NCBI GenBank assembly: GCA_900319075.1 | Contig: ONMZ01000007.1 | Span: 1 to 51,207, forward strand | Length of the DNA: 51,207 nucleotides | From: an uncultured Eubacteriales bacterium | Lineage (GTDB): Bacteria > Bacillota > Clostridia > Oscillospirales > Ruminococcaceae | Direction: 5' to 3' | In this document: piece after piece, positions 1 to 51,207 of the stretch | How positions within the stretch are numbered: position 1 is the first letter of the stretch | Layout of the letters: each line of letters opens with the position of its first letter | The notes under the pieces: generated by a model | What the model was told of the DNA's origin: nothing | Seen by the model: only the letters and a program-made list of their open reading frames with translations | Database searches by the model: none | Program-made: the position numbers and the translations under genes

Positions 1-20
1 CCTTTCCTAAAAAGGGCTTG

Positions 21-275
21 CGGGTCGAGGGCGGCGCCCTCGTCGCTCTCCGCAGAGAGCGAAATCCCCCTACATCGTGCGCTCCGCAAGGGGTGAATTC
101 CAAAACAGTCCGGTGGACTGTTTTGGAAGAGGGAAAGCCCTGAAAGAGAGGGCTTTCCCTTACCCTGTGGTAACGTCGGTTGCCTCAAGCCGCCTGCGAA
201 AAGGCGGCTTGAATATCAAATGTATTTTCCTTAGGGGGCTTTCCGATCGCCCCCTATAACCCCTTCGGGCACATA
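21..275 (+). repeat. Composite hairpin repeat, copy A
   Basis: This gene-free stretch is a chain of hairpins. They are: 26-42 (arms cgagggc/gccctcg), 43-62 (tcgctctc/gagagcga, loop cgca), 98-128 (14-bp arms ttccaaaacagtcc/ggactgttttggaa, loop ggt), 130-160 (12-bp arms agggaaagccct/agggctttccct) and 186-211 (caagccgcct/aggcggcttg). A tail at about 229-275 contains ttagggggctttcc and accccttcgggcac. The same modules recur in the same order at 26098-26335, and in reverse at 28396-28675 and 50985-51207. The short open frame inside it (77-259) is a by-product of the repeat. The left boundary may lie outside the window. Confidence 0.85.
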
Positions 276-370
276 TCTTAAAGTTTGTAATAAACTAAAT
301 TCTGATTTATCGCAGGAACACGAGGGTATTTGACTTACAACACTTGACACACAAAGGAGATAATGCCGAT

Positions 371-2257
371 ATGTCTACGGCAAAGACAATAGAACATTTC
401 GATGTGATAGTTGTGGGGGCAGGTCACGCAGGGTGTGAGGCTGCCTTGGCGGCGGCTCGTTTGGGTATGAAGACCGCTCTTTTTACCATAACCCTTGACT
501 GCGTTGCGAATATGCCATGTAACCCCTCCATCGGCGGCACAGCAAAGGGTCACCTTGTGCGTGAGATAGACGCCTTAGGCGGCGAGATGGGAAAAGCGGC
601 TGACAAAACGATGATACAAAGCCGTATGCTCAACAGAGGAAAGGGCCCTGCGGTACACTCCCTTCGGGCGCAGATAGACCGGACGGCTTACCACGACCTT
701 ATGAAAAACACTGTGGAAAAACAGGAAAACCTGTATTTGAAACAGGGCGAGATAACCCATATACTTTTTGAAAACGGCTCCGTTTGCGGAGTAAAAACCA
801 TGCTTGGGACGACTTACCGCTGCAAGGCGGCCATAATCGCCAGCGGAACATACCTTGGGGGAGTTATCCATGTGGGCAGCGTGTCTTACCCCAGTGGTCC
901 GGACAGCATAAAGCCTGCGCTTGCGCTTACCCAAAGCCTTATTGACGCAGGTGTGGAGATGCGCCGTTTCAAGACGGGCACCCCTGCAAGGGTGCACAAG
1001 CGCTCGATAGACTTTGACAAGCTTGAAGAGCAGTCAGGCGATGAGGAGATAACCCCATTTTCCTTTTCCACAAAAGGCGGACTTAAAAACCAGGTCAAGT
1101 GCTATGTTGCATATACAAACGAAAAAACGCACAAAATAATAAAGGATAATATACACCTTTCCCCCATCTATTCGGGAAGGATAAACGCCATCGGTCCACG
1201 CTACTGTCCCTCAATAGAGGACAAGATAATGCGCTTTTCCGACAAGCCCCGTCACCAGCTTTTTATTGAGCCTATGGGACTTGGTACACAGGAATACTAT
1301 TTACAGGGAATGAGCTCATCTCTGCCGGAATTTGTCCAGCTGGAGTTTTTACACTCCATAAAAGGGCTGGAGCACGTGGAGATAATGCGTAACGCCTATG
1401 CCATCGAGTACGATTGCTGCGACCCTACCCAGCTGCTTGCGACCCTTGAGTTCAAAAAACTAAAAGGGCTTTACGGCGCAGGGCAGTTCAACGGCACCTC
1501 CGGCTACGAGGAGGCTGCGGCACAGGGACTGGTTGCCGGCATAAACGCCGCATTAAAAATAAAAGGCGAGCCGCCCCTTGTGCTTGACAGGGCAAGCTCA
1601 TACATCGGCACGCTGATAGACGATCTGGTAACAAAGGGCTGCTCAGACCCTTACAGGATGCTGACCTCCCGCAGCGAGTACAGACTTTTGCTGCGCCAGG
1701 ATAACGCAGACATAAGGCTGCTTCCCCTGGGGCACAGGGTGGGGCTTGTAAGCGACGAGGCATATGAGCACCTTTTAAGAAAAAACGAGCTTATTGAGCA
1801 GGAGATAGAAAGAGTCAAGCACGTTAATCTTGCTCCGGGCAAGGAGATAAACGATCTGCTGGAAAGCGTATGCACAGACCCGCTTACCAACGGGATAAAG
1901 CTTTCACAGCTGATAAAGCGGCCGGGTGTTACATACGATATGCTTGCACCCTTTGACAAAAACCGCCCCGAGCTTGATCGTGAGGTCACCGAGCAGGTGG
2001 AGCTTCAGATAAAGTACGAGGGATATATCAAGATCCAGCTGGAACAGGTGGAGGCTATGCGAAAGCTGGAAAGCAAGGCTCTGCCCACAGACATCGACTA
2101 CGCTCAGGTGGGAAGTCTGCGGCTTGAGGCAGTGGAAAAGCTCAATAAGATAAAACCCCTGTCGGTTGGACAGGCAAGCCGTATAAGCGGCGTAAACCCT
2201 GCGGACGTAGGCGTTTTGCTGGTATGGCTGGAACAGCAGGGCAGAGAGAAAAAATAA
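371..2257 (+). CDS. mnmG: tRNA uridine 5-carboxymethylaminomethyl modification enzyme MnmG
   Basis: This is the FAD-dependent subunit of the MnmE-MnmG complex, which installs the cmnm5 group on wobble U34 of certain tRNAs. The protein is 628 residues, the normal length. The N-terminal dinucleotide-binding motif GAGHAG sits at residues 16-21, followed by the family block NPSIGGTAKGHLVREIDALG. A conserved GLYGAGQFNGTSGYEEAAAQG segment lies in the C-terminal half. I chose ATG 371 because AAAGGAGA at 353-360 lies 10 bases upstream; an in-frame TTG at 344 has no such site. rsmG follows on the same strand, as in many bacteria. MnmE, the obligate partner, is not in the window. The gene points towards the origin, so it is head-on to replication. 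Identification is firm. Confidence 0.97.
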   Translation: MSTAKTIEHFDVIVVGAGHAGCEAALAAARLGMKTALFTITLDCVANMPCNPSIGGTAKGHLVREIDALGGEMGKAADKTMIQSRMLNRGKGPAVHSLRAQIDRTAYHDLMKNTVEKQENLYLKQGEITHILFENGSVCGVKTMLGTTYRCKAAIIASGTYLGGVIHVGSVSYPSGPDSIKPALALTQSLIDAGVEMRRFKTGTPARVHKRSIDFDKLEEQSGDEEITPFSFSTKGGLKNQVKCYVAYTNEKTHKIIKDNIHLSPIYSGRINAIGPRYCPSIEDKIMRFSDKPRHQLFIEPMGLGTQEYYLQGMSSSLPEFVQLEFLHSIKGLEHVEIMRNAYAIEYDCCDPTQLLATLEFKKLKGLYGAGQFNGTSGYEEAAAQGLVAGINAALKIKGEPPLVLDRASSYIGTLIDDLVTKGCSDPYRMLTSRSEYRLLLRQDNADIRLLPLGHRVGLVSDEAYEHLLRKNELIEQEIERVKHVNLAPGKEINDLLESVCTDPLTNGIKLSQLIKRPGVTYDMLAPFDKNRPELDREVTEQVELQIKYEGYIKIQLEQVEAMRKLESKALPTDIDYAQVGSLRLEAVEKLNKIKPLSVGQASRISGVNPADVGVLLVWLEQQGREKK

Positions 2258-2340
2258 GCGGCACTAAAAAAGTTTTATGCCCAAAACAGGTACGGGGAAG
2301 CTGAAAAAGCTCCCTATCGGTACAGAAAGGACATAACCAT

Positions 2341-3054
2341 ATGATCTTGGAACAGGAAAGATTTATACAGACCTTTGCCCGGGCAGGCATTAGTATGACC
2401 CAGGAGCAATTTGAAAAGTACGACAGCTATGCACAAATGCTTTGTGCATGGAACCGTAACATAAATCTCACGGCTATAACCGACCCGGAGGGGATCGCCG
2501 TTAAGCATTTTTTTGACAGCGTTTTCCCTTTTTTCACCGTGGGCATACCCCGTGACAGCACGCTTATAGATATAGGCACAGGGGCAGGCTTCCCCGGCTG
2601 CGCAGTAAAGATATGGCGTGACGATATTAAACTTACGCTGCTGGACAGCCTTCAGAAGCGGATAACCTTCCTGGCACAGCTTTCCGACTCACTGGGACTG
2701 GGGGCGACCTGTCTGCACGCAAGGGCAGAGGAGCTGGGACGAAACGGAGAATTCCGTGAGCGTTTTGACTTTGCCACCGCAAGGGCAGTGGCTAACCTTA
2801 GCGACCTTTGCGAATACTGTCTGCCCTTTGTGAAACAAGGGGGCAGCTTTATCGCCCTTAAAGGCTCCGGTGCCCGGGTGGAGATAGACGCTGCCGCAGA
2901 GGCTATCGAGCTTCTTGGGGGCAAGCTCTCTCAGGTCAAGGAATACAAACTTCCAAACGGTGACGGCAGAACACTTGTGGTGATAGACAAGGTAAGACCC
3001 ACCGACAGCAAATATCCCCGCACCAGCGCCCGGATGAAAAAGAAGCGGCTTTGA
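2341..3054 (+). CDS. rsmG: 16S rRNA (guanine527-N7)-methyltransferase RsmG
   Basis: RsmG methylates N7 of G527 in 16S rRNA using S-adenosylmethionine. The protein has 237 residues. The family N-terminal helix region with WNRNINLTAI is at about 37-46 and the SAM-binding loop DIGTGAGFPG at 77-86. A further conserved block, ATARAVANLSDLCEYC, lies around residue 150. The start ATG has AAAGGA nine bases upstream. It follows mnmG after 83 bases with no visible terminator, so the two are probably co-transcribed. Its stop codon lies inside the -35 box of the promoter for the next gene. Confidence 0.96.
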   Translation: MILEQERFIQTFARAGISMTQEQFEKYDSYAQMLCAWNRNINLTAITDPEGIAVKHFFDSVFPFFTVGIPRDSTLIDIGTGAGFPGCAVKIWRDDIKLTLLDSLQKRITFLAQLSDSLGLGATCLHARAEELGRNGEFRERFDFATARAVANLSDLCEYCLPFVKQGGSFIALKGSGARVEIDAAAEAIELLGGKLSQVKEYKLPNGDGRTLVVIDKVRPTDSKYPRTSARMKKKRL

Positions 3055-3079
3055 CAAACACCGGTATATGTGATATACT
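3051..3079 (+). promoter_or_regulatory. Sigma-A type promoter for tatD-family gene
   Basis: TTGACA at 3051-3056 and TATACT at 3074-3079 are separated by exactly 17 bases. The -35 box overlaps the rsmG stop codon (TGA 3052-3054). Transcription would begin near 3086 and leave a leader of about 65 bases. Confidence 0.75.
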
Positions 3080-3150
3080 TAACTTTGTGATGCGGCTTGA
3101 TTTTCTGCCGGTACGCCCCGGGTGCTTTAAAAAACGGAGACGAGAAACTA

Positions 3151-3939
3151 ATGAATAATATCTTTGATTCCCATTGTCATTACGACGACCACTGGTTTGA
3201 CGATGACAGACAGCAGGTCCTTGACAGGGTCCTTGGAGAAGGCTCTGCGGTGAGCTTTGTGAACCATGCCGCAACCGATGTGGATTCGGCGCTGTTCGGG
3301 ATAGAATGTGCAAAAAAATACAAAAACTTTTATACCTCGGTGGGCTTTCACCCGGAGTATGCAAGTGTTTTGCCAAAGGACTGGGAAAGCAGGCTTGAAG
3401 AGCTTTACCGCCTTTCAAAAGCCACAGGCAAGCTGACGGCGATAGGCGAGATAGGGCTTGATTACCATTATCCGGGCTACGACAGGGACAGGGAGATAGA
3501 GGTCTTTGAAAAACAGCTTGTTTTCGCAAAGGACAAAGACCTGCCGGTCATCGTCCACTCCCGTGACGCAACGCAGGATACTATGGAGCTTTTGAAAAAA
3601 CATGGCTCACGGGGAGTTATCCATTGTTTTTCCGGCTCGGCGGAAACGGCAAAGGAAGCTGTTGAAATGGGCTTTTATATTGGCTTTACCGGGGTGCTGG
3701 CCTTTAAAAACGCTAAAAAAGCCCTCAGGGCACTGGAAAATGTGCCAATGGACAGGCTTTTGCTGGAAACAGACTGTCCTTATATGGCTCCGCCCCCGTA
3801 CAGGGGTCAGCGGTGCGAAAGCCCTATGATCCAACAGGTGGCAAAGGTGGTTGCCGAGCAAAAAGGGCTTACCCCACAGCAGGTGTGCGATATGACCTGC
3901 GAAAACGCAAAAAGACTGTACGGCATAGATACTCAGTGA
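3151..3939 (+). CDS. TatD family metal-dependent hydrolase (DNase)
   Basis: TatD-family proteins are TIM-barrel, metal-dependent hydrolases with 3'-5' exonuclease or DNase activity. From ATG 3151 the protein has 262 residues, the usual size. The metal motif HxH is at residues 8-10 (DSHCHYDD). Further metal-ligand motifs are EIGLDYHY, HSRDA and IHCFSG, and the signature LLETDCPYMAPPPYRGQR is near the C terminus. ATG 3151 puts HxH near the N terminus as in the family; an upstream frame from 3097 would add an unrelated leader. A radical SAM gene of the type that normally sits beside tatD genes lies about 47 kb away at 50348. Confidence 0.93.
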   Translation: MNNIFDSHCHYDDHWFDDDRQQVLDRVLGEGSAVSFVNHAATDVDSALFGIECAKKYKNFYTSVGFHPEYASVLPKDWESRLEELYRLSKATGKLTAIGEIGLDYHYPGYDRDREIEVFEKQLVFAKDKDLPVIVHSRDATQDTMELLKKHGSRGVIHCFSGSAETAKEAVEMGFYIGFTGVLAFKNAKKALRALENVPMDRLLLETDCPYMAPPPYRGQRCESPMIQQVAKVVAEQKGLTPQQVCDMTCENAKRLYGIDTQ

Positions 3940-4020
3940 AAAAGCCGGACAAAAAAGTAAGACCCATGTCCCCCGTCAAAAGGGGGTAATATAAATATTA
4001 AAGTATAAGGAAAGATCAAA

Positions 4021-4977
4021 ATGCTTGAAAAACTTTATATCGTCATCCCATGCTACAACGAGGAAGAGATGCTGCCTATCACCGCAAAGGCTCTGCTTGA
4101 AAAAATGCAGGATCTTGTAAGCGAGGAAAAGATACACCCCGACAGCAAGGTCATGTTTGTTGACGACGGCTCAAAAGATAAGACCTGGGAGATTATCACC
4201 AAGCTTTACGGTGCGATCCCCTATTTTACAGGGGTGAAGCTCTCACGGAACAAAGGACACCAGAACGCCCTGCTTGCAGGCATGAACACGGCGGTGAAAT
4301 ATGCAGACATAATCATCTCTATGGACGCCGACCTTCAGGACGATATAAACGCCATTGACGGTTTTTTGGAAAAACGTGCCCAGGGGTGCGAGATCGTTTA
4401 CGGGGTGAGAAGCTCCCGTGACAAGGACACCCAGTTCAAAAGAGGCACCGCAAGAGGTTATTATAAGCTCCTTTCAAAAATGGGAGTCGAGATAACCTAT
4501 GACCATGCGGATTACAGGCTTATGAGCAAAAAAGCAGTCCTTGCCCTTGCACAGTTCAAGGAGGTAAATCTGTTTTTGCGTGGGCTTGTGCCTATGGTGG
4601 GCTTTAAATCGGATACGGTGAAATATGTCCGCAACGAGCGTCAGGCAGGGGAGTCAAAATATCCTTTGAAAAAAATGATATCCTTTGCCATAGAGGGGAT
4701 AACCTCACTTTCTATAAAGCCCATAAGATTTATTACTTTCCTGGGATTTTTTATTTTCTTTGTTTCAATAATCATGCTTATACGATTCCTTATAACCTGG
4801 GCGATCGGCAATACAGTCCCGGGCTGGTCCACCATCGTTATTTCCATATGGGCCATCGGCGGTCTGCAGCTGCTTTCCATCGGCGTTATAGGGGAGTATA
4901 TCGGAAAGATATATCTTGAAGCAAAGGCAAGACCAAAATATATAATCGAGACAAACCTGGAAGAGGAAGGAGAATAA
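4021..4977 (+). CDS. Family 2 glycosyltransferase, GtrB/DPM-like, membrane-anchored
   Basis: The 318-residue protein resembles polyprenyl-phosphate sugar transferases such as GtrB. These move a sugar from a nucleotide donor to undecaprenyl phosphate at the inner face of the membrane. The N terminus has VIPCYNEEEML, then VDDGSKDKT. The catalytic DxD-type motif MDADLQDD is near residue 100-108. Two hydrophobic segments at roughly 235-260 and 270-295 form the membrane anchor. The start has AAGGAAAG upstream. A GC-rich hairpin (ccccc/ggggg, about 3970-3986) without a T-run precedes it. The next gene begins two bases after its stop, so the two are co-transcribed. The sugar cannot be told from sequence. 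Confidence 0.9.
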   Translation: MLEKLYIVIPCYNEEEMLPITAKALLEKMQDLVSEEKIHPDSKVMFVDDGSKDKTWEIITKLYGAIPYFTGVKLSRNKGHQNALLAGMNTAVKYADIIISMDADLQDDINAIDGFLEKRAQGCEIVYGVRSSRDKDTQFKRGTARGYYKLLSKMGVEITYDHADYRLMSKKAVLALAQFKEVNLFLRGLVPMVGFKSDTVKYVRNERQAGESKYPLKKMISFAIEGITSLSIKPIRFITFLGFFIFFVSIIMLIRFLITWAIGNTVPGWSTIVISIWAIGGLQLLSIGVIGEYIGKIYLEAKARPKYIIETNLEEEGE

Positions 4978-4979
4978 CA

Positions 4980-5534
4980 ATGGCAGAACAATTCAACGTA
5001 AACAACCCCGGCGCAGACCTTAACGACATCGACAATTCCCCCCTTGTGGAGGCTATCAAAAAAATGCGTGAGGATTTCAGCGACGAAACAAGGGACGAGG
5101 TGCTCAACAAGGTCATTTTTGACACGACCTTTTTCGTTCCGGCGATCTTTGACAGCTCCACAGAGCTTACAAGCCAGGACGACAGGCTCCGTTTCAGCGA
5201 GCGTCCGAAGGCTCAGTTCGTGCTTATCGAAAACCCCGAGGGAGAAAAATATTTCCCTGCCTTTCTTACCCACGACGATGTCATCGCCTTCAGAGAGGAG
5301 CAGAAAATGCCCTGCGAGGCTTTTCTTATGACCTTTGCGGATCTTGCGGAGATAGTTGAGCAGCAAAGTATGCTCAAAGGCTTTGTTGTGGATCCCCATG
5401 GTTTCAATCTGCCCTTCCCGACGGAGTTTGTCCAGGGGATAAAGAAAACGCTTATCGAACAGATGGACAAACTTGAATCTGAGGAAAAAGAGAAAAACAA
5501 GCCGGATATCACCATGTCCACCAACCAGAGCTGA
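4980..5534 (+). CDS. SseB-like N-terminal domain protein
   Basis: The 184-residue soluble protein matches the SseB N-terminal fold seen in many Firmicute proteins of unknown role. Visible family features are the strand pair around FVLIENPEGEKYFPAFLT and the later block GFVVDPHGFNLPFP. There is no signal peptide or membrane segment. It starts two bases after the glycosyltransferase stop, with an AGGAAGGAG site inside the end of that gene, so translation is probably coupled. The function is unknown. Confidence 0.75.
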   Translation: MAEQFNVNNPGADLNDIDNSPLVEAIKKMREDFSDETRDEVLNKVIFDTTFFVPAIFDSSTELTSQDDRLRFSERPKAQFVLIENPEGEKYFPAFLTHDDVIAFREEQKMPCEAFLMTFADLAEIVEQQSMLKGFVVDPHGFNLPFPTEFVQGIKKTLIEQMDKLESEEKEKNKPDITMSTNQS

Positions 5535-5587
5535 AACAGTGTGTCAAACTGCAACAGACTTTATTCCTTTTTTTAGTTAATTTTTCG

Positions 5588-5616
5588 TTGACAAAACTTT
5601 TTTACTGTGTTATACT
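5588..5616 (+). promoter_or_regulatory. Sigma-A type promoter for the coiled-coil membrane protein gene
   Basis: TTGACA at 5588-5593 and TATACT at 5611-5616 have a 17-base spacer. The downstream gene starts at 5693 with AAGGAG nine bases before the ATG. Confidence 0.8.
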
Positions 5617-5692
5617 ATCTTATGTATATAATATGTATATAAATTGTAACGGAACTTTGCCGTTCTTTTTAACGATAAGGAGCAGATGATCG

Positions 5693-6403
5693 ATGGCTGA
5701 TAAACAAGAGCTTGACCGCATGAATCGTGTCGCTGAGTATATCAACAGATACTATGAATTTGAAGAAGCGGTAGATATCAGCAAACAGAATAAGGAATAT
5801 CTGAAAACCTACATCAAAGACGATGCTGCGGTTGCCAAAGAGTTCGGTTTGAGAGAAAAGATCTTTAAAGAGCTTGGCAAGATCGGAGCGTGCGCTGCGG
5901 TGCTGGGTATTATCATGCTGTTCATTTTCGGTATGAGTGCATGGCTTCTTGCAATAATCGTGGCAGTCATCTCCTTTGTTCTTGGCATAGTGGTAGTTTA
6001 CGTTATGCTAAACATGAAGCTCAACAAGGAAAAGGAAGAGCAGCACGAGATAAACAGAGGTATCCAGGAGCAGATCGAGATACTCGACGGAAGGATAAAG
6101 CAGACCGAGCGCCAGTGTGAGGATTACCGCAAGGGGCTTGAAAAGCGTCTTGACTTTATCACACCGGATTATATCAGCAGCATCAGCACCATAAAAGGCT
6201 TTCTCGTTTCGGGAGAGGCTGAGACCTGTGAAGATGCGGTCGCACTTTACGAGCAGGGACTGCTTATGCAGAAGATGACCGACGTTATGGCAAAGAGCAA
6301 CAGAAAGCCTCTGGATATGGACTTCAAAAAGCAGAAGGAAAAGTTCGGAGATCCTCTGGCACAGATACGTTCTCAAAGAGCTATCAGAAACAGCAGGTTC
6401 TGA
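5693..6403 (+). CDS. Hypothetical membrane protein with coiled coil
   Basis: I do not recognise this 236-residue protein. It has a charged N-terminal region of about 65 residues. Two adjacent hydrophobic segments follow (roughly 65-85 and 87-107), then a long Lys/Glu/Gln-rich stretch (about 110-150) with coiled-coil character. The C-terminal third is soluble and ends in basic residues. This suggests a two-pass protein with both ends in the cytoplasm. It has its own promoter and terminator, so it is a single-gene unit. Confidence 0.7.
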   Translation: MADKQELDRMNRVAEYINRYYEFEEAVDISKQNKEYLKTYIKDDAAVAKEFGLREKIFKELGKIGACAAVLGIIMLFIFGMSAWLLAIIVAVISFVLGIVVVYVMLNMKLNKEKEEQHEINRGIQEQIEILDGRIKQTERQCEDYRKGLEKRLDFITPDYISSISTIKGFLVSGEAETCEDAVALYEQGLLMQKMTDVMAKSNRKPLDMDFKKQKEKFGDPLAQIRSQRAIRNSRF

Positions 6404-6417
6404 TAATACTAAAAATA

Positions 6418-6448
6418 ACAAAAGACCCGTCAAAGCGGGTCTTTTTTC
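6418..6448. terminator. Bidirectional intrinsic terminator
   Basis: The stem is aagacccg (6422-6429) paired with cgggtctt (6436-6443), loop tcaaag. A T-run follows on the plus strand and an A-run precedes it. It can end both the plus-strand gene stopping at 6403 and the minus-strand cls stopping at 6485. Confidence 0.85.
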
Positions 6449-6484
6449 ATTGTTGCTATAAGGGCTGCGTGAGTTAAAACTCCA

Positions 6485-8068
6485 TCACAGCAAAGGTGCA
6501 AAAGGCTTGAGGATGGCAGAGGTGAGCCGGTCAAACGCCGACCTTGCCTCAAGATCCTCGGGGGTTATCTCTGTGCAGCTGTTTTCAAACATATCCAGCA
6601 TATCCTCTTTTATATGTGGTATGCACGAGGAGTTGCGGACATATGCGGCACATTCAAAATGCAGATAAAGACTTCTGTAATCAAGATTTATCGTACCCAC
6701 CACAGCGGTGTCATCGTCGGAAACAAAGGTCTTTGCATGGATAAATCCCGGCTCGTATTCATATATCCGCACACCCAGATCCATAAGATCTTTGTAAAAC
6801 GACCTTGTGATAGCGTGGACATACCATTTATCCGGGATATGGGGAGTTATGATCCTTACGTCTACTCCCGATTTTGCAGCGTAGCCCAGCGCCGTCACCA
6901 TTTCATTGTCGGGTATAAGATAAGGAGTGGTGATGTAAATATAGTCGTTTGCGTTGTTGATAATATCCATATACACCAGCTCGCCCACGTTTTCCTCATC
7001 AAGAGGGGAGTCGGCATACGGTATAACTATCCCGTCGGTAGGGGGGTAGCAGGCTTCGTCCGGGCGGTAGATATCCACCCTTGTACGCTCGCCGGATACT
7101 ACGTCCCACATCTGTATGAACATCATGGTGAAGTTCCATACCGCTTCACCCTTTATCATTATGGCGTTGTCTTTCCAATGACCGAAACGGTTTTTCTGGT
7201 TGATGTATTCGTCGGCAATATTAACTCCGCCGGTTATTCCCACGTTGCCGTCGATGACCAATATCTTTCGGTGGTCACGGTTGTTCTGCACCGAGGAGAT
7301 AAGGGGGCGGAAGGGGTTAAACACCAATGTCTTTATGCCCTTTTCCTTCATCTTTTCCTTGTATCTGAAAGGCAGTGTGAACTGGGAGCCCATGCCGTCG
7401 TATATAAGCCTTACCTCAACGCCCTGTTCCACCTTTTCAAGCAGGATATCCACGATCGCCTGCCACATCTTTCCGTCGTCGATTATGAAATACTCCATAA
7501 AGATAAACTTCTTTGCCTTTTTCAGCTCCTGCATCATAACGGCGAACTTTGTCTCTCCAAAGGGAAGATATGTGGCAGATGAATTTGTATATGCAGGATA
7601 TCCGCCCGAGGTCTGGATATACCGCACCAGCTTTTCAAAATCTCTGTTCTCACGGCGTATCTTGTGCAAAAGGACAGGGTCTGTACGCAGATATTTTTTG
7701 GTTTCTTTTAGCTTTTTGGCGTATTTGGCTTTGAGCCTGCGTGAGGAGTACTGGTTATTGAGCATAAGATAAAGCACCGACGCAAACACGGGCATGGCTA
7801 TCAGGGGGACTATCCACGCAAGCTTATACGCAGGGTTTTCGTTGGTGTTGATTATTACAAAGGCAAGAAAGATCGCCAGCCACGAAAAGACGATCCGCAC
7901 ATATGCCGATAACGAGCTTAGTGTGGTAAAGGTAAGAAGTATAAAAGCAAACTGGAGCACCAGCAGGATAATGATCGTGGTGCGCTTTGAAAAAGCTATT
8001 TTTATAAGTTTTTTCGGTTTCTTTTTCGGCCGCTGTTCCGTTCTTACCGCATTGTGTATGGTATGCAC
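6485..8068 (-). CDS. cls: Cardiolipin synthase (phospholipase D family)
   Basis: Cls joins two phosphatidylglycerol molecules to make cardiolipin. I start the gene at GTG 8068, which has a strong GGAAGGGGAG site just upstream, giving 527 residues. The open frame runs 56 codons further but that part looks non-coding. After a basic N-terminal stretch come two membrane segments, then the first HKD motif (HRKILVIDGNVGITGG) and the second (HAKTFVSDDDTAVVGTINLDYRS). The C terminus IKEDMLDMFENSCTEI fits bacterial Cls. It is monocistronic, ended by the terminator at 6418-6448. Confidence 0.94.
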   Translation of the reverse strand: MHTIHNAVRTEQRPKKKPKKLIKIAFSKRTTIIILLVLQFAFILLTFTTLSSLSAYVRIVFSWLAIFLAFVIINTNENPAYKLAWIVPLIAMPVFASVLYLMLNNQYSSRRLKAKYAKKLKETKKYLRTDPVLLHKIRRENRDFEKLVRYIQTSGGYPAYTNSSATYLPFGETKFAVMMQELKKAKKFIFMEYFIIDDGKMWQAIVDILLEKVEQGVEVRLIYDGMGSQFTLPFRYKEKMKEKGIKTLVFNPFRPLISSVQNNRDHRKILVIDGNVGITGGVNIADEYINQKNRFGHWKDNAIMIKGEAVWNFTMMFIQMWDVVSGERTRVDIYRPDEACYPPTDGIVIPYADSPLDEENVGELVYMDIINNANDYIYITTPYLIPDNEMVTALGYAAKSGVDVRIITPHIPDKWYVHAITRSFYKDLMDLGVRIYEYEPGFIHAKTFVSDDDTAVVGTINLDYRSLYLHFECAAYVRNSSCIPHIKEDMLDMFENSCTEITPEDLEARSAFDRLTSAILKPFAPLL

Positions 8069-8355
8069 TGCTTTCTCCCCTTCCTCTGATAATGTATACA
8101 GTATTAATGATATTATATCACTTTTATCATACAAATGCAAGAGCCGCAGCGGCGGTCCGCAATTCCCCTCGCAAACTACATTGCAAAGAAGGCTGCTTTG
8201 GCACTGCTCCGGGTTTTTCAGGAGCGTGCAATGCAACGAAAATACCGACTCCGCAGCGGCGATTCTTTTTGAGGAAACTTTTTATAGAACAACCCCGCTC
8301 CCCAAAAAAGTGCATTTTTATCTAAAATAATCTGCAGAGAAAATTCTCAAACCCG
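8069..8355. other. Gap between cls and small ORF; no gene seen
   Basis: No convincing gene lies here. The 11-bp sequence ccgcagcggcg occurs twice in direct orientation, at 8144-8154 and 8251-8261. Each copy includes the small palindrome gccgc-a-gcggc or a near copy of it. Between them is a short hairpin (gctcc/ggagc). The piece ggagcgtgca also appears in repeat copy C (near 28457), so this could be a relic of the same repeat family. Confidence 0.4.
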
Positions 8356-8384
8356 TTGAAAAAAACAAAAATCCATGTTATAAT
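8356..8384 (+). promoter_or_regulatory. Sigma-A type promoter for small protein gene
   Basis: TTGAAA at 8356-8361 and a perfect TATAAT at 8379-8384 are separated by 17 bases. The Shine-Dalgarno AAAGGAGG at 8401-8408 and ATG at 8417 follow, so the leader is short. Confidence 0.8.
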
Positions 8385-8416
8385 ATCACTATGGGATTTG
8401 AAAGGAGGATCTGTTC

Positions 8417-8593
8417 ATGGAAAAAAAGTTTTACATTACAAAGTCCAGCGGCGACGCCGAAGGCTCTGCTCCCGAAATGGACAGGTTCAAGCGTGTGGAG
8501 CACCTTAACGAGCTTCTTGGTCTTGGCTGGAGGATAAAAGAGCTGTGTTCGGAAAAATCCGACACCTATTTTATCCTTGAAAAAGAGGACTGA
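8417..8593 (+). CDS. Small 58-residue protein, possibly DUF4177-like
   Basis: The ATG at 8417 has a near-perfect ribosome site (AAAGGAGG) and the gene has its own promoter and terminator, so it is very likely expressed. The product begins MEKKFYITKSSGD and ends YFILEKED. Its middle, HLNELLGLGWRIKEL, resembles the 'LNxLGxxGWxL' core of DUF4177-type small proteins; that match is tentative. No membrane segment or signal is present. The function is unknown. Confidence 0.75.
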   Translation: MEKKFYITKSSGDAEGSAPEMDRFKRVEHLNELLGLGWRIKELCSEKSDTYFILEKED

Positions 8594-8618
8594 CTTTTTT
8601 GCATATTCCCGGCAGATC

Positions 8619-8652
8619 AGCCGCCCTGTGATGTTGCAGGGCGGTTTTCTCT
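8619..8652 (+). terminator. Intrinsic terminator after small protein gene
   Basis: Stem ccgccctg (8621-8628) pairs with cagggcgg (8637-8644), followed by a T-rich tract. Placed 25 bases after the stop of the 58-residue gene. Confidence 0.8.
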
Positions 8653-8657
8653 TTCTT

Positions 8658-9029
8658 TCAGAATATAGCGGAAACTCTCGGATAATTATTGTCGTAGACC
8701 AGCTTTGCCCAGTGCTCAAGGGCATCAAGCTCCCCAAGGAACTCGGCGCTGCGGCTTTGCATAAGACGGGGAAGTTTTGCAACGGTAAGGGACATCTGCT
8801 CCAGACCGCTGCCGGTGGTGGTATAGCTCAAAAGAAGATAATGCTTTTTCCAGTATTCGGTGAGCTGCTCCAGGGCAGGGGCAGCATCTTTATTTTCAAG
8901 GTACGCCTGACGGGTGCGTGAGATATAGTCAAAAAGCTGCCGGTTGCCCTCTTTCAGTCTGCTTACGGAGTAAACACAGATAAATACCACGCAAAGCATT
9001 ATGGCTATGCTTATGCACAATCTTTTCAT
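8658..9029 (-). CDS. DUF4363 family protein
   Basis: The 123-residue protein has one N-terminal membrane or signal segment (about residues 4-22). A helical, probably extracytoplasmic domain rich in Leu, Glu and Tyr follows. Its start overlaps the stop of the DUF421 gene by four bases (ATGA), and the DUF421-DUF4363 pair is a recurrent arrangement in Clostridia. The family has no settled function. It probably works with the DUF421 protein at the membrane. Confidence 0.8.
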   Translation of the reverse strand: MKRLCISIAIMLCVVFICVYSVSRLKEGNRQLFDYISRTRQAYLENKDAAPALEQLTEYWKKHYLLLSYTTTGSGLEQMSLTVAKLPRLMQSRSAEFLGELDALEHWAKLVYDNNYPRVSAIF

Positions 9030-9721
9030 TTTGCTCCCCCCTTGTCAAAAGGAATTATGACCGCTTTGCCGCTGCTTTCCCCGGTCATGAGAAACACATC
9101 CTTCACCTTCAAATGACGCTGTTTCAGCATTTTGTCCACCCACTCCCTGTCAAGGCCAATGGACTGGAGCGCTCCCTCCACCAGCTTTCCGCTGTCAATG
9201 ACCAGCTGGGGCGGATCGGCGTCCTCGCCTTTTATGTTCATATCCTCACAGGTGACGCTGCGGTATGCCGCTTTCTCATAAACGGAGATCTTTCCCGTAG
9301 TCTCCACCACCGCAAGCTGTACCTGTGATACGTCAAATATCTGCTGGCTGCGAAGGCTCTGCATAAGGTCATCCACCGAGAAACGCAGATCCTTCATCAT
9401 TTTCTGATCTATCTGTCCGTTTGAAATAACGATCTTGGCACTTCCGCACATTGCACGGCGCAGGGGTCTGAATTTCAAGGAAAGATGAGACAGCACAACA
9501 TCCAGGCTCACAAGGGTGAAAATGGGGATCACCCCCATTATCATAGGTATTTCGGTGTTTTCCACAGGCAGCGTGGCAATGTTTGAAAGCAAAAGTGTTA
9601 TGACCAGCTCCGAGGGCTGAAGCTCTCCAAGCTGCCGCTTTCCCATAAGACGCATTGATGCCACGATCACAACATATAATATCACCGCACGGAAAAAGAC
9701 TATGAACATACCCGGGCGCAC
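9026..9721 (-). CDS. DUF421 family membrane protein (YetF-like)
   Basis: The 231-residue protein matches the YetF/YdfS/YrbG family. Three N-terminal membrane segments occupy roughly residues 1-80, with the family block MRLMGKRQLGELQPSELV between the first two. A soluble domain follows with LRFSVDDLMQSLRSQQIFDVSQV and a C-terminal HLKVKDVFLM segment. In spore formers, relatives are linked to spore envelope or germination; that is family knowledge, not shown here. It is the first gene of a two-gene unit with the DUF4363 gene. Confidence 0.87.
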   Translation of the reverse strand: MRPGMFIVFFRAVILYVVIVASMRLMGKRQLGELQPSELVITLLLSNIATLPVENTEIPMIMGVIPIFTLVSLDVVLSHLSLKFRPLRRAMCGSAKIVISNGQIDQKMMKDLRFSVDDLMQSLRSQQIFDVSQVQLAVVETTGKISVYEKAAYRSVTCEDMNIKGEDADPPQLVIDSGKLVEGALQSIGLDREWVDKMLKQRHLKVKDVFLMTGESSGKAVIIPFDKGGAK

Positions 9722-9856
9722 CTTCCTTTCAATGTTATATAAAAAGCTTTGACAAACATGGGTTTGATTATTCTTTCGGCTTGTGACAAATGATACAAAA
9801 ACCTTGAAATCAAAGGGGTGTAATATGAAAAAAAGGTGGAAAACACAATATTTTTA

Positions 9857-9885
9857 TTGACAAAATTTTAATATTACTATATAAT
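9857..9885 (+). promoter_or_regulatory. Strong sigma-A type promoter for zinc-ribbon protein gene
   Basis: A perfect TTGACA at 9857-9862 and a perfect TATAAT at 9880-9885 are spaced by 17 bases. The rest of the 218-base gap upstream (9722-9939) is AT-rich and shows no gene. GGGAGGAAA lies just before ATG 9940. Confidence 0.9.
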
Positions 9886-9939
9886 TGATAACGTAGGATC
9901 GTATGATTATACAGATCATTTTTTAGGGAGGAAATAGCA

Positions 9940-11898
9940 ATGAACACTATCAAGTTTTGTCTCAAATGCGGACATCCGGTAGGACCGGAAGAAAAGTTCT
10001 GCATGGGGTGCGGAGCTAACATCGCAGAGATGCAGGCTCAGCAGGGCGCAGGCAATGTTGGTGCAGATCAGCCTACACAGGCTCCGCAGCAGGCAGCTCC
10101 GCAGCAGCCACAGGGCGGCACATTCCAGCAGCCTAACGGCGGTTTCCAGCAGCCAAATGCAGCTCCACAACAGCCTAATTTCCAGCAGCCTCAGTTTGCA
10201 GCACAACCGGGCTTCGGCACACCGGGTGCAGCAGTTAAGCCGGCAGGTGATAACTGGTTCAAGAAACATCTTACACTTATCATCGTTCTGGCAGTTGTAC
10301 TGATCGTAGGTATCGCAGCATTCTTTATCATCAAGCACGTATTTTTCAGATTCCAGAAGATCGACGCCAAGGATCTTTACAAGATCGAGTTCAAGGGCAT
10401 TGAAAGCTCCGGCGTTGCAACAGCAAAGCTGAACAAGTACTCTGACCTTGCATACACCGCTTCAGACGCTATGAGCAATCTTGGTCTGGGCGACACAGAT
10501 GACGAAGACGGCGATGACAGCGACAAGGCAGTTTCACCTTACTTTGAGATCACCGATTCCAAGCTGCTCAACGCTTGGACAAAAGCAGGCGATGCCAAGG
10601 AAGCAAGAAAGATGCGTGACGCTCTGCTCAACGAAAAGGCAGGCCTCAAGATCACCATCAACGACGGCGAAAAGGCAACAGGCCTCAGCAACGGCGACAA
10701 GGTAAAGTGCGTTGTTGAGTGCAACGACGATTACCTTAAAGAAAACAACATCAAGATCCAGGAGAAGGAATTTGAGGTTGAGGTAACCGGTCTTACAAAC
10801 GGCACAAAGGTAGATATGTTCAAGGACGTAGTTCTTAACTTTACAGGTAACGACGGTGCAGGCCGTGTAACTATGAACACAGATGAGGCTTATCCGTTCG
10901 TAAGGATCTCTCTGAAGGACACCGAAAAGAACGGCAAGCTTTCAAACGGCGACAAGGTAGTTCTTACAGCAAGAATGAGAAACGCTAAGCTTGTTGATGC
11001 AAGCGATCCTAACGGCACAGTTACACTTGAATATGACGGCAACTTCTACGTAAGCGAGACCGCAACACAGGAAAAGGAATTTACTGTTGAGGGTCTTAAA
11101 GAAATGAAAAAGGTAGACGTATTTGAAGGCATCAAGCCTACATACAGATACGCTATCCCATATCTGAGAGTTACAGGCGTTGACACAGAGGGCTGCTCTG
11201 AGGAGATCAAAAACGGCGTAAGATTCTATGTAAAGGATTCTTCCAAGGTCCTCAACAAGGGCGATAAGTTCGTTATTCTTGCTTATGCAAGAAGCAGCTT
11301 CACAGAGTCCGGCTACGCTATCGACGGCACACCTAACGAGGACGGCTATTACGAGAAGGAGTATACAGTAGGCGATGACGCTCCTACATACCTGACAAAG
11401 GAAAATGCTCCTGCAAACGTTGAAAAGTTCAACGGCTTATTTGACAAGGTAAAGGCTGACCTTACCAAGAAGGGCGTTGACAGAACTTATATCAGCGGCT
11501 TCAGCGCAGGCGGAAAGATCTCCGCTATGGCATTCTCTGAAACTAAGTCTTATCTTATGGAGAACAGCGACGCTTCTTCTTCCAGCCTAAAGGCTTATGT
11601 TGCTAAGGAATACACCGTATCGGTAACCACCGACAAGGGCGCAAAGACAGCTTATGCTCTGGTTCTTCTGAGAAACCCGACAATTGCCGGCAACGAGGCT
11701 ACTGTTGATATGAGCGATGAGATACCTTACTACACCTCTTATATCTATGAGAAGCAGGAGAATATCCAGTCTCGTATCGAAAGCCTTAACAGGAACTTCT
11801 CCGTAGTTGAAGTAAAGGGCTCAGCTGCTGCTACAACAACTACAAAGGCAGAGGATAAGAAGCCTGAGGAAACAACAACGACCAAAAAGGCTGCTTGA
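9940..11898 (+). CDS. Zinc-ribbon membrane protein with three extracellular repeats
   Basis: This 652-residue protein starts with a zinc ribbon (Cys 7, 10, 21 and 24). A Gln/Pro/Ala-rich linker runs to about residue 100, and one membrane segment follows at about 111-133. The remainder should lie outside the cell. In it, LSNGDKV-type motifs recur near residues 249, 334 and 438. Each is followed by an EKEF/Y-x-V motif, indicating three tandem repeats of roughly 85-105 residues. The C terminus is Thr/Lys/Glu-rich. The general plan (cytoplasmic zinc ribbon, one membrane pass, repeated outer domain) recalls YvbJ/TcaA-type proteins, but no specific role can be assigned. A consensus promoter and a codon choice biased to AAC, AAG and GGC suggest high expression. 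Confidence 0.8.
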   Translation: MNTIKFCLKCGHPVGPEEKFCMGCGANIAEMQAQQGAGNVGADQPTQAPQQAAPQQPQGGTFQQPNGGFQQPNAAPQQPNFQQPQFAAQPGFGTPGAAVKPAGDNWFKKHLTLIIVLAVVLIVGIAAFFIIKHVFFRFQKIDAKDLYKIEFKGIESSGVATAKLNKYSDLAYTASDAMSNLGLGDTDDEDGDDSDKAVSPYFEITDSKLLNAWTKAGDAKEARKMRDALLNEKAGLKITINDGEKATGLSNGDKVKCVVECNDDYLKENNIKIQEKEFEVEVTGLTNGTKVDMFKDVVLNFTGNDGAGRVTMNTDEAYPFVRISLKDTEKNGKLSNGDKVVLTARMRNAKLVDASDPNGTVTLEYDGNFYVSETATQEKEFTVEGLKEMKKVDVFEGIKPTYRYAIPYLRVTGVDTEGCSEEIKNGVRFYVKDSSKVLNKGDKFVILAYARSSFTESGYAIDGTPNEDGYYEKEYTVGDDAPTYLTKENAPANVEKFNGLFDKVKADLTKKGVDRTYISGFSAGGKISAMAFSETKSYLMENSDASSSSLKAYVAKEYTVSVTTDKGAKTAYALVLLRNPTIAGNEATVDMSDEIPYYTSYIYEKQENIQSRIESLNRNFSVVEVKGSAAATTTTKAEDKKPEETTTTKKAA

Positions 11899-11911
11899 TC
11901 TCAAACAACAA

Positions 11912-11946
11912 CAAAGACCACCCGAATAATGGGTGGTCTTTTTTTG
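11912..11946 (+). terminator. Intrinsic terminator
   Basis: Perfect 10-bp stem aagaccaccc (11914-11923) with gggtggtctt (11931-11940), loop gaataat, then a T-run. It ends the zinc-ribbon protein gene and may also serve the convergent GH130 gene. Confidence 0.9.
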
Positions 11947-11973
11947 ATAGTGTGGGTTTTTGTGTGATAAGAT

Positions 11974-12972
11974 CTATATGGACGAATGCTCTTTAATATA
12001 CTCCACCACCTCATCTGCGGTGGTAAAGCAAAGCCCTACGACTGTGTCGGCACAGCCGTAATAGATAGCTATTTTTCCTGTGTCCTTATCGCAAAGAGCT
12101 GCACAGGGGAAGGTAACATTGGGCACGTCTCCAACGCACTCGTATATCTCACGGGGGTTGATAAGATACTCTGCACAGCGGTATTTTACCTTCCAGGGCT
12201 GCTGAGCGTCAAGAATGCAGGCGGAGAAGCTGTATACAAATCCGTTGCAGGATTCAAGCACACCGTGGTAAAAACACAGCCAGCCCTCGCTTGTTTCAAT
12301 GGGTATAGGACCTGCGCCTATCTTTTTGGATTCCCACGGCATAAAGGGAGCCATAACGTGACGGTGCTCTCCCCAGTATTTCATGTCAGGGGACTGAGAA
12401 AGATAGATGTCTCCGAAAGGTGTGTGTCCCGAATCGGAGGGGCGGGAAAGCATAAGGTACTTGCCGTCGATCTTTCTTGGAAACAGCACGCCGTTGCGGT
12501 TAAAGGGCAAAAATGCGTTTTCGCACTGGGTAAACGTCTTGAAATCGTAGGTATAGGCTACACCGATAGTGGGCTGGCCGTTGTATGCGTTGCACCAAGT
12601 CACCCAGTATCTGTCCTCAATAAAGCACACCCTGGGGTCATAGCCATAAAGCCACTTGTTCACCTGCTGGGTGGAAGGGTCCTGCTGGACAAACTCTATA
12701 CGCTCCTCATTTATTTTCCAGTTGATGCCGTCATCTGAAAATCCTGCGTGGAGCTCCATTGCACGGTGTTTGTCGTCCACTCTGAAAACCCCTGCAAATC
12801 CCCCCTCAAAAGGAACCACCGCAGAGTTGAAGATGGAGTTTGAGCACTTTAAAGCATCACGCTTTATCACCGGGTTACTATCGTAGCGCCACACCACGTC
12901 GGTGCAATTTTCGGGTCTGTCCTGCCAAGGGATATTGGGTATGCTTTGTCCGTTGAGAATTTGTACTTTCAT
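11974..12972 (-). CDS. GH130 beta-1,4-mannooligosaccharide phosphorylase
   Basis: GH130 enzymes cleave beta-mannosidic bonds with phosphate, releasing alpha-mannose-1-phosphate. The 332-residue protein shows the five-bladed propeller pattern of the family. The block around [18 protein letters not shown] includes the likely proton-donor Asp. Conserved phosphate/sugar blocks are [24 protein letters not shown] and [17 protein letters not shown]. Length and motifs fit the mannooligosaccharide phosphorylase branch known from Ruminococcus albus (RaMP2 type) rather than the longer mannosylglucose phosphorylases; the exact substrate is inference. I chose the second ATG (12972), six bases after AAAGGAGG; the ATG at 12978 directly abuts that site. 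No mannan-utilisation neighbours are seen. Confidence 0.88.
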
Positions 12973-13007
12973 ATTCATCCTCCTTTATTATTCTTATGTC
13001 CTTACTA

Positions 13008-13036
13008 TAAGAAAACACCCCTCATAAGGAGGGGAT
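13008..13036 (-). terminator. Intrinsic terminator of lipoprotein gene
   Basis: On the minus strand cccctc pairs with gaggggt (13018-13034 on the plus strand) and is followed by a T-rich tract. It lies just after the stop of the lipoprotein gene and before the GH130 gene. Confidence 0.75.
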
Positions 13037-13039
13037 TGT

Positions 13040-13723
13040 TTAATTATCTTCTTTTCCGCCGGCAATGTTTTTGACCTCTTTGATATTATTCTTATCCTGT
13101 ATAACGGTTTTATATCCACAGCGCTTTTCTTTTCCGTCCACCTTATAAATAGTGGTCTCGGTAAAATATTTCAGCTTTCCGTCCTTGTCAAATACATACC
13201 TCACAGCAAAGTCTGTTACCTCTCCCTCCTCGGGGGCAGAGGGGTTGACCTTTTTCACATCGTAAACGTGGGTAAGCTCTCTCTCGTCGCCGTTTACGGT
13301 CATTTTAGCGTCGGTGATAGCAGAGGGGATATAGGTTATCATATCCTCTGATGTCATCTGATGCTTATCCGAACGGGTATACTTTTTAAAATTCTTGTCC
13401 CCGTCCTTATACTCATAAAACTTATCTCCGTGGTGGTAAGCGTTTATCTTTCCGTCATTGTACTCGCTGTTTTCCCTGCCGTCCACCAGCTTCCAGTCGG
13501 AATACACAAGGGTATCCCCGCTGTACATAAAGGTAAAGACCTTTTCCTCTTTGCCGGTGTCCACATTGGTCATGACCACCCTGGCAGAGTCAAGCCCGCT
13601 ATAATCCTCACGAGCCTGCATCACAAGGTTATTGCCAACAATATCGGGGGTTCCGCATCCGGTGAAACCTGTAACGGTACAAAAAAACAAAACCGCACCC
13701 AGCACAAGCGCTTTTGCTCTCAT
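13040..13723 (-). CDS. Predicted lipoprotein of unknown function
   Basis: The 227-residue product has a basic N terminus, a hydrophobic signal core and a plausible lipobox GFTGC with Cys23 as the lipid-attachment residue. The mature part is polar and rich in Lys, Asp and Tyr, with alternating beta-like segments (EEKVFTFMYSGDTLVYSDW, FAVRYVFDKDGKLKYFTET). It suggests a small beta-rich, LolA-like or outer-surface sensor fold, but this is only a guess. I do not recognise the family. It has its own terminator, so it is not obligately linked to GH130. Confidence 0.75.
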   Translation of the reverse strand: MRAKALVLGAVLFFCTVTGFTGCGTPDIVGNNLVMQAREDYSGLDSARVVMTNVDTGKEEKVFTFMYSGDTLVYSDWKLVDGRENSEYNDGKINAYHHGDKFYEYKDGDKNFKKYTRSDKHQMTSEDMITYIPSAITDAKMTVNGDERELTHVYDVKKVNPSAPEEGEVTDFAVRYVFDKDGKLKYFTETTIYKVDGKEKRCGYKTVIQDKNNIKEVKNIAGGKEDN

Positions 13724-13767
13724 CTTTTATCACTCCAAACCCACAAGGATCATCTTTGCTGCTCATA

Positions 13768-14031
13768 TCATAAGTTTTTACAGGTCTTTGAAAAGACTAT
13801 AAGTGCTGCGGCGATGGTGAATATCTGTGAGATGGTCGCCTTTACCATAAAGCCGAAGTCCAGCTTTATAACGTAAAGATCCACCGAGATATTTTCAAGC
13901 CCCACCTTTTTGCCCCAGGCAAGCCAGCCCACATAGTCCTTTCCCTCGCACACATAGGCTATAAACGCCCCAAGTATTATTCCTGCAAGAATAAAAAATA
14001 TGAACGCAAAGGTCTTTTTAAAATTCTTCAT
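13768..14031 (-). CDS. DUF4321 family small membrane protein
   Basis: The 87-residue protein has an N-terminal membrane segment (about 8-27), a central extracytoplasmic loop and a second hydrophobic segment at the C terminus (about 62-82). The central 'LDLYVIKLDFGFMVKATISQI'-like region is typical of DUF4321 proteins in Clostridia. The function is unknown. It may be co-transcribed with the downstream lipoprotein gene 44 bases away. Confidence 0.75.
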   Translation of the reverse strand: MKNFKKTFAFIFFILAGIILGAFIAYVCEGKDYVGWLAWGKKVGLENISVDLYVIKLDFGFMVKATISQIFTIAAALIVFSKTCKNL

Positions 14032-14054
14032 TTTTCTCTCCCCGATGTTTTCCT

Positions 14055-14104
14055 TTAAAAAAGGCGCACCACAGGCGTTTTTCGCCGGCAGCCGCCTTTT
14101 GTTT
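14055..14104 (-). terminator. Intrinsic terminator of the yabP-yabR cluster
   Basis: On the minus strand aaggcg (14093-14098) pairs with cgcctt (14061-14066). A nested ggcg/cgcc hairpin lies between them, and a T-run follows. It lies just after the S1-domain gene. Confidence 0.7.
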
Positions 14105-14131
14105 CCCTTTGGTCGTCATTATTAAAACCGG

Positions 14132-14614
14132 TTATTTGCGTCTTGATGAAGACCTGCGCTTATTTTCCATAACGTGCTTCAGATCGGAAAACCTTTCCTC
14201 ACTTGATGCCTTGAACTTAGAAAGCATATCCTCAAAATCCGAATTGCCCGATGGGGTGCTCTCGTACACCGGAGGGGGATTTTTGGTAAGATCCTGGGGC
14301 GGTCTGCTCTCATATGTCCTCTGAGGGGCTTTTTTAACAAACCCTCCCTTTGGCTTTCCTCCAGCCGGTCTTTCCTGCTGGGGCAGAGCTTTTTTTATGG
14401 ACAAAGATATCTTTCCGTCCTCGCCCATGCTCAGCACCTTTACCTTGACTGTCTGTCCTTCCGTAAGGTGATCTTTTATCTCGCTGACAAAGGTATTTGC
14501 CACCTCTGAGATATGTACCATTCCCGTGGTGCCCTTTTCAAGCTCAACAAAAGCTCCGAACTTGGTTATTCCTGTTACTTTTCCTTCATAGATGTTTCCG
14601 ACTTCTAACTGCAT
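14132..14614 (-). CDS. yabR: S1 domain RNA-binding protein (YabR-like)
   Basis: From ATG 14614 the protein has 160 residues. Residues 1-70 form an S1 OB-fold (VGNIYEGKVTGITKFGAFVELE, then GMVHISEVA and VKVKVLSMGEDGKISLSIK). This resembles general stress protein 13/YabR and the S1 domains of polynucleotide phosphorylase and ribosomal protein S1. The C-terminal half is low in complexity and rich in Pro, Lys, Arg and Ser, ending in a basic tail. An in-frame TTG seven codons upstream has no better ribosome site. It follows divIC as in Bacillus subtilis. The probable role is RNA or ribosome binding. Confidence 0.9.
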   Translation of the reverse strand: MQLEVGNIYEGKVTGITKFGAFVELEKGTTGMVHISEVANTFVSEIKDHLTEGQTVKVKVLSMGEDGKISLSIKKALPQQERPAGGKPKGGFVKKAPQRTYESRPPQDLTKNPPPVYESTPSGNSDFEDMLSKFKASSEERFSDLKHVMENKRRSSSRRK

Positions 14615-14680
14615 TGTGTTTGCTTTCCCTTTCAAATCAATATTATGTATATAAACGTTGCCTGTCCTTGTAACAGGGGC

Positions 14681-15088
14681 TTATTTGTTCTGGTTCACTA
14701 TATAGAATCTGCGCTCCTCGGGAAAAGCATATCCAAGCTTGTCGATGGCGATCTTTTTCATATACTCCTTCTCGCCGGAATCCAGCATTCTGGAATATTC
14801 GTCATTAAGCGCTTTTTCCTCATCTATCTGCTTTGAGATATCGGAGGTCTCACTTCTCAGCTTTGCTATCTCAGCCTTATCGTAAATTATGGTAAACGCC
14901 GCATATGCGCAAAAGCACAGTGCGATTATCACAAAGATCCGTTTAGACAGCTTACGTTTTTTCCTGCTGCGGGGTCTTTCCCGGCGCACGTTTTCTTCCA
15001 CCGGCTCATCAAACTCCTCAGCTTCTTCGGCAAGCCGGCTGTTTTCGTTTATCTCTTCCAGCTCGTCTATATCTTCAAAGGTCGTCAT
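14681..15088 (-). CDS. divIC: Septum formation initiator, DivIC/FtsB family
   Basis: DivIC/FtsB proteins join FtsL and FtsQ/DivIB in the division complex. From ATG 15088 (GAAAGGAGA upstream) the protein has 135 residues. It has an acidic cytoplasmic N terminus of about 45 residues and a basic patch. One membrane segment (about 52-70) is followed by an extracytoplasmic coiled coil (KAEIAKLRSETSDISKQIDEEKA). The C-terminal block KKIAIDKLGYAFPEERRFYIV is typical of the family. Its place between yabQ and yabR is the conserved Firmicute order. Confidence 0.92.
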   Translation of the reverse strand: MTTFEDIDELEEINENSRLAEEAEEFDEPVEENVRRERPRSRKKRKLSKRIFVIIALCFCAYAAFTIIYDKAEIAKLRSETSDISKQIDEEKALNDEYSRMLDSGEKEYMKKIAIDKLGYAFPEERRFYIVNQNK

Positions 15089-15152
15089 AGTATCTCCTTT
15101 CGCCCTTTTCACACCTATTCCAATATATTATACAACACTTAAAACTCAACTT

Positions 15153-15602
15153 TCAAGGGCTTTGGAGATTTTTTTTATTTTTTAATAAATTTATGTGACT
15201 TTTCACAAACGACGCTTTGATTTTTTGTCCAATTTTATGGATAAATTTTTTCAGTGGCATTAACACCCATCCTTTGAGGGTTTTTACCGCCTTGCTCAGA
15301 AGAAACATGGCAAGATTTCCCACGCTGAAATGCTCAAGCACAAATCCCCCTGCCATTCCCACAAGGGTAAAGACACGGAGTTTTCCGGTAAAGGCGGTGG
15401 CAAAAACATAGGCTGCACTGCAGGACAGAAAGGAGAAGACCACGTCCTCGGCTGCCACGGCGATATTTTTGTGGGGAAAAACTATCCTCAGAGCACGGAA
15501 AACATCGTAAAGGACCCCTATTGCTGCCCCAAGAAGGACCGAAAGAAGGTACACACGGGTCTCATACTCCAAAGAAAAGGTATATTCACGCAGCATATCC
15601 AT
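15153..15602 (-). CDS. yabQ: Spore cortex protein YabQ
   Basis: The 149-residue protein has about four membrane segments in its first 110 residues, including LLGAAIGVLYDVFRALR, a hallmark of YabQ. A basic C-terminal tail follows. In Bacillus subtilis YabQ is needed for spore cortex formation and sits in the outer forespore membrane. It starts 11 bases after yabP ends. Translation may begin at this ATG or two codons later; GGTGAG is the nearest ribosome site. Its presence implies a sporulating organism or descent from one. Confidence 0.9.
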   Translation of the reverse strand: MDMLREYTFSLEYETRVYLLSVLLGAAIGVLYDVFRALRIVFPHKNIAVAAEDVVFSFLSCSAAYVFATAFTGKLRVFTLVGMAGGFVLEHFSVGNLAMFLLSKAVKTLKGWVLMPLKKFIHKIGQKIKASFVKSHINLLKNKKNLQSP

Positions 15603-15613
15603 ATCTTTTCAGC

Positions 15614-15877
15614 TCACCGGAAAAGCTTTCCCACAAAGCCAAGCTTTTTTGTTCTGTCCTTATCCCCATAGGAAAGTGCGGATATCTCACCCTCCACAGT
15701 CAGCTCGCCGCTTTCCAGCGACATTTCGTTCACATGGAGCTGTTTTCCTCTGATGACCAGCTCTCCCAGCTGGGTATAAAGATAGACCTTATTTTCGTCA
15801 AAGCTTTCAACGTCGGTCACTCCCGTAAGCATAAGCTTGCTTCTGTCCTCCAGAATTGCATTGTGTCTGTCTGTCAT
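15614..15877 (-). CDS. yabP: Sporulation protein YabP
   Basis: The 87-residue protein is a YabP/YqfC family member. It has the block HNAILEDRSKLMLTGVTDVESFDENKVYLYTQLGELVIRGKQLHV followed by LESGELTVEGEISALSY. YabP is made in the mother cell under sigma-E in Bacillus and is needed with YabQ for the cortex. It is the first gene of the cluster, with GGGGAGG eight bases before the ATG. A candidate sigma-E type promoter lies at 15907-15936. Confidence 0.9.
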   Translation of the reverse strand: MTDRHNAILEDRSKLMLTGVTDVESFDENKVYLYTQLGELVIRGKQLHVNEMSLESGELTVEGEISALSYGDKDRTKKLGFVGKLFR

Positions 15878-15906
15878 TATGATGACCTCCCCTTTGGTTT
15901 TGGTAA

Positions 15907-15936
15907 AGTATATGGTGCAGACATCTTGTCTTATTC
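15907..15936 (-). promoter_or_regulatory. Candidate sigma-E type promoter of yabP
   Basis: Read on the minus strand, CATATACT (15907-15914) fits the sigma-E -10 pattern CATAnnnT. GAATAAG (15930-15936) is a 5-of-7 match to the -35 pattern, with a 15-base spacer. No convincing sigma-A promoter is seen in the same gap. Confidence 0.4.
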
Positions 15937-15966
15937 ACAAAAAAACGCCCGCCTTATGCGAGCGTC
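15935..15966 (-). terminator. Intrinsic terminator of 77-residue protein gene
   Basis: On the minus strand acgctcgc pairs with gcgggcgt (15945-15952 with 15958-15965), with one G-T wobble, followed by a T-run. It separates the small membrane protein gene from yabP. Confidence 0.8.
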
Positions 15967-15979
15967 TGAAATATCCATC

Positions 15980-16213
15980 TTAAAATGGCAGTATCGAGAG
16001 CAGGTTTGAGATCACAGATTGCTTGTCATACTTCCTGCTCATCTCATCGAGCTCCTCTTCGGTGAACTGTGCCCTGTACTTTTCAACATCAGCCTTATAC
16101 TTTTGCTTATCCGCCTTTATCCTGCTGTCTCTGCGAAGCTCCCTGCATACGAAAAATACGGAGAGTGCGATCAGTGCTGTCATAAGTCCGATACCGATTA
16201 CTATTGTTGTCAT
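15980..16213 (-). CDS. Small single-pass membrane protein
   Basis: The 77-residue protein has an N-terminal membrane segment (about residues 3-23) and a highly charged cytoplasmic helix (RELRRDSRIKADKQKYKAD and onward) that could form a coiled coil. The ATG has AAGGAGGAC upstream, a promoter at 16257-16285 and its own terminator, so it is a real single-gene unit. I do not recognise the family. Confidence 0.75.
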   Translation of the reverse strand: MTTIVIGIGLMTALIALSVFFVCRELRRDSRIKADKQKYKADVEKYRAQFTEEELDEMSRKYDKQSVISNLLSILPF

Positions 16214-16256
16214 GTTTTTGTCCTCCTTAATGGCTGTGTTTTCTCTTTCTGTATAT

Positions 16257-16285
16257 ATATTACATCACAGATGCGCATTTTTCAA
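16257..16285 (-). promoter_or_regulatory. Sigma-A type promoter of 77-residue protein gene
   Basis: Minus-strand TTGAAA (16280-16285) and TAATAT (16257-16262) with a 17-base spacer. The rest of the gap up to 16448 holds the serA terminator and no gene. Confidence 0.6.
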
Positions 16286-16395
16286 TAGATAATACTTCAT
16301 CGTTTTGTTGTTTATGCTACATCTGTGCCCGGCTGTGTTGCATATGCTACGCCTGAGTTTAAAATTGTGAGTATTATTTTTATTTTAACGCAAAA

Positions 16396-16430
16396 AAAGA
16401 GAGAGCACAAAGGCTCTCTCAACAAAAATA
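16396..16430 (-). terminator. Intrinsic terminator of serC-serA
   Basis: On the minus strand gagagagc pairs with gctctctc across a six-base loop, followed by a run of seven T. Placed about 20 bases after the serA stop. Confidence 0.88.
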
Positions 16431-16448
16431 TTCCGCTTATTGTGGTTA

Positions 16449-17600
16449 TTAAAGTGCTCTTACCTTTACAACGCCGTCGATAGCCTTGATAGCTTCGATA
16501 TCTGCATCGCCCTTAACATCTATTATAGTATAAGCCCAGTCCTTCTTGGACTTGTTTACCATATTCTCGATATTTGCGCCCTTATCTGCAACAGCACCTG
16601 TGATCTGTGTGATAAGTGCAGGAACGTTCTTATGCAGTACGCAAACCAGTGTGTCGCCGGTTTTAGCAAGCTCGGCATTAGGGAAGTTTACAGAGTTTAC
16701 GATAGCTCCTCTTTCGATATAAGCCTTCAGCTCGTCTGCTGCCATTACTGCACAGTTGTCCTCGCTCTCCTCGGTAGATGCGCCGAGGTGAGGGATAGCA
16801 ACAACGTTCTCAACGCCCAGCACCTCATCGCATGGGAAGTCAACGACATATCTTGCTGCCTTGCCGCTGCCCAGAGCCTCGATGATAGCCTCGCTGTTTA
16901 CCAGCTCTCCTCTTGCAAAGTTAAGGATCCTTACGCCGTCTTTGCAAAGTGCGAGAGTTTCGCTGTTGATGGTATCCTTTGTATCTGCATTGAATGGCAG
17001 GTGCAAAGAGATATAATCGCTCTGAGCGTAGATATCGTTGATATTATTTGTCACCTTTACCTGTGGCTTGAGGTTAAGAGCTGCGTTTACAGAAAGGAAG
17101 GGATCGTATCCGATAACGTCCATACCCAGTGAGATAGCAATGTTAGCAAGCTTTCCGCCGATAGCTCCCAGACCGATAAGGCCAAGGGTCTTGCCCATTA
17201 TCTCGTTGCCTGCAAAGTTGGACTTGCCTTTTTCAACAAGCTTGCCGACCTCGTCGCCCTGACCTTTGAGGGTCTTAGCCCACTCGATAGCCTCGGGGAT
17301 CTTTCTTGATGCAAGCAGAAGTCCGCACACTGCAAGCTCTTTAACAGCGTTTGCGTTTGCGCCCGGAGTATTGAAAACAACGATACCCTGCTCTGCACAC
17401 TTATCAACGGGGATATTGTTTGTGCCTGCGCCTGCTCTTGCTATTGCAAGAAGGTTATCCTTGAACTCCATATCGTGCATTTTTGCGCTGCGGACCATAA
17501 TAGCCTCAGGAGCGTCGCAGGTATCTGTTACATTGTAATCTGCGCCCAGTCTGCTTGTACCCACTGCAGCGATCTTGTTAAGTGTCAATACATTTACCAT
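16449..17600 (-). CDS. serA: D-3-phosphoglycerate dehydrogenase
   Basis: SerA oxidises 3-phosphoglycerate to 3-phosphohydroxypyruvate with NAD+, the first step of serine synthesis. The 383-residue protein has the catalytic domain with ARAGAGTNNIPVD and NTPGANANAVKELA. The NAD-binding GLGAIGG motif lies at about residue 143-149. Catalytic blocks are LNFARGELV and IPHLGASTEESE. A C-terminal ACT domain (about 315-383) usually mediates serine feedback. It follows serC after 94 bases and shares its terminator. serB is not present here. Confidence 0.96.
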   Translation of the reverse strand: MVNVLTLNKIAAVGTSRLGADYNVTDTCDAPEAIMVRSAKMHDMEFKDNLLAIARAGAGTNNIPVDKCAEQGIVVFNTPGANANAVKELAVCGLLLASRKIPEAIEWAKTLKGQGDEVGKLVEKGKSNFAGNEIMGKTLGLIGLGAIGGKLANIAISLGMDVIGYDPFLSVNAALNLKPQVKVTNNINDIYAQSDYISLHLPFNADTKDTINSETLALCKDGVRILNFARGELVNSEAIIEALGSGKAARYVVDFPCDEVLGVENVVAIPHLGASTEESEDNCAVMAADELKAYIERGAIVNSVNFPNAELAKTGDTLVCVLHKNVPALITQITGAVADKGANIENMVNKSKKDWAYTIIDVKGDADIEAIKAIDGVVKVRAL

Positions 17601-17694
17601 TTTTCCTTACCTCTTTTCAAATATTTGAGTTTTTACAAAAAGTTAAGCACACGGGACGACACAACTCGCCCCGTATGCGTAAAGTTTGTGTTTC

Positions 17695-18780
17695 TTATGC
17701 GTTTTCAGCCTCAAACTTCTTCATGAACTCTACAAGCTTCTCAACGCCCTCGATAGGCATTGCGTTGTAGATGGAAGCTCTCATGCCGCCCACGGTTCTG
17801 TGTCCCTTGAGGTTCTCAAAGCCTGCTGCCTTTGCCTCGGCAACGAACTTCTTGTCAAGCTCCTCATTTCCTGTTACGAACGGAACGTTCATAAGAGATC
17901 TGTCCTTAGGCTCAACTGTTCCCTTGAACAGCTTTGAAGAATCAAGGAAATCATAAAGGATCTTTGCCTTCTTCTCGTTGTGAGCCTTCATGCCCTCAAG
18001 GCCGCCCATCTTCTTGATCCACTTGAACACCTTTCCGCAGATGTAGATGCCGTAGCAAGGAGGTGTGTTGTAAAGCGAATTATTGTCAGCCTGGATCTTC
18101 CAGTTCATCATTGTAGGTGTGCACTTAACAGCCGGCTCGTCCTTGAGCAGATCCTCACGAACGATAACGATCTGTACACCGGCAGGACCAATGTTCTTCT
18201 GAACGCCGCCGTATACTACACCGTACTTTGTAACATCTATAGGCTCGCTGAGGAAGCAGGAAGAAACGTCTGCTACCAGCTCGTGACCCTTTGTGTTAGG
18301 CAGAGTCTTGTACTTTGTTCCGTAGATGGTGTTATTCTCGCAGATGTAAACATAGTCTGCATCCTCGGGGATATCAAGGTCGGAACAATCAGGAATATAA
18401 GAGAATGTCTTATCAGCGGAAGATGCCACCCTTACGACCTCACCGAACTTTTCAGCCTCGGCAGCAGCCTTCTTGGCCCACTGACCTGTGATGATGTAAG
18501 CAGCCTTTCCGTTGTACATAAGGTTCATAGGTACCTCTGCAAACTGAAGGCTTGCACCGCCCTGTCTGAAGATCACCTTATAGTTGTCGGGGATACCCAT
18601 AAGATCACGAAGATCCTGTTCAGCCTCTTTGATGATGGTATCATAAGCCTTTGAACGGTGGGACATCTCCATTACGCTCATTCCTGTGCCCTTGTAATCG
18701 AGCATTTCCTCTGCAGCCTCTTTAAGCACTTCTTCGGGAAGTACGGCAGGACCTGCACTAAAGTTGTAAACTCTGCCCAT
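17695..18780 (-). CDS. serC: Phosphoserine aminotransferase
   Basis: SerC is a PLP enzyme that converts 3-phosphohydroxypyruvate and glutamate to phosphoserine and 2-oxoglutarate. From ATG 18780 the protein has 361 residues, starting MGRVYNFSAGPAVLPEEVL, the family signature. GGAGG lies just upstream; the open frame extends 11 codons further but lacks support. The PLP-lysine region GVVYGGVQKNIGPAGV and the C-terminal GHRTVGGMRASIYNA are clear. It is the first gene of serC-serA. Confidence 0.97.
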   Translation of the reverse strand: MGRVYNFSAGPAVLPEEVLKEAAEEMLDYKGTGMSVMEMSHRSKAYDTIIKEAEQDLRDLMGIPDNYKVIFRQGGASLQFAEVPMNLMYNGKAAYIITGQWAKKAAAEAEKFGEVVRVASSADKTFSYIPDCSDLDIPEDADYVYICENNTIYGTKYKTLPNTKGHELVADVSSCFLSEPIDVTKYGVVYGGVQKNIGPAGVQIVIVREDLLKDEPAVKCTPTMMNWKIQADNNSLYNTPPCYGIYICGKVFKWIKKMGGLEGMKAHNEKKAKILYDFLDSSKLFKGTVEPKDRSLMNVPFVTGNEELDKKFVAEAKAAGFENLKGHRTVGGMRASIYNAMPIEGVEKLVEFMKKFEAENA

Positions 18781-18818
18781 TATAAAAACCTCCAATATTT
18801 TGATTTCTGGCAATTACA

Positions 18819-18847
18819 ATTATACCGCCTTTTCCCCCAAAAGTCAA
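18819..18847 (-). promoter_or_regulatory. Sigma-A type promoter of serC-serA
   Basis: Minus-strand TTGACT (18842-18847) and perfect TATAAT (18819-18824) with a 17-base spacer. Leader about 30 bases; no riboswitch or T-box structure is visible in it. Confidence 0.85.
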
Positions 18848-18924
18848 TAGCAGTGCACTGTCAATTCAGCGTGCTAAATCCACAAAATGCGGTGCTTGTT
18901 TCTCTTTATTTTTATAAATATCTT

Positions 18925-20685
18925 TCAACTGCTGCTTTTTGAAAGCTCCCGGATCTGTTCATCGGAAAGGGGAGAAACATAAACGGTCTTATTATTTGTA
19001 AAAATGACCATGCCCGGTCTTGCCCCTGCGGGTTTTTTCACGTTTCGGATAAGGGCATGATCCACCCCTACCTGAGAGGAGTTCTTTGCCTTTGAAAAAT
19101 ACGCTGCGATCCTTGCGGCGGTAAGAATGACCTCATCGGGGACGCTGCCCCCCTTTGCGCTTATGACCGTATGGCTTCCGGGAATATCCTTGGTATGCAG
19201 CCAGATGTCGGTTTTTTCGGCGGTCTTACAGGTCAGCTTGTCATTTTGCTTATTGTTTCTTCCCACACGCACGGTAAAGCCCTGTACCTCAAACTCCATA
19301 GGCGGCAGCGCCTTTGGAGGCTTTGATTTTGAGTTTTTGTTTCTGATATACCCCTGCTCTGAAAGCTCCTGACGAAGCTCGGCGATCTCCCCTTCGGTGG
19401 TTGCCCTTGAAAGGGCATCGAACACGCTGTCAAGGTACCTTGACTCCTCCTCTCCCGAGGCGATAAGGGCAGTCAGTCTTTCCTTTGCCGCACCCAGCTT
19501 ATGGTATTGCTTATAATACCTCTGGGCGTTGTCCATAGCACTGAGCCTGCGGTCAAGGGGAATGGTTATTTGCGGACAGTTCTCCTCATAGAAATTCATA
19601 AGGGTACAGCTTGTTTGTCCTTTATTTATGCTGCCCGGATTTGCCATTATAAGGTCGGCATATATCCTGAGCTTATCCCGCTCGCCGCACTGTTCCAGCT
19701 CAAGACGCTGGTTCTCAACACGTCTTTTTGTACGCTCGCTGAGATTCACGATAAGCTTAAAAAGGTCTGATGCCTTTTGTTTTGTTCTTGAATACGCATC
19801 TCTTTGTGAATAAAAAAAGTCAAGCAGCTCTCCGGGCGAGTCAAACTCTCTGGTCACCATAAGAGCACCGTACTGATGTATGGCGCAAAAACAAAAGTCC
19901 TTCATGACCCCTTCTTTTGTTTTCACAATGGTATATGTGTTTTCACCCTTTTCAAGCTCTCTTCTCAGCTTTGCGATGAAAAACCACATACGCTCAAGCT
20001 CGTCTGTGCTGAGCTCTGCTGATATTTTCTCCTCTCCCCGAAGTGCAAAAAAGCATATTTCCCTTGCAAGTATGGGGGATATCCCCTCAAAGGCTTTAAG
20101 CAGCGCTTTTGAGGTTTCCGCCTTGGGGTTTTCCGCCAGCTTGTCTTTAAGCTGTTCAAAGCTGCAGCTGCAAAGGTCCAGCCTGTTATCTCTCGGCGGC
20201 GCTTCATAGCTCACTCCCGGCAGGACCACACGCACCGAGGATTGGTCGCTTCCCACTCTCTTTATGCTGTCGATTATTTTGCCCTGCTGGTTTACAAGCA
20301 TAATATTTGAGTAGCGTCCCATTATTTCCGACACCAGGGTAAGTCTGACCTTGTCCCCCATTTCGCTGACAGCTTCAAAGTCAAAGCACAGTATTCGCTC
20401 AAAGCCGTCTTGTCGTATATCCACAAGCTTGCCGGAGGACAGATGCTTTCGCATTAACATACAAAACATAGGGGGCGCCTTGGGGTTTTCTATCTGTGCA
20501 CAGGTAAGGTGGATACGTGCAGAGCCGGGGTCTGCGGAAAAAAGCACCTTTTTCAGACCCTGGGCTGTGCGGAAACCTATAACGAGCTCCTCACGGGAAG
20601 GCTGGTGGATACGGTCCACCCGCCCACCGATAAGGCAGGAAAGCTCGTTTTTTATCAAACTTAAAAATACGCCGTCAAGTGCCAT
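18925..20685 (-). CDS. rqcH: Rqc2 homologue RqcH (NFACT protein)
   Basis: RqcH binds stalled 50S-peptidyl-tRNA complexes and adds C-terminal alanine tails that mark the peptide for degradation. Older names are FbpA or YloA, fibronectin-binding protein. The 586-residue protein has the NFACT-N domain (MALDGVFLSLIKNELSCLIGGRVDRIHQP). Central coiled-coil and helix-hairpin-helix regions follow, then the NFACT-R domain (DIWLHTKDIPGSHTVI) and a C-terminal GARPGMVIFTNNKTVYVSP. CAGGAGAT precedes the ATG. It is the last gene of a three-gene run with the Nif3-like and DUF2229-type genes. Confidence 0.95.
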   Translation of the reverse strand: MALDGVFLSLIKNELSCLIGGRVDRIHQPSREELVIGFRTAQGLKKVLFSADPGSARIHLTCAQIENPKAPPMFCMLMRKHLSSGKLVDIRQDGFERILCFDFEAVSEMGDKVRLTLVSEIMGRYSNIMLVNQQGKIIDSIKRVGSDQSSVRVVLPGVSYEAPPRDNRLDLCSCSFEQLKDKLAENPKAETSKALLKAFEGISPILAREICFFALRGEEKISAELSTDELERMWFFIAKLRRELEKGENTYTIVKTKEGVMKDFCFCAIHQYGALMVTREFDSPGELLDFFYSQRDAYSRTKQKASDLFKLIVNLSERTKRRVENQRLELEQCGERDKLRIYADLIMANPGSINKGQTSCTLMNFYEENCPQITIPLDRRLSAMDNAQRYYKQYHKLGAAKERLTALIASGEEESRYLDSVFDALSRATTEGEIAELRQELSEQGYIRNKNSKSKPPKALPPMEFEVQGFTVRVGRNNKQNDKLTCKTAEKTDIWLHTKDIPGSHTVISAKGGSVPDEVILTAARIAAYFSKAKNSSQVGVDHALIRNVKKPAGARPGMVIFTNNKTVYVSPLSDEQIRELSKSSS

Positions 20686-20742
20686 TTTATACTATCTCCT
20701 GTCAGGGGTGTTTTTTTTTTTGGTAAAAGCCGCCGGGGATCT

Positions 20743-21525
20743 TTACAGTGCGTAAGAGACCACCTCAACGTTATTTTCTGCCACCTCAAATCCCACCGTG
20801 GGGAATTGTTTTGACAGCTCTTGTTTCATATAAAGGCAAAAGATATTCTCGGTATGAAAATGCCCTGCGTCAAACACGCTCAGACCGCTGTTTTGAGCAT
20901 CCACAAACACATCGTGCTTAACATCTCCCGTTATAAGCGCCTGGCAGCCTTTTGAAAGAGCACTTTTCCACAAGCTCCCGCCGCTTCCGGAGCAGACCGC
21001 AGCTTTTGTTATTTTTCTGCCAATGTACATACCCGTCTTTTCAAGATCGTTGTAGCGCACCACAGTATTGCCCAGCTTTTCCTTGATATGCTCTGCAAGC
21101 TCCTTTTGGGTCATTTCCTTTTCAAGCCTGCACACACACCCCATAGCCGTTTGGTTTTCCTCGCACAAAGGTCCTGTCGGTGCAAGCTCCAGTTTTTTGC
21201 ACAATATATCGTTCATAATGGCGCTGTCAAAATTGGTATGTGCGCTCAAAGCGGCAATGGAATTTTCCAGCAGCATACCCACCACAGTTTCCGGGTCGAT
21301 AGCTTTCAGCGCATGGAAAATAACAGGGTGGTGGGTGATTATAAGCTGTGCACCCTTTTGCTTTGCCTCGTTTATTATATCCTTTGTCACATCAAGGGCG
21401 ATAAGCGCCTTTGTGACCCGGCGGTTTTTGCTGCCCACACAAAGCCCGCTGTTATCGTAGCTTTCCTGCAAATTGTATGGTGCTATCTTGTTTATGTGGT
21501 CATAAATATCCTTAACGGTCGTCAT
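20743..21525 (-). CDS. Nif3-like dinuclear metal centre protein (DUF34)
   Basis: The 260-residue protein belongs to the widespread Nif3/YqfO/DUF34 family. These form hexamers with a two-metal site; proposed activities include GTP cyclohydrolase-like chemistry, but the role is unsettled. Metal-site motifs visible are LIITHHPVIFHALK, LSAHTNFD, and near the end FDAGHFHTEN. The start ATG overlaps the stop of the upstream gene by four bases, so the two are translationally coupled. The usual partner, the TrmK-type methyltransferase, is absent. Confidence 0.93.
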   Translation of the reverse strand: MTTVKDIYDHINKIAPYNLQESYDNSGLCVGSKNRRVTKALIALDVTKDIINEAKQKGAQLIITHHPVIFHALKAIDPETVVGMLLENSIAALSAHTNFDSAIMNDILCKKLELAPTGPLCEENQTAMGCVCRLEKEMTQKELAEHIKEKLGNTVVRYNDLEKTGMYIGRKITKAAVCSGSGGSLWKSALSKGCQALITGDVKHDVFVDAQNSGLSVFDAGHFHTENIFCLYMKQELSKQFPTVGFEVAENNVEVVSYAL

Positions 21526-22715
21526 ATTTTTTCTCCCTTTTTGTTATTTATTATCATCGGTGTCAGCAGCATTTCGGCGCGGTTGTAGATGTTGACCTCG
21601 CTGCCCGAGCTGTCAAAATCAACGCTGACAAGGCGCACGCCCGTATCGCTCAAACGGCGCTGAATGGAGCTGTACAGTCCGTGTCCGCAAACGTGGTTGG
21701 GCATACAGCCAAACGGCTGCAGGCAGGCAACGCCTTTTGTTCCCGACAGCGCGTGGTTTACTATCTCTGCACCGATAAGCCAGCCGTCGCCCGTAGTACA
21801 GCGGCAGGGGATACGGCTTTGCGCTTTGCGTTTGAACGGCGTAAAGCTGTCAAAGGACTCAAATCCGTACTTTCGCAAAGTGCGTATCATAAGCTTCTGA
21901 ACGCCCTCAATTATGCGTGATGCGATTTTGTACCCCGCCGTAATGACGGGTGAAAAATCATACAAATGACTGTCGATATAGTACAGCACATACCACGAAA
22001 AGCCGTTGACGCGCACCTCTGCGCCGCGCTCTTCATAGTGGCGCAAAAGGCTGTGGTTGCCAATAGAACAGTATTTCATATACAGCTCGCCCACAAATCC
22101 CACGCGCACTTTCTTTTCGTGCGTTTTCTCAATCGAAGCAAAATCACGGCATATGCGCACAAAATTGCTCTTGTAGCAAATCAGTCCTGTGCCCTTGAAA
22201 ATATCTGCGCGCAGACGCTTGTGCCACACGCAGCAAAGCTCGTCCGTCTGCCCTTTGTGCAATTCATACGGACGTATCTGATTTTTAAGTATCATCAGCA
22301 GGTCAGAATACATCACCGCCGCAAGTGCCTTTAGCAGAAATGCGGGAGTTATGTCAAAGCGCGCCCCCCGCTCCATATCGAAAAAGTTCAGCGACAGCAC
22401 AGGAATGTCAAAGCCTGCTTTTTTCACTGCCTTGCGTATCAGCGGAATGTAATTCGAGCCTCTGCACGAATCTCCCGCCTGTGCGCACAAAAACGCAGTA
22501 TCGCGCACATCGTACCTGCCCGAACGCAGAGCGTTGACCAGCTGTCCGACCATGATCGCGCAGGGACAGCACAAATCGTTGTGCACAAATTCAAGTCCCG
22601 TATTTATAATGCCGTCTGAATTTTTAAGCAGCACGACCTTAACATTCTCCGACGCAAACGCCGCCTTTAACAGCTCAAACGTTTCGTCAAGCATCGCAGG
22701 TACAAGTATAGTCAT
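21522..22715 (-). CDS. 2-hydroxyacyl-CoA dehydratase activase-related protein (DUF2229 type)
   Basis: The 397-residue protein corresponds to the C-terminal part of the very long 'CoA-substrate-specific enzyme activase' proteins. It contains the cysteine-rich blocks LCCPC, FLCAQAGDSCRGSNY, CRCTTGDGWLIGAE and CLQPFGCMPNHVCGHG. These are likely [4Fe-4S] ligands and are typical of this family. The ATPase (BcrAD/BadFG) half is absent and no activase gene lies nearby. Arginine is often encoded by CGC and alanine by GCG, unlike the neighbours, which may mean transfer. The role is unknown. It is the first gene of a coupled run with the Nif3-like protein. Confidence 0.8.
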   Translation of the reverse strand: MTILVPAMLDETFELLKAAFASENVKVVLLKNSDGIINTGLEFVHNDLCCPCAIMVGQLVNALRSGRYDVRDTAFLCAQAGDSCRGSNYIPLIRKAVKKAGFDIPVLSLNFFDMERGARFDITPAFLLKALAAVMYSDLLMILKNQIRPYELHKGQTDELCCVWHKRLRADIFKGTGLICYKSNFVRICRDFASIEKTHEKKVRVGFVGELYMKYCSIGNHSLLRHYEERGAEVRVNGFSWYVLYYIDSHLYDFSPVITAGYKIASRIIEGVQKLMIRTLRKYGFESFDSFTPFKRKAQSRIPCRCTTGDGWLIGAEIVNHALSGTKGVACLQPFGCMPNHVCGHGLYSSIQRRLSDTGVRLVSVDFDSSGSEVNIYNRAEMLLTPMIINNKKGEKI

Positions 22716-22754
22716 TTTCTCACCCTCTGTGCAAAGCGTTTTATGCGGATTATC

Positions 22755-22791
22755 GCAAAAACCAACAGCACACAGCGGTACTGTTGGTTTC
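22755..22791 (-). terminator. Intrinsic terminator of gyrA
   Basis: On the minus strand aaccaacag (22781-22789) pairs perfectly with ctgttggtt (22760-22768), followed by T residues. It lies directly after the gyrA stop. Confidence 0.85.
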
Positions 22792-22799
22792 GTTGCTAT

Positions 22800-25346
22800 T
22801 TATTCGTCGTCGTCGTTTCCGTCGTCAACAGCGTCCTCGTCGTCGGGAGCTTCGTCCTCGGTCAGCACCTCGTTGGCCTCCTCCTCGGCTGCCTGTGCGA
22901 TGTCCTCTGCCGATGCCTGCTCCACCTCGGAGATCTCTGCGTCCTCCTCATGCTCGGTACGTGTGAAAGCAACGACCTTGCCTTCCTCGCTGACCTTCAT
23001 AAGTCTTACGCCCTTTGAATATCTGCCCATAATGCTTATATCGCAGGCTCTTATCCTTATAACTACTCCGTCGGTGGATATCATGATGATATCGTCCTCG
23101 TCGTCTACCACCTTTATACCGCAGACTCCGCCGTTTTTATAGTTCATCATGCCGTAGCCGCCTCTGCGCTGGATACGGTAATTTTCAAGGGCTACACGCC
23201 TTCCGAGGCCGTTTTCCGCAACGGTAAGCACAGCTGCACCGTCACGCACCCTTGCCATTGATACAACATAGTCCCCGTCACGGAGCTTGATAGCTCTTAC
23301 ACCGTGTGCAGTCCTTGACATCTGTCTTATATCCGTTTCGTTTATGCGTATAGCATAGCCGTTATGGGTGGCAACGATAAGCTGGTTTTTGCCGCTGGTC
23401 ATTCTTACGCCCTCGATCTCGTCCCCCTCGTCAAGCCCGATGGCACGAAGTCCGTTCTTTCTGACGTTTTTATAGGACGAAAGGGGAGTACGTTTGATCT
23501 TGCCGTTTTTGGTGACCATAACGATATATTTTCCCTCGTCAAAGCTGTCGGTCTTTATCATTGCGGCGATCTTCTCGTCGTTTTCAAGGGGCAGAACGTT
23601 GACGATATTTGTACCTCTTGATGCCTTTGAACCCTCGGGGAGCTCGTAGCATTTGAGCTTATACATAATGCCCTTATTGGATATAAACAGCATGAAATCA
23701 TGGGTAGAGCAGGTGTACATCTCCTCAACGTAGTCGTCCTCACGCTGCTTCATGCCGGTAACGCCCTTGCCTCCACGCTTCTGGGCATGGTACTCGCTGA
23801 TAGGCGTTCTCTTGATATATCCGTCCTTGGTGTAGGTGACAAAGCTTTCCTCCTCGGGGATAAGGTCCTCAATATCCACCTCACCGCTTACATTTTCTAT
23901 TCTTGTTCTTCTTTCGTCGCCGAACTTATCCTGTATCTGCTCAACTTCCTCGATAATGATGTCAAGCACTCTATGGTGGTTTGCAAGGATATCCTCAAGG
24001 TCTGCCACCTTCAGCTTTATCTCTGCCAGTTCGTCGATTATCTTCTGTCTTTCAAGACCTGTGAGTCTGCCCAGAGTCATCTGTGCGATATGGTCAGCCT
24101 GTACCTCGGACAGACCGAAACGCTCGCAAAGCCTTTCCTTAGCCTGGGGAACATTCTTTGAGGACTTCATTATCTCGATGACCTCATCAATGTTATCAAG
24201 GGCTGTTACAAGACCCTGGAGGATATGCTCTCTCTCTTTTGCCTTTTTCAGGTCAAACTGTGTCCTTCTTCTTATGACCTCCACCTGGAAGTCGATATAC
24301 TGTTCAAGGCACTCTTTAAGGGTAAGCACCTTGGGTATGCCGTTTACAAGGGCAAGCATGATGACTCCCACTGTGTCCTGGAGCTGGGTATAAGAAAACA
24401 GCTTATTGAGGACCACTTGTGGATTGGCATCCTTTTTGAGCTTGATAACGATACGCATACCGTCCTTGCCGGATTCGTCGTTAAGGTCATGTATACCGTC
24501 GATCCTCTTGTCCTTTACAAGGTCTGCGATAGAAACGCAAAGCCTTGCCTTGTTGACCATATAAGGTATCTCGGTGACTATAATGCAGTTTCTGCCGTTT
24601 ATCTCCTCGATAGAGGTCTGGGAGCGCAGTGTGATCTTGCCCTTGCCTGTGGCATAGGCAGCTCTTATGCCTGCTCTGCCCATTATGATACCGCCGGTGG
24701 GGAAGTCCGGTCCCTTAACGTGCTCCATAAGCTCATCAAGAGTGCAGTCGGGGTTTTTCATAACGCACTTCATACCCTCGATTATCTCGTGGAGATTATG
24801 AGGCGGTATGTTTGTAGCCATACCAACGGCGATTCCCGTAGAACCGTTGCAAAGCAGGTTTGGGAACCTTGAGGGCAGAACAACAGGCTCTTTGAGTCTG
24901 TCATCATAGTTTGACTGGAAATCAACAGTTTCTTTATTTATGTCCGTAAGCATATTCATGGACATCTTTGCCATTTTAGCCTCGGTATAACGGTATGCAG
25001 CCGGAGGATCGCCGTCCACAGAACCGAAGTTTCCGTGACCGTCCACCAAAGGGTACCTCAGAGAAAAGCTCTGGGCAAGGCGCACAAGGGCATCGTAAAC
25101 TGATGCGTCGCCGTGGGGGTGATATTTACCCAGCACGGAGCCTACGGTATCCGCACACTTTCTGTAAGGCTGGTCGGGAGTAAGTCCGTTTTCGTACATG
25201 GTATACAAAATACGCCTATGTACAGGCTTCAGACCGTCCCTAACATCCGGCAGGGCTCTGGAAACGATTACTGCCATAGAATATTGAATGAAAGATTCTT
25301 TCATTATCTTTTCAACATCTGTGTCAATAACATTATAGTCGCTCAA
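22800..25346 (-). CDS. gyrA: DNA gyrase subunit A
   Basis: GyrA carries the breakage-reunion activity of gyrase. I start at TTG 25346, eight bases after GGAG, giving 848 residues beginning [15 protein letters not shown]; the ATG eight codons upstream has no ribosome site. The catalytic tyrosine is Tyr120 ([10 protein letters not shown]). The quinolone region reads [10 protein letters not shown]; Ala81 occupies the place of E. coli Ser83 and Asp85 that of Asp87. The C-terminal domain has the GyrA box QKRGGKG, which marks gyrase rather than topoisomerase IV. The last 40 or so residues are very acidic. A membrane protein gene separates it from gyrB. Confidence 0.98.
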
Positions 25347-25393
25347 AAAAGTCACTCCAATCTTCCGCATTTGCGGAATTTAAATATGAAAAA

Positions 25394-26068
25394 TTATTTT
25401 TCGGTTATAAGGTGGTACCCTTCGGCAAGCTCTCCTGTGAACTTGTCACGGATAATATCCTGCTGCTGCTTGTTGAGAAGTCTTTTGCAAAGCACATAAA
25501 GTGTTTCTTTTTCGATGATGATAATAAACATCTCATCATTTTCGATGACCTCAACGGTGTCGTTGTTTTTGTCGCTGTTGTCACCGAGAAAAACACGCCT
25601 TGGCTTTATGGGCACATAGTCCGGGGACTGTTTTTCCTCCTCGGAAACGATAGTTTCGATCATAAAACCGCTTTCATAGAGAGAAAATCTATATCTGTCG
25701 TCCTCAAGCTCTTTAAGCGCCCTTACAAGATATTTTCTTATCCTTACGCTGTTGTACCAGGTAAGTGCGATGACCACAAGGCAAATAGCCAGCAGCACAT
25801 AATTAAGATAGCCGCCCGGATATTTGATTATTGACACGATAAAGGCTGCTGAGACCACCGCAAAGGCAGCGGTGACTTTCCAGTTATGGGGATAGACAAA
25901 TTTTTTCTGATAGGCACGGAAAGCTCTGTCCTCCTCATCGTTTTTAACATCGTAATCAACCACCAGCATAGGCTGTTCATCGAAGCTGTCGGCATCTTTT
26001 ATAGCCTTTGCATCGTATTCTTCAAGCTCTTTTTCCTCAAAGCTTTTAAAATCGTTTTTCTCCGCCAT
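25394..26068 (-). CDS. YcxB-like membrane protein
   Basis: The 224-residue protein has an acidic cytoplasmic N terminus of about 60 residues. Two membrane segments follow (roughly 67-83 and 88-104). The C-terminal domain resembles the YcxB-like domain (RFSLYESGFMIET, later MFIIIIEKETLYVLCKRLL). Such proteins are common in Clostridia but have no known function. The ATG has GAGGAAA upstream. It lies between gyrB and gyrA, 47 bases before the gyrA start, and may be co-transcribed with gyrA. Confidence 0.75.
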   Translation of the reverse strand: MAEKNDFKSFEEKELEEYDAKAIKDADSFDEQPMLVVDYDVKNDEEDRAFRAYQKKFVYPHNWKVTAAFAVVSAAFIVSIIKYPGGYLNYVLLAICLVVIALTWYNSVRIRKYLVRALKELEDDRYRFSLYESGFMIETIVSEEEKQSPDYVPIKPRRVFLGDNSDKNNDTVEVIENDEMFIIIIEKETLYVLCKRLLNKQQQDIIRDKFTGELAEGYHLITEK

Positions 26069-26097
26069 TAATTATTTCCTCTTTCTTTAAAAAACCG

Positions 26098-26335
26098 TTA
26101 TAACAGGTTTTTTCGTCCACCTTTTTCTCGTAAAAAAAGGTGGCAGGTCGAGGGCAGCGCCCTCGTCGCTGTCCGCAGACAGCGAAATCTCCTTTCATTA
26201 GGCGCTCCGCAAAGGGTGAATTTCAAAACAGTCCGGTGGACTGTTTTGAAAGAGGGAACGCCCTGCAAGAGAGGGCGTTCCATAATGAAAAACCTTCTCT
26301 GTTTTTCCTCAAACCCTTCAGGGTTTGAATGCCGT
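26098..26335 (+). repeat. Composite hairpin repeat, copy B
   Basis: The gap just downstream of gyrB holds the same hairpin chain as copy A, in the same orientation. Members are 26149-26165 (cgagggc/gccctcg), 26166-26185 (tcgctgtc/gacagcga, loop cgca) and 26221-26251 (14-bp arms tttcaaaacagtcc/ggactgttttgaaa, loop ggt). The last is about 26255-26281 (ggaacgccct/agggcgttcc, loop gcaagag). Differences from copy A fall in pairs that keep base pairing. The left edge carries ataacaggtttttt, also found, inverted, at the edges of copies C and D. Confidence 0.85.
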
Positions 26336-26338
26336 GAT

Positions 26339-28312
<1,974 letters not shown>

Positions 28313-28342
28313 TTATATATCAAGTCATTTGTTTATTTACAA

Positions 28343-28351
28343 ATTATATCA
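28343..28351 (-). promoter_or_regulatory. Extended -10 promoter of gyrB
   Basis: Minus-strand TGATATAAT: a perfect TATAAT (28343-28348) with the TG extension. No good -35 hexamer lies 17 bases upstream, as is common for extended -10 promoters. Confidence 0.6.
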
Positions 28352-28395
28352 CCTTTTTTGCTATGCCTTCTGGCAGGCAAAGAATTAGAATTATA

Positions 28396-28675
28396 TTCAG
28401 GGGACGCCCTCTCTTTCAGGGCTCCCCTCTTAAAAAATAGTCCACCGGACTATTTTGGAGCGTGCAGCTTGCTGTTCGCTTGTTCACGTCCCTTGCGGAG
28501 CGCCTGAAAGCTAGAGATTCCGCTCTCTGCGGAGAGCGGCAAGGGCTCTGCCCTTGACCGCACGCTATCCGCAGGATAGTGTAGCTTTCTTTTGCGAGAA
28601 AGAAGCCAGAGAATGGCTTTGCCATTCTCTAAAGTAACCGTGGTAACGGTTACTTTAGGACACAAAAAACCTGTT
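28396..28675 (-). repeat. Composite hairpin repeat, copy C (longest hairpin series)
   Basis: The gap between gyrB and remB (28292-28733) is filled by a reversed copy. Hairpins: about 28440-28456 (aatagtcc/ggactatt), 28520-28539 (ccgctctc/gagagcgg) and 28540-28556 (caagggc/gcccttg). Then 28565-28579 (ctatcc/ggatag), 28608-28630 (agagaatggc/gccattctct, loop ttt) and 28629-28658 (13-bp arms ctaaagtaaccgt/acggttactttag). The end carries aaaaaacctgttataat, matching inverted the edge of copy B. No gene is supported here. Confidence 0.82.
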
Positions 28676-28733
28676 ATAATTTTGACAGATAATAATACTT
28701 TTTTGTTATTTCTAAAGGGTCCTTCCCAATTAT

Positions 28734-28994
28734 TTATTGAGAAAACTTTTTGTGTCGCTTCAAAAGTGTAGAGCAGGCGAGCTGTGAGATATACACTGTT
28801 TCCGTCAGGTCTTTATCAAGGCACACCACGAAGCTTTTTGGCATTTCATAGGAACAGCTTATCACCCTTGCATTTTTTGACGCATGGCTGAGATACTGTT
28901 TTGTTATCTGGGACACAGACGAATTTTCTATATCAAATATCCCGATTATATCCCGCTCGTTTACCATATAGTCGTTGCCAAGATGGAGATACAT
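28734..28994 (-). CDS. remB: Extracellular matrix regulator RemB (DUF370)
   Basis: The 86-residue protein is a RemA/RemB (DUF370) family member: MYLHLGNDYMVNERDIIGIFD and later FVVCLDKDLTETVYISQLACSTLLKR. RemA-type proteins are DNA-binding regulators of matrix genes in Bacillus. RemB (YaaB) occupies this same place between recF and gyrB there. Its ATG overlaps the recF stop by one base (TGATG), showing coupling. Confidence 0.9.
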   Translation of the reverse strand: MYLHLGNDYMVNERDIIGIFDIENSSVSQITKQYLSHASKNARVISCSYEMPKSFVVCLDKDLTETVYISQLACSTLLKRHKKFSQ

Positions 28995-30136
28995 CAGCTT
29001 TGTTCCTTTCTTTTCCCGTTTTTGATCTTTCCACCTTCGATGTTAAACAGCTTGCCGTGCTGGTTTTTCCCAAAGGGGATATTATTATCGCAGCAGGTTA
29101 TAAAGACCTGCATACCTTCTATTTTTGAAATGACAAATTTCTGTCTGTTCACATCAAGCTCGCTGAGCACGTCATCAAGGAGTATACAGGGCGGATCGCC
29201 TGTTTCCTCGGCAAGTATATACGCCTGTGCCAGCTTCATTACCAGAGCTGCGCTCCTGTGCTGTCCCTGAGAGGCATAATCTCTGCATATCAGTCCGTTT
29301 ATTTTTGAAACAAGGTCGTCACGGTGTACACCCTTTTGTGTAAAACCGGATCTTATATCCTCGTCGATATTCTTTTTCAGCACCGTCAGATACTCGTTTG
29401 CAAGGTCTGCCGTATAGTCGTTCCTGCCTTCGAGCTTATCAAAGACAGTTGAGCTGTAGCATATTGAAAATTTCTCTTTTCCCCCTGATATTTCCCTGTA
29501 AAGCTTTGAGGCAAATATCTCCAGCTTTTTTGTGTAGCTGTATCTTAAAAGAGAAATATAAGAACCAAGCTGTGCCAGCTGGTTATCCCAGCCCTCAAGC
29601 TCGTCCTTTGAGCTTTTTCCAATAGCTATATTTTTCAAAAGGGCGTTGCGGTGGTCTATTATTTTTTCGTACTTTGCACATACGTTTGCATAATTATTCT
29701 TTATCTGGCTCACACAAAGGTCAATAAACTGCCGCCTGTTATCGGGAGAACCCTTTGATATCTCAAGATCCTCCGGGGTAAACACCACACAGTCCAGATT
29801 TCCGAAAAGCTTAGCGGGATTTTTTACCCTTACTCCGTTGAGAAAAAGCCCCTTTTCACGGATATTATTCTTTTCCATAGCATATCTTATCCGCTGTTCA
29901 CGAAATTTGTCCCTGAATGAGATCTCTATATTCATCAGCTGCTTATCAATGGCTATCATACCTTTGTCCTTGGTATTTCTGAATGATCTTACCCCTGTAC
30001 AAAGCCAGATCGCCTCGATAAGGTTCGTTTTTCCCTGAGCATTTTTTCCGCAGAATATATTAAGCTCTTTATGTGGCCTTATGTCAACGCCTTTAAGATT
30101 TTTAAAGCCGTCTGCAGATATTTTTGTTATATACAT
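28994..30136 (-). CDS. recF: DNA replication and repair protein RecF
   Basis: RecF is an SMC-like ATPase that helps load RecA at gaps. The 380-residue protein has the Walker A motif GKNAQGKT at residues 30-37. The ABC signature region is around FTQKGVHRDDL and SQGQHRSAALVMKLAQ, and Walker B is CILLDDVLSELD. The start is three bases after the yaaA stop with only a weak ribosome site, so coupled translation is likely. Confidence 0.97.
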   Translation of the reverse strand: MYITKISADGFKNLKGVDIRPHKELNIFCGKNAQGKTNLIEAIWLCTGVRSFRNTKDKGMIAIDKQLMNIEISFRDKFREQRIRYAMEKNNIREKGLFLNGVRVKNPAKLFGNLDCVVFTPEDLEISKGSPDNRRQFIDLCVSQIKNNYANVCAKYEKIIDHRNALLKNIAIGKSSKDELEGWDNQLAQLGSYISLLRYSYTKKLEIFASKLYREISGGKEKFSICYSSTVFDKLEGRNDYTADLANEYLTVLKKNIDEDIRSGFTQKGVHRDDLVSKINGLICRDYASQGQHRSAALVMKLAQAYILAEETGDPPCILLDDVLSELDVNRQKFVISKIEGMQVFITCCDNNIPFGKNQHGKLFNIEGGKIKNGKRKEQS

Positions 30137-30139
30137 ATA

Positions 30140-30367
30140 TCAGCTTACTACAAGTATTTGTGTATCTATCTCGTCTATCTGCACCTTGTCACCGGGACGT
30201 ATTTTTTTCCCTCTCATGGTGCAGACCTCGCCGCCGACCTTTATTCTTCCCTGGGCTATTATCTCTTTTGCTATGCCGCCTGTTTCCGCCAGGCCTGCAA
30301 ATTTCAAAAGGGAGTCAAGCTTTATAAACTCGGTATTTATCTTTATCTCTACTGTTTTCATTCTCAT
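30140..30367 (-). CDS. yaaA: S4 domain RNA-binding protein YaaA
   Basis: The protein has about 75 residues forming one S4 RNA-binding domain ([33 protein letters not shown]). It is the conserved small gene between dnaN and recF in Firmicutes. I choose ATG 30367, which overlaps the dnaN stop by one base (TGATG) and has AAGGA upstream; ATG 30361 is also possible. Confidence 0.92.
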
Positions 30368-31476
30368 CAATCCTTCGGCAGCCTTACAGGCAGCACAAGA
30401 TACGTATAATTATCCTTTTCGTCGCAGGAAACTATCTTCATAGGCAAAAGGCTTCCGTTCATCTGGAGCTTGACCCTGTCGTCGTCGATCACCTTCAAAG
30501 GATCAAGGAGATACTTGCACTTAAATCCTATTTCGATAACAGGACCCTCTATAACTGCGCTTATCTCGTCGGATATTTTTCCCACGGAAGTTTTACAGTT
30601 TATCTTTATTGTATCGTTTTCAAAATAGCATTTTACCGGAGAAGGTGCTCTGTCGTTGATAATGAGCATAGTTCTTTCAAGGGTAGCGATAAGCTGTTTT
30701 CTGTCCACAGAGACCTCTGTTTTGCTCTCTGTGGGTATAGCCGATCTGTACGGGTGGAAATCACCTTCAAGGAGTCTTGAATAAACCATATATCCGTTTA
30801 CTTTAAAAATAATATGTTTGAGTGTGGGACAAAGCTCCACCGTATCTTCTTCATTGTCGCTTAAAAGCTCTGTTACTTTTGAAAGGGTGAGGGCAGGGAC
30901 AACGAACTTTTTAGCTCCCTCATACTTTATAGGCTCGCTTCTCACAGCAAGTCTGTATCCGTCGATAGCAGCAAGAGTCAGCTTTCCGTCCTCGATCTCA
31001 AAAAGCTCTCCTTTCAAAATAGGCTTCATATCCGTGGTAGCAACTGCAAAAACAGACTGTTCTATCATATTTTTCAGCACAGGCTGTGAGATACAGATGG
31101 TTTCATCCGAATTTATAAGAGGAAGCTCGGGATACTCGTCGGCAGATGTGGCAACAAGGTTAAATGTGGTAACACCGCTTGACACAGTTACCTGGTAATT
31201 CTCCGAAACCTCGACCATAACAATATCCTCAGGCATCTTACGCAGCATATTTGAAAAAAGCCCTGCATCGATAATACACTGACCATAATCAGAGCTTTCT
31301 ACGGTAATATTAGTTTTTATGCCTATTTCCATATTATAGCCCGTAAGCTCAAGATTCTCTTTATTAAGGGTCATCTTCATTCCCGCAAGTGCCGGGAAGG
31401 GAGCTCTTTCGGTTATCGCCTTTGAAACATTGGTAACGGCGTCGATAAGTATTTTTTTCTCGCAGGTAAATTTCAT
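30367..31476 (-). CDS. dnaN: DNA polymerase III beta subunit (sliding clamp)
   Basis: DnaN forms the ring that holds DNA polymerase III on DNA. The 369-residue protein has three repeated clamp domains: [21 protein letters not shown] at the start, [17 protein letters not shown] near 250, and the C-terminal [13 protein letters not shown]. The latter lies close to the protein-binding cleft. GAGGAGAG precedes the ATG. It is separated from dnaA by 482 bases of AT-rich, motif-rich DNA. Confidence 0.98.
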
Positions 31477-31958
31477 ATTATTCTCTCCTCGTATATAAAA
31501 CTAAATATAAAACATTAAGAAAGCGGATCTTTTTCAACACTCACCGGCAGATAAAAAATAATATTTTTTATGATATAAAACCATATATCTTTATTTATCT
31601 TAGTATCAATAGTAGGGCCGTTTGAAAGTGTTGAAAGCTCCTCAGACCCTTTTGACAAAAGCCGTTTGAAACTTAGGCTTATGTTGAGTAAGATTTGAAA
31701 AATAATTGAAAGAATTGAAAGATATCAAGGCTGTTGGAAGTTTGAAAGATTTTGAGTTGAATGTTAAAAATAAAGTGAAAAGATTCCCAAGGTCTGCCGT
31801 TCTTTTTACATTTTACAACAAGATATTGTGTTAAAAATGTTTATAACTCCCCGGCGAGCCTGTCTGTAAATGATTTGTGAAAAACAAAATTGTTGAAAAC
31901 AATGTTGAAAAAGTTAAAAAGTACATTTAATTTTTCTTCTCGGATCAAATATAATTTT
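31477..31958. other. dnaA-dnaN gap, candidate part of oriC
   Basis: No gene is seen. The sequence is AT-rich and contains nine plus-strand TTGAAA motifs: 31622, 31631, 31666, 31695, 31706, 31715, 31742, 31892 and 31905. There is also one minus-sense copy, TTTCAA, inside ttttcaaca at 31531-31539. Two tgttgaaaa copies (31891-31899 and 31903-31911) have the same orientation, 12 bases apart. One site, tgtgaaaaa at 31876-31884, fits the reverse complement of TTWTNCACA. Canonical TTATCCACA is absent. Position between dnaA and dnaN is typical for one half of a Firmicute origin. Confidence 0.6.
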
Positions 31959-33314
31959 TCAGTTGTTTTTCAGATTTTTTATTATGTCGTCAACGTTGTC
32001 TTTAAGAGATTTATTAGTATTAAGCAGCTGGTCTATCTCGTTGTAGTGGATATTCATTGTTGAATGGTTCTTGTTAAGAACGTCGCCAATCTGTGAAAAG
32101 GTCATGCCCTTTACGTTTTTCATTATGTATATGAATATCTTTCTTGCAAGAGATACCTTTGCCTGTCTGCTTTTTGAGAGTATATCCTCTGTGGATACGT
32201 TAAAAGCATCGGCAACCTCGCTTAATATTCTGTCGGTGGTTATCTCCGCAGGGTGATCCTCTATCATTATCTCCTTGGTGACTCTCTGAGCCATCTGGAT
32301 ATTAGGGTGCTCGTTGGTATAAAGGGTAAGGGCTTTTATTTTCTTTATCGTGCCCTCGATCTGTCTGACGTTGTTCTTTATCTTTTCCGCAATAAGCTTT
32401 ATCACGCTCTCGGAAAGCTGAAGATCCAGCCTTTCAGCCTTGCTTTTTATGATAGCCATTCTTGTTTCAAGATCAGGAGGAGTAATATCCACCTGCATTC
32501 CGTTTGAAAGCCTTGTCTGTATCCTGTCCTGGAGCTTGGTTATCTTGGAAGGGTTTATGTCGGAGGTGAGAACTATCTGTTTGCCTGCGTTGTAAAGCTC
32601 GTTGAAGGTATGGAAAAATTCCTCCTGCATCCTTTCCTTGCCGGCAATGGTCTGTATATCGTCTACCAGCAGGAAATCTGCGTTTCTGTATTTTTCGTGG
32701 AAATTTACCGTGTCCTTTGTTTCAATAGCCTTTACAAGCTCGTTTATAAAGCTTTCACCGGTAGTATAAACTATCTTCAGCTTTGGATTGTTTTTCTTTA
32801 CATCATATTCGATAGCCTTCATAAGGTGGGTCTTTCCCAGTCCGGAATCACCGTAGATAAGCAGGGGATTAAAAAGAACTATATTTGGGTCGGACTGTTC
32901 CACGTTGTTGTTATACCTGTTTGCAACAGTCTGGGCAAAGGCAAAGGCAAGCTTGTTAGACTCACCCTGAACAAAGTTGTCAAAGGTGAGAAGATTGGTG
33001 AGATTGTCCGAATAATTCGCAGGAGTAACGCTTACACTGTCGCTGTCGGAAGATTCTTCCTTGCTTTTTACAAGTATCTTTACCTCAACTTCAAAACCCA
33101 TTACGTTTTCAAAAGCCTCTGCGATGATAGACCCGTAATTTGTTTCGGTGGTGTTTTTTGTAAACTCGGAATCAGCAAGCAAATATGCCACATTGTTCTC
33201 AAATTTGTAGGGTTCAAGTATCTTTATCCACCTGTTATAACCCGGCTCGCTTACGGTCTTGTAGTCGTGGCAGTATTTAAGAACTTCAAGGAAAACATCG
33301 TTGAAAGAATCCAT
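31959..33314 (-). CDS. dnaA: Chromosomal replication initiator DnaA
   Basis: DnaA is the AAA+ protein that opens the origin. The 451-residue protein has domain I at about 1-85 and a short linker. Walker A is YGDSGLGKT at 154-162, Walker B LLVDD at 215-219, and a box VII arginine at about 268 (TRLSNGM). Domain IV (about 350-451) is recognisable but unusual. The normally conserved recognition segment G-G-R-D-H-T/S-T-V-x-x-A reads LNKNHSTMNIH, one residue shorter before the His, with Asn416 in place of Asp. The usual V-x-x-P-R-Q block reads VSLARK (387-392). GGAGGAT precedes the ATG. Confidence 0.97.
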   Translation of the reverse strand: MDSFNDVFLEVLKYCHDYKTVSEPGYNRWIKILEPYKFENNVAYLLADSEFTKNTTETNYGSIIAEAFENVMGFEVEVKILVKSKEESSDSDSVSVTPANYSDNLTNLLTFDNFVQGESNKLAFAFAQTVANRYNNNVEQSDPNIVLFNPLLIYGDSGLGKTHLMKAIEYDVKKNNPKLKIVYTTGESFINELVKAIETKDTVNFHEKYRNADFLLVDDIQTIAGKERMQEEFFHTFNELYNAGKQIVLTSDINPSKITKLQDRIQTRLSNGMQVDITPPDLETRMAIIKSKAERLDLQLSESVIKLIAEKIKNNVRQIEGTIKKIKALTLYTNEHPNIQMAQRVTKEIMIEDHPAEITTDRILSEVADAFNVSTEDILSKSRQAKVSLARKIFIYIMKNVKGMTFSQIGDVLNKNHSTMNIHYNEIDQLLNTNKSLKDNVDDIIKNLKNN

Positions 33315-33703
33315 TTTTTTTATCCTCCGGAGTTTATATAAAAATAACTGATTTTCAAGTAAAGATCAAAATATCCGGCTGTTTTGGAAAGCTCTGCCGG
33401 ATACCCTGAAAACCCTGTAATAATTAACATAAATTTACATTTAGACACACTTTTCAATACTAAACAATTATATCACAAACCCACAAAAATTTCAAGCGCA
33501 TATATATAAATAATAGTACTTTTTTTTTGTCCTTTTCGGTGGGGTGGATAATGTACTAAAAACTGTGGTTTTAAGAGAATTAGCACACTACATATTGTAT
33601 TTTTAACAGATAAATAAACAAAGATACACAAAAAGTTTATAAAATAAAGTTAAAAAAGGGAGAATAAAGAGGCACAGCAGGGGAAAAAACTTTGAAAAAA
33701 GGC
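33315..33703. other. dnaA-rpmH gap, candidate part of oriC
   Basis: No gene is seen in this AT-rich divergent region. It holds the dnaA promoter on the minus strand. It has one near-consensus DnaA box, ggtggataa at 33543-33551 (reverse of TTATCCACC, one mismatch), and a weaker ttagacaca near 33441-33449. Also present is ttttcaata at 33451-33459, close to the TTTTCAACA motif of the other gap. No cluster of consensus boxes is visible. Confidence 0.5.
33467..33495 (-). promoter_or_regulatory. Sigma-A type promoter of dnaA
   Basis: Minus-strand TTGAAA (33490-33495) and perfect TATAAT (33467-33472) with a 17-base spacer. The leader to the dnaA ATG is about 145 bases. Confidence 0.8.
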
Positions 33704-33733
33704 TTGACAAAAGCGTGTGAAATGAGATATAAT
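33704..33733 (+). promoter_or_regulatory. Sigma-A type promoter of rpmH-rnpA
   Basis: TTGACA (33704-33709) and TATAAT (33728-33733) with an 18-base spacer. The leader of about 128 bases contains a hairpin at 33768-33797 (tgtcag-tcc with gga-gctgaca) before the rpmH ribosome site, which could be a translational control element. Confidence 0.85.
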
Positions 33734-33867
33734 GTAAACTTACAAGGGCTATGTCAAGAATTATCACTTGTCAGTCCGTAAATAAATGGAGCTGACAGGG
33801 CGAAGGGGCACAAAAAGTTACGCAGAAACAACGCCTTGACAAGCCGGCTGAAAGGAGGATGGACTAA

Positions 33868-34002
33868 ATGTTGAGAACATATCAGCCAAAGAAGCTTCAC
33901 AGACAGAAGGTTCACGGTTTCAGAAAGAGAATGGCAACTGCCAACGGCAGAAAGGTGCTTGCAAGAAGAAGAGCAAAGGGCAGAGCAAGACTCAGCTACT
34001 GA
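33868..34002 (+). CDS. rpmH: 50S ribosomal protein L34
   Basis: L34 is a small basic ribosomal protein. The 44-residue product begins [18 protein letters not shown] and continues through the family core [22 protein letters not shown] to end in LSY. It is full length. A perfect AAAGGAGG lies before the ATG. It is the first gene on the right-hand side of the origin, as in Bacillus, and is followed by rnpA. Confidence 0.97.
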
Positions 34003-34165
34003 TCTGTAAAAAAATGACCTTTGGGCGCTGGAGAAAAAGCACAAAGAAGATGAAAGTTAATGTTTTGGATAAGGCAGGGCGATAAGGCTTTGCCTTTGAA
34101 AGAAACATCAAAGGGGTAAAAAATCGGTGATTAAACACTAAAAAAGGAAGTACCCTTTGTCTGAC

Positions 34166-34217
34166 CGACCTTTACCATTCAAAAAGTGATTGGTACAAGG
34201 TCGTTTTTAGTTTTTAC
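34166..34217 (+). terminator. Terminator-like attenuator between rpmH and rnpA
   Basis: A long stem is formed by cgacctt-t-acca (34166-34177) and tggt-ac-aaggtcg (34191-34203), with a 13-base loop. It is followed by ttttt-ag-ttttt. Its position between the two genes suggests partial termination that lowers rnpA relative to rpmH. The rest of the 267-base gap shows no gene. Confidence 0.65.
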
Positions 34218-34269
34218 CGGTAAGAAAAAAGATAAAAGAGATATAAAGACAAGAAAAAAGAGAAAAGAT

Positions 34270-34644
34270 ATGCTATTTACGACTTTCTTGAAGGATAATA
34301 ACGGTTTTATGCGCTGTTACAGGAAAGGAAGAAGGGTAAACGGTGAAGGACTGTGCGCTTACTTTTATCCCAACAACAGCCCTTATAACAGACTTGGGAT
34401 CACCGCAGGAAAAAAGCTTGGAAATGCGGTGACGAGAAACAGGATAAAAAGGATAATCAGAGCTGCTTACAGAATATGTGAACAGGAGATCCCCATGGGA
34501 TACGATATAGTTTTTGTGGGCACACAGGGAATACAAAGCAAGACAAGCTGTGAGGCTGAGGAGTTTATCCGAAAAAAGCTTGTAAAAAGCATTAAGATAA
34601 CCTTTGAAAAAGGCTTTTGGGACGAAAACAAAAGGAAAAAATGA
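34270..34644 (+). CDS. rnpA: Ribonuclease P protein component
   Basis: RnpA is the protein subunit of RNase P, which trims tRNA 5' ends. From ATG 34270 the protein has 124 residues. It starts MLFTTFLKDNNGFMRCYRKGRR and contains the RNA-binding signature KKLGNAVTRNRIKRIIRAAYR. The open frame extends to a GTG at 34186, but that lies inside the stem of the attenuator and would add a basic low-complexity leader. The ribosome site at 34270 is weak, which fits low expression. Its stop overlaps yidD by four bases. Confidence 0.93.
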   Translation: MLFTTFLKDNNGFMRCYRKGRRVNGEGLCAYFYPNNSPYNRLGITAGKKLGNAVTRNRIKRIIRAAYRICEQEIPMGYDIVFVGTQGIQSKTSCEAEEFIRKKLVKSIKITFEKGFWDENKRKK

Positions 34645-34910
34645 AGTATATAGGTTTATTTTTTGTGGGGCTTTACAGAAAATTTATAAGTCCGCTTTTT
34701 CCGGCAAGATGCAAATATTACCCCAGCTGTTCGGCATATTCGGCGCAGGCATTCAGAATGCACGGTTTTTTCAAAGGTCTGCTGCTGACGGTATGGAGGC
34801 TGCTGCGATGCAATCCGTGGAGCCTGGGCGGGGTGGATCATGTACCGGAGAAAATAAGTCCGGGATATTTTAAGATAAAAAGAAAAAAAGACGTAATAAA
34901 GGATAATTAG
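34641..34910 (+). CDS. yidD: Membrane protein insertion efficiency factor YidD
   Basis: YidD is a small protein that aids membrane insertion with YidC. From ATG 34641 the product has 89 residues, with the family core YRKFISPLFPARCKYYPSCSAYSAQA and later RLLRCNPWSLGGVDHVPEK. The three cysteines and the N-terminal amphipathic stretch match the family. The ATG overlaps the rnpA stop (ATGA), and AAAGG lies upstream. Confidence 0.96.
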   Translation: MKYIGLFFVGLYRKFISPLFPARCKYYPSCSAYSAQAFRMHGFFKGLLLTVWRLLRCNPWSLGGVDHVPEKISPGYFKIKRKKDVIKDN

Positions 34911-34993
34911 TTTTTTATTATATGGGGCTGTGTTTTCTGTAAAGTGATGGGAAAACACGGGAAAGAAAATGAATTGAAAGTTGGAGGAAGATA

Positions 34994-36580
34994 ATGGGTA
35001 TAATTGCTACGCCTTTGGGCTGGATAATGAAGGGTATATATCACCTTGTAAAAAATTATGGTATAGCCCTTTTGCTTTTTACATTCGTAACAAGACTTAT
35101 AGTGTTCCCTATGTCTGTAAAACAGCAGAAAAGCACGGCAAAAATGGGAATGCTGGCACCGGAGCTTGAAAAGCTGAAGAAAAAGTACGGAAAAAATCAG
35201 CAGAAGTTCCAGGAGGAACAGATGGCGCTTTATGCCAAGGCGGGAGTAAACCCTATGGCAAGCTGCCTTCCTATGATAATCACAATGGTCATCCTGTTCG
35301 CCCTTATACCTATCATTTACGGACCGCTCACATATATCTCCGATGCTAACAAGGACGAGCTTACAAAGTCAAATAATCTTATTTCCGGACTTTATGTTGT
35401 TTCCAGCGACCTTCACAGCGATGAAAACAAAGAATTTGTCAACGGAAAAATAGAAAAAATGAATATCTCGGAAAGTGAAAAGAAAGAGCTTTTGAACAAG
35501 ACCGAGATAGAAAAATTTGTTGCATATTTTAAAAACGAGACCAACGATGAGGATAAGGCTTACGAACAGCTGAAGGATTATTTCACAGACGAAAATCATT
35601 GTAAGAACGCCGCAAAGGCGCTTAAAGACAACGACAGCACAAGCAAGAACATCATCGAGGCAATAAAGAAACATCAGAATATAGATGCATTTATGCTCAA
35701 CGAGGATTACATCTCAAAGAATCTTGTTACATCACGTCCGGAGCTTATGACATTCTCCTTTGTCAATAACGCAGGGGGAGATTATGCCGATATTCTTCCC
35801 GACAGCGTGAAAAAGGCTGCCGAGGATATCGACTACAAGAGCTTTGGTCTGGATATGGGCGTTATCCCGTCCTTTAAGGACCTTACATGGCTGATCCCTG
35901 TGGCATCATTCGTTCTTCAGGTGGCAGTTACTGTTGTGGCACAGATATTCCAGAAAAAGAACAACCCCACAGCTGCAAAGGCAATGGGAATGGGTATGAA
36001 GATAACATTTATCATCCTGCCTGTGTTCTCACTGTGGATCGGTTTCAGCTATCCTGCAGGTCTGGGTCTTTACTGGTGCTATTCTTCACTTTTTGCACTT
36101 GTCCAGACTATCATTCTCAACATTGCATACAGCCCGGCTAAGATCGCAGCCATCGTTGAGGAGGAAAGAGAAAAGAATAAAAAGAGCGGCAAAAAGACCT
36201 TTATGGAAAGAATGGCTGAACAGCAGCTTGAAAGAGAGGGCAAAGCCCTGCCGAAGAGCAGCGATGATGACGACGATGACGACGACGAGGGAGAAAAGAA
36301 GCTTTCAAAGGCTGAAAAGGCTGCCGAGGATCGCCGCAAGATAGCCGAGGCAAGAAAGCGTATGGCTGAAAAGTACGGCGACGAGTACGAGGAGTTCCTT
36401 GAGGACGAGGAAGAACAGCCGGAGCAGAAAAAGCCCCAGAGCGGCAAAAAGAAGAAAAACAGAAATAAGAACAACAGCAATAATAACAAAAATAACAACA
36501 GCGAAAAACAAAGCGAAGAGGAAAACACTGCCCTGGAACAGTCCGAGGAAGACTCGGAAGAAACGGACAGCGAGGAATGA
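34994..36580 (+). CDS. yidC: Membrane protein insertase YidC, enlarged form
   Basis: YidC (SpoIIIJ/Oxa1 family) inserts proteins into the cell membrane. The 528-residue product is about twice the usual Firmicute size. The N-terminal core has the groove arginine Arg34 (LFTFVTRLIVFPMSVKQQKS) and the cytoplasmic hairpin (LEKLKKKYGKNQQKFQEEQ). After the second membrane segment (about 92-115) a hydrophilic insertion of roughly 170 residues should face outward. The remaining segments follow (LTWLIPVASFVLQVAVTVV and MKITFIILPVFSLWIG). The C-terminal tail from about 385 is about 140 residues, with Asp, Glu, Lys and Asn runs. There is no lipobox. GGAGGAAG precedes the ATG. Confidence 0.94.
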   Translation: MGIIATPLGWIMKGIYHLVKNYGIALLLFTFVTRLIVFPMSVKQQKSTAKMGMLAPELEKLKKKYGKNQQKFQEEQMALYAKAGVNPMASCLPMIITMVILFALIPIIYGPLTYISDANKDELTKSNNLISGLYVVSSDLHSDENKEFVNGKIEKMNISESEKKELLNKTEIEKFVAYFKNETNDEDKAYEQLKDYFTDENHCKNAAKALKDNDSTSKNIIEAIKKHQNIDAFMLNEDYISKNLVTSRPELMTFSFVNNAGGDYADILPDSVKKAAEDIDYKSFGLDMGVIPSFKDLTWLIPVASFVLQVAVTVVAQIFQKKNNPTAAKAMGMGMKITFIILPVFSLWIGFSYPAGLGLYWCYSSLFALVQTIILNIAYSPAKIAAIVEEEREKNKKSGKKTFMERMAEQQLEREGKALPKSSDDDDDDDDEGEKKLSKAEKAAEDRRKIAEARKRMAEKYGDEYEEFLEDEEEQPEQKKPQSGKKKKNRNKNNSNNNKNNNSEKQSEEENTALEQSEEDSEETDSEE

Positions 36581-36617
36581 TCATGCACATCAATCGGGAT
36601 CACATCACTTCTCATAA

Positions 36618-36650
36618 GCCGGAAAAAGTGAGATCGTACACTTTTTCATG
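36618..36650 (+). terminator. Possible weak hairpin between yidC and jag
   Basis: aaaaagtg (about 36623-36630) pairs with cacttttt (about 36639-36646), loop agatcgta. No long T-run follows, so it may only pause or process the transcript. Confidence 0.35.
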
Positions 36651-36709
36651 GATACCTGCCGGATCCCGTGGAGATATTGTGAAATCTTAATCGAGAGGAG
36701 AAAAGGTAA

Positions 36710-37507
36710 ATGAAACAATTATTTACCGCAGCTTCCGTAGAAGAAGCAAAGGAGCTGGCTGCCAGAGAGTTTGGCGTAAGCGAGGAAAAGATCAGCTTCA
36801 ATGTTATCGAAGAGCCGAAAAAGGGTCTTTTCGGTAAGATCAAAGGTGAGGCAAAGGTGGAGGCGGAATATACCCGCACCAAGGTGGACATTGCTGTGGA
36901 CTACGTTAAAAGCGTTATGCAGGCAATGGAGATCACAAACGTTACCGTCAGCGCACAGGAAAATGAGGAAGGCGCTGTTATTGAGGTGAACGGAGACGGA
37001 TTTGAGGAAATGCTGGGCAAAAAGGGAGAACTGCTGGATTCTTTACAGTATCTTACCTCACTTGCCTGCAACAGGATAGACAGAGATTATTTCAGGATCT
37101 CTATGGACTGCTGCGGATTCAGAGAAAGAAGAAAACAACAGCTTGAAGAGCTTGCGAAAAAGATCGCAAATAACGTTAAAAAAACAGGCAGAAGCTCTGC
37201 GCTTGAGCCAATGAACCCGTACGAAAGACGTATCGTCCATGCGGCTGTATCCGAGATCGAGGGAGTTACCAGCCAGTCAAAGGGAGATGAGCCTTACAGA
37301 AAGGTCATCATATCCTCAACAAACCCAAGAAAATACGACGATAAGGGCGGATTCAGAAAGGGCGGAAGAGGAAGAAGAAACGACAGGAACCGCCGTTCAC
37401 GCTCCAGTGGATTTGATATTACCACAAGCTTTGAAAAGGACTATAAAAAGCCAAAGCCCGAGGATTCAATGCAGGGAGCAGGACTTTATTCAAAGATCGA
37501 ATTCTGA
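36710..37507 (+). CDS. khpB: RNA-binding protein KhpB (Jag)
   Basis: KhpB/Jag binds RNA and influences cell elongation and division in Gram-positive bacteria. The 265-residue protein has the Jag N-domain (EAKELAAREFGVSEEKISFNVIEEPKKGLFGK). A KH domain follows with MLGKKGELLDSLQYLTSLACNR, then an R3H domain with LEPMNPYERRIVHAAVSE. The C-terminal tail is rich in Gly, Arg and Lys and ends GLYSKIEF. GAGAGGAGA precedes the ATG. In many Firmicutes mnmE, mnmG and rsmG come next; here they do not. Confidence 0.95.
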   Translation: MKQLFTAASVEEAKELAAREFGVSEEKISFNVIEEPKKGLFGKIKGEAKVEAEYTRTKVDIAVDYVKSVMQAMEITNVTVSAQENEEGAVIEVNGDGFEEMLGKKGELLDSLQYLTSLACNRIDRDYFRISMDCCGFRERRKQQLEELAKKIANNVKKTGRSSALEPMNPYERRIVHAAVSEIEGVTSQSKGDEPYRKVIISSTNPRKYDDKGGFRKGGRGRRNDRNRRSRSSGFDITTSFEKDYKKPKPEDSMQGAGLYSKIEF

Positions 37508-37518
37508 TAAGTCTATTA

Positions 37519-37556
37519 CGCAGGACTGTGCTAAGCATGGTCCTGTTTTTTTTTGT
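37519..37556 (+). terminator. Intrinsic terminator of the rpmH-jag run
   Basis: caggac (37521-37526) pairs with gtcctg (37540-37545), with an inner tgc/gca pairing, and nine T follow. Placed just after jag. Confidence 0.9.
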
Positions 37557-37604
37557 GGGAGAGAAAGCCTTTGAGGAAGATGTTATCATATGTGACAAAA
37601 ACCG

Positions 37605-37633
37605 TTGACAAACTGGTATAATTATTGTAAAAT
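37605..37633 (+). promoter_or_regulatory. Sigma-A type promoter of the phosphorylase operon
   Basis: TTGACA (37605-37610) and TAAAAT (37628-37633) with a 17-base spacer. The leader of about 110 bases contains a gcaaaa/ttttgc pairing and a ggcaccggtcaggtacc segment. It does not match any riboswitch I recognise. Confidence 0.7.
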
Positions 37634-37750
37634 ATATGGTAGCGAGGTATATGCAAAATTAAAAATACTTGTTAGTTTTGCACAAATCTTATGGCACCGG
37701 TCAGGTACCCAATAAAAAAAAGAAAGAAGATATGAAAGGATGATTGGAAA

Positions 37751-38578
37751 ATGATCGATTATGAGGCTTTGAGAGGTTACGTTGAAAAGATAGGGTCAAA
37801 AATAGGCTTTGCGCCGAAAATAGGTATAGTGCTTGGTTCGGGGCTGGGTGAACTGGCGGATAAGATGCAAAGTGTATACAGCATTTCTTACATGGAGATA
37901 GAAGGTTTCCCCGTTTCTACCGTTGAGGATCATGTGGGACAGTACGTTTTCGGATATATTGAGGATGTCCCGGTGGTTTGTATGCAGGGAAGAGTACATT
38001 ACTATGAGGGCTATACCATGGAAGAGGTAGTGCTGCCTATCAGATTTATGGGTATGCTGGGAGTTGAACAGGTCATTCTTACCAATGCGGCAGGAGGGAT
38101 ATCTGCAGATCTGAAAACAGGGGACATCGTTCTTTTAAAGGATCATATCGCATCGTTTGTGCCAAATCCTCTTATCGGATATAAGGCTGTGGATTCCGCA
38201 GACAGATTTCCGGATATGACCGAGGTCTACGACAAGGGTATGCGTGAGGTCATGAAGTCGGTGGCTGAAAAACAAGATACAAAGGTCAAAGAGGGGGTTT
38301 ATATCCAGTTCACAGGACCTTCCTATGAAACTCCTTCGGAGATAAAAATGGCAGGTCTGCTGGGAGCGGACCTTGTGGGTATGTCTACCGCCTGTGAAGC
38401 TGTGGCAGCCCGTCACGCAAAGATGAAGGTGTGTGGTATCTCCTATGTATCAAACGCTGCGGCAGGTCTTGGAGATGAGCCTCTCAGCCACGAGGACGTT
38501 AAAAAACACGCCAAGGAAATAGCAGGCAAAGTGGCAAATCTTATAAAGGGATACTGCAAGGCAGTTAAGGAACAATAA
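37751..38578 (+). CDS. punA: Purine nucleoside phosphorylase
   Basis: The 275-residue enzyme is of the trimeric PNP class, which splits purine nucleosides with phosphate. Family motifs are IGIVLGSGLGELAD, GRVHYYEGYTMEEVVLP, TNAAGGISADLKTGDIVLLKDHI, and YIQFTGPSYETPSEI with GMSTACEAVAARHAKM. MTA phosphorylases share this fold, but the presence of a deaminase and mtnA downstream suggests it could also act on methylthioinosine. GAAAGGATG lies upstream. It opens a plus-strand run reaching 46449. Confidence 0.9.
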   Translation: MIDYEALRGYVEKIGSKIGFAPKIGIVLGSGLGELADKMQSVYSISYMEIEGFPVSTVEDHVGQYVFGYIEDVPVVCMQGRVHYYEGYTMEEVVLPIRFMGMLGVEQVILTNAAGGISADLKTGDIVLLKDHIASFVPNPLIGYKAVDSADRFPDMTEVYDKGMREVMKSVAEKQDTKVKEGVYIQFTGPSYETPSEIKMAGLLGADLVGMSTACEAVAARHAKMKVCGISYVSNAAAGLGDEPLSHEDVKKHAKEIAGKVANLIKGYCKAVKEQ

Positions 38579-38580
38579 TT

Positions 38581-39423
38581 ATGCGACAGATAGATGTAAA
38601 ACAGGTCCGTGACCTGGTGAGGGAGCTTTGCATAAAGGCAAACCTTTACCTTCCCCGGGATATGGAAAATTGTATATGCCAAAATGCACAGATCGAAAGA
38701 TCGGTTGTGGGTAAAAATGTTTTTTCGGATATAATAGAAAATATAAAAGTTGCCCGTGAACAGTCTATACCCATCTGTCAGGATACAGGAATGGCAGTCA
38801 TTTTTATGGAGGTGGGACAGGACGTCCACTTCGTAGGCGGGGATATAAACCAGGCGCTGAACGACGGTGTCTGTGAAGGATATACCCAAGGTAAACTGCG
38901 GTGCTCTGTCGTTTCGGACCCCCTTGAAAGGGTGAACACAGGGGACAACACTCCCCCTGTGGTGCATCTTTCATACGCATCGGGGGACAAGGTGAGGATA
39001 ATGGTTGCACCAAAGGGATTTGGCAGCGAAAATATGTCACAGCTGAAAATGATGACACCAAGCGTCAGCAAAGAGGAAATAATCGACTGGGTGGTAGAGG
39101 TGGCTGCAAAGGCAGGCTCTAACCCATGTCCCCCCATAGTTCTTGGGGTGGGTATCGGCGGAGATTTTGAAAAGTGTGCGTTTCTTGCAAAAAAAGCCCT
39201 TTGCAGAGATGTATCCCAGCGCAACCCTAAACCCCTTTATGCACAGCTTGAACAGCAGATGCTTGAAAAGATAAACAAACTTGGCATAGGTCCCCAGGGT
39301 TTTGGCGGAACACAGACCTGCCTTGCGGTGAATATTGAACAGGCGCCTACCCATATCGCCGGACTGCCTGTGTCGGTAAATGTGGGCTGCCACGTTACCC
39401 GACACGCAGCAGGGGAGATATGA
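38581..39423 (+). CDS. Class I fumarate hydratase, alpha subunit
   Basis: The 280-residue protein is the alpha subunit of a two-part [4Fe-4S] fumarase or tartrate dehydratase. Likely cluster ligands are Cys66 (ICQDTG), Cys199 (EKCAFL) and Cys270 (VGCHV). Other family blocks are LGVGIGGDFEKC and GFGGTQTCLAV. It starts two bases after punA ends. The beta subunit, usually the next gene and needed for activity, is missing here; membrane proteins follow instead. The substrate could be fumarate or L-tartrate. Confidence 0.9.
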   Translation: MRQIDVKQVRDLVRELCIKANLYLPRDMENCICQNAQIERSVVGKNVFSDIIENIKVAREQSIPICQDTGMAVIFMEVGQDVHFVGGDINQALNDGVCEGYTQGKLRCSVVSDPLERVNTGDNTPPVVHLSYASGDKVRIMVAPKGFGSENMSQLKMMTPSVSKEEIIDWVVEVAAKAGSNPCPPIVLGVGIGGDFEKCAFLAKKALCRDVSQRNPKPLYAQLEQQMLEKINKLGIGPQGFGGTQTCLAVNIEQAPTHIAGLPVSVNVGCHVTRHAAGEI

Positions 39424-39482
39424 TACAAAGGCGAAAGGACGGGCAGGAGCTTTCACAGCAAAACTAATAAGGAGAGAGGGCA

Positions 39483-39956
39483 ATGGAGCAGGAAAAAAAC
39501 TATACGGCGTGCAGAAGGACCGTATTTTGGTTTTTTATATTTTCGTTTGGCCTGCATACAGGCTTTAAAGCAGGGCTTAAAGCCGTGAGCAATTTTTTGC
39601 CCCAGAATGTTCTTATTATTGCGGATATGGTGTGGGAGGCGCTTATAATACTGCTTATAATCGCATTTCCCGTCTATGTGCTTGTGGCAAGGTATACCAT
39701 AAACAGCCAAAGCGCAAGGCTGCGAACGGGGGTACTGCTCATCTCTCACCAGTATGTGCCCTTTGACTCCGTTCTCAGCGTTACAACGGTGCTTACCCCC
39801 CTTAGCTTTATTACCGGCTTTAACTTTGTGGTGCTCAATTCTCCCGGGGCAAAAAGCGTTATGTCCTTTCTTACCCGCCGCCAGGCAAGGGAGATAAGCC
39901 AGGTCATCAACGACGCTATACAAAAGCGTGAACATGAACGGGGTGATGACTCGTGA
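39483..39956 (+). CDS. PH-domain membrane protein, YdbS-like
   Basis: The 157-residue protein has two membrane segments (about 13-30 and 44-66). A bacterial PH (bPH2/DUF304) domain follows, with YTINSQSARLRTGVLLISHQYVPFDSVLSVTTVLTPLS and the C-terminal FLTRRQAREISQVIND. Size and partner match Bacillus YdbS, which pairs with YdbT; that pair is associated there with defence against antimicrobials. Its stop overlaps the next start (GTGA). Confidence 0.78.
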   Translation: MEQEKNYTACRRTVFWFFIFSFGLHTGFKAGLKAVSNFLPQNVLIIADMVWEALIILLIIAFPVYVLVARYTINSQSARLRTGVLLISHQYVPFDSVLSVTTVLTPLSFITGFNFVVLNSPGAKSVMSFLTRRQAREISQVINDAIQKREHERGDDS

Positions 39957-41485
39957 ACGCAGCCCAAGGCAGGGCAAAAGAACTCAGGAAAAAAGCAAAG
40001 ACCTTTCTGTCCTTCCGTCAGCACCCGGTGAAGATAATCAAATACACCACAAAATATCTGTGGCTGCTGCTTTTCTCTTTGGGAAAGTATCTTATAGCTA
40101 TGGAGTTTGATATAGCCGGGTGGCTTCACGCCAACTGGTTTGACATTATGATTGTCGTTGTCATATTCATCTTTGCCTTTGTGCGGTGGGTGACCGTGTA
40201 TTTCGAGCTTGCACAGGACAGGATAATCGGTCACACAGGGTTTCTTGGCATGGCAAGAACGGTGGTGTACTTTGACGAGATAGCCTCCTTCTCGGTGTGT
40301 CAGGGACCGCTGGCGTATGTGCTTCACTCCTGCCAGGTGTACATCGACACCGACGCAAAGTGCTTTCAGAGCGCCGATATACGCATAGACCTTACAAAAT
40401 CAAGGGCAATGGAAATATATCAGCTTATCTGTAAAAAATCACAGGCGCATCCCGGATTTGTGTTCAGAACACGGAAAAGACAGCTGTTCGTATTTTCCCT
40501 GCTGTTTACCTCTGCGGTGTCCGGGGCGATAGTTCTTCTCACCGTTCTCTATCAGGCGTATCTGATAACAGATGCGGAGTTTGAAAAAAGGCTTCTGAAC
40601 GAGATGAACAACCAGATACAGAATATTGAGAATTACAGCATAGGCAAATACTTTCTTGCCGCAGGTGCCCTTATAGGGCTTGTGTGGATAATGAGCTTTA
40701 CCTCAAATCTTTTGCGGCACTGGGATTTTACCTGCCGGCCGGGAGAGGAATTTTTGCGTATACGCAGCGGAAAAGGCTCACGCCGGCACCACCTGCTTCG
40801 CAGGGACCATATAAATTATCTTGACTTTACCCAGTCGTTTTTTATGAGACTGTTCAATATCTGCTCGGTGGAGGTGGGCTGTTCGGGCTATGGGAAAAGG
40901 CGCAAGGAGATATCCGCCCTTATCCCCATAACTACCTTAAAGGACGCTGCCGCCTCTGCAAGGCTGCTTACGCCCGAGTATAAAATGTGCAACGCCCAGG
41001 TAAAGACCAATTCCGCAAATATTGTGGGGTATGTTATTTTTCCCCTTATCGCTGCAGCGATAGCTCTGGCGGCAGGGGTGGCGACCCAGTATTTTTTCCC
41101 CGAAAGAAGAAACCGGATAATCTTTATCGAGATAATGCTGGCATTGCCCTTTTTCTGGATGGCGGTGGTAAAGGCGGTGGCTGCCATGAACACATCTATG
41201 GGCTTTAAAGGCAGCGATGTGACGCTTTGCTACTGTAAATGGTACACCTTCCACAAGGTGCTTTTGAAAAAAGAAAAGATAACCAAAGTCACCGTGCGCC
41301 AGGACCCCTTTTCAAAGATCGCAGGCAACGGTACGGTGTTTTTCTATACCACGGGAGAAAAATCCCCTCGCCATAAGGTGGCGGGAGTGAATTATAAAAG
41401 GGCGCTGGAGATCTTGAAAAATAACGGTTTTGAGGTCACTGCCCCGGGAGACTCAAAGGATATACAGCAAGGAGATGAGATATAA
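39953..41485 (+). CDS. PH-domain membrane protein, YdbT-like
   Basis: The 510-residue protein begins at GTG 39953, overlapping the previous stop. It has paired membrane segments at about 35-50 and 62-80. A first bPH2 domain follows (YFELAQDRIIGHTGFLGMARTVVYFDEIASFSVCQG). Two more membrane pairs occupy roughly 165-190 and 225-245, then a second PH-like region. Further segments near 355-400 precede a third PH-like stretch. This is the plan of YdbT. Together with the YdbS-like protein it should form a membrane complex; the function here is unknown. Confidence 0.78.
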   Translation: MNAAQGRAKELRKKAKTFLSFRQHPVKIIKYTTKYLWLLLFSLGKYLIAMEFDIAGWLHANWFDIMIVVVIFIFAFVRWVTVYFELAQDRIIGHTGFLGMARTVVYFDEIASFSVCQGPLAYVLHSCQVYIDTDAKCFQSADIRIDLTKSRAMEIYQLICKKSQAHPGFVFRTRKRQLFVFSLLFTSAVSGAIVLLTVLYQAYLITDAEFEKRLLNEMNNQIQNIENYSIGKYFLAAGALIGLVWIMSFTSNLLRHWDFTCRPGEEFLRIRSGKGSRRHHLLRRDHINYLDFTQSFFMRLFNICSVEVGCSGYGKRRKEISALIPITTLKDAAASARLLTPEYKMCNAQVKTNSANIVGYVIFPLIAAAIALAAGVATQYFFPERRNRIIFIEIMLALPFFWMAVVKAVAAMNTSMGFKGSDVTLCYCKWYTFHKVLLKKEKITKVTVRQDPFSKIAGNGTVFFYTTGEKSPRHKVAGVNYKRALEILKNNGFEVTAPGDSKDIQQGDEI

Positions 41486-43573
41486 ATGCCGAAATTTGAG
41501 GCGGGAATGGAAAGTATGCTGGATATGTTCGTCTTTGAAACAGGCGATCTGCTTGAAAAGCTTGACGAGACCCTTATGCGTACCGAGCAGGAACAGACCA
41601 TTGGAGAGGACGATATAAACGAGATATTCCGTACCATGCATACCATAAAAGGCTCTGCTGCCATGATGGGTCTGCAAAATATGTCTACCCTTGCCCACGC
41701 TATGGAAGACCTTTTCTATATTATCCGTGACGATCCCAATGTGAAATACGACAAAGCCGGGCTTTATGAGCTTTTGTTCGCAAGCTCGGACAGCCTTAAA
41801 GGCGAGCTTGACAACCTTTCAGACGACGATATACCCCTTACCGATTTTACGGAGCTTGAGGGGAAGATACACGCCTTTGCCGCACAGATGAAGGGGGAAA
41901 GTGCCCCTGCACAGGACGCACAGGCAGGCTCGGGGGAGCAGGAGGATCTTTCACACCTTTTCCCCGATGATGAGGACGAAAGCATACTTACGTACAAAGT
42001 CACCTATCAGGAAAGCTGTGCAATGCCTTCGGCAAGAGGCTTTGTGCTGTTAAGGGGACTGGGACAGATGGCGGAGGTCACCTCAACGGTGCCTGCTGAC
42101 CTTGACGCAGACGAGGCGGACGACGAGATCAAAGCTAATGGTCTGATAATAAAGCTTATAACCGACGACCCCCAGAAGGTGCTGGAGTTCCTTGAGGACG
42201 GTATAAACGTTGAAAAAGCCCAGCAGCTCCACAAGCCCGATAAGACGGCTGCCCCGCAGCAGACCACGCCGCAGCAGGAGGCGCCTACCCCACAACAGGC
42301 GGAAAAAGCTGTGGAGCAGGCAAAGGAGGCTGCACCCGGGACAAAACAGGCTCCGAAAAAGGCTGCCCCCAAGCATGAGCAGAGTCTTATCACGGTAAAT
42401 CTTGAAAAGCTGGATCAGCTGCTTGATCTGGTGGCGGAGATAGTTATTACCCAGGGCAGCGTAACGTCAAGCCCCGACCTTAAAGACCTGGGCGTTGACC
42501 TTGACCGGTTCAATAAATCTGCCCGTGAGCTTAAAAAGCTTACCGACGAGCTTCAGGATTCGGTAATGAGCATACGAATGGTGCCGGTATCCACGGCTTT
42601 CCAGAAGATGAACAGAGTCGTGCGTGACATGAACCAGAAGCTGAAAAAGGGCGTTACCCTTGAATTTGAGGGCGAGGACACGGAGGTGGATAAGAGTATA
42701 GTGGATATACTCAACGATCCCCTTATGCATATTACAAGAAACGCTGTTGACCACGGCATCGAAACGCCTCAGGAGAGAGCTGCGGCAGGAAAGACCGAGC
42801 CTCCCACAGTTACCCTTTCCGCAGGGTACGATTCCGGAGAGGTGGTAATATCCTGTCGGGACAACGGCGCAGGAATGGACAGGGCAAAGATACTTGCAAA
42901 GGCAAAGAAAAACGGTCTTCTTACCAAGCCGGAAAGCGAATATACCGATAAAGAGGTATACGCTTTTACCATAGCAGCAGGCTTTTCCACCAACGAACAG
43001 ATAACGGAATATTCCGGCAGAGGCGTTGGTATGGACGTTGTAAAAAAGAATATAGAAAAGGTGGGAGGAAAGCTGCTGGTGGACTCGGAGATGGGAGTCG
43101 GCTCAGTCTTCACCATACGCATACCCCTTTCTTTGTCAATTATAGATGTGCTCAGCGTCCGGGTGGGCGAAAACAGTCTTTCTGTGCCGACCGTCTCGGT
43201 AAGAGAGGTTTTCTCCTGCAAGCAGGAGGACTATATCCTTGATCCGGACGGAAACGAATTTGTTATGCTGCGTGAGATGTGTCTGCCCCTTATAAGACTT
43301 AGCAGGCATTTCGGCATACCGAGCCAGGTTGAGGATATCCAGAAGGGAATACTTATATACTGCACCGAAGGGGAAAAGGGTGCGGTGCTGTTTGCAGACA
43401 GCATAATCTCCGACCAGCAGATAGTTGTAAAACCCTTTTCACCTTTGCTTTCCGCATTTCCTCTTAAAGAAGCGGGAATGAGCGGATGCTCTATCCTTGG
43501 GGACGGTACCATAACCATCGGGCTTGACGTTAAGGAGATACTTAAAGCTACCGGCGGGGAAAAAGAAAAATAA
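41486..43573 (+). CDS. cheA: Chemotaxis histidine kinase CheA
   Basis: CheA passes phosphate from ATP to response regulators under receptor control. The 695-residue protein has a P1 domain with the phospho-accepting His52 (MHTIKGSAAMMGL), a P2-like region at about 168-255, and a Gln/Pro/Ala linker. P3 dimerisation starts at about 305 (LITVNLEKLDQLLDLVAEI). The P4 kinase has the N box NDPLMHITRNAVDHGIE and G boxes CRDNGAGMD and GRGVGMDVVKKNIEKVGG. A P5 CheW-like domain ends the protein. It starts directly after the YdbT-like stop with AAGGAGA. cheW follows, but cheY, cheB, cheR and receptors are not in the window. Confidence 0.96.
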   Translation: MPKFEAGMESMLDMFVFETGDLLEKLDETLMRTEQEQTIGEDDINEIFRTMHTIKGSAAMMGLQNMSTLAHAMEDLFYIIRDDPNVKYDKAGLYELLFASSDSLKGELDNLSDDDIPLTDFTELEGKIHAFAAQMKGESAPAQDAQAGSGEQEDLSHLFPDDEDESILTYKVTYQESCAMPSARGFVLLRGLGQMAEVTSTVPADLDADEADDEIKANGLIIKLITDDPQKVLEFLEDGINVEKAQQLHKPDKTAAPQQTTPQQEAPTPQQAEKAVEQAKEAAPGTKQAPKKAAPKHEQSLITVNLEKLDQLLDLVAEIVITQGSVTSSPDLKDLGVDLDRFNKSARELKKLTDELQDSVMSIRMVPVSTAFQKMNRVVRDMNQKLKKGVTLEFEGEDTEVDKSIVDILNDPLMHITRNAVDHGIETPQERAAAGKTEPPTVTLSAGYDSGEVVISCRDNGAGMDRAKILAKAKKNGLLTKPESEYTDKEVYAFTIAAGFSTNEQITEYSGRGVGMDVVKKNIEKVGGKLLVDSEMGVGSVFTIRIPLSLSIIDVLSVRVGENSLSVPTVSVREVFSCKQEDYILDPDGNEFVMLREMCLPLIRLSRHFGIPSQVEDIQKGILIYCTEGEKGAVLFADSIISDQQIVVKPFSPLLSAFPLKEAGMSGCSILGDGTITIGLDVKEILKATGGEKEK

Positions 43574-43592
43574 ATGCAAAGGAGAGTTTCAA

Positions 43593-44039
43593 ATGGCTTT
43601 TACCCAAAGGGACGAAGAATTTGAGCAAAATGGCGGAAAGATACTTTCCTTTTTTGCCGACAACAAATTCTATGCCTTTCTTATAACCGATGTCACCGAC
43701 ATTATCGAAATACCCGAAATAACCTTTATCCCCACTTTGCCGCCGTACATAAGCGGAATGATGAACCACAGGGGAAAGGCTATCCCGGTCATAGATTTTC
43801 GTGCACGTATGGCTATGCCAAAGGTGGATTATACCGACAGGAGCTGTGTGGTGGTGGTGGAGATAGATTCTCACCAGGCAGGGATCGTGGTGGACAGGGT
43901 ATCTGATGTTGAGGATATAACCCCGGAAATGATCGCACGTTCTCCTGTGGAGGGAGGAACGGTGAAGTTCTTTATCAGCGAGAGTAAAAAAAGAATATCC
44001 CTTCTTGACCCGGAAAGGGTGGTAAGGGACAAAGGGTGA
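43593..44039 (+). CDS. cheW: Chemotaxis coupling protein CheW
   Basis: CheW links receptors to CheA. From ATG 43593, seven bases after AAAGGAGAG, the protein has 148 residues and one CheW domain. It has KILSFFADNKFYAFLITDVTDIIEIPEITFIPTLPPYISGMMNHRGKAIPVIDFRARMAMP and the C-terminal GIVVDRVSDVEDI. The longer open frame from 43524 overlaps cheA and lacks a ribosome site. Confidence 0.95.
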   Translation: MAFTQRDEEFEQNGGKILSFFADNKFYAFLITDVTDIIEIPEITFIPTLPPYISGMMNHRGKAIPVIDFRARMAMPKVDYTDRSCVVVVEIDSHQAGIVVDRVSDVEDITPEMIARSPVEGGTVKFFISESKKRISLLDPERVVRDKG

Positions 44040-44075
44040 GAGACGAAAAATTTTTCATGAAAGGACAAGGGTAGT

Positions 44076-45119
44076 ATGAGGTACGAGGTAAACGATCCTG
44101 TAAGGCTTACAGATGACGGAAAAGCGATACTTGCCATAGACCAGTCGCTTTTGCCGAATCGTGTTGCGTACATACGGCTTGAAACACCAAAGGAGATGTT
44201 TACGGCGTTAAAGCGCTTTCAGGTACGTGGTGCATCTTGTATAGGGATCTTTGCGGCGTATGCCATGTTTTTGCAGGCAAAGGTCTTTGCCGCCGAAAGC
44301 CAGGACAAGGAAAACTTTTACCAGATGCTGCATACCTTTGCAAAATATCTTTCTACCGCCCGCCCCACAGCGGTGAATCTGCCCTGGGCATTAAAGCGGA
44401 TGGAAAGAACGGCGGCGAACAATATGCGCCGCAGCTTTGAAACTATAATCGAGGCTTTGCGAAAGGAAGCAGAAAGCATCCATGAGCAGAACATCGAAAC
44501 TTGTTTTACTATTGCAAATTATGGGCTTGTGCTTATAAACGACGGTGACGGTATCCTTACCCACTGCAACGCAGGCGCTCTTGCCACTTCACGCTACGGG
44601 ACCGCTTTGGGGCCCCTTATCCTGGGGGCTGAAAAGGGAATGAAGTTCAGTGCGTATGTGGACGAAACACGCCCCAGGCTTCAGGGTTCAAGACTTACCG
44701 CCTATGAGCTTACCAACGCAGGGGTGGACACCACCCTTATCTGCGATTCAATGGCAAGTCTGGTCATGAGCCAGGGAAAGATTAACGCTTGCTTTGTGGG
44801 AGCGGACCGTGTTGCCAAAAACGGAGACACCGCCAACGAGATAGGCACCGCAGGGCTTGCCATACTTGCTCAGCATTACCACATACCCTTTTATGTCTTC
44901 TGCCCAACGTCGAGTATAGATGTTACCTGTGACGACGGGTCAAAGATCGAGATCGAGGAAAGAGAACCGGAGGAGATAAAAACCGAGTTTTTCAGATCGC
45001 CTGTTGCCCCCGAGGAGGCAAAGTGCTATAACCCTGCAATCGACATTACCAACGCAGGTCTTATCACCGCCATAATCACCGAGCAGGGGATAAATTATCC
45101 TCCGTATGACTTTAATTAA
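44076..45119 (+). CDS. mtnA: S-methyl-5-thioribose-1-phosphate isomerase
   Basis: MtnA converts methylthioribose-1-phosphate to methylthioribulose-1-phosphate in methylthioadenosine salvage. The 347-residue protein shows the catalytic cysteine block ILTHCNAGALAT and the catalytic aspartate block VGADRVAKNGDTANEIGT. The phosphate-site segment usually written VRGAPAIG reads VRGASCIGIFAAYAM, a small departure. The C-terminal ITNAGLITAIITEQGI is typical. It lies between cheW and an amidohydrolase that makes sense as its pathway partner. Confidence 0.93.
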   Translation: MRYEVNDPVRLTDDGKAILAIDQSLLPNRVAYIRLETPKEMFTALKRFQVRGASCIGIFAAYAMFLQAKVFAAESQDKENFYQMLHTFAKYLSTARPTAVNLPWALKRMERTAANNMRRSFETIIEALRKEAESIHEQNIETCFTIANYGLVLINDGDGILTHCNAGALATSRYGTALGPLILGAEKGMKFSAYVDETRPRLQGSRLTAYELTNAGVDTTLICDSMASLVMSQGKINACFVGADRVAKNGDTANEIGTAGLAILAQHYHIPFYVFCPTSSIDVTCDDGSKIEIEEREPEEIKTEFFRSPVAPEEAKCYNPAIDITNAGLITAIITEQGINYPPYDFN

Positions 45120-45159
45120 AAAGAACCCCAAGCATAATACATAAAAAAGGAGCAGCCGT

Positions 45160-46449
45160 ATGATACGATTTTACAACGCCAGGGTGCTGACCATGGAACA
45201 GGGCATAGATATGATGGAAAATGCCGAGGTATGGACCGACGGGGATAAGATATCCTTTGTGGGAAAGCCCGATAAACAGCAGCTTGACCGGACGGAGTTT
45301 GAACGGCAGACGGACCTTAAAGGCGACCTTATAATGCCCGGGCTGAAAAACGCACATACCCACTCGGCAATGACCTTTCTGCGATCCTATGCAGACGATA
45401 TGCCCCTTCAGGACTGGCTTTTCAAACAGGTCTTTCCCATGGAGGCAAAGCTTAACGAGGAAAGGGTGTACCACCTTACAAAGCTTGCTATACTTGAATA
45501 TCTCACCTGCGGCTGTACGGCGGCGTATGATATGTACTTTTTCCTTGACGGCTATGTAAGAGCCTGTGTGGAAAGCGGTTTTCGCAGTGTTATGTGCAGC
45601 TCCATATCGGGAGATGAAAGCAAGCTGCCGCAGCTGGAGGATGATATAAAAAAATACAACTCCACCGGAAACGATCTTATAAGCTTTATACCGGGGGTCC
45701 ACGCAGAGTACACCTGTTCAAAGGGGCTTATACAAGGTATGGGTGAGCTTGCCCGGAAATATAAATTGCCCACGGCGATGCACAGCTCCGAGACCGAAAA
45801 AGAGGTCGACGAGTGCATCTCACGCTATGGCATGACGCCCACGCAGCTTTTTGAGAGTGTGGGGGCGTTCGATTTCGGGGGGACCACCTTCCACAACGTA
45901 TATCTTACCCTTGAGGATATGGATATCCTCAGGCGCCGCAAGGTGGTGTGTGTCCATTGTCCTGCTTCCAATCTGAAGCTTGCCAGCGGTATAGCTCCCG
46001 TGGCGGAGATGGAGAAAATGGGCATTGAAACTGCCCTGGGCACCGACGGCCCTGCCAGCAACAACGCCCTTGATATGTTCAGAGAAATGTACCTTATGAC
46101 TGTGCTGCAAAAGGTATCCTGCAAGGACGCAGCAGCCTTTGGACCCGGGAAGGTTTTAAGAGCTGCCACCGTGGGGGGAGCAAGAGCGATGCACCTTGAC
46201 CGGTGTGATATTATTGCACCGGGAAAGCAGGCGGACCTTGTGGTCATCGACCTTAACAAGCCTAATATGCAGCCGGTAAACAACATAGCGGCAAACATTG
46301 TTTACAGCGCCGATAAGACAAATGTGCGCCTGACCATGTGCGCCGGAAAGGTGCTTTATGAAAACGGCGAGTTCTTCGTGGGAGAAGATCCCCAAAGGAT
46401 ATATGCCAATGCAAACCGTGTAACAAACGAAATGAAAAACGAGCTTTAA
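45160..46449 (+). CDS. mtaD: 5-methylthioadenosine/S-adenosylhomocysteine deaminase
   Basis: This TIM-barrel metal enzyme removes the 6-amino group of methylthioadenosine or S-adenosylhomocysteine. The 429-residue protein has the metal motif HTH (LKNAHTHSAMTFLRSYADD). The histidine block is AMHSSETEKEVDEC, followed by VCVHCPASNLKLASGIAPV and the aspartate block ALGTDGPASNNALDMF. All expected ligands are present. AAAGGAG precedes the ATG. With mtnA and the phosphorylase it gives a route through methylthioinosine. Other amidohydrolases share the fold, so substrate assignment rests on motifs and context. Confidence 0.88.
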   Translation: MIRFYNARVLTMEQGIDMMENAEVWTDGDKISFVGKPDKQQLDRTEFERQTDLKGDLIMPGLKNAHTHSAMTFLRSYADDMPLQDWLFKQVFPMEAKLNEERVYHLTKLAILEYLTCGCTAAYDMYFFLDGYVRACVESGFRSVMCSSISGDESKLPQLEDDIKKYNSTGNDLISFIPGVHAEYTCSKGLIQGMGELARKYKLPTAMHSSETEKEVDECISRYGMTPTQLFESVGAFDFGGTTFHNVYLTLEDMDILRRRKVVCVHCPASNLKLASGIAPVAEMEKMGIETALGTDGPASNNALDMFREMYLMTVLQKVSCKDAAAFGPGKVLRAATVGGARAMHLDRCDIIAPGKQADLVVIDLNKPNMQPVNNIAANIVYSADKTNVRLTMCAGKVLYENGEFFVGEDPQRIYANANRVTNEMKNEL

Positions 46450-46460
46450 GCCCCATAAAC

Positions 46461-46501
46461 AACAGACCGCCCGGTGTGTGCCGAGCGGTCTGTCTTTTTT
46501 G
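46461..46501. terminator. Bidirectional terminator
   Basis: cagaccgc (46463-46470) pairs with gcggtctg (46485-46492) across a 14-base loop, followed by a T-run on the plus strand. It ends the long plus-strand run and lies 7 bases from the stop of the convergent aminotransferase gene. Confidence 0.88.
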
Positions 46502-46507
46502 CGTTTA

Positions 46508-47791
46508 CTATATATTATTGAGGAGTTTTTCTGCACTTGCAAGCTTAACAGCGGTGGTAAAGACCTCCACAGCCAGCTTCAGCTCTTCTACCGGCGGGTA
46601 AGAAGGAGCGATACGGATGTTTCTGTCCCGAGGGTCTTTCTTGTAAGGGAATGTGGCACCTGCGCCGGTAAGCACAACCCCTGTTTGTTTGCAAAGCTCA
46701 ACGATGCGCTTTGCACAGCCGTCAAGGGAATCAAAGCTGATGAAATAGCCGCCGTTTGGCTTTGTCCAGCTTCCGATGCCAAGGGGTGCGATCTCTTTTT
46801 CAAGGCCGCCCAGAACTGCGGCAAACTTAGGAGCAAGCATTGCCTGGTGTTTTTTCATATGCTCCTTTATTCCCTCAAAGCTGCCGAAGAATTTAACGTG
46901 GCGAAGCTGGTTTATCTTATCCGGTCCGATGGTCTGAACGGTCATGTGAGAGCGGATATATTCGGCATTTTCCTTGCTTGATGCCATCATTGCCACTCCT
47001 GCTCCTGCAAAGGTCACCTTTGAGGTCGAGGCAAACTCGATAGCTCTGTTGGGGTTGCCGGCTTTTTTGCACTCTTCAAGCAGGTCAAGGAGCTTGTCGG
47101 GGGTATCGCTCAGATGGTGGATACAATAAGCGTTGTCCCAGAAGATGCGGAAATCGTCAGCCTTGGTCTTCATAGCGGCAAAACGCTTTACCACCTGATC
47201 CGAGAAGGTGATGCCCGTAGGGTTGCCGTACATAGGCACACACCACACGCCTTTGATGCTTTCGTCCTCGGACACCAGCTTTTCTATCATGTCCATATCA
47301 GGACCGTCGTTTTTCATGGGTATATTTATCATTTCAAACCCGAAAGTTTCGGTAACAAGGAAATGTCTGTCATATCCCGGACAGGGACACAGCCATTTAA
47401 GCCTGCCCTGATCCTTCCAGGGCGTTGAGTCTTTGCTTACGCCGAAAAGCATAAACTTTGCGATAGTATCATACATCATATTCAAGCTTGAGGAACCGCC
47501 AAGAATAAGCTGATCCCGCTCAACGTTCAGCATTGGAGCAAAAAGATCCTTTGCCTGCGCCAGACCGTCAACGCCGCCATAGTTACGGCAGTCCGTTCCG
47601 TCATCGGCGATACAGTCCTTTGAAGAAACCACGGTGGTAAGCAGTCCCTGGGTAAGGTCAAGCTGCTCTGCCGACGGCTTTCCCCTTGCCATATTCAGCG
47701 AAAGCCCCATAGCCTTGTATTCATCAAGCTTAGCCTGAGCCTCATTTTTAAAGGCCTCAAGTTCAGCCTTTGACATTTGTGATAAGTTCAT
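46508..47791 (-). CDS. Subclass Ic aspartate aminotransferase
   Basis: The 427-residue PLP enzyme belongs to the divergent aspartate aminotransferase group typified by Corynebacterium AspT rather than the common type I. Visible features are MARGKPSAEQLDLTQGLL, GGSSSLNMMYDTIAKF, the substrate loop VPMYGNPTGITFS, the cofactor aspartate region IFWDNAYCIHHL, and the PLP lysine in STSKVTFAGAGVAMMA. It probably makes aspartate from oxaloacetate and glutamate. A role in the final transamination of methionine salvage is possible but unproved. Confidence 0.9.
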   Translation of the reverse strand: MNLSQMSKAELEAFKNEAQAKLDEYKAMGLSLNMARGKPSAEQLDLTQGLLTTVVSSKDCIADDGTDCRNYGGVDGLAQAKDLFAPMLNVERDQLILGGSSSLNMMYDTIAKFMLFGVSKDSTPWKDQGRLKWLCPCPGYDRHFLVTETFGFEMINIPMKNDGPDMDMIEKLVSEDESIKGVWCVPMYGNPTGITFSDQVVKRFAAMKTKADDFRIFWDNAYCIHHLSDTPDKLLDLLEECKKAGNPNRAIEFASTSKVTFAGAGVAMMASSKENAEYIRSHMTVQTIGPDKINQLRHVKFFGSFEGIKEHMKKHQAMLAPKFAAVLGGLEKEIAPLGIGSWTKPNGGYFISFDSLDGCAKRIVELCKQTGVVLTGAGATFPYKKDPRDRNIRIAPSYPPVEELKLAVEVFTTAVKLASAEKLLNNI

Positions 47792-47830
47792 CCCAAACAG
47801 CCTCCAAACAATATTATCTTCCGATAATAC

Positions 47831-47859
47831 ATTGTACTCTACTTTTTAAGATTTTGCAA
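47831..47859 (-). promoter_or_regulatory. Promoter of the aminotransferase gene
   Basis: Minus-strand TTGCAA (47854-47859) and TACAAT (47831-47836) with a 17-base spacer. Confidence 0.65.
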
Positions 47860-47984
47860 GTCAAAACTGTCGTTCCTGCAAATTTTCCGCATTTTACACG
47901 AAGGAACGGACATTTATAAAACGATTATGGGCAATTTGGATAATATCCATTCAAAAGCGGCGGCATTTAAAAGAAATCGAACGC

Positions 47985-48022
47985 AAAAAAAAGAACCCCC
48001 GGAAATGCCGGAAGTTCTTTTA
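47985..48022 (-). terminator. Intrinsic terminator of the epimerase gene
   Basis: On the minus strand gaacttccgg pairs with ccgggggttc (imperfect centre), followed by eight T. Placed just after the epimerase stop. Confidence 0.8.
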
Positions 48023-48028
48023 TGTTCT

Positions 48029-48958
48029 TTACTTGGTGTTTGCCAGAGTCCAGCGGAAGGTGGATATCCTTCGAGCCTTGGTGTTGTCTATGTTCCAGTT
48101 GCTGAAAGAAGCAGACGGATCAAAATACCTGTAATCTGTCTTCATCTTTCCCTTGTTGATCGTAAGGTTTATACTTGGGTTCTTCTGGATGACCGCACCG
48201 ATACGATACTTTTTCTTTTCGTACTCTATTATCTCCGCAGCGGTGATAACTTTTGTGTCTGCAACGTTGTATATGCCCTCATATCTTCCCGAAGGCACAT
48301 TTATTATACCGTTGATAAAGTCGATAAGATTGTAGATGCAGCAGAATGAGAAGCCGTATTCGCCCTCTTTATAGATATATGCCACACCCTCTTTTTGGTC
48401 AAAAACTCTGTCGTGAAGGTTCTGGGTGTATTCTGCATCATAAATAGGTGCAACTCTTGCAATAACAGGTACGGTGTTTGACTTCTTTGTTGCCTTTAAA
48501 AGAGCCTTTTCGCTTGCCAGCTTCAGATCGCTGTAGTTGGTGCTGCCCTTTTCGGGGAAGGTCTCTCTGATAGGCTCACGACCCTTTTGTATGCCGTAAA
48601 CCTGTGTGGTGCTCAAAAGAATTATGCTTGTGCAGCCTGCCTTTTCAGCAAGATCATAGATGAACTTATCGCACATCTTGCTTCTCTTGATCTCCGTATC
48701 TGTAATGTAGGAGTCAAGGTCATTGTCAACAGAACAAGCCAGGTGAACAAGAACATCAACGTGCTCATTGGCAAGGATCCTTGAAATGGTGTCCTTGTTT
48801 GTAACGTCCGACTGGATAAAGGTATAGTTATCGTCGGATCCTACAAGCTCGTTTGTCTTGTTGTCTACACCGTATACTTTATGTTTTTTTCCAAGCAGAC
48901 TTGATACAAGGTAAGTACCTATCATTCCGCTCGCTCCGGTTACGAGTATTGTTGACAT
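48029..48958 (-). CDS. NAD-dependent epimerase/dehydratase (extended SDR)
   Basis: The 309-residue protein is an extended short-chain dehydrogenase. It has the NAD motif TGASGMIG (residues 7-14) and the acidic residue after the second strand (VYGVDNK). A Ser/Thr-rich STTQVYG segment follows, and a catalytic YxxxK (YSDLK) around residue 143-147. Such enzymes act on nucleotide sugars, but no sugar pathway neighbours are present, so the substrate is unknown. GAAAGGAG lies before the ATG, and it has its own promoter and terminator. Confidence 0.87.
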   Translation of the reverse strand: MSTILVTGASGMIGTYLVSSLLGKKHKVYGVDNKTNELVGSDDNYTFIQSDVTNKDTISRILANEHVDVLVHLACSVDNDLDSYITDTEIKRSKMCDKFIYDLAEKAGCTSIILLSTTQVYGIQKGREPIRETFPEKGSTNYSDLKLASEKALLKATKKSNTVPVIARVAPIYDAEYTQNLHDRVFDQKEGVAYIYKEGEYGFSFCCIYNLIDFINGIINVPSGRYEGIYNVADTKVITAAEIIEYEKKKYRIGAVIQKNPSINLTINKGKMKTDYRYFDPSASFSNWNIDNTKARRISTFRWTLANTK

Positions 48959-48995
48959 AGTGTCACTCCTTTCTGAAGTGCAGAGTTCTTATGAT

Positions 48996-49023
48996 ATTAT
49001 ATCACATTTCTCCGATTTTGCAA
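48996..49023 (-). promoter_or_regulatory. Promoter of the epimerase gene
   Basis: Minus-strand TTGCAA (49018-49023) and TGATATAAT ending in TATAAT (48996-49001), spacer 16 bases. Confidence 0.75.
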
Positions 49024-49072
49024 AGTTTTTTTGTAATTTTTCCAAAAATTTAGGATTTGTAAATAAATTAGC

Positions 49073-49101
49073 TTGCACAGTTTTGTGAATTATGTTAAAA
49101 T
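49073..49101 (+). promoter_or_regulatory. Promoter of the YtqA-like gene
   Basis: TTGCAC (49073-49078) and TAAAAT (49096-49101) with a 17-base spacer. A leader of about 120 bases follows with no recognised structure. Confidence 0.55.
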
Positions 49102-49230
49102 TGATTAAGCAAACCGACGGTCTTACGCCCATAAAAGAGAAAATAAGGGTGGCGGACATTGTTTGTTAAACAACTAATTACATATTATTAAAACGAAAAA
49201 AGGCAGAAAACTTCCCAAAAGGAGCATAAA

Positions 49231-50184
49231 ATGAACACTATCGCAGACAATCCTTTTGAATATTCCCAAGACAACAAGCGTTATCACACATACAGCTATT
49301 ATCTGAAAAAGCGCTTCGGTCAGAAGGTGATGAAGATATCTCTCAATGTTGACCTGGGCTGTCCCAACCGTGACGGAACAAAGGGGACGGGAGGGTGCAA
49401 ATTCTGCTCGGCGCATCTCAGCGGAGAATTTGCAGGAGACCCCTGCGACGACATACGCACCCAGTTTGAAACGGTCAGGGAGAGAATGAACGAAAAGTGG
49501 TCAAAGGGGCTTTATATCCCATATTTTCAGGCGGGGTCAAACACCTATGCTCCGGTGGAAAGGTTAAAGGCGATGTACGAAACGGCGCTGGAGCTTGAAA
49601 ACTGTGTGGGGCTGAGCGTTGCCACCAGGGCGGACTGTATAGACGAGGAGAAGGCGGAGCTTCTGGGGGAGATCGCAAAGAGGACATATCTTACCGTTGA
49701 GCTTGGATTGCAGACGGTACATGATAAGACTGCCCTTGCCATGAACCGCTGTCACACCTTTGGGGATTTTCTCAAAGGGTATGAGCTTTTGCGAAAAAAC
49801 GGCGTGAATGTATGCGTGCATATCATCAACGGGCTTCCCCACGAAACCCACGAGATGATGCTTGAAACGGCAAGGGAGCTTTCAAAGCTTGATCTGCACA
49901 GCATAAAGATACACCTGCTGCACGTTCTCAAAGGCACCGAGCTTGCAAAGATGTATGAGCGTGGCGAGTTTGAAACGATGACGATGAGCGAATATGTGAA
50001 CACCGTGTGCGACCAGATAGAGCTTTTGCCAAAGGAGCTGGTGATCCAGCGTGTTACCGGGGACGGCGCAAGGAGCGAGCTTATCGCACCCCTTTGGAGT
50101 TTAAAGAAATTCTGCGTGATGAACGAGATAGACAAAGAGCTTGGCAGGCGCAATTCATACCAGGGGATAAAGTTCGCAGGGTGA
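49231..50184 (+). CDS. Radical SAM protein, TIGR01212 (YtqA/YhcC) family
   Basis: The 317-residue protein is a radical SAM enzyme of the YtqA/YhcC type. The N terminus contains KISLNVDLGCPNRDG followed by GGCKFC, giving the cluster cysteines; the spacing CPNRDG...CxxC is typical of this family. Later blocks are YFQAGSNTYAP, VATRADCI, LTVELGLQTVHDKT and HIINGLPHETHEMM. The C-terminal IQRVTGDGAR is also conserved. The substrate is not known to me. AAAGGAG precedes the ATG. Confidence 0.92.
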   Translation: MNTIADNPFEYSQDNKRYHTYSYYLKKRFGQKVMKISLNVDLGCPNRDGTKGTGGCKFCSAHLSGEFAGDPCDDIRTQFETVRERMNEKWSKGLYIPYFQAGSNTYAPVERLKAMYETALELENCVGLSVATRADCIDEEKAELLGEIAKRTYLTVELGLQTVHDKTALAMNRCHTFGDFLKGYELLRKNGVNVCVHIINGLPHETHEMMLETARELSKLDLHSIKIHLLHVLKGTELAKMYERGEFETMTMSEYVNTVCDQIELLPKELVIQRVTGDGARSELIAPLWSLKKFCVMNEIDKELGRRNSYQGIKFAG

Positions 50185-50185
50185 T

Positions 50186-50214
50186 TTGACAGGGCAAAAG
50201 CAAGGTGATATAAT
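50186..50214 (+). promoter_or_regulatory. Consensus promoter of the TatD-linked radical SAM gene
   Basis: Perfect TTGACA (50186-50191) and perfect TATAAT (50209-50214) with a 17-base spacer, starting two bases after the stop codon of the previous gene. Confidence 0.88.
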
Positions 50215-50249
50215 TAGAAAGTGAATTGTAATCATATTGGGCAAGGAAT

Positions 50250-50335
50250 GACTATCAAGCCCCCTTTCCGCAGGATAGTGCAGCTTTCTTTTGCGAGAAA
50301 AGGCTTGACCGAAAAACCTGTTATTGTTTGCTTTT
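50250..50335 (-). repeat. Partial composite repeat modules, part of copy D
   Basis: This leader segment holds tccgcaggatagtgcagc, then tttcttttgcgagaaa, and later aaaaacctgttat. All three occur in the same order and orientation in copy C (about 28568-28675), but the hairpins between them are missing. It lies inside the transcribed leader of the next gene. Confidence 0.7.
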
Positions 50336-50347
50336 TGAAAGGATGCG

Positions 50348-50968
50348 TTGAAATTGATTAAAGCAATGAATATTTCTTATGAGATAGGCAGCAAGCTATA
50401 TCTTAACATTACCAACAAATGCCCGTGCAACTGCACCTTCTGCATACGCAACAACGGTGACGGAGCATATGGCTCGGACCCTTTGTGGCTGGAGCATCAG
50501 CCCACCGCTGAGGAGGTCATTGAAAACCTGAAAACACGTGACCTTGACAGCTACGAGGAGATAATCTTCTGTGGTTACGGAGAGCCGACCTGCGAGTTGG
50601 AAATACTCAAAAAGGCGGCGGAGTACATCAGAAGCGTTACCAGAACGCCTGTAAGGATAAATACCAACGGTCTTGGCAACCTCATCAACAAACGTGATAT
50701 CGCTCCCGAGCTGAAAGGGCTTGTGGACACCGTTTCCATAAGCCTTAACGCATCGACCGCCGAGGCTTATGACGCTGTTACCCGTCCTTCCTTCAAGGGC
50801 GTGAACTGCTTTGAGGAGATGCTCGGATTTGCAAAACGGGTCAAGGAGTATGTTCCAAACACCATGCTGACCGTCGTTGACGTTATCGGCGAGGAGGAGA
50901 TCGCTAAGTCGCAGGCTATCGCAGACAGCGTAGGTATAGAGCTGAGAGTGCGTAAGTACGAAGCGTAA
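50348..50968 (+). CDS. TatD-family-associated radical SAM protein
   Basis: The 206-residue protein is a short radical SAM enzyme with the cluster motif CPCNCTFC (LYLNITNKCPCNCTFCIRN). The glycine-rich block is IIFCGYGEPTCE, with RINTNGLGNL and VSISLNASTAEAYDAV after it. It matches the group normally encoded beside or fused to tatD. I start at TTG 50348, four bases after AAAGGA; the ATG at 50366 has no ribosome site close by. No tatD is adjacent; the only one in the window is at 3151. Confidence 0.85.
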   Translation: MKLIKAMNISYEIGSKLYLNITNKCPCNCTFCIRNNGDGAYGSDPLWLEHQPTAEEVIENLKTRDLDSYEEIIFCGYGEPTCELEILKKAAEYIRSVTRTPVRINTNGLGNLINKRDIAPELKGLVDTVSISLNASTAEAYDAVTRPSFKGVNCFEEMLGFAKRVKEYVPNTMLTVVDVIGEEEIAKSQAIADSVGIELRVRKYEA

Positions 50969-50984
50969 CCTAATAAGACAAATC

Positions 50985-51207
50985 AGAGTTTGTGCACCAT
51001 GTCAGAGAGTGTGCCCGAAGGGGTTTTAGGTGGGCATAAAACCGTAAACGGTTTTGGAAAGCCCCCTAAACAAGAGCCATTCAATCCACCTTTTTGCAGG
51101 CGGATTGCGGAAAAAGAGTTTTGCGCTTTTCAAAGGGGCACGCCCTCTCTTGCAGGGCGTCCCCTCTTTCAAAACAGTCCACCGGACTGTTTTGAAATTC
51201 ACCCCTT
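50985..51207 (-). repeat. Composite hairpin repeat, copy D
   Basis: Read on the minus strand this is the same module order as copy A. It contains gtgcccgaaggggt and ggaaagccccctaa (about 51011-51068), and an imperfect caatcc/ggattg hairpin (about 51085-51108). Next is an aggggcacgccct/agggcgtcccct hairpin (about 51135-51165), then the palindrome tttcaaaacagtcc-acc-ggactgttttgaaa (51167-51197), ending with aattcacccctt. The element probably continues beyond the window. No gene is seen. Confidence 0.83.

Follow-up and report, generated by a model that had tools for sequence, protein, structure and literature searches.

Covarying chains of five hairpins recur between genes in Ruminococcus and related clostridia, probably as parts of non-autonomous mobile elements

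The stretch of DNA analyzed here (the window; 51,207 nucleotides) carries four copies of an intergenic repeat that probably belongs to an order-wide family of non-autonomous mobile elements, whose shells are moved in trans and whose hairpins are kept as a folded strand. What is conserved is a row of five hairpins, always in the order A, B, C, E, F, together with their loops and linkers, and this unit is apparently gene-free. The chain would travel within short inverted-repeat elements or form one of their ends, with transposases from other elements moving these shells, and the hairpins would be retained for the work of one folded strand, probably plus, either as single-stranded DNA during transposition or as an RNA of the element. 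The same chain is carried by several different inverted-repeat shells, one having IS1182-like ends and a duplicated host hairpin (often a terminator) on its two sides and another having TA at its outer edges; the window copies carry shells other than the IS1182-like one. The repeat family is newly described, we found no named family for the hairpin chain in open-licence papers, and the element may have a host function.

Copy 1 (1–310, plus strand) has lost its left part at the contig end and reaches the right inverted repeat of its shell (296–310), with mnmG downstream. Its plus-strand hairpins B (cgagggc/gccctcg, 26–42), C (tcgctctc cgca gagagcga, 43–62), E (a 14-bp palindrome with a triloop, 98–128), and F (ggaaagccct/agggctttcc, 132–158) are followed by an additional 3′ hairpin, G (tcaagccgcc/ggcggcttga, 185–212, plus strand), which lies outside the modelled core. 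Copy 2 (26100–26328, plus strand) is located between the 3′ end of gyrB and the next gene; it begins with ATAACAGGTTTTTT and runs, on the plus strand, through hairpins A (26117–26143), B (26149–26165), C (26167–26184, with a CGCA tetraloop), E (26221–26251), and F (26255–26281) to a final hairpin, tcaaaccc/gggtttga. Copy 3 (28396–28681, minus strand; core 28399–28557) lies upstream of gyrB, copies 2 and 3 flanking this gene, one on each side. A stretch is inserted in its D region, and two additional hairpin modules (28608–28657, minus strand) lie close to its 5′ end on that strand, similar ones being found by eye, reversed, at the same site in the congener G006. Copy 4 (50980–51207, minus strand; core part 51135–51207) is cut by the contig end, its shell inverted repeat beginning near 50980, and hairpins E and F with what comes after them are all that is present. 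Copies 1 and 4 abut the two contig ends, and since 12 of the 25 places in the same genome lie within 30 bases of a contig end, these ends are probably assembly breaks in a multi-copy repeat; the family seems to break assemblies of gut and rumen clostridia. Owing to the contig ends, copies 1 and 4 show one shell end each, and copies 2 and 3 show a left end only. No duplicated flanking hairpin was found at any of the four copies, and no target-site duplication was seen at copies 2 and 3. We also noted that copy 3 has at its 3′ end a promoter-like match (28419–28390, minus strand; 10 of 12) directed at gyrB; five promoter-like sites were found in 25950–28850, compared to 2.5 in shuffles, and none in window positions 1–420.

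All four copies and every stem quoted in the earlier note are present in the sequence, and a covariance model matches all four: on the plus strand copy 2 (26148–26283, 160 bits) and copy 1 (25–160, 158 bits), and on the minus strand copy 3 (28399–28557, 98 bits) and copy 4 (51135–51207, 89 bits, 5′ side cut), the training set of 42 sequences having included copies 1–3 and not copy 4. The claim that the copies share one ordered chain of hairpins holds for all four, with the amendment that copies 3 and 4 lie on the minus strand and that copy 4 is partial. Similarly, the claim that stems differ by matched substitutions stands in the main, as each quoted paired change is present and most differences are paired, but some are unpaired; uncompensated changes affect the outer pairs of hairpin E and a single base of F in copy 3, and F contains one extra base in copy 4.

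That the folded form is what is kept, as the earlier note had proposed, is borne out both genome-wide and order-wide. Across 193 unique cores, partial ones included, Watson–Crick pairs fill 95.2% of the cells of helix A, 93.6% of B, 95.2% of C, 97.9% of E, and 92.6% of F, while helix D (the ccc...ggg stretch) is weak at 61.4%. With all helices pooled, 7767 of 8482 cells are Watson–Crick, compared to 28–42% with slid partners. Pairing in alignment A2, which covers helices B, C, E, and F in 42 diverse copies, reaches 93.0% of cells, compared to 82.5% in shuffles and 35–57% in slid controls, the structure being derived from copy 2, itself a row of the alignment, and so favored over its slid versions. 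The covariation first read from four copies also holds statistically, with two-sided changes in 27 of 38 pairs (14.1 in shuffles; 0 of 500 shuffles as high) and in 171 cells (50.6 in shuffles). Uncompensated stem changes, which the earlier note held would speak against its reading, do occur: on a genus tree of 137 cores, 201 of 397 inferred departures from a Watson–Crick state end in a non-Watson–Crick one, many of these being rare and some in helix F not. The hairpins keep their order in 20 stretches that come from five other families (by eye; L346 is cut on the left). The loop of hairpin C is CGCA in 19 of these and CGAA in the remaining one, a lead like AAAGTTTT is usual, and about half have GGTGA ahead of hairpin E, while the sequences of stems E and F may be wholly different. 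We read the element as one whose fold is under constraint even as its letters vary. In two loci (L065 and L157), the loops of core hairpins F and C contain additional sequence, hairpin-like by eye, as may arise if hairpins are insertion targets.

The element is widespread in gut and rumen clostridia, namely Ruminococcus and its relatives. In the genome to which the window belongs (G000; 2.26 Mb, 58 contigs, 87% complete), copy 1 as the query returned 38 rows, of which 25 are places with an E value of 2e-16 or better; the other 13 rows are weaker, and in the majority the palindrome of hairpin E matches its own other strand. The copies at these 25 places are apparently dispersed, intergenic, short, and non-coding. 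With another copy from the same genome as the query, 15 of 29 genomes of the genus were positive, including its own (14 of 28 congeners), and 10 of 20 among good-quality genomes. An exact core pattern was found in at least 118 stretches in the genomes of named species; among 80 listed titles are those of isolates (Ruminococcus flavefaciens XPD3002, MA2007, and ND2009 and Ruminococcus sp. FC2018) and of many metagenome-assembled genomes of Ruminococcus, Oscillospiraceae, and Clostridia, and it is these 80 of at least 118 loci that were included in the alignments for the 193-core Watson–Crick shares, the genus tree, the gene context, and the paired double changes. The search of relatives with the covariance model (42 copies; helices B, C, E, and F) found the family, at an E value of 1e-4 or better, in at least 62 of 297 genomes and 33 of 126 genera of its own family and in at least 44 of 394 genomes and 27 of 169 genera of the order (own included), up to 8 or 11 candidates per genome having been scored under strict filters. 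The 44 order-level positives comprise 11 in the same family and 33 in seven other families; 27 of them, in six families and with 17 outside the family of the window, reach an E value of 1e-8 or better; f7 and f13, two of the eight families, gave weaker matches only. Copy 1 matched no phage record, and the exact core pattern had no match in viral contigs. One contig titled Alistipes (L217) bears the core with hairpins B to F; this record may be mislabelled or mixed.

Differences between genomes at a single site are seen on both sides of gyrB, which we compared between the window and 20 congener stretches, the 3′ site of G008 falling outside the coverage. At the 3′ site, an element of the copy 2 type, antisense to gyrB, is present in G000, G021, and G022; the site is filled in the opposite orientation in G028, holds other repeat DNA in G006, and is empty (a short spacer) in the close relatives G016 and G020, with short spacers also in more distant congeners among the matches listed. 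Given that this site is filled, reversed, or empty among close genomes, we interpret the repeat as a non-autonomous mobile element. At the 5′ site, the core is present in G000 only, among the matches listed, and G006, G008, G021, G022, and G028 hold a different multi-hairpin repeat (by eye). This second repeat, of the ggggaaacccttttggagaagggttatccccc type by eye, was noted at the gyrB 5′ site in five loci (L266, L267, L268, L271, and L285) and also within AATCAGAATTTA shells in four (L383, L384, L385, and L387).

Three kinds of inverted repeat surround the core in the genome of the window. The first, AATAACAGGTTTTT, has both ends in L014; the second, ATAAATCAGAATTTA, has both ends in L021 and L003 and one end at window copies 1 and 4; and the third, CAGTGTCAATATAGAAG, has both ends in L025 and one end in L007 and others. 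Overall, terminal inverted repeats with both ends seen were recorded in L014, L021, L025, L003, L070, and L312. With at most one mismatch, the repeat of the second kind has 28 occurrences in G000 and 118 in G028, while a control pattern for it was absent from all eight genomes, and 14 fetched stretches have its ends 112 to 579 bases apart without the core. Tc1/IS630-type insertions have TA at both outer edges. We noted the same in 12 of the 14 core-less and 5 of 5 core-bearing stretches, thus in 17 of 19 AATCAGAATTTA shells in all, a count biased by the TA contained in the search pattern that led to most of these loci. L025 sits inside a split hairpin, the arms of which now lie on either side (by eye). 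Larger arrangements were also present: inverted pairs of cores occur in G091, G183, and G302 (L403, L406, and L411), L312 forms a palindrome of ~600 bases whose long outer ends match each other, and in L325 (611–1356) and L227 (2810–3555) two inverted cores surround a 102-codon open frame with no Pfam match, such inverted double cores implying that the chain can serve as both ends of a larger unit. As separate observations, the congener G016 contains core-less elements of ~112–196 bases with AATCAGAATTTA ends, most with internal gaatagtgaatag runs (L377–L382 and L388–L390), and L386 (G006) has 579 bases between AATCAGAATTTG-type ends, without the core, and may carry a gene.

A small part of the family has IS1182-like ends. 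In G012 and other genomes, the element has TCAG..TGT.GAAAAA-like ends and a copy of a host hairpin on each side. In a set of 250 flank pairs, which were only partly cleared of near-duplicates and include some genomes from two collections, 26 rows had direct repeats at the flanks scoring at least 15. A duplicated hairpin is present at 13 loci among these (L044, L069, L070, L072, L078, L172, L175, L231, L252, L259, L326, L335, and L336), in 13 different sequences, compared to 0 of 400 mismatched flanks; it is absent in 237 of the 250 pairs. These 13 units measure 260–356 bases including both hairpins, the right end reads TTTTT.GACA..CTG or near it in 12 of them (by eye, the exception being L259), and the right hairpin copy runs into a T tract, terminator-like, in eight (by eye). 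Such relatives between duplicated host hairpins hint at the mode of spread. For the IS1182-shell copy in G012, no relative had both flanks together as an empty site, and the duplication of the hairpin is therefore read from the flanks only.

Genes matching the IS1182 model NF033551 were found in 25 of 197 genomes of the order. Of 30 IS1182-family loci fetched, five (L349, L350, L351, L354, and L355) have similar ends and the same hairpin on both sides (by eye), in two (L347 and L348) the hairpins differ from one side to the other, and the remaining ones have other ends or none that we found. IS1182 models had no match in the 87% complete genome of the window. PF13751, which is found in IS1182-type transposases, is present in 9 of 29 genomes of the genus, comprising 2 of 15 carriers of the element and 7 of 14 non-carriers, a distribution contrary to a simple IS1182 link inside the genus; the link rests on the ends and the duplicated hairpins. 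A composite pattern of IS1182-type ends plus the core matched 2 of 29 genomes, the match in G015 being unlike the element, and was set aside as too strict. One shell resembles the IS1182 family (IS1272 and kin) in that its ends, of the TCAG.CTGTCGAAAAA kind, adjoin host hairpins. IS1272 is reported to insert at stem-loops, several of which are terminators, and in reported IS1272 and TnSha1 insertions the stem-loop is removed or deleted in part, with no duplication (PMC4923244, PMC5678879), while the legend of a model figure gives stem-loop duplication at both ends as a possible outcome (PMC5678879, Fig. 13). Unlike in those IS1272 and TnSha1 insertions, the hairpin is duplicated here and the unit is without a transposase. 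The present loci supply natural data on hairpin use of the IS1182 type, duplication being otherwise, in these passages on IS1272, a model outcome and not data.

The balance of G–U over A–C mismatches in the stems bears on whether the hairpins act as a folded strand, RNA or single-stranded DNA, or simply record a mutational process. In the order-wide alignment A3 (100 loci supplied, 172 matches, 150 aligned, 111 rows), G–U occupies 69 cells and A–C 19, and departures from a Watson–Crick state, inferred on an order-wide tree, comprise 278 to another Watson–Crick pair, 48 to G–U, 14 to A–C, and 68 to other mismatches; the ratio of 48:14 compares with 1.29:1 predicted by unpaired columns (p = 7e-4), in an alignment that is fitted to the structure and leans to G–U by construction. 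Among unique hairpins, G–U exceeds A–C by 58 to 26 (p = 6e-4 if they were independent, which they are not), hairpin E contributing 36 to 14 and the other three being individually non-significant. On the genus tree of 137 cores, where the alignment is not structure-fitted, the corresponding changes are 196 to another Watson–Crick pair, 61 to G–U, 49 to A–C, and 91 to other mismatches, and the G–U excess is unclear. In unpaired columns of this tree, C>T (0.052, compared to 0.034 for G>A) and T>C (0.051, compared to 0.034 for A>G) both exceed their complementary changes, so their net effect is small, and with all four transitions counted, a strand bias in mutation does not cancel the G–U excess of the order-wide alignment. 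A folded plus strand, as RNA or as single-stranded DNA, thus receives modest support and is favored. A structured RNA, with the plus strand transcribed and folded as a small RNA or as a segment stabilizing, processing, or attenuating neighboring transcripts, is a real possibility toward which we lean less than halfway: the order-wide covariation with conserved loops and linkers and the G–U excesses order-wide and among unique hairpins would suit it, but a folded single strand of DNA predicts the same excess, the supporting alignment leans to G–U by its fitting, the genus tree gives 61:49, and the orientation of copies to genes is nearly even. Moreover, positions 1–420 lack a promoter-like site, one at the 3′ end of copy 3 is directed at gyrB, and Rfam offers no family. 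A match to a known RNA family had been named beforehand as contrary to the earlier reading; the window had no Rfam match at the gathering score, and in 10 loci none was above it, with two sub-threshold matches to a leader family. We consider it improbable that the matched changes are mutational, template switching between arms (quasi-palindrome correction) keeping the palindromes perfect with no role for selection. Paired double transversions do equal double transitions (97 and 99, with 379 and 355 in unpaired columns; rough counts, the tree being built from short, possibly recombining repeats), where two independent steps should, by our reasoning, favor transitions; yet arm correction predicts no strand bias, contrary to the order-wide G–U excess, and alone does not explain a conserved order and conserved loops amid rewritten stems in other families. 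These copies are a good system for asking what lies behind covariation in bacterial repeats: an RNA function, a folded single strand of DNA, or mutation from arm to arm.

Two further readings concern what keeps or moves the copies. A crude open-frame scan called both neighbors for 105 copies, of which 47 overlap a frame of at least 80 codons, taken as chance. Of these 105 copies, 38 lie sense and 31 antisense to a codirectional pair, 28 between convergent genes, and 8 between divergent genes. The surplus of convergent over divergent sites, and the location of some shells at terminators, would fit a host insulator or terminator module whose hairpins stop or buffer transcription at gene ends and whose copies are retained for that. 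We regard such a module as distinctly improbable, given that sites vary between close species, that the removal of copies from promoters could by itself deplete the sites between divergent genes, and that terminator-like sites show no excess in the window regions with copies 1–3 (0 compared to 0.6, and 4 compared to 3.5, in shuffles). REP/BIME and REPIN elements are mosaics of extragenic palindromes. The present family is similar in forming high-copy intergenic palindromes in mosaics, and one Y1_Tnp gene is present in the genome of the window; nevertheless, movement by a RAYT or other Y1 transposase seems very improbable, as 8 of 15 carriers (own included) have Y1_Tnp and so do 8 of 14 non-carriers, while the gene was not found in many-copy carriers such as G012, G013, G020, and G027, and in the genome of the window its flanks are without the hairpins (by eye). 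Its presence does not track the element, and Y1/RAYT was rejected as the motor; the family differs from REP/BIME/REPIN in this respect and in its longer fixed chain. Bacillus cereus bcr repeats and the enterobacterial ERIC and RU repeats are intergenic repeats with strong predicted folds, as here, but belong to other hosts.

Bacterial MITEs are also among the known classes close to this family. A match to a MITE had likewise been named beforehand as contrary to the earlier reading, and the copies do behave like MITEs, being short, apparently non-coding, dispersed, and intergenic, with inverted-repeat shells, empty and filled sites, and, in one shell, ends resembling those of a full insertion sequence, while the literature search noted above returned no named family. 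They differ from MITEs in that a five-hairpin core keeps its order across families and sits in several unlike shells and in that clear target duplication is missing in most copies. A rather unlikely variant of our reading is that of a structure-first element, in which the five-hairpin chain persists across the order with its folded form rather than its sequence as the unit of selection, changing shells and with them transposon ends, while hairpin-seeking transposases that target the chain replace or enlarge single hairpins and so rewrite the stems without loss of the chain. For non-autonomous mobile elements moved in trans, the reading that we prefer, no autonomous element bearing the core was found (10 frames near or between cores, none a transposase by Pfam), and no autonomous relative with the same ends was found for the window shells, the IS1182-type shell having similar ends. 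The Y1_Tnp gene in the genome of the window (L031, 1443–1938), which we presume to be IS200-like, lies inside an apparently longer coding region. Finally, in L056 and L062, an open frame directly follows hairpin F of one G013 copy and may, by eye, resemble an IS3-type OrfA.
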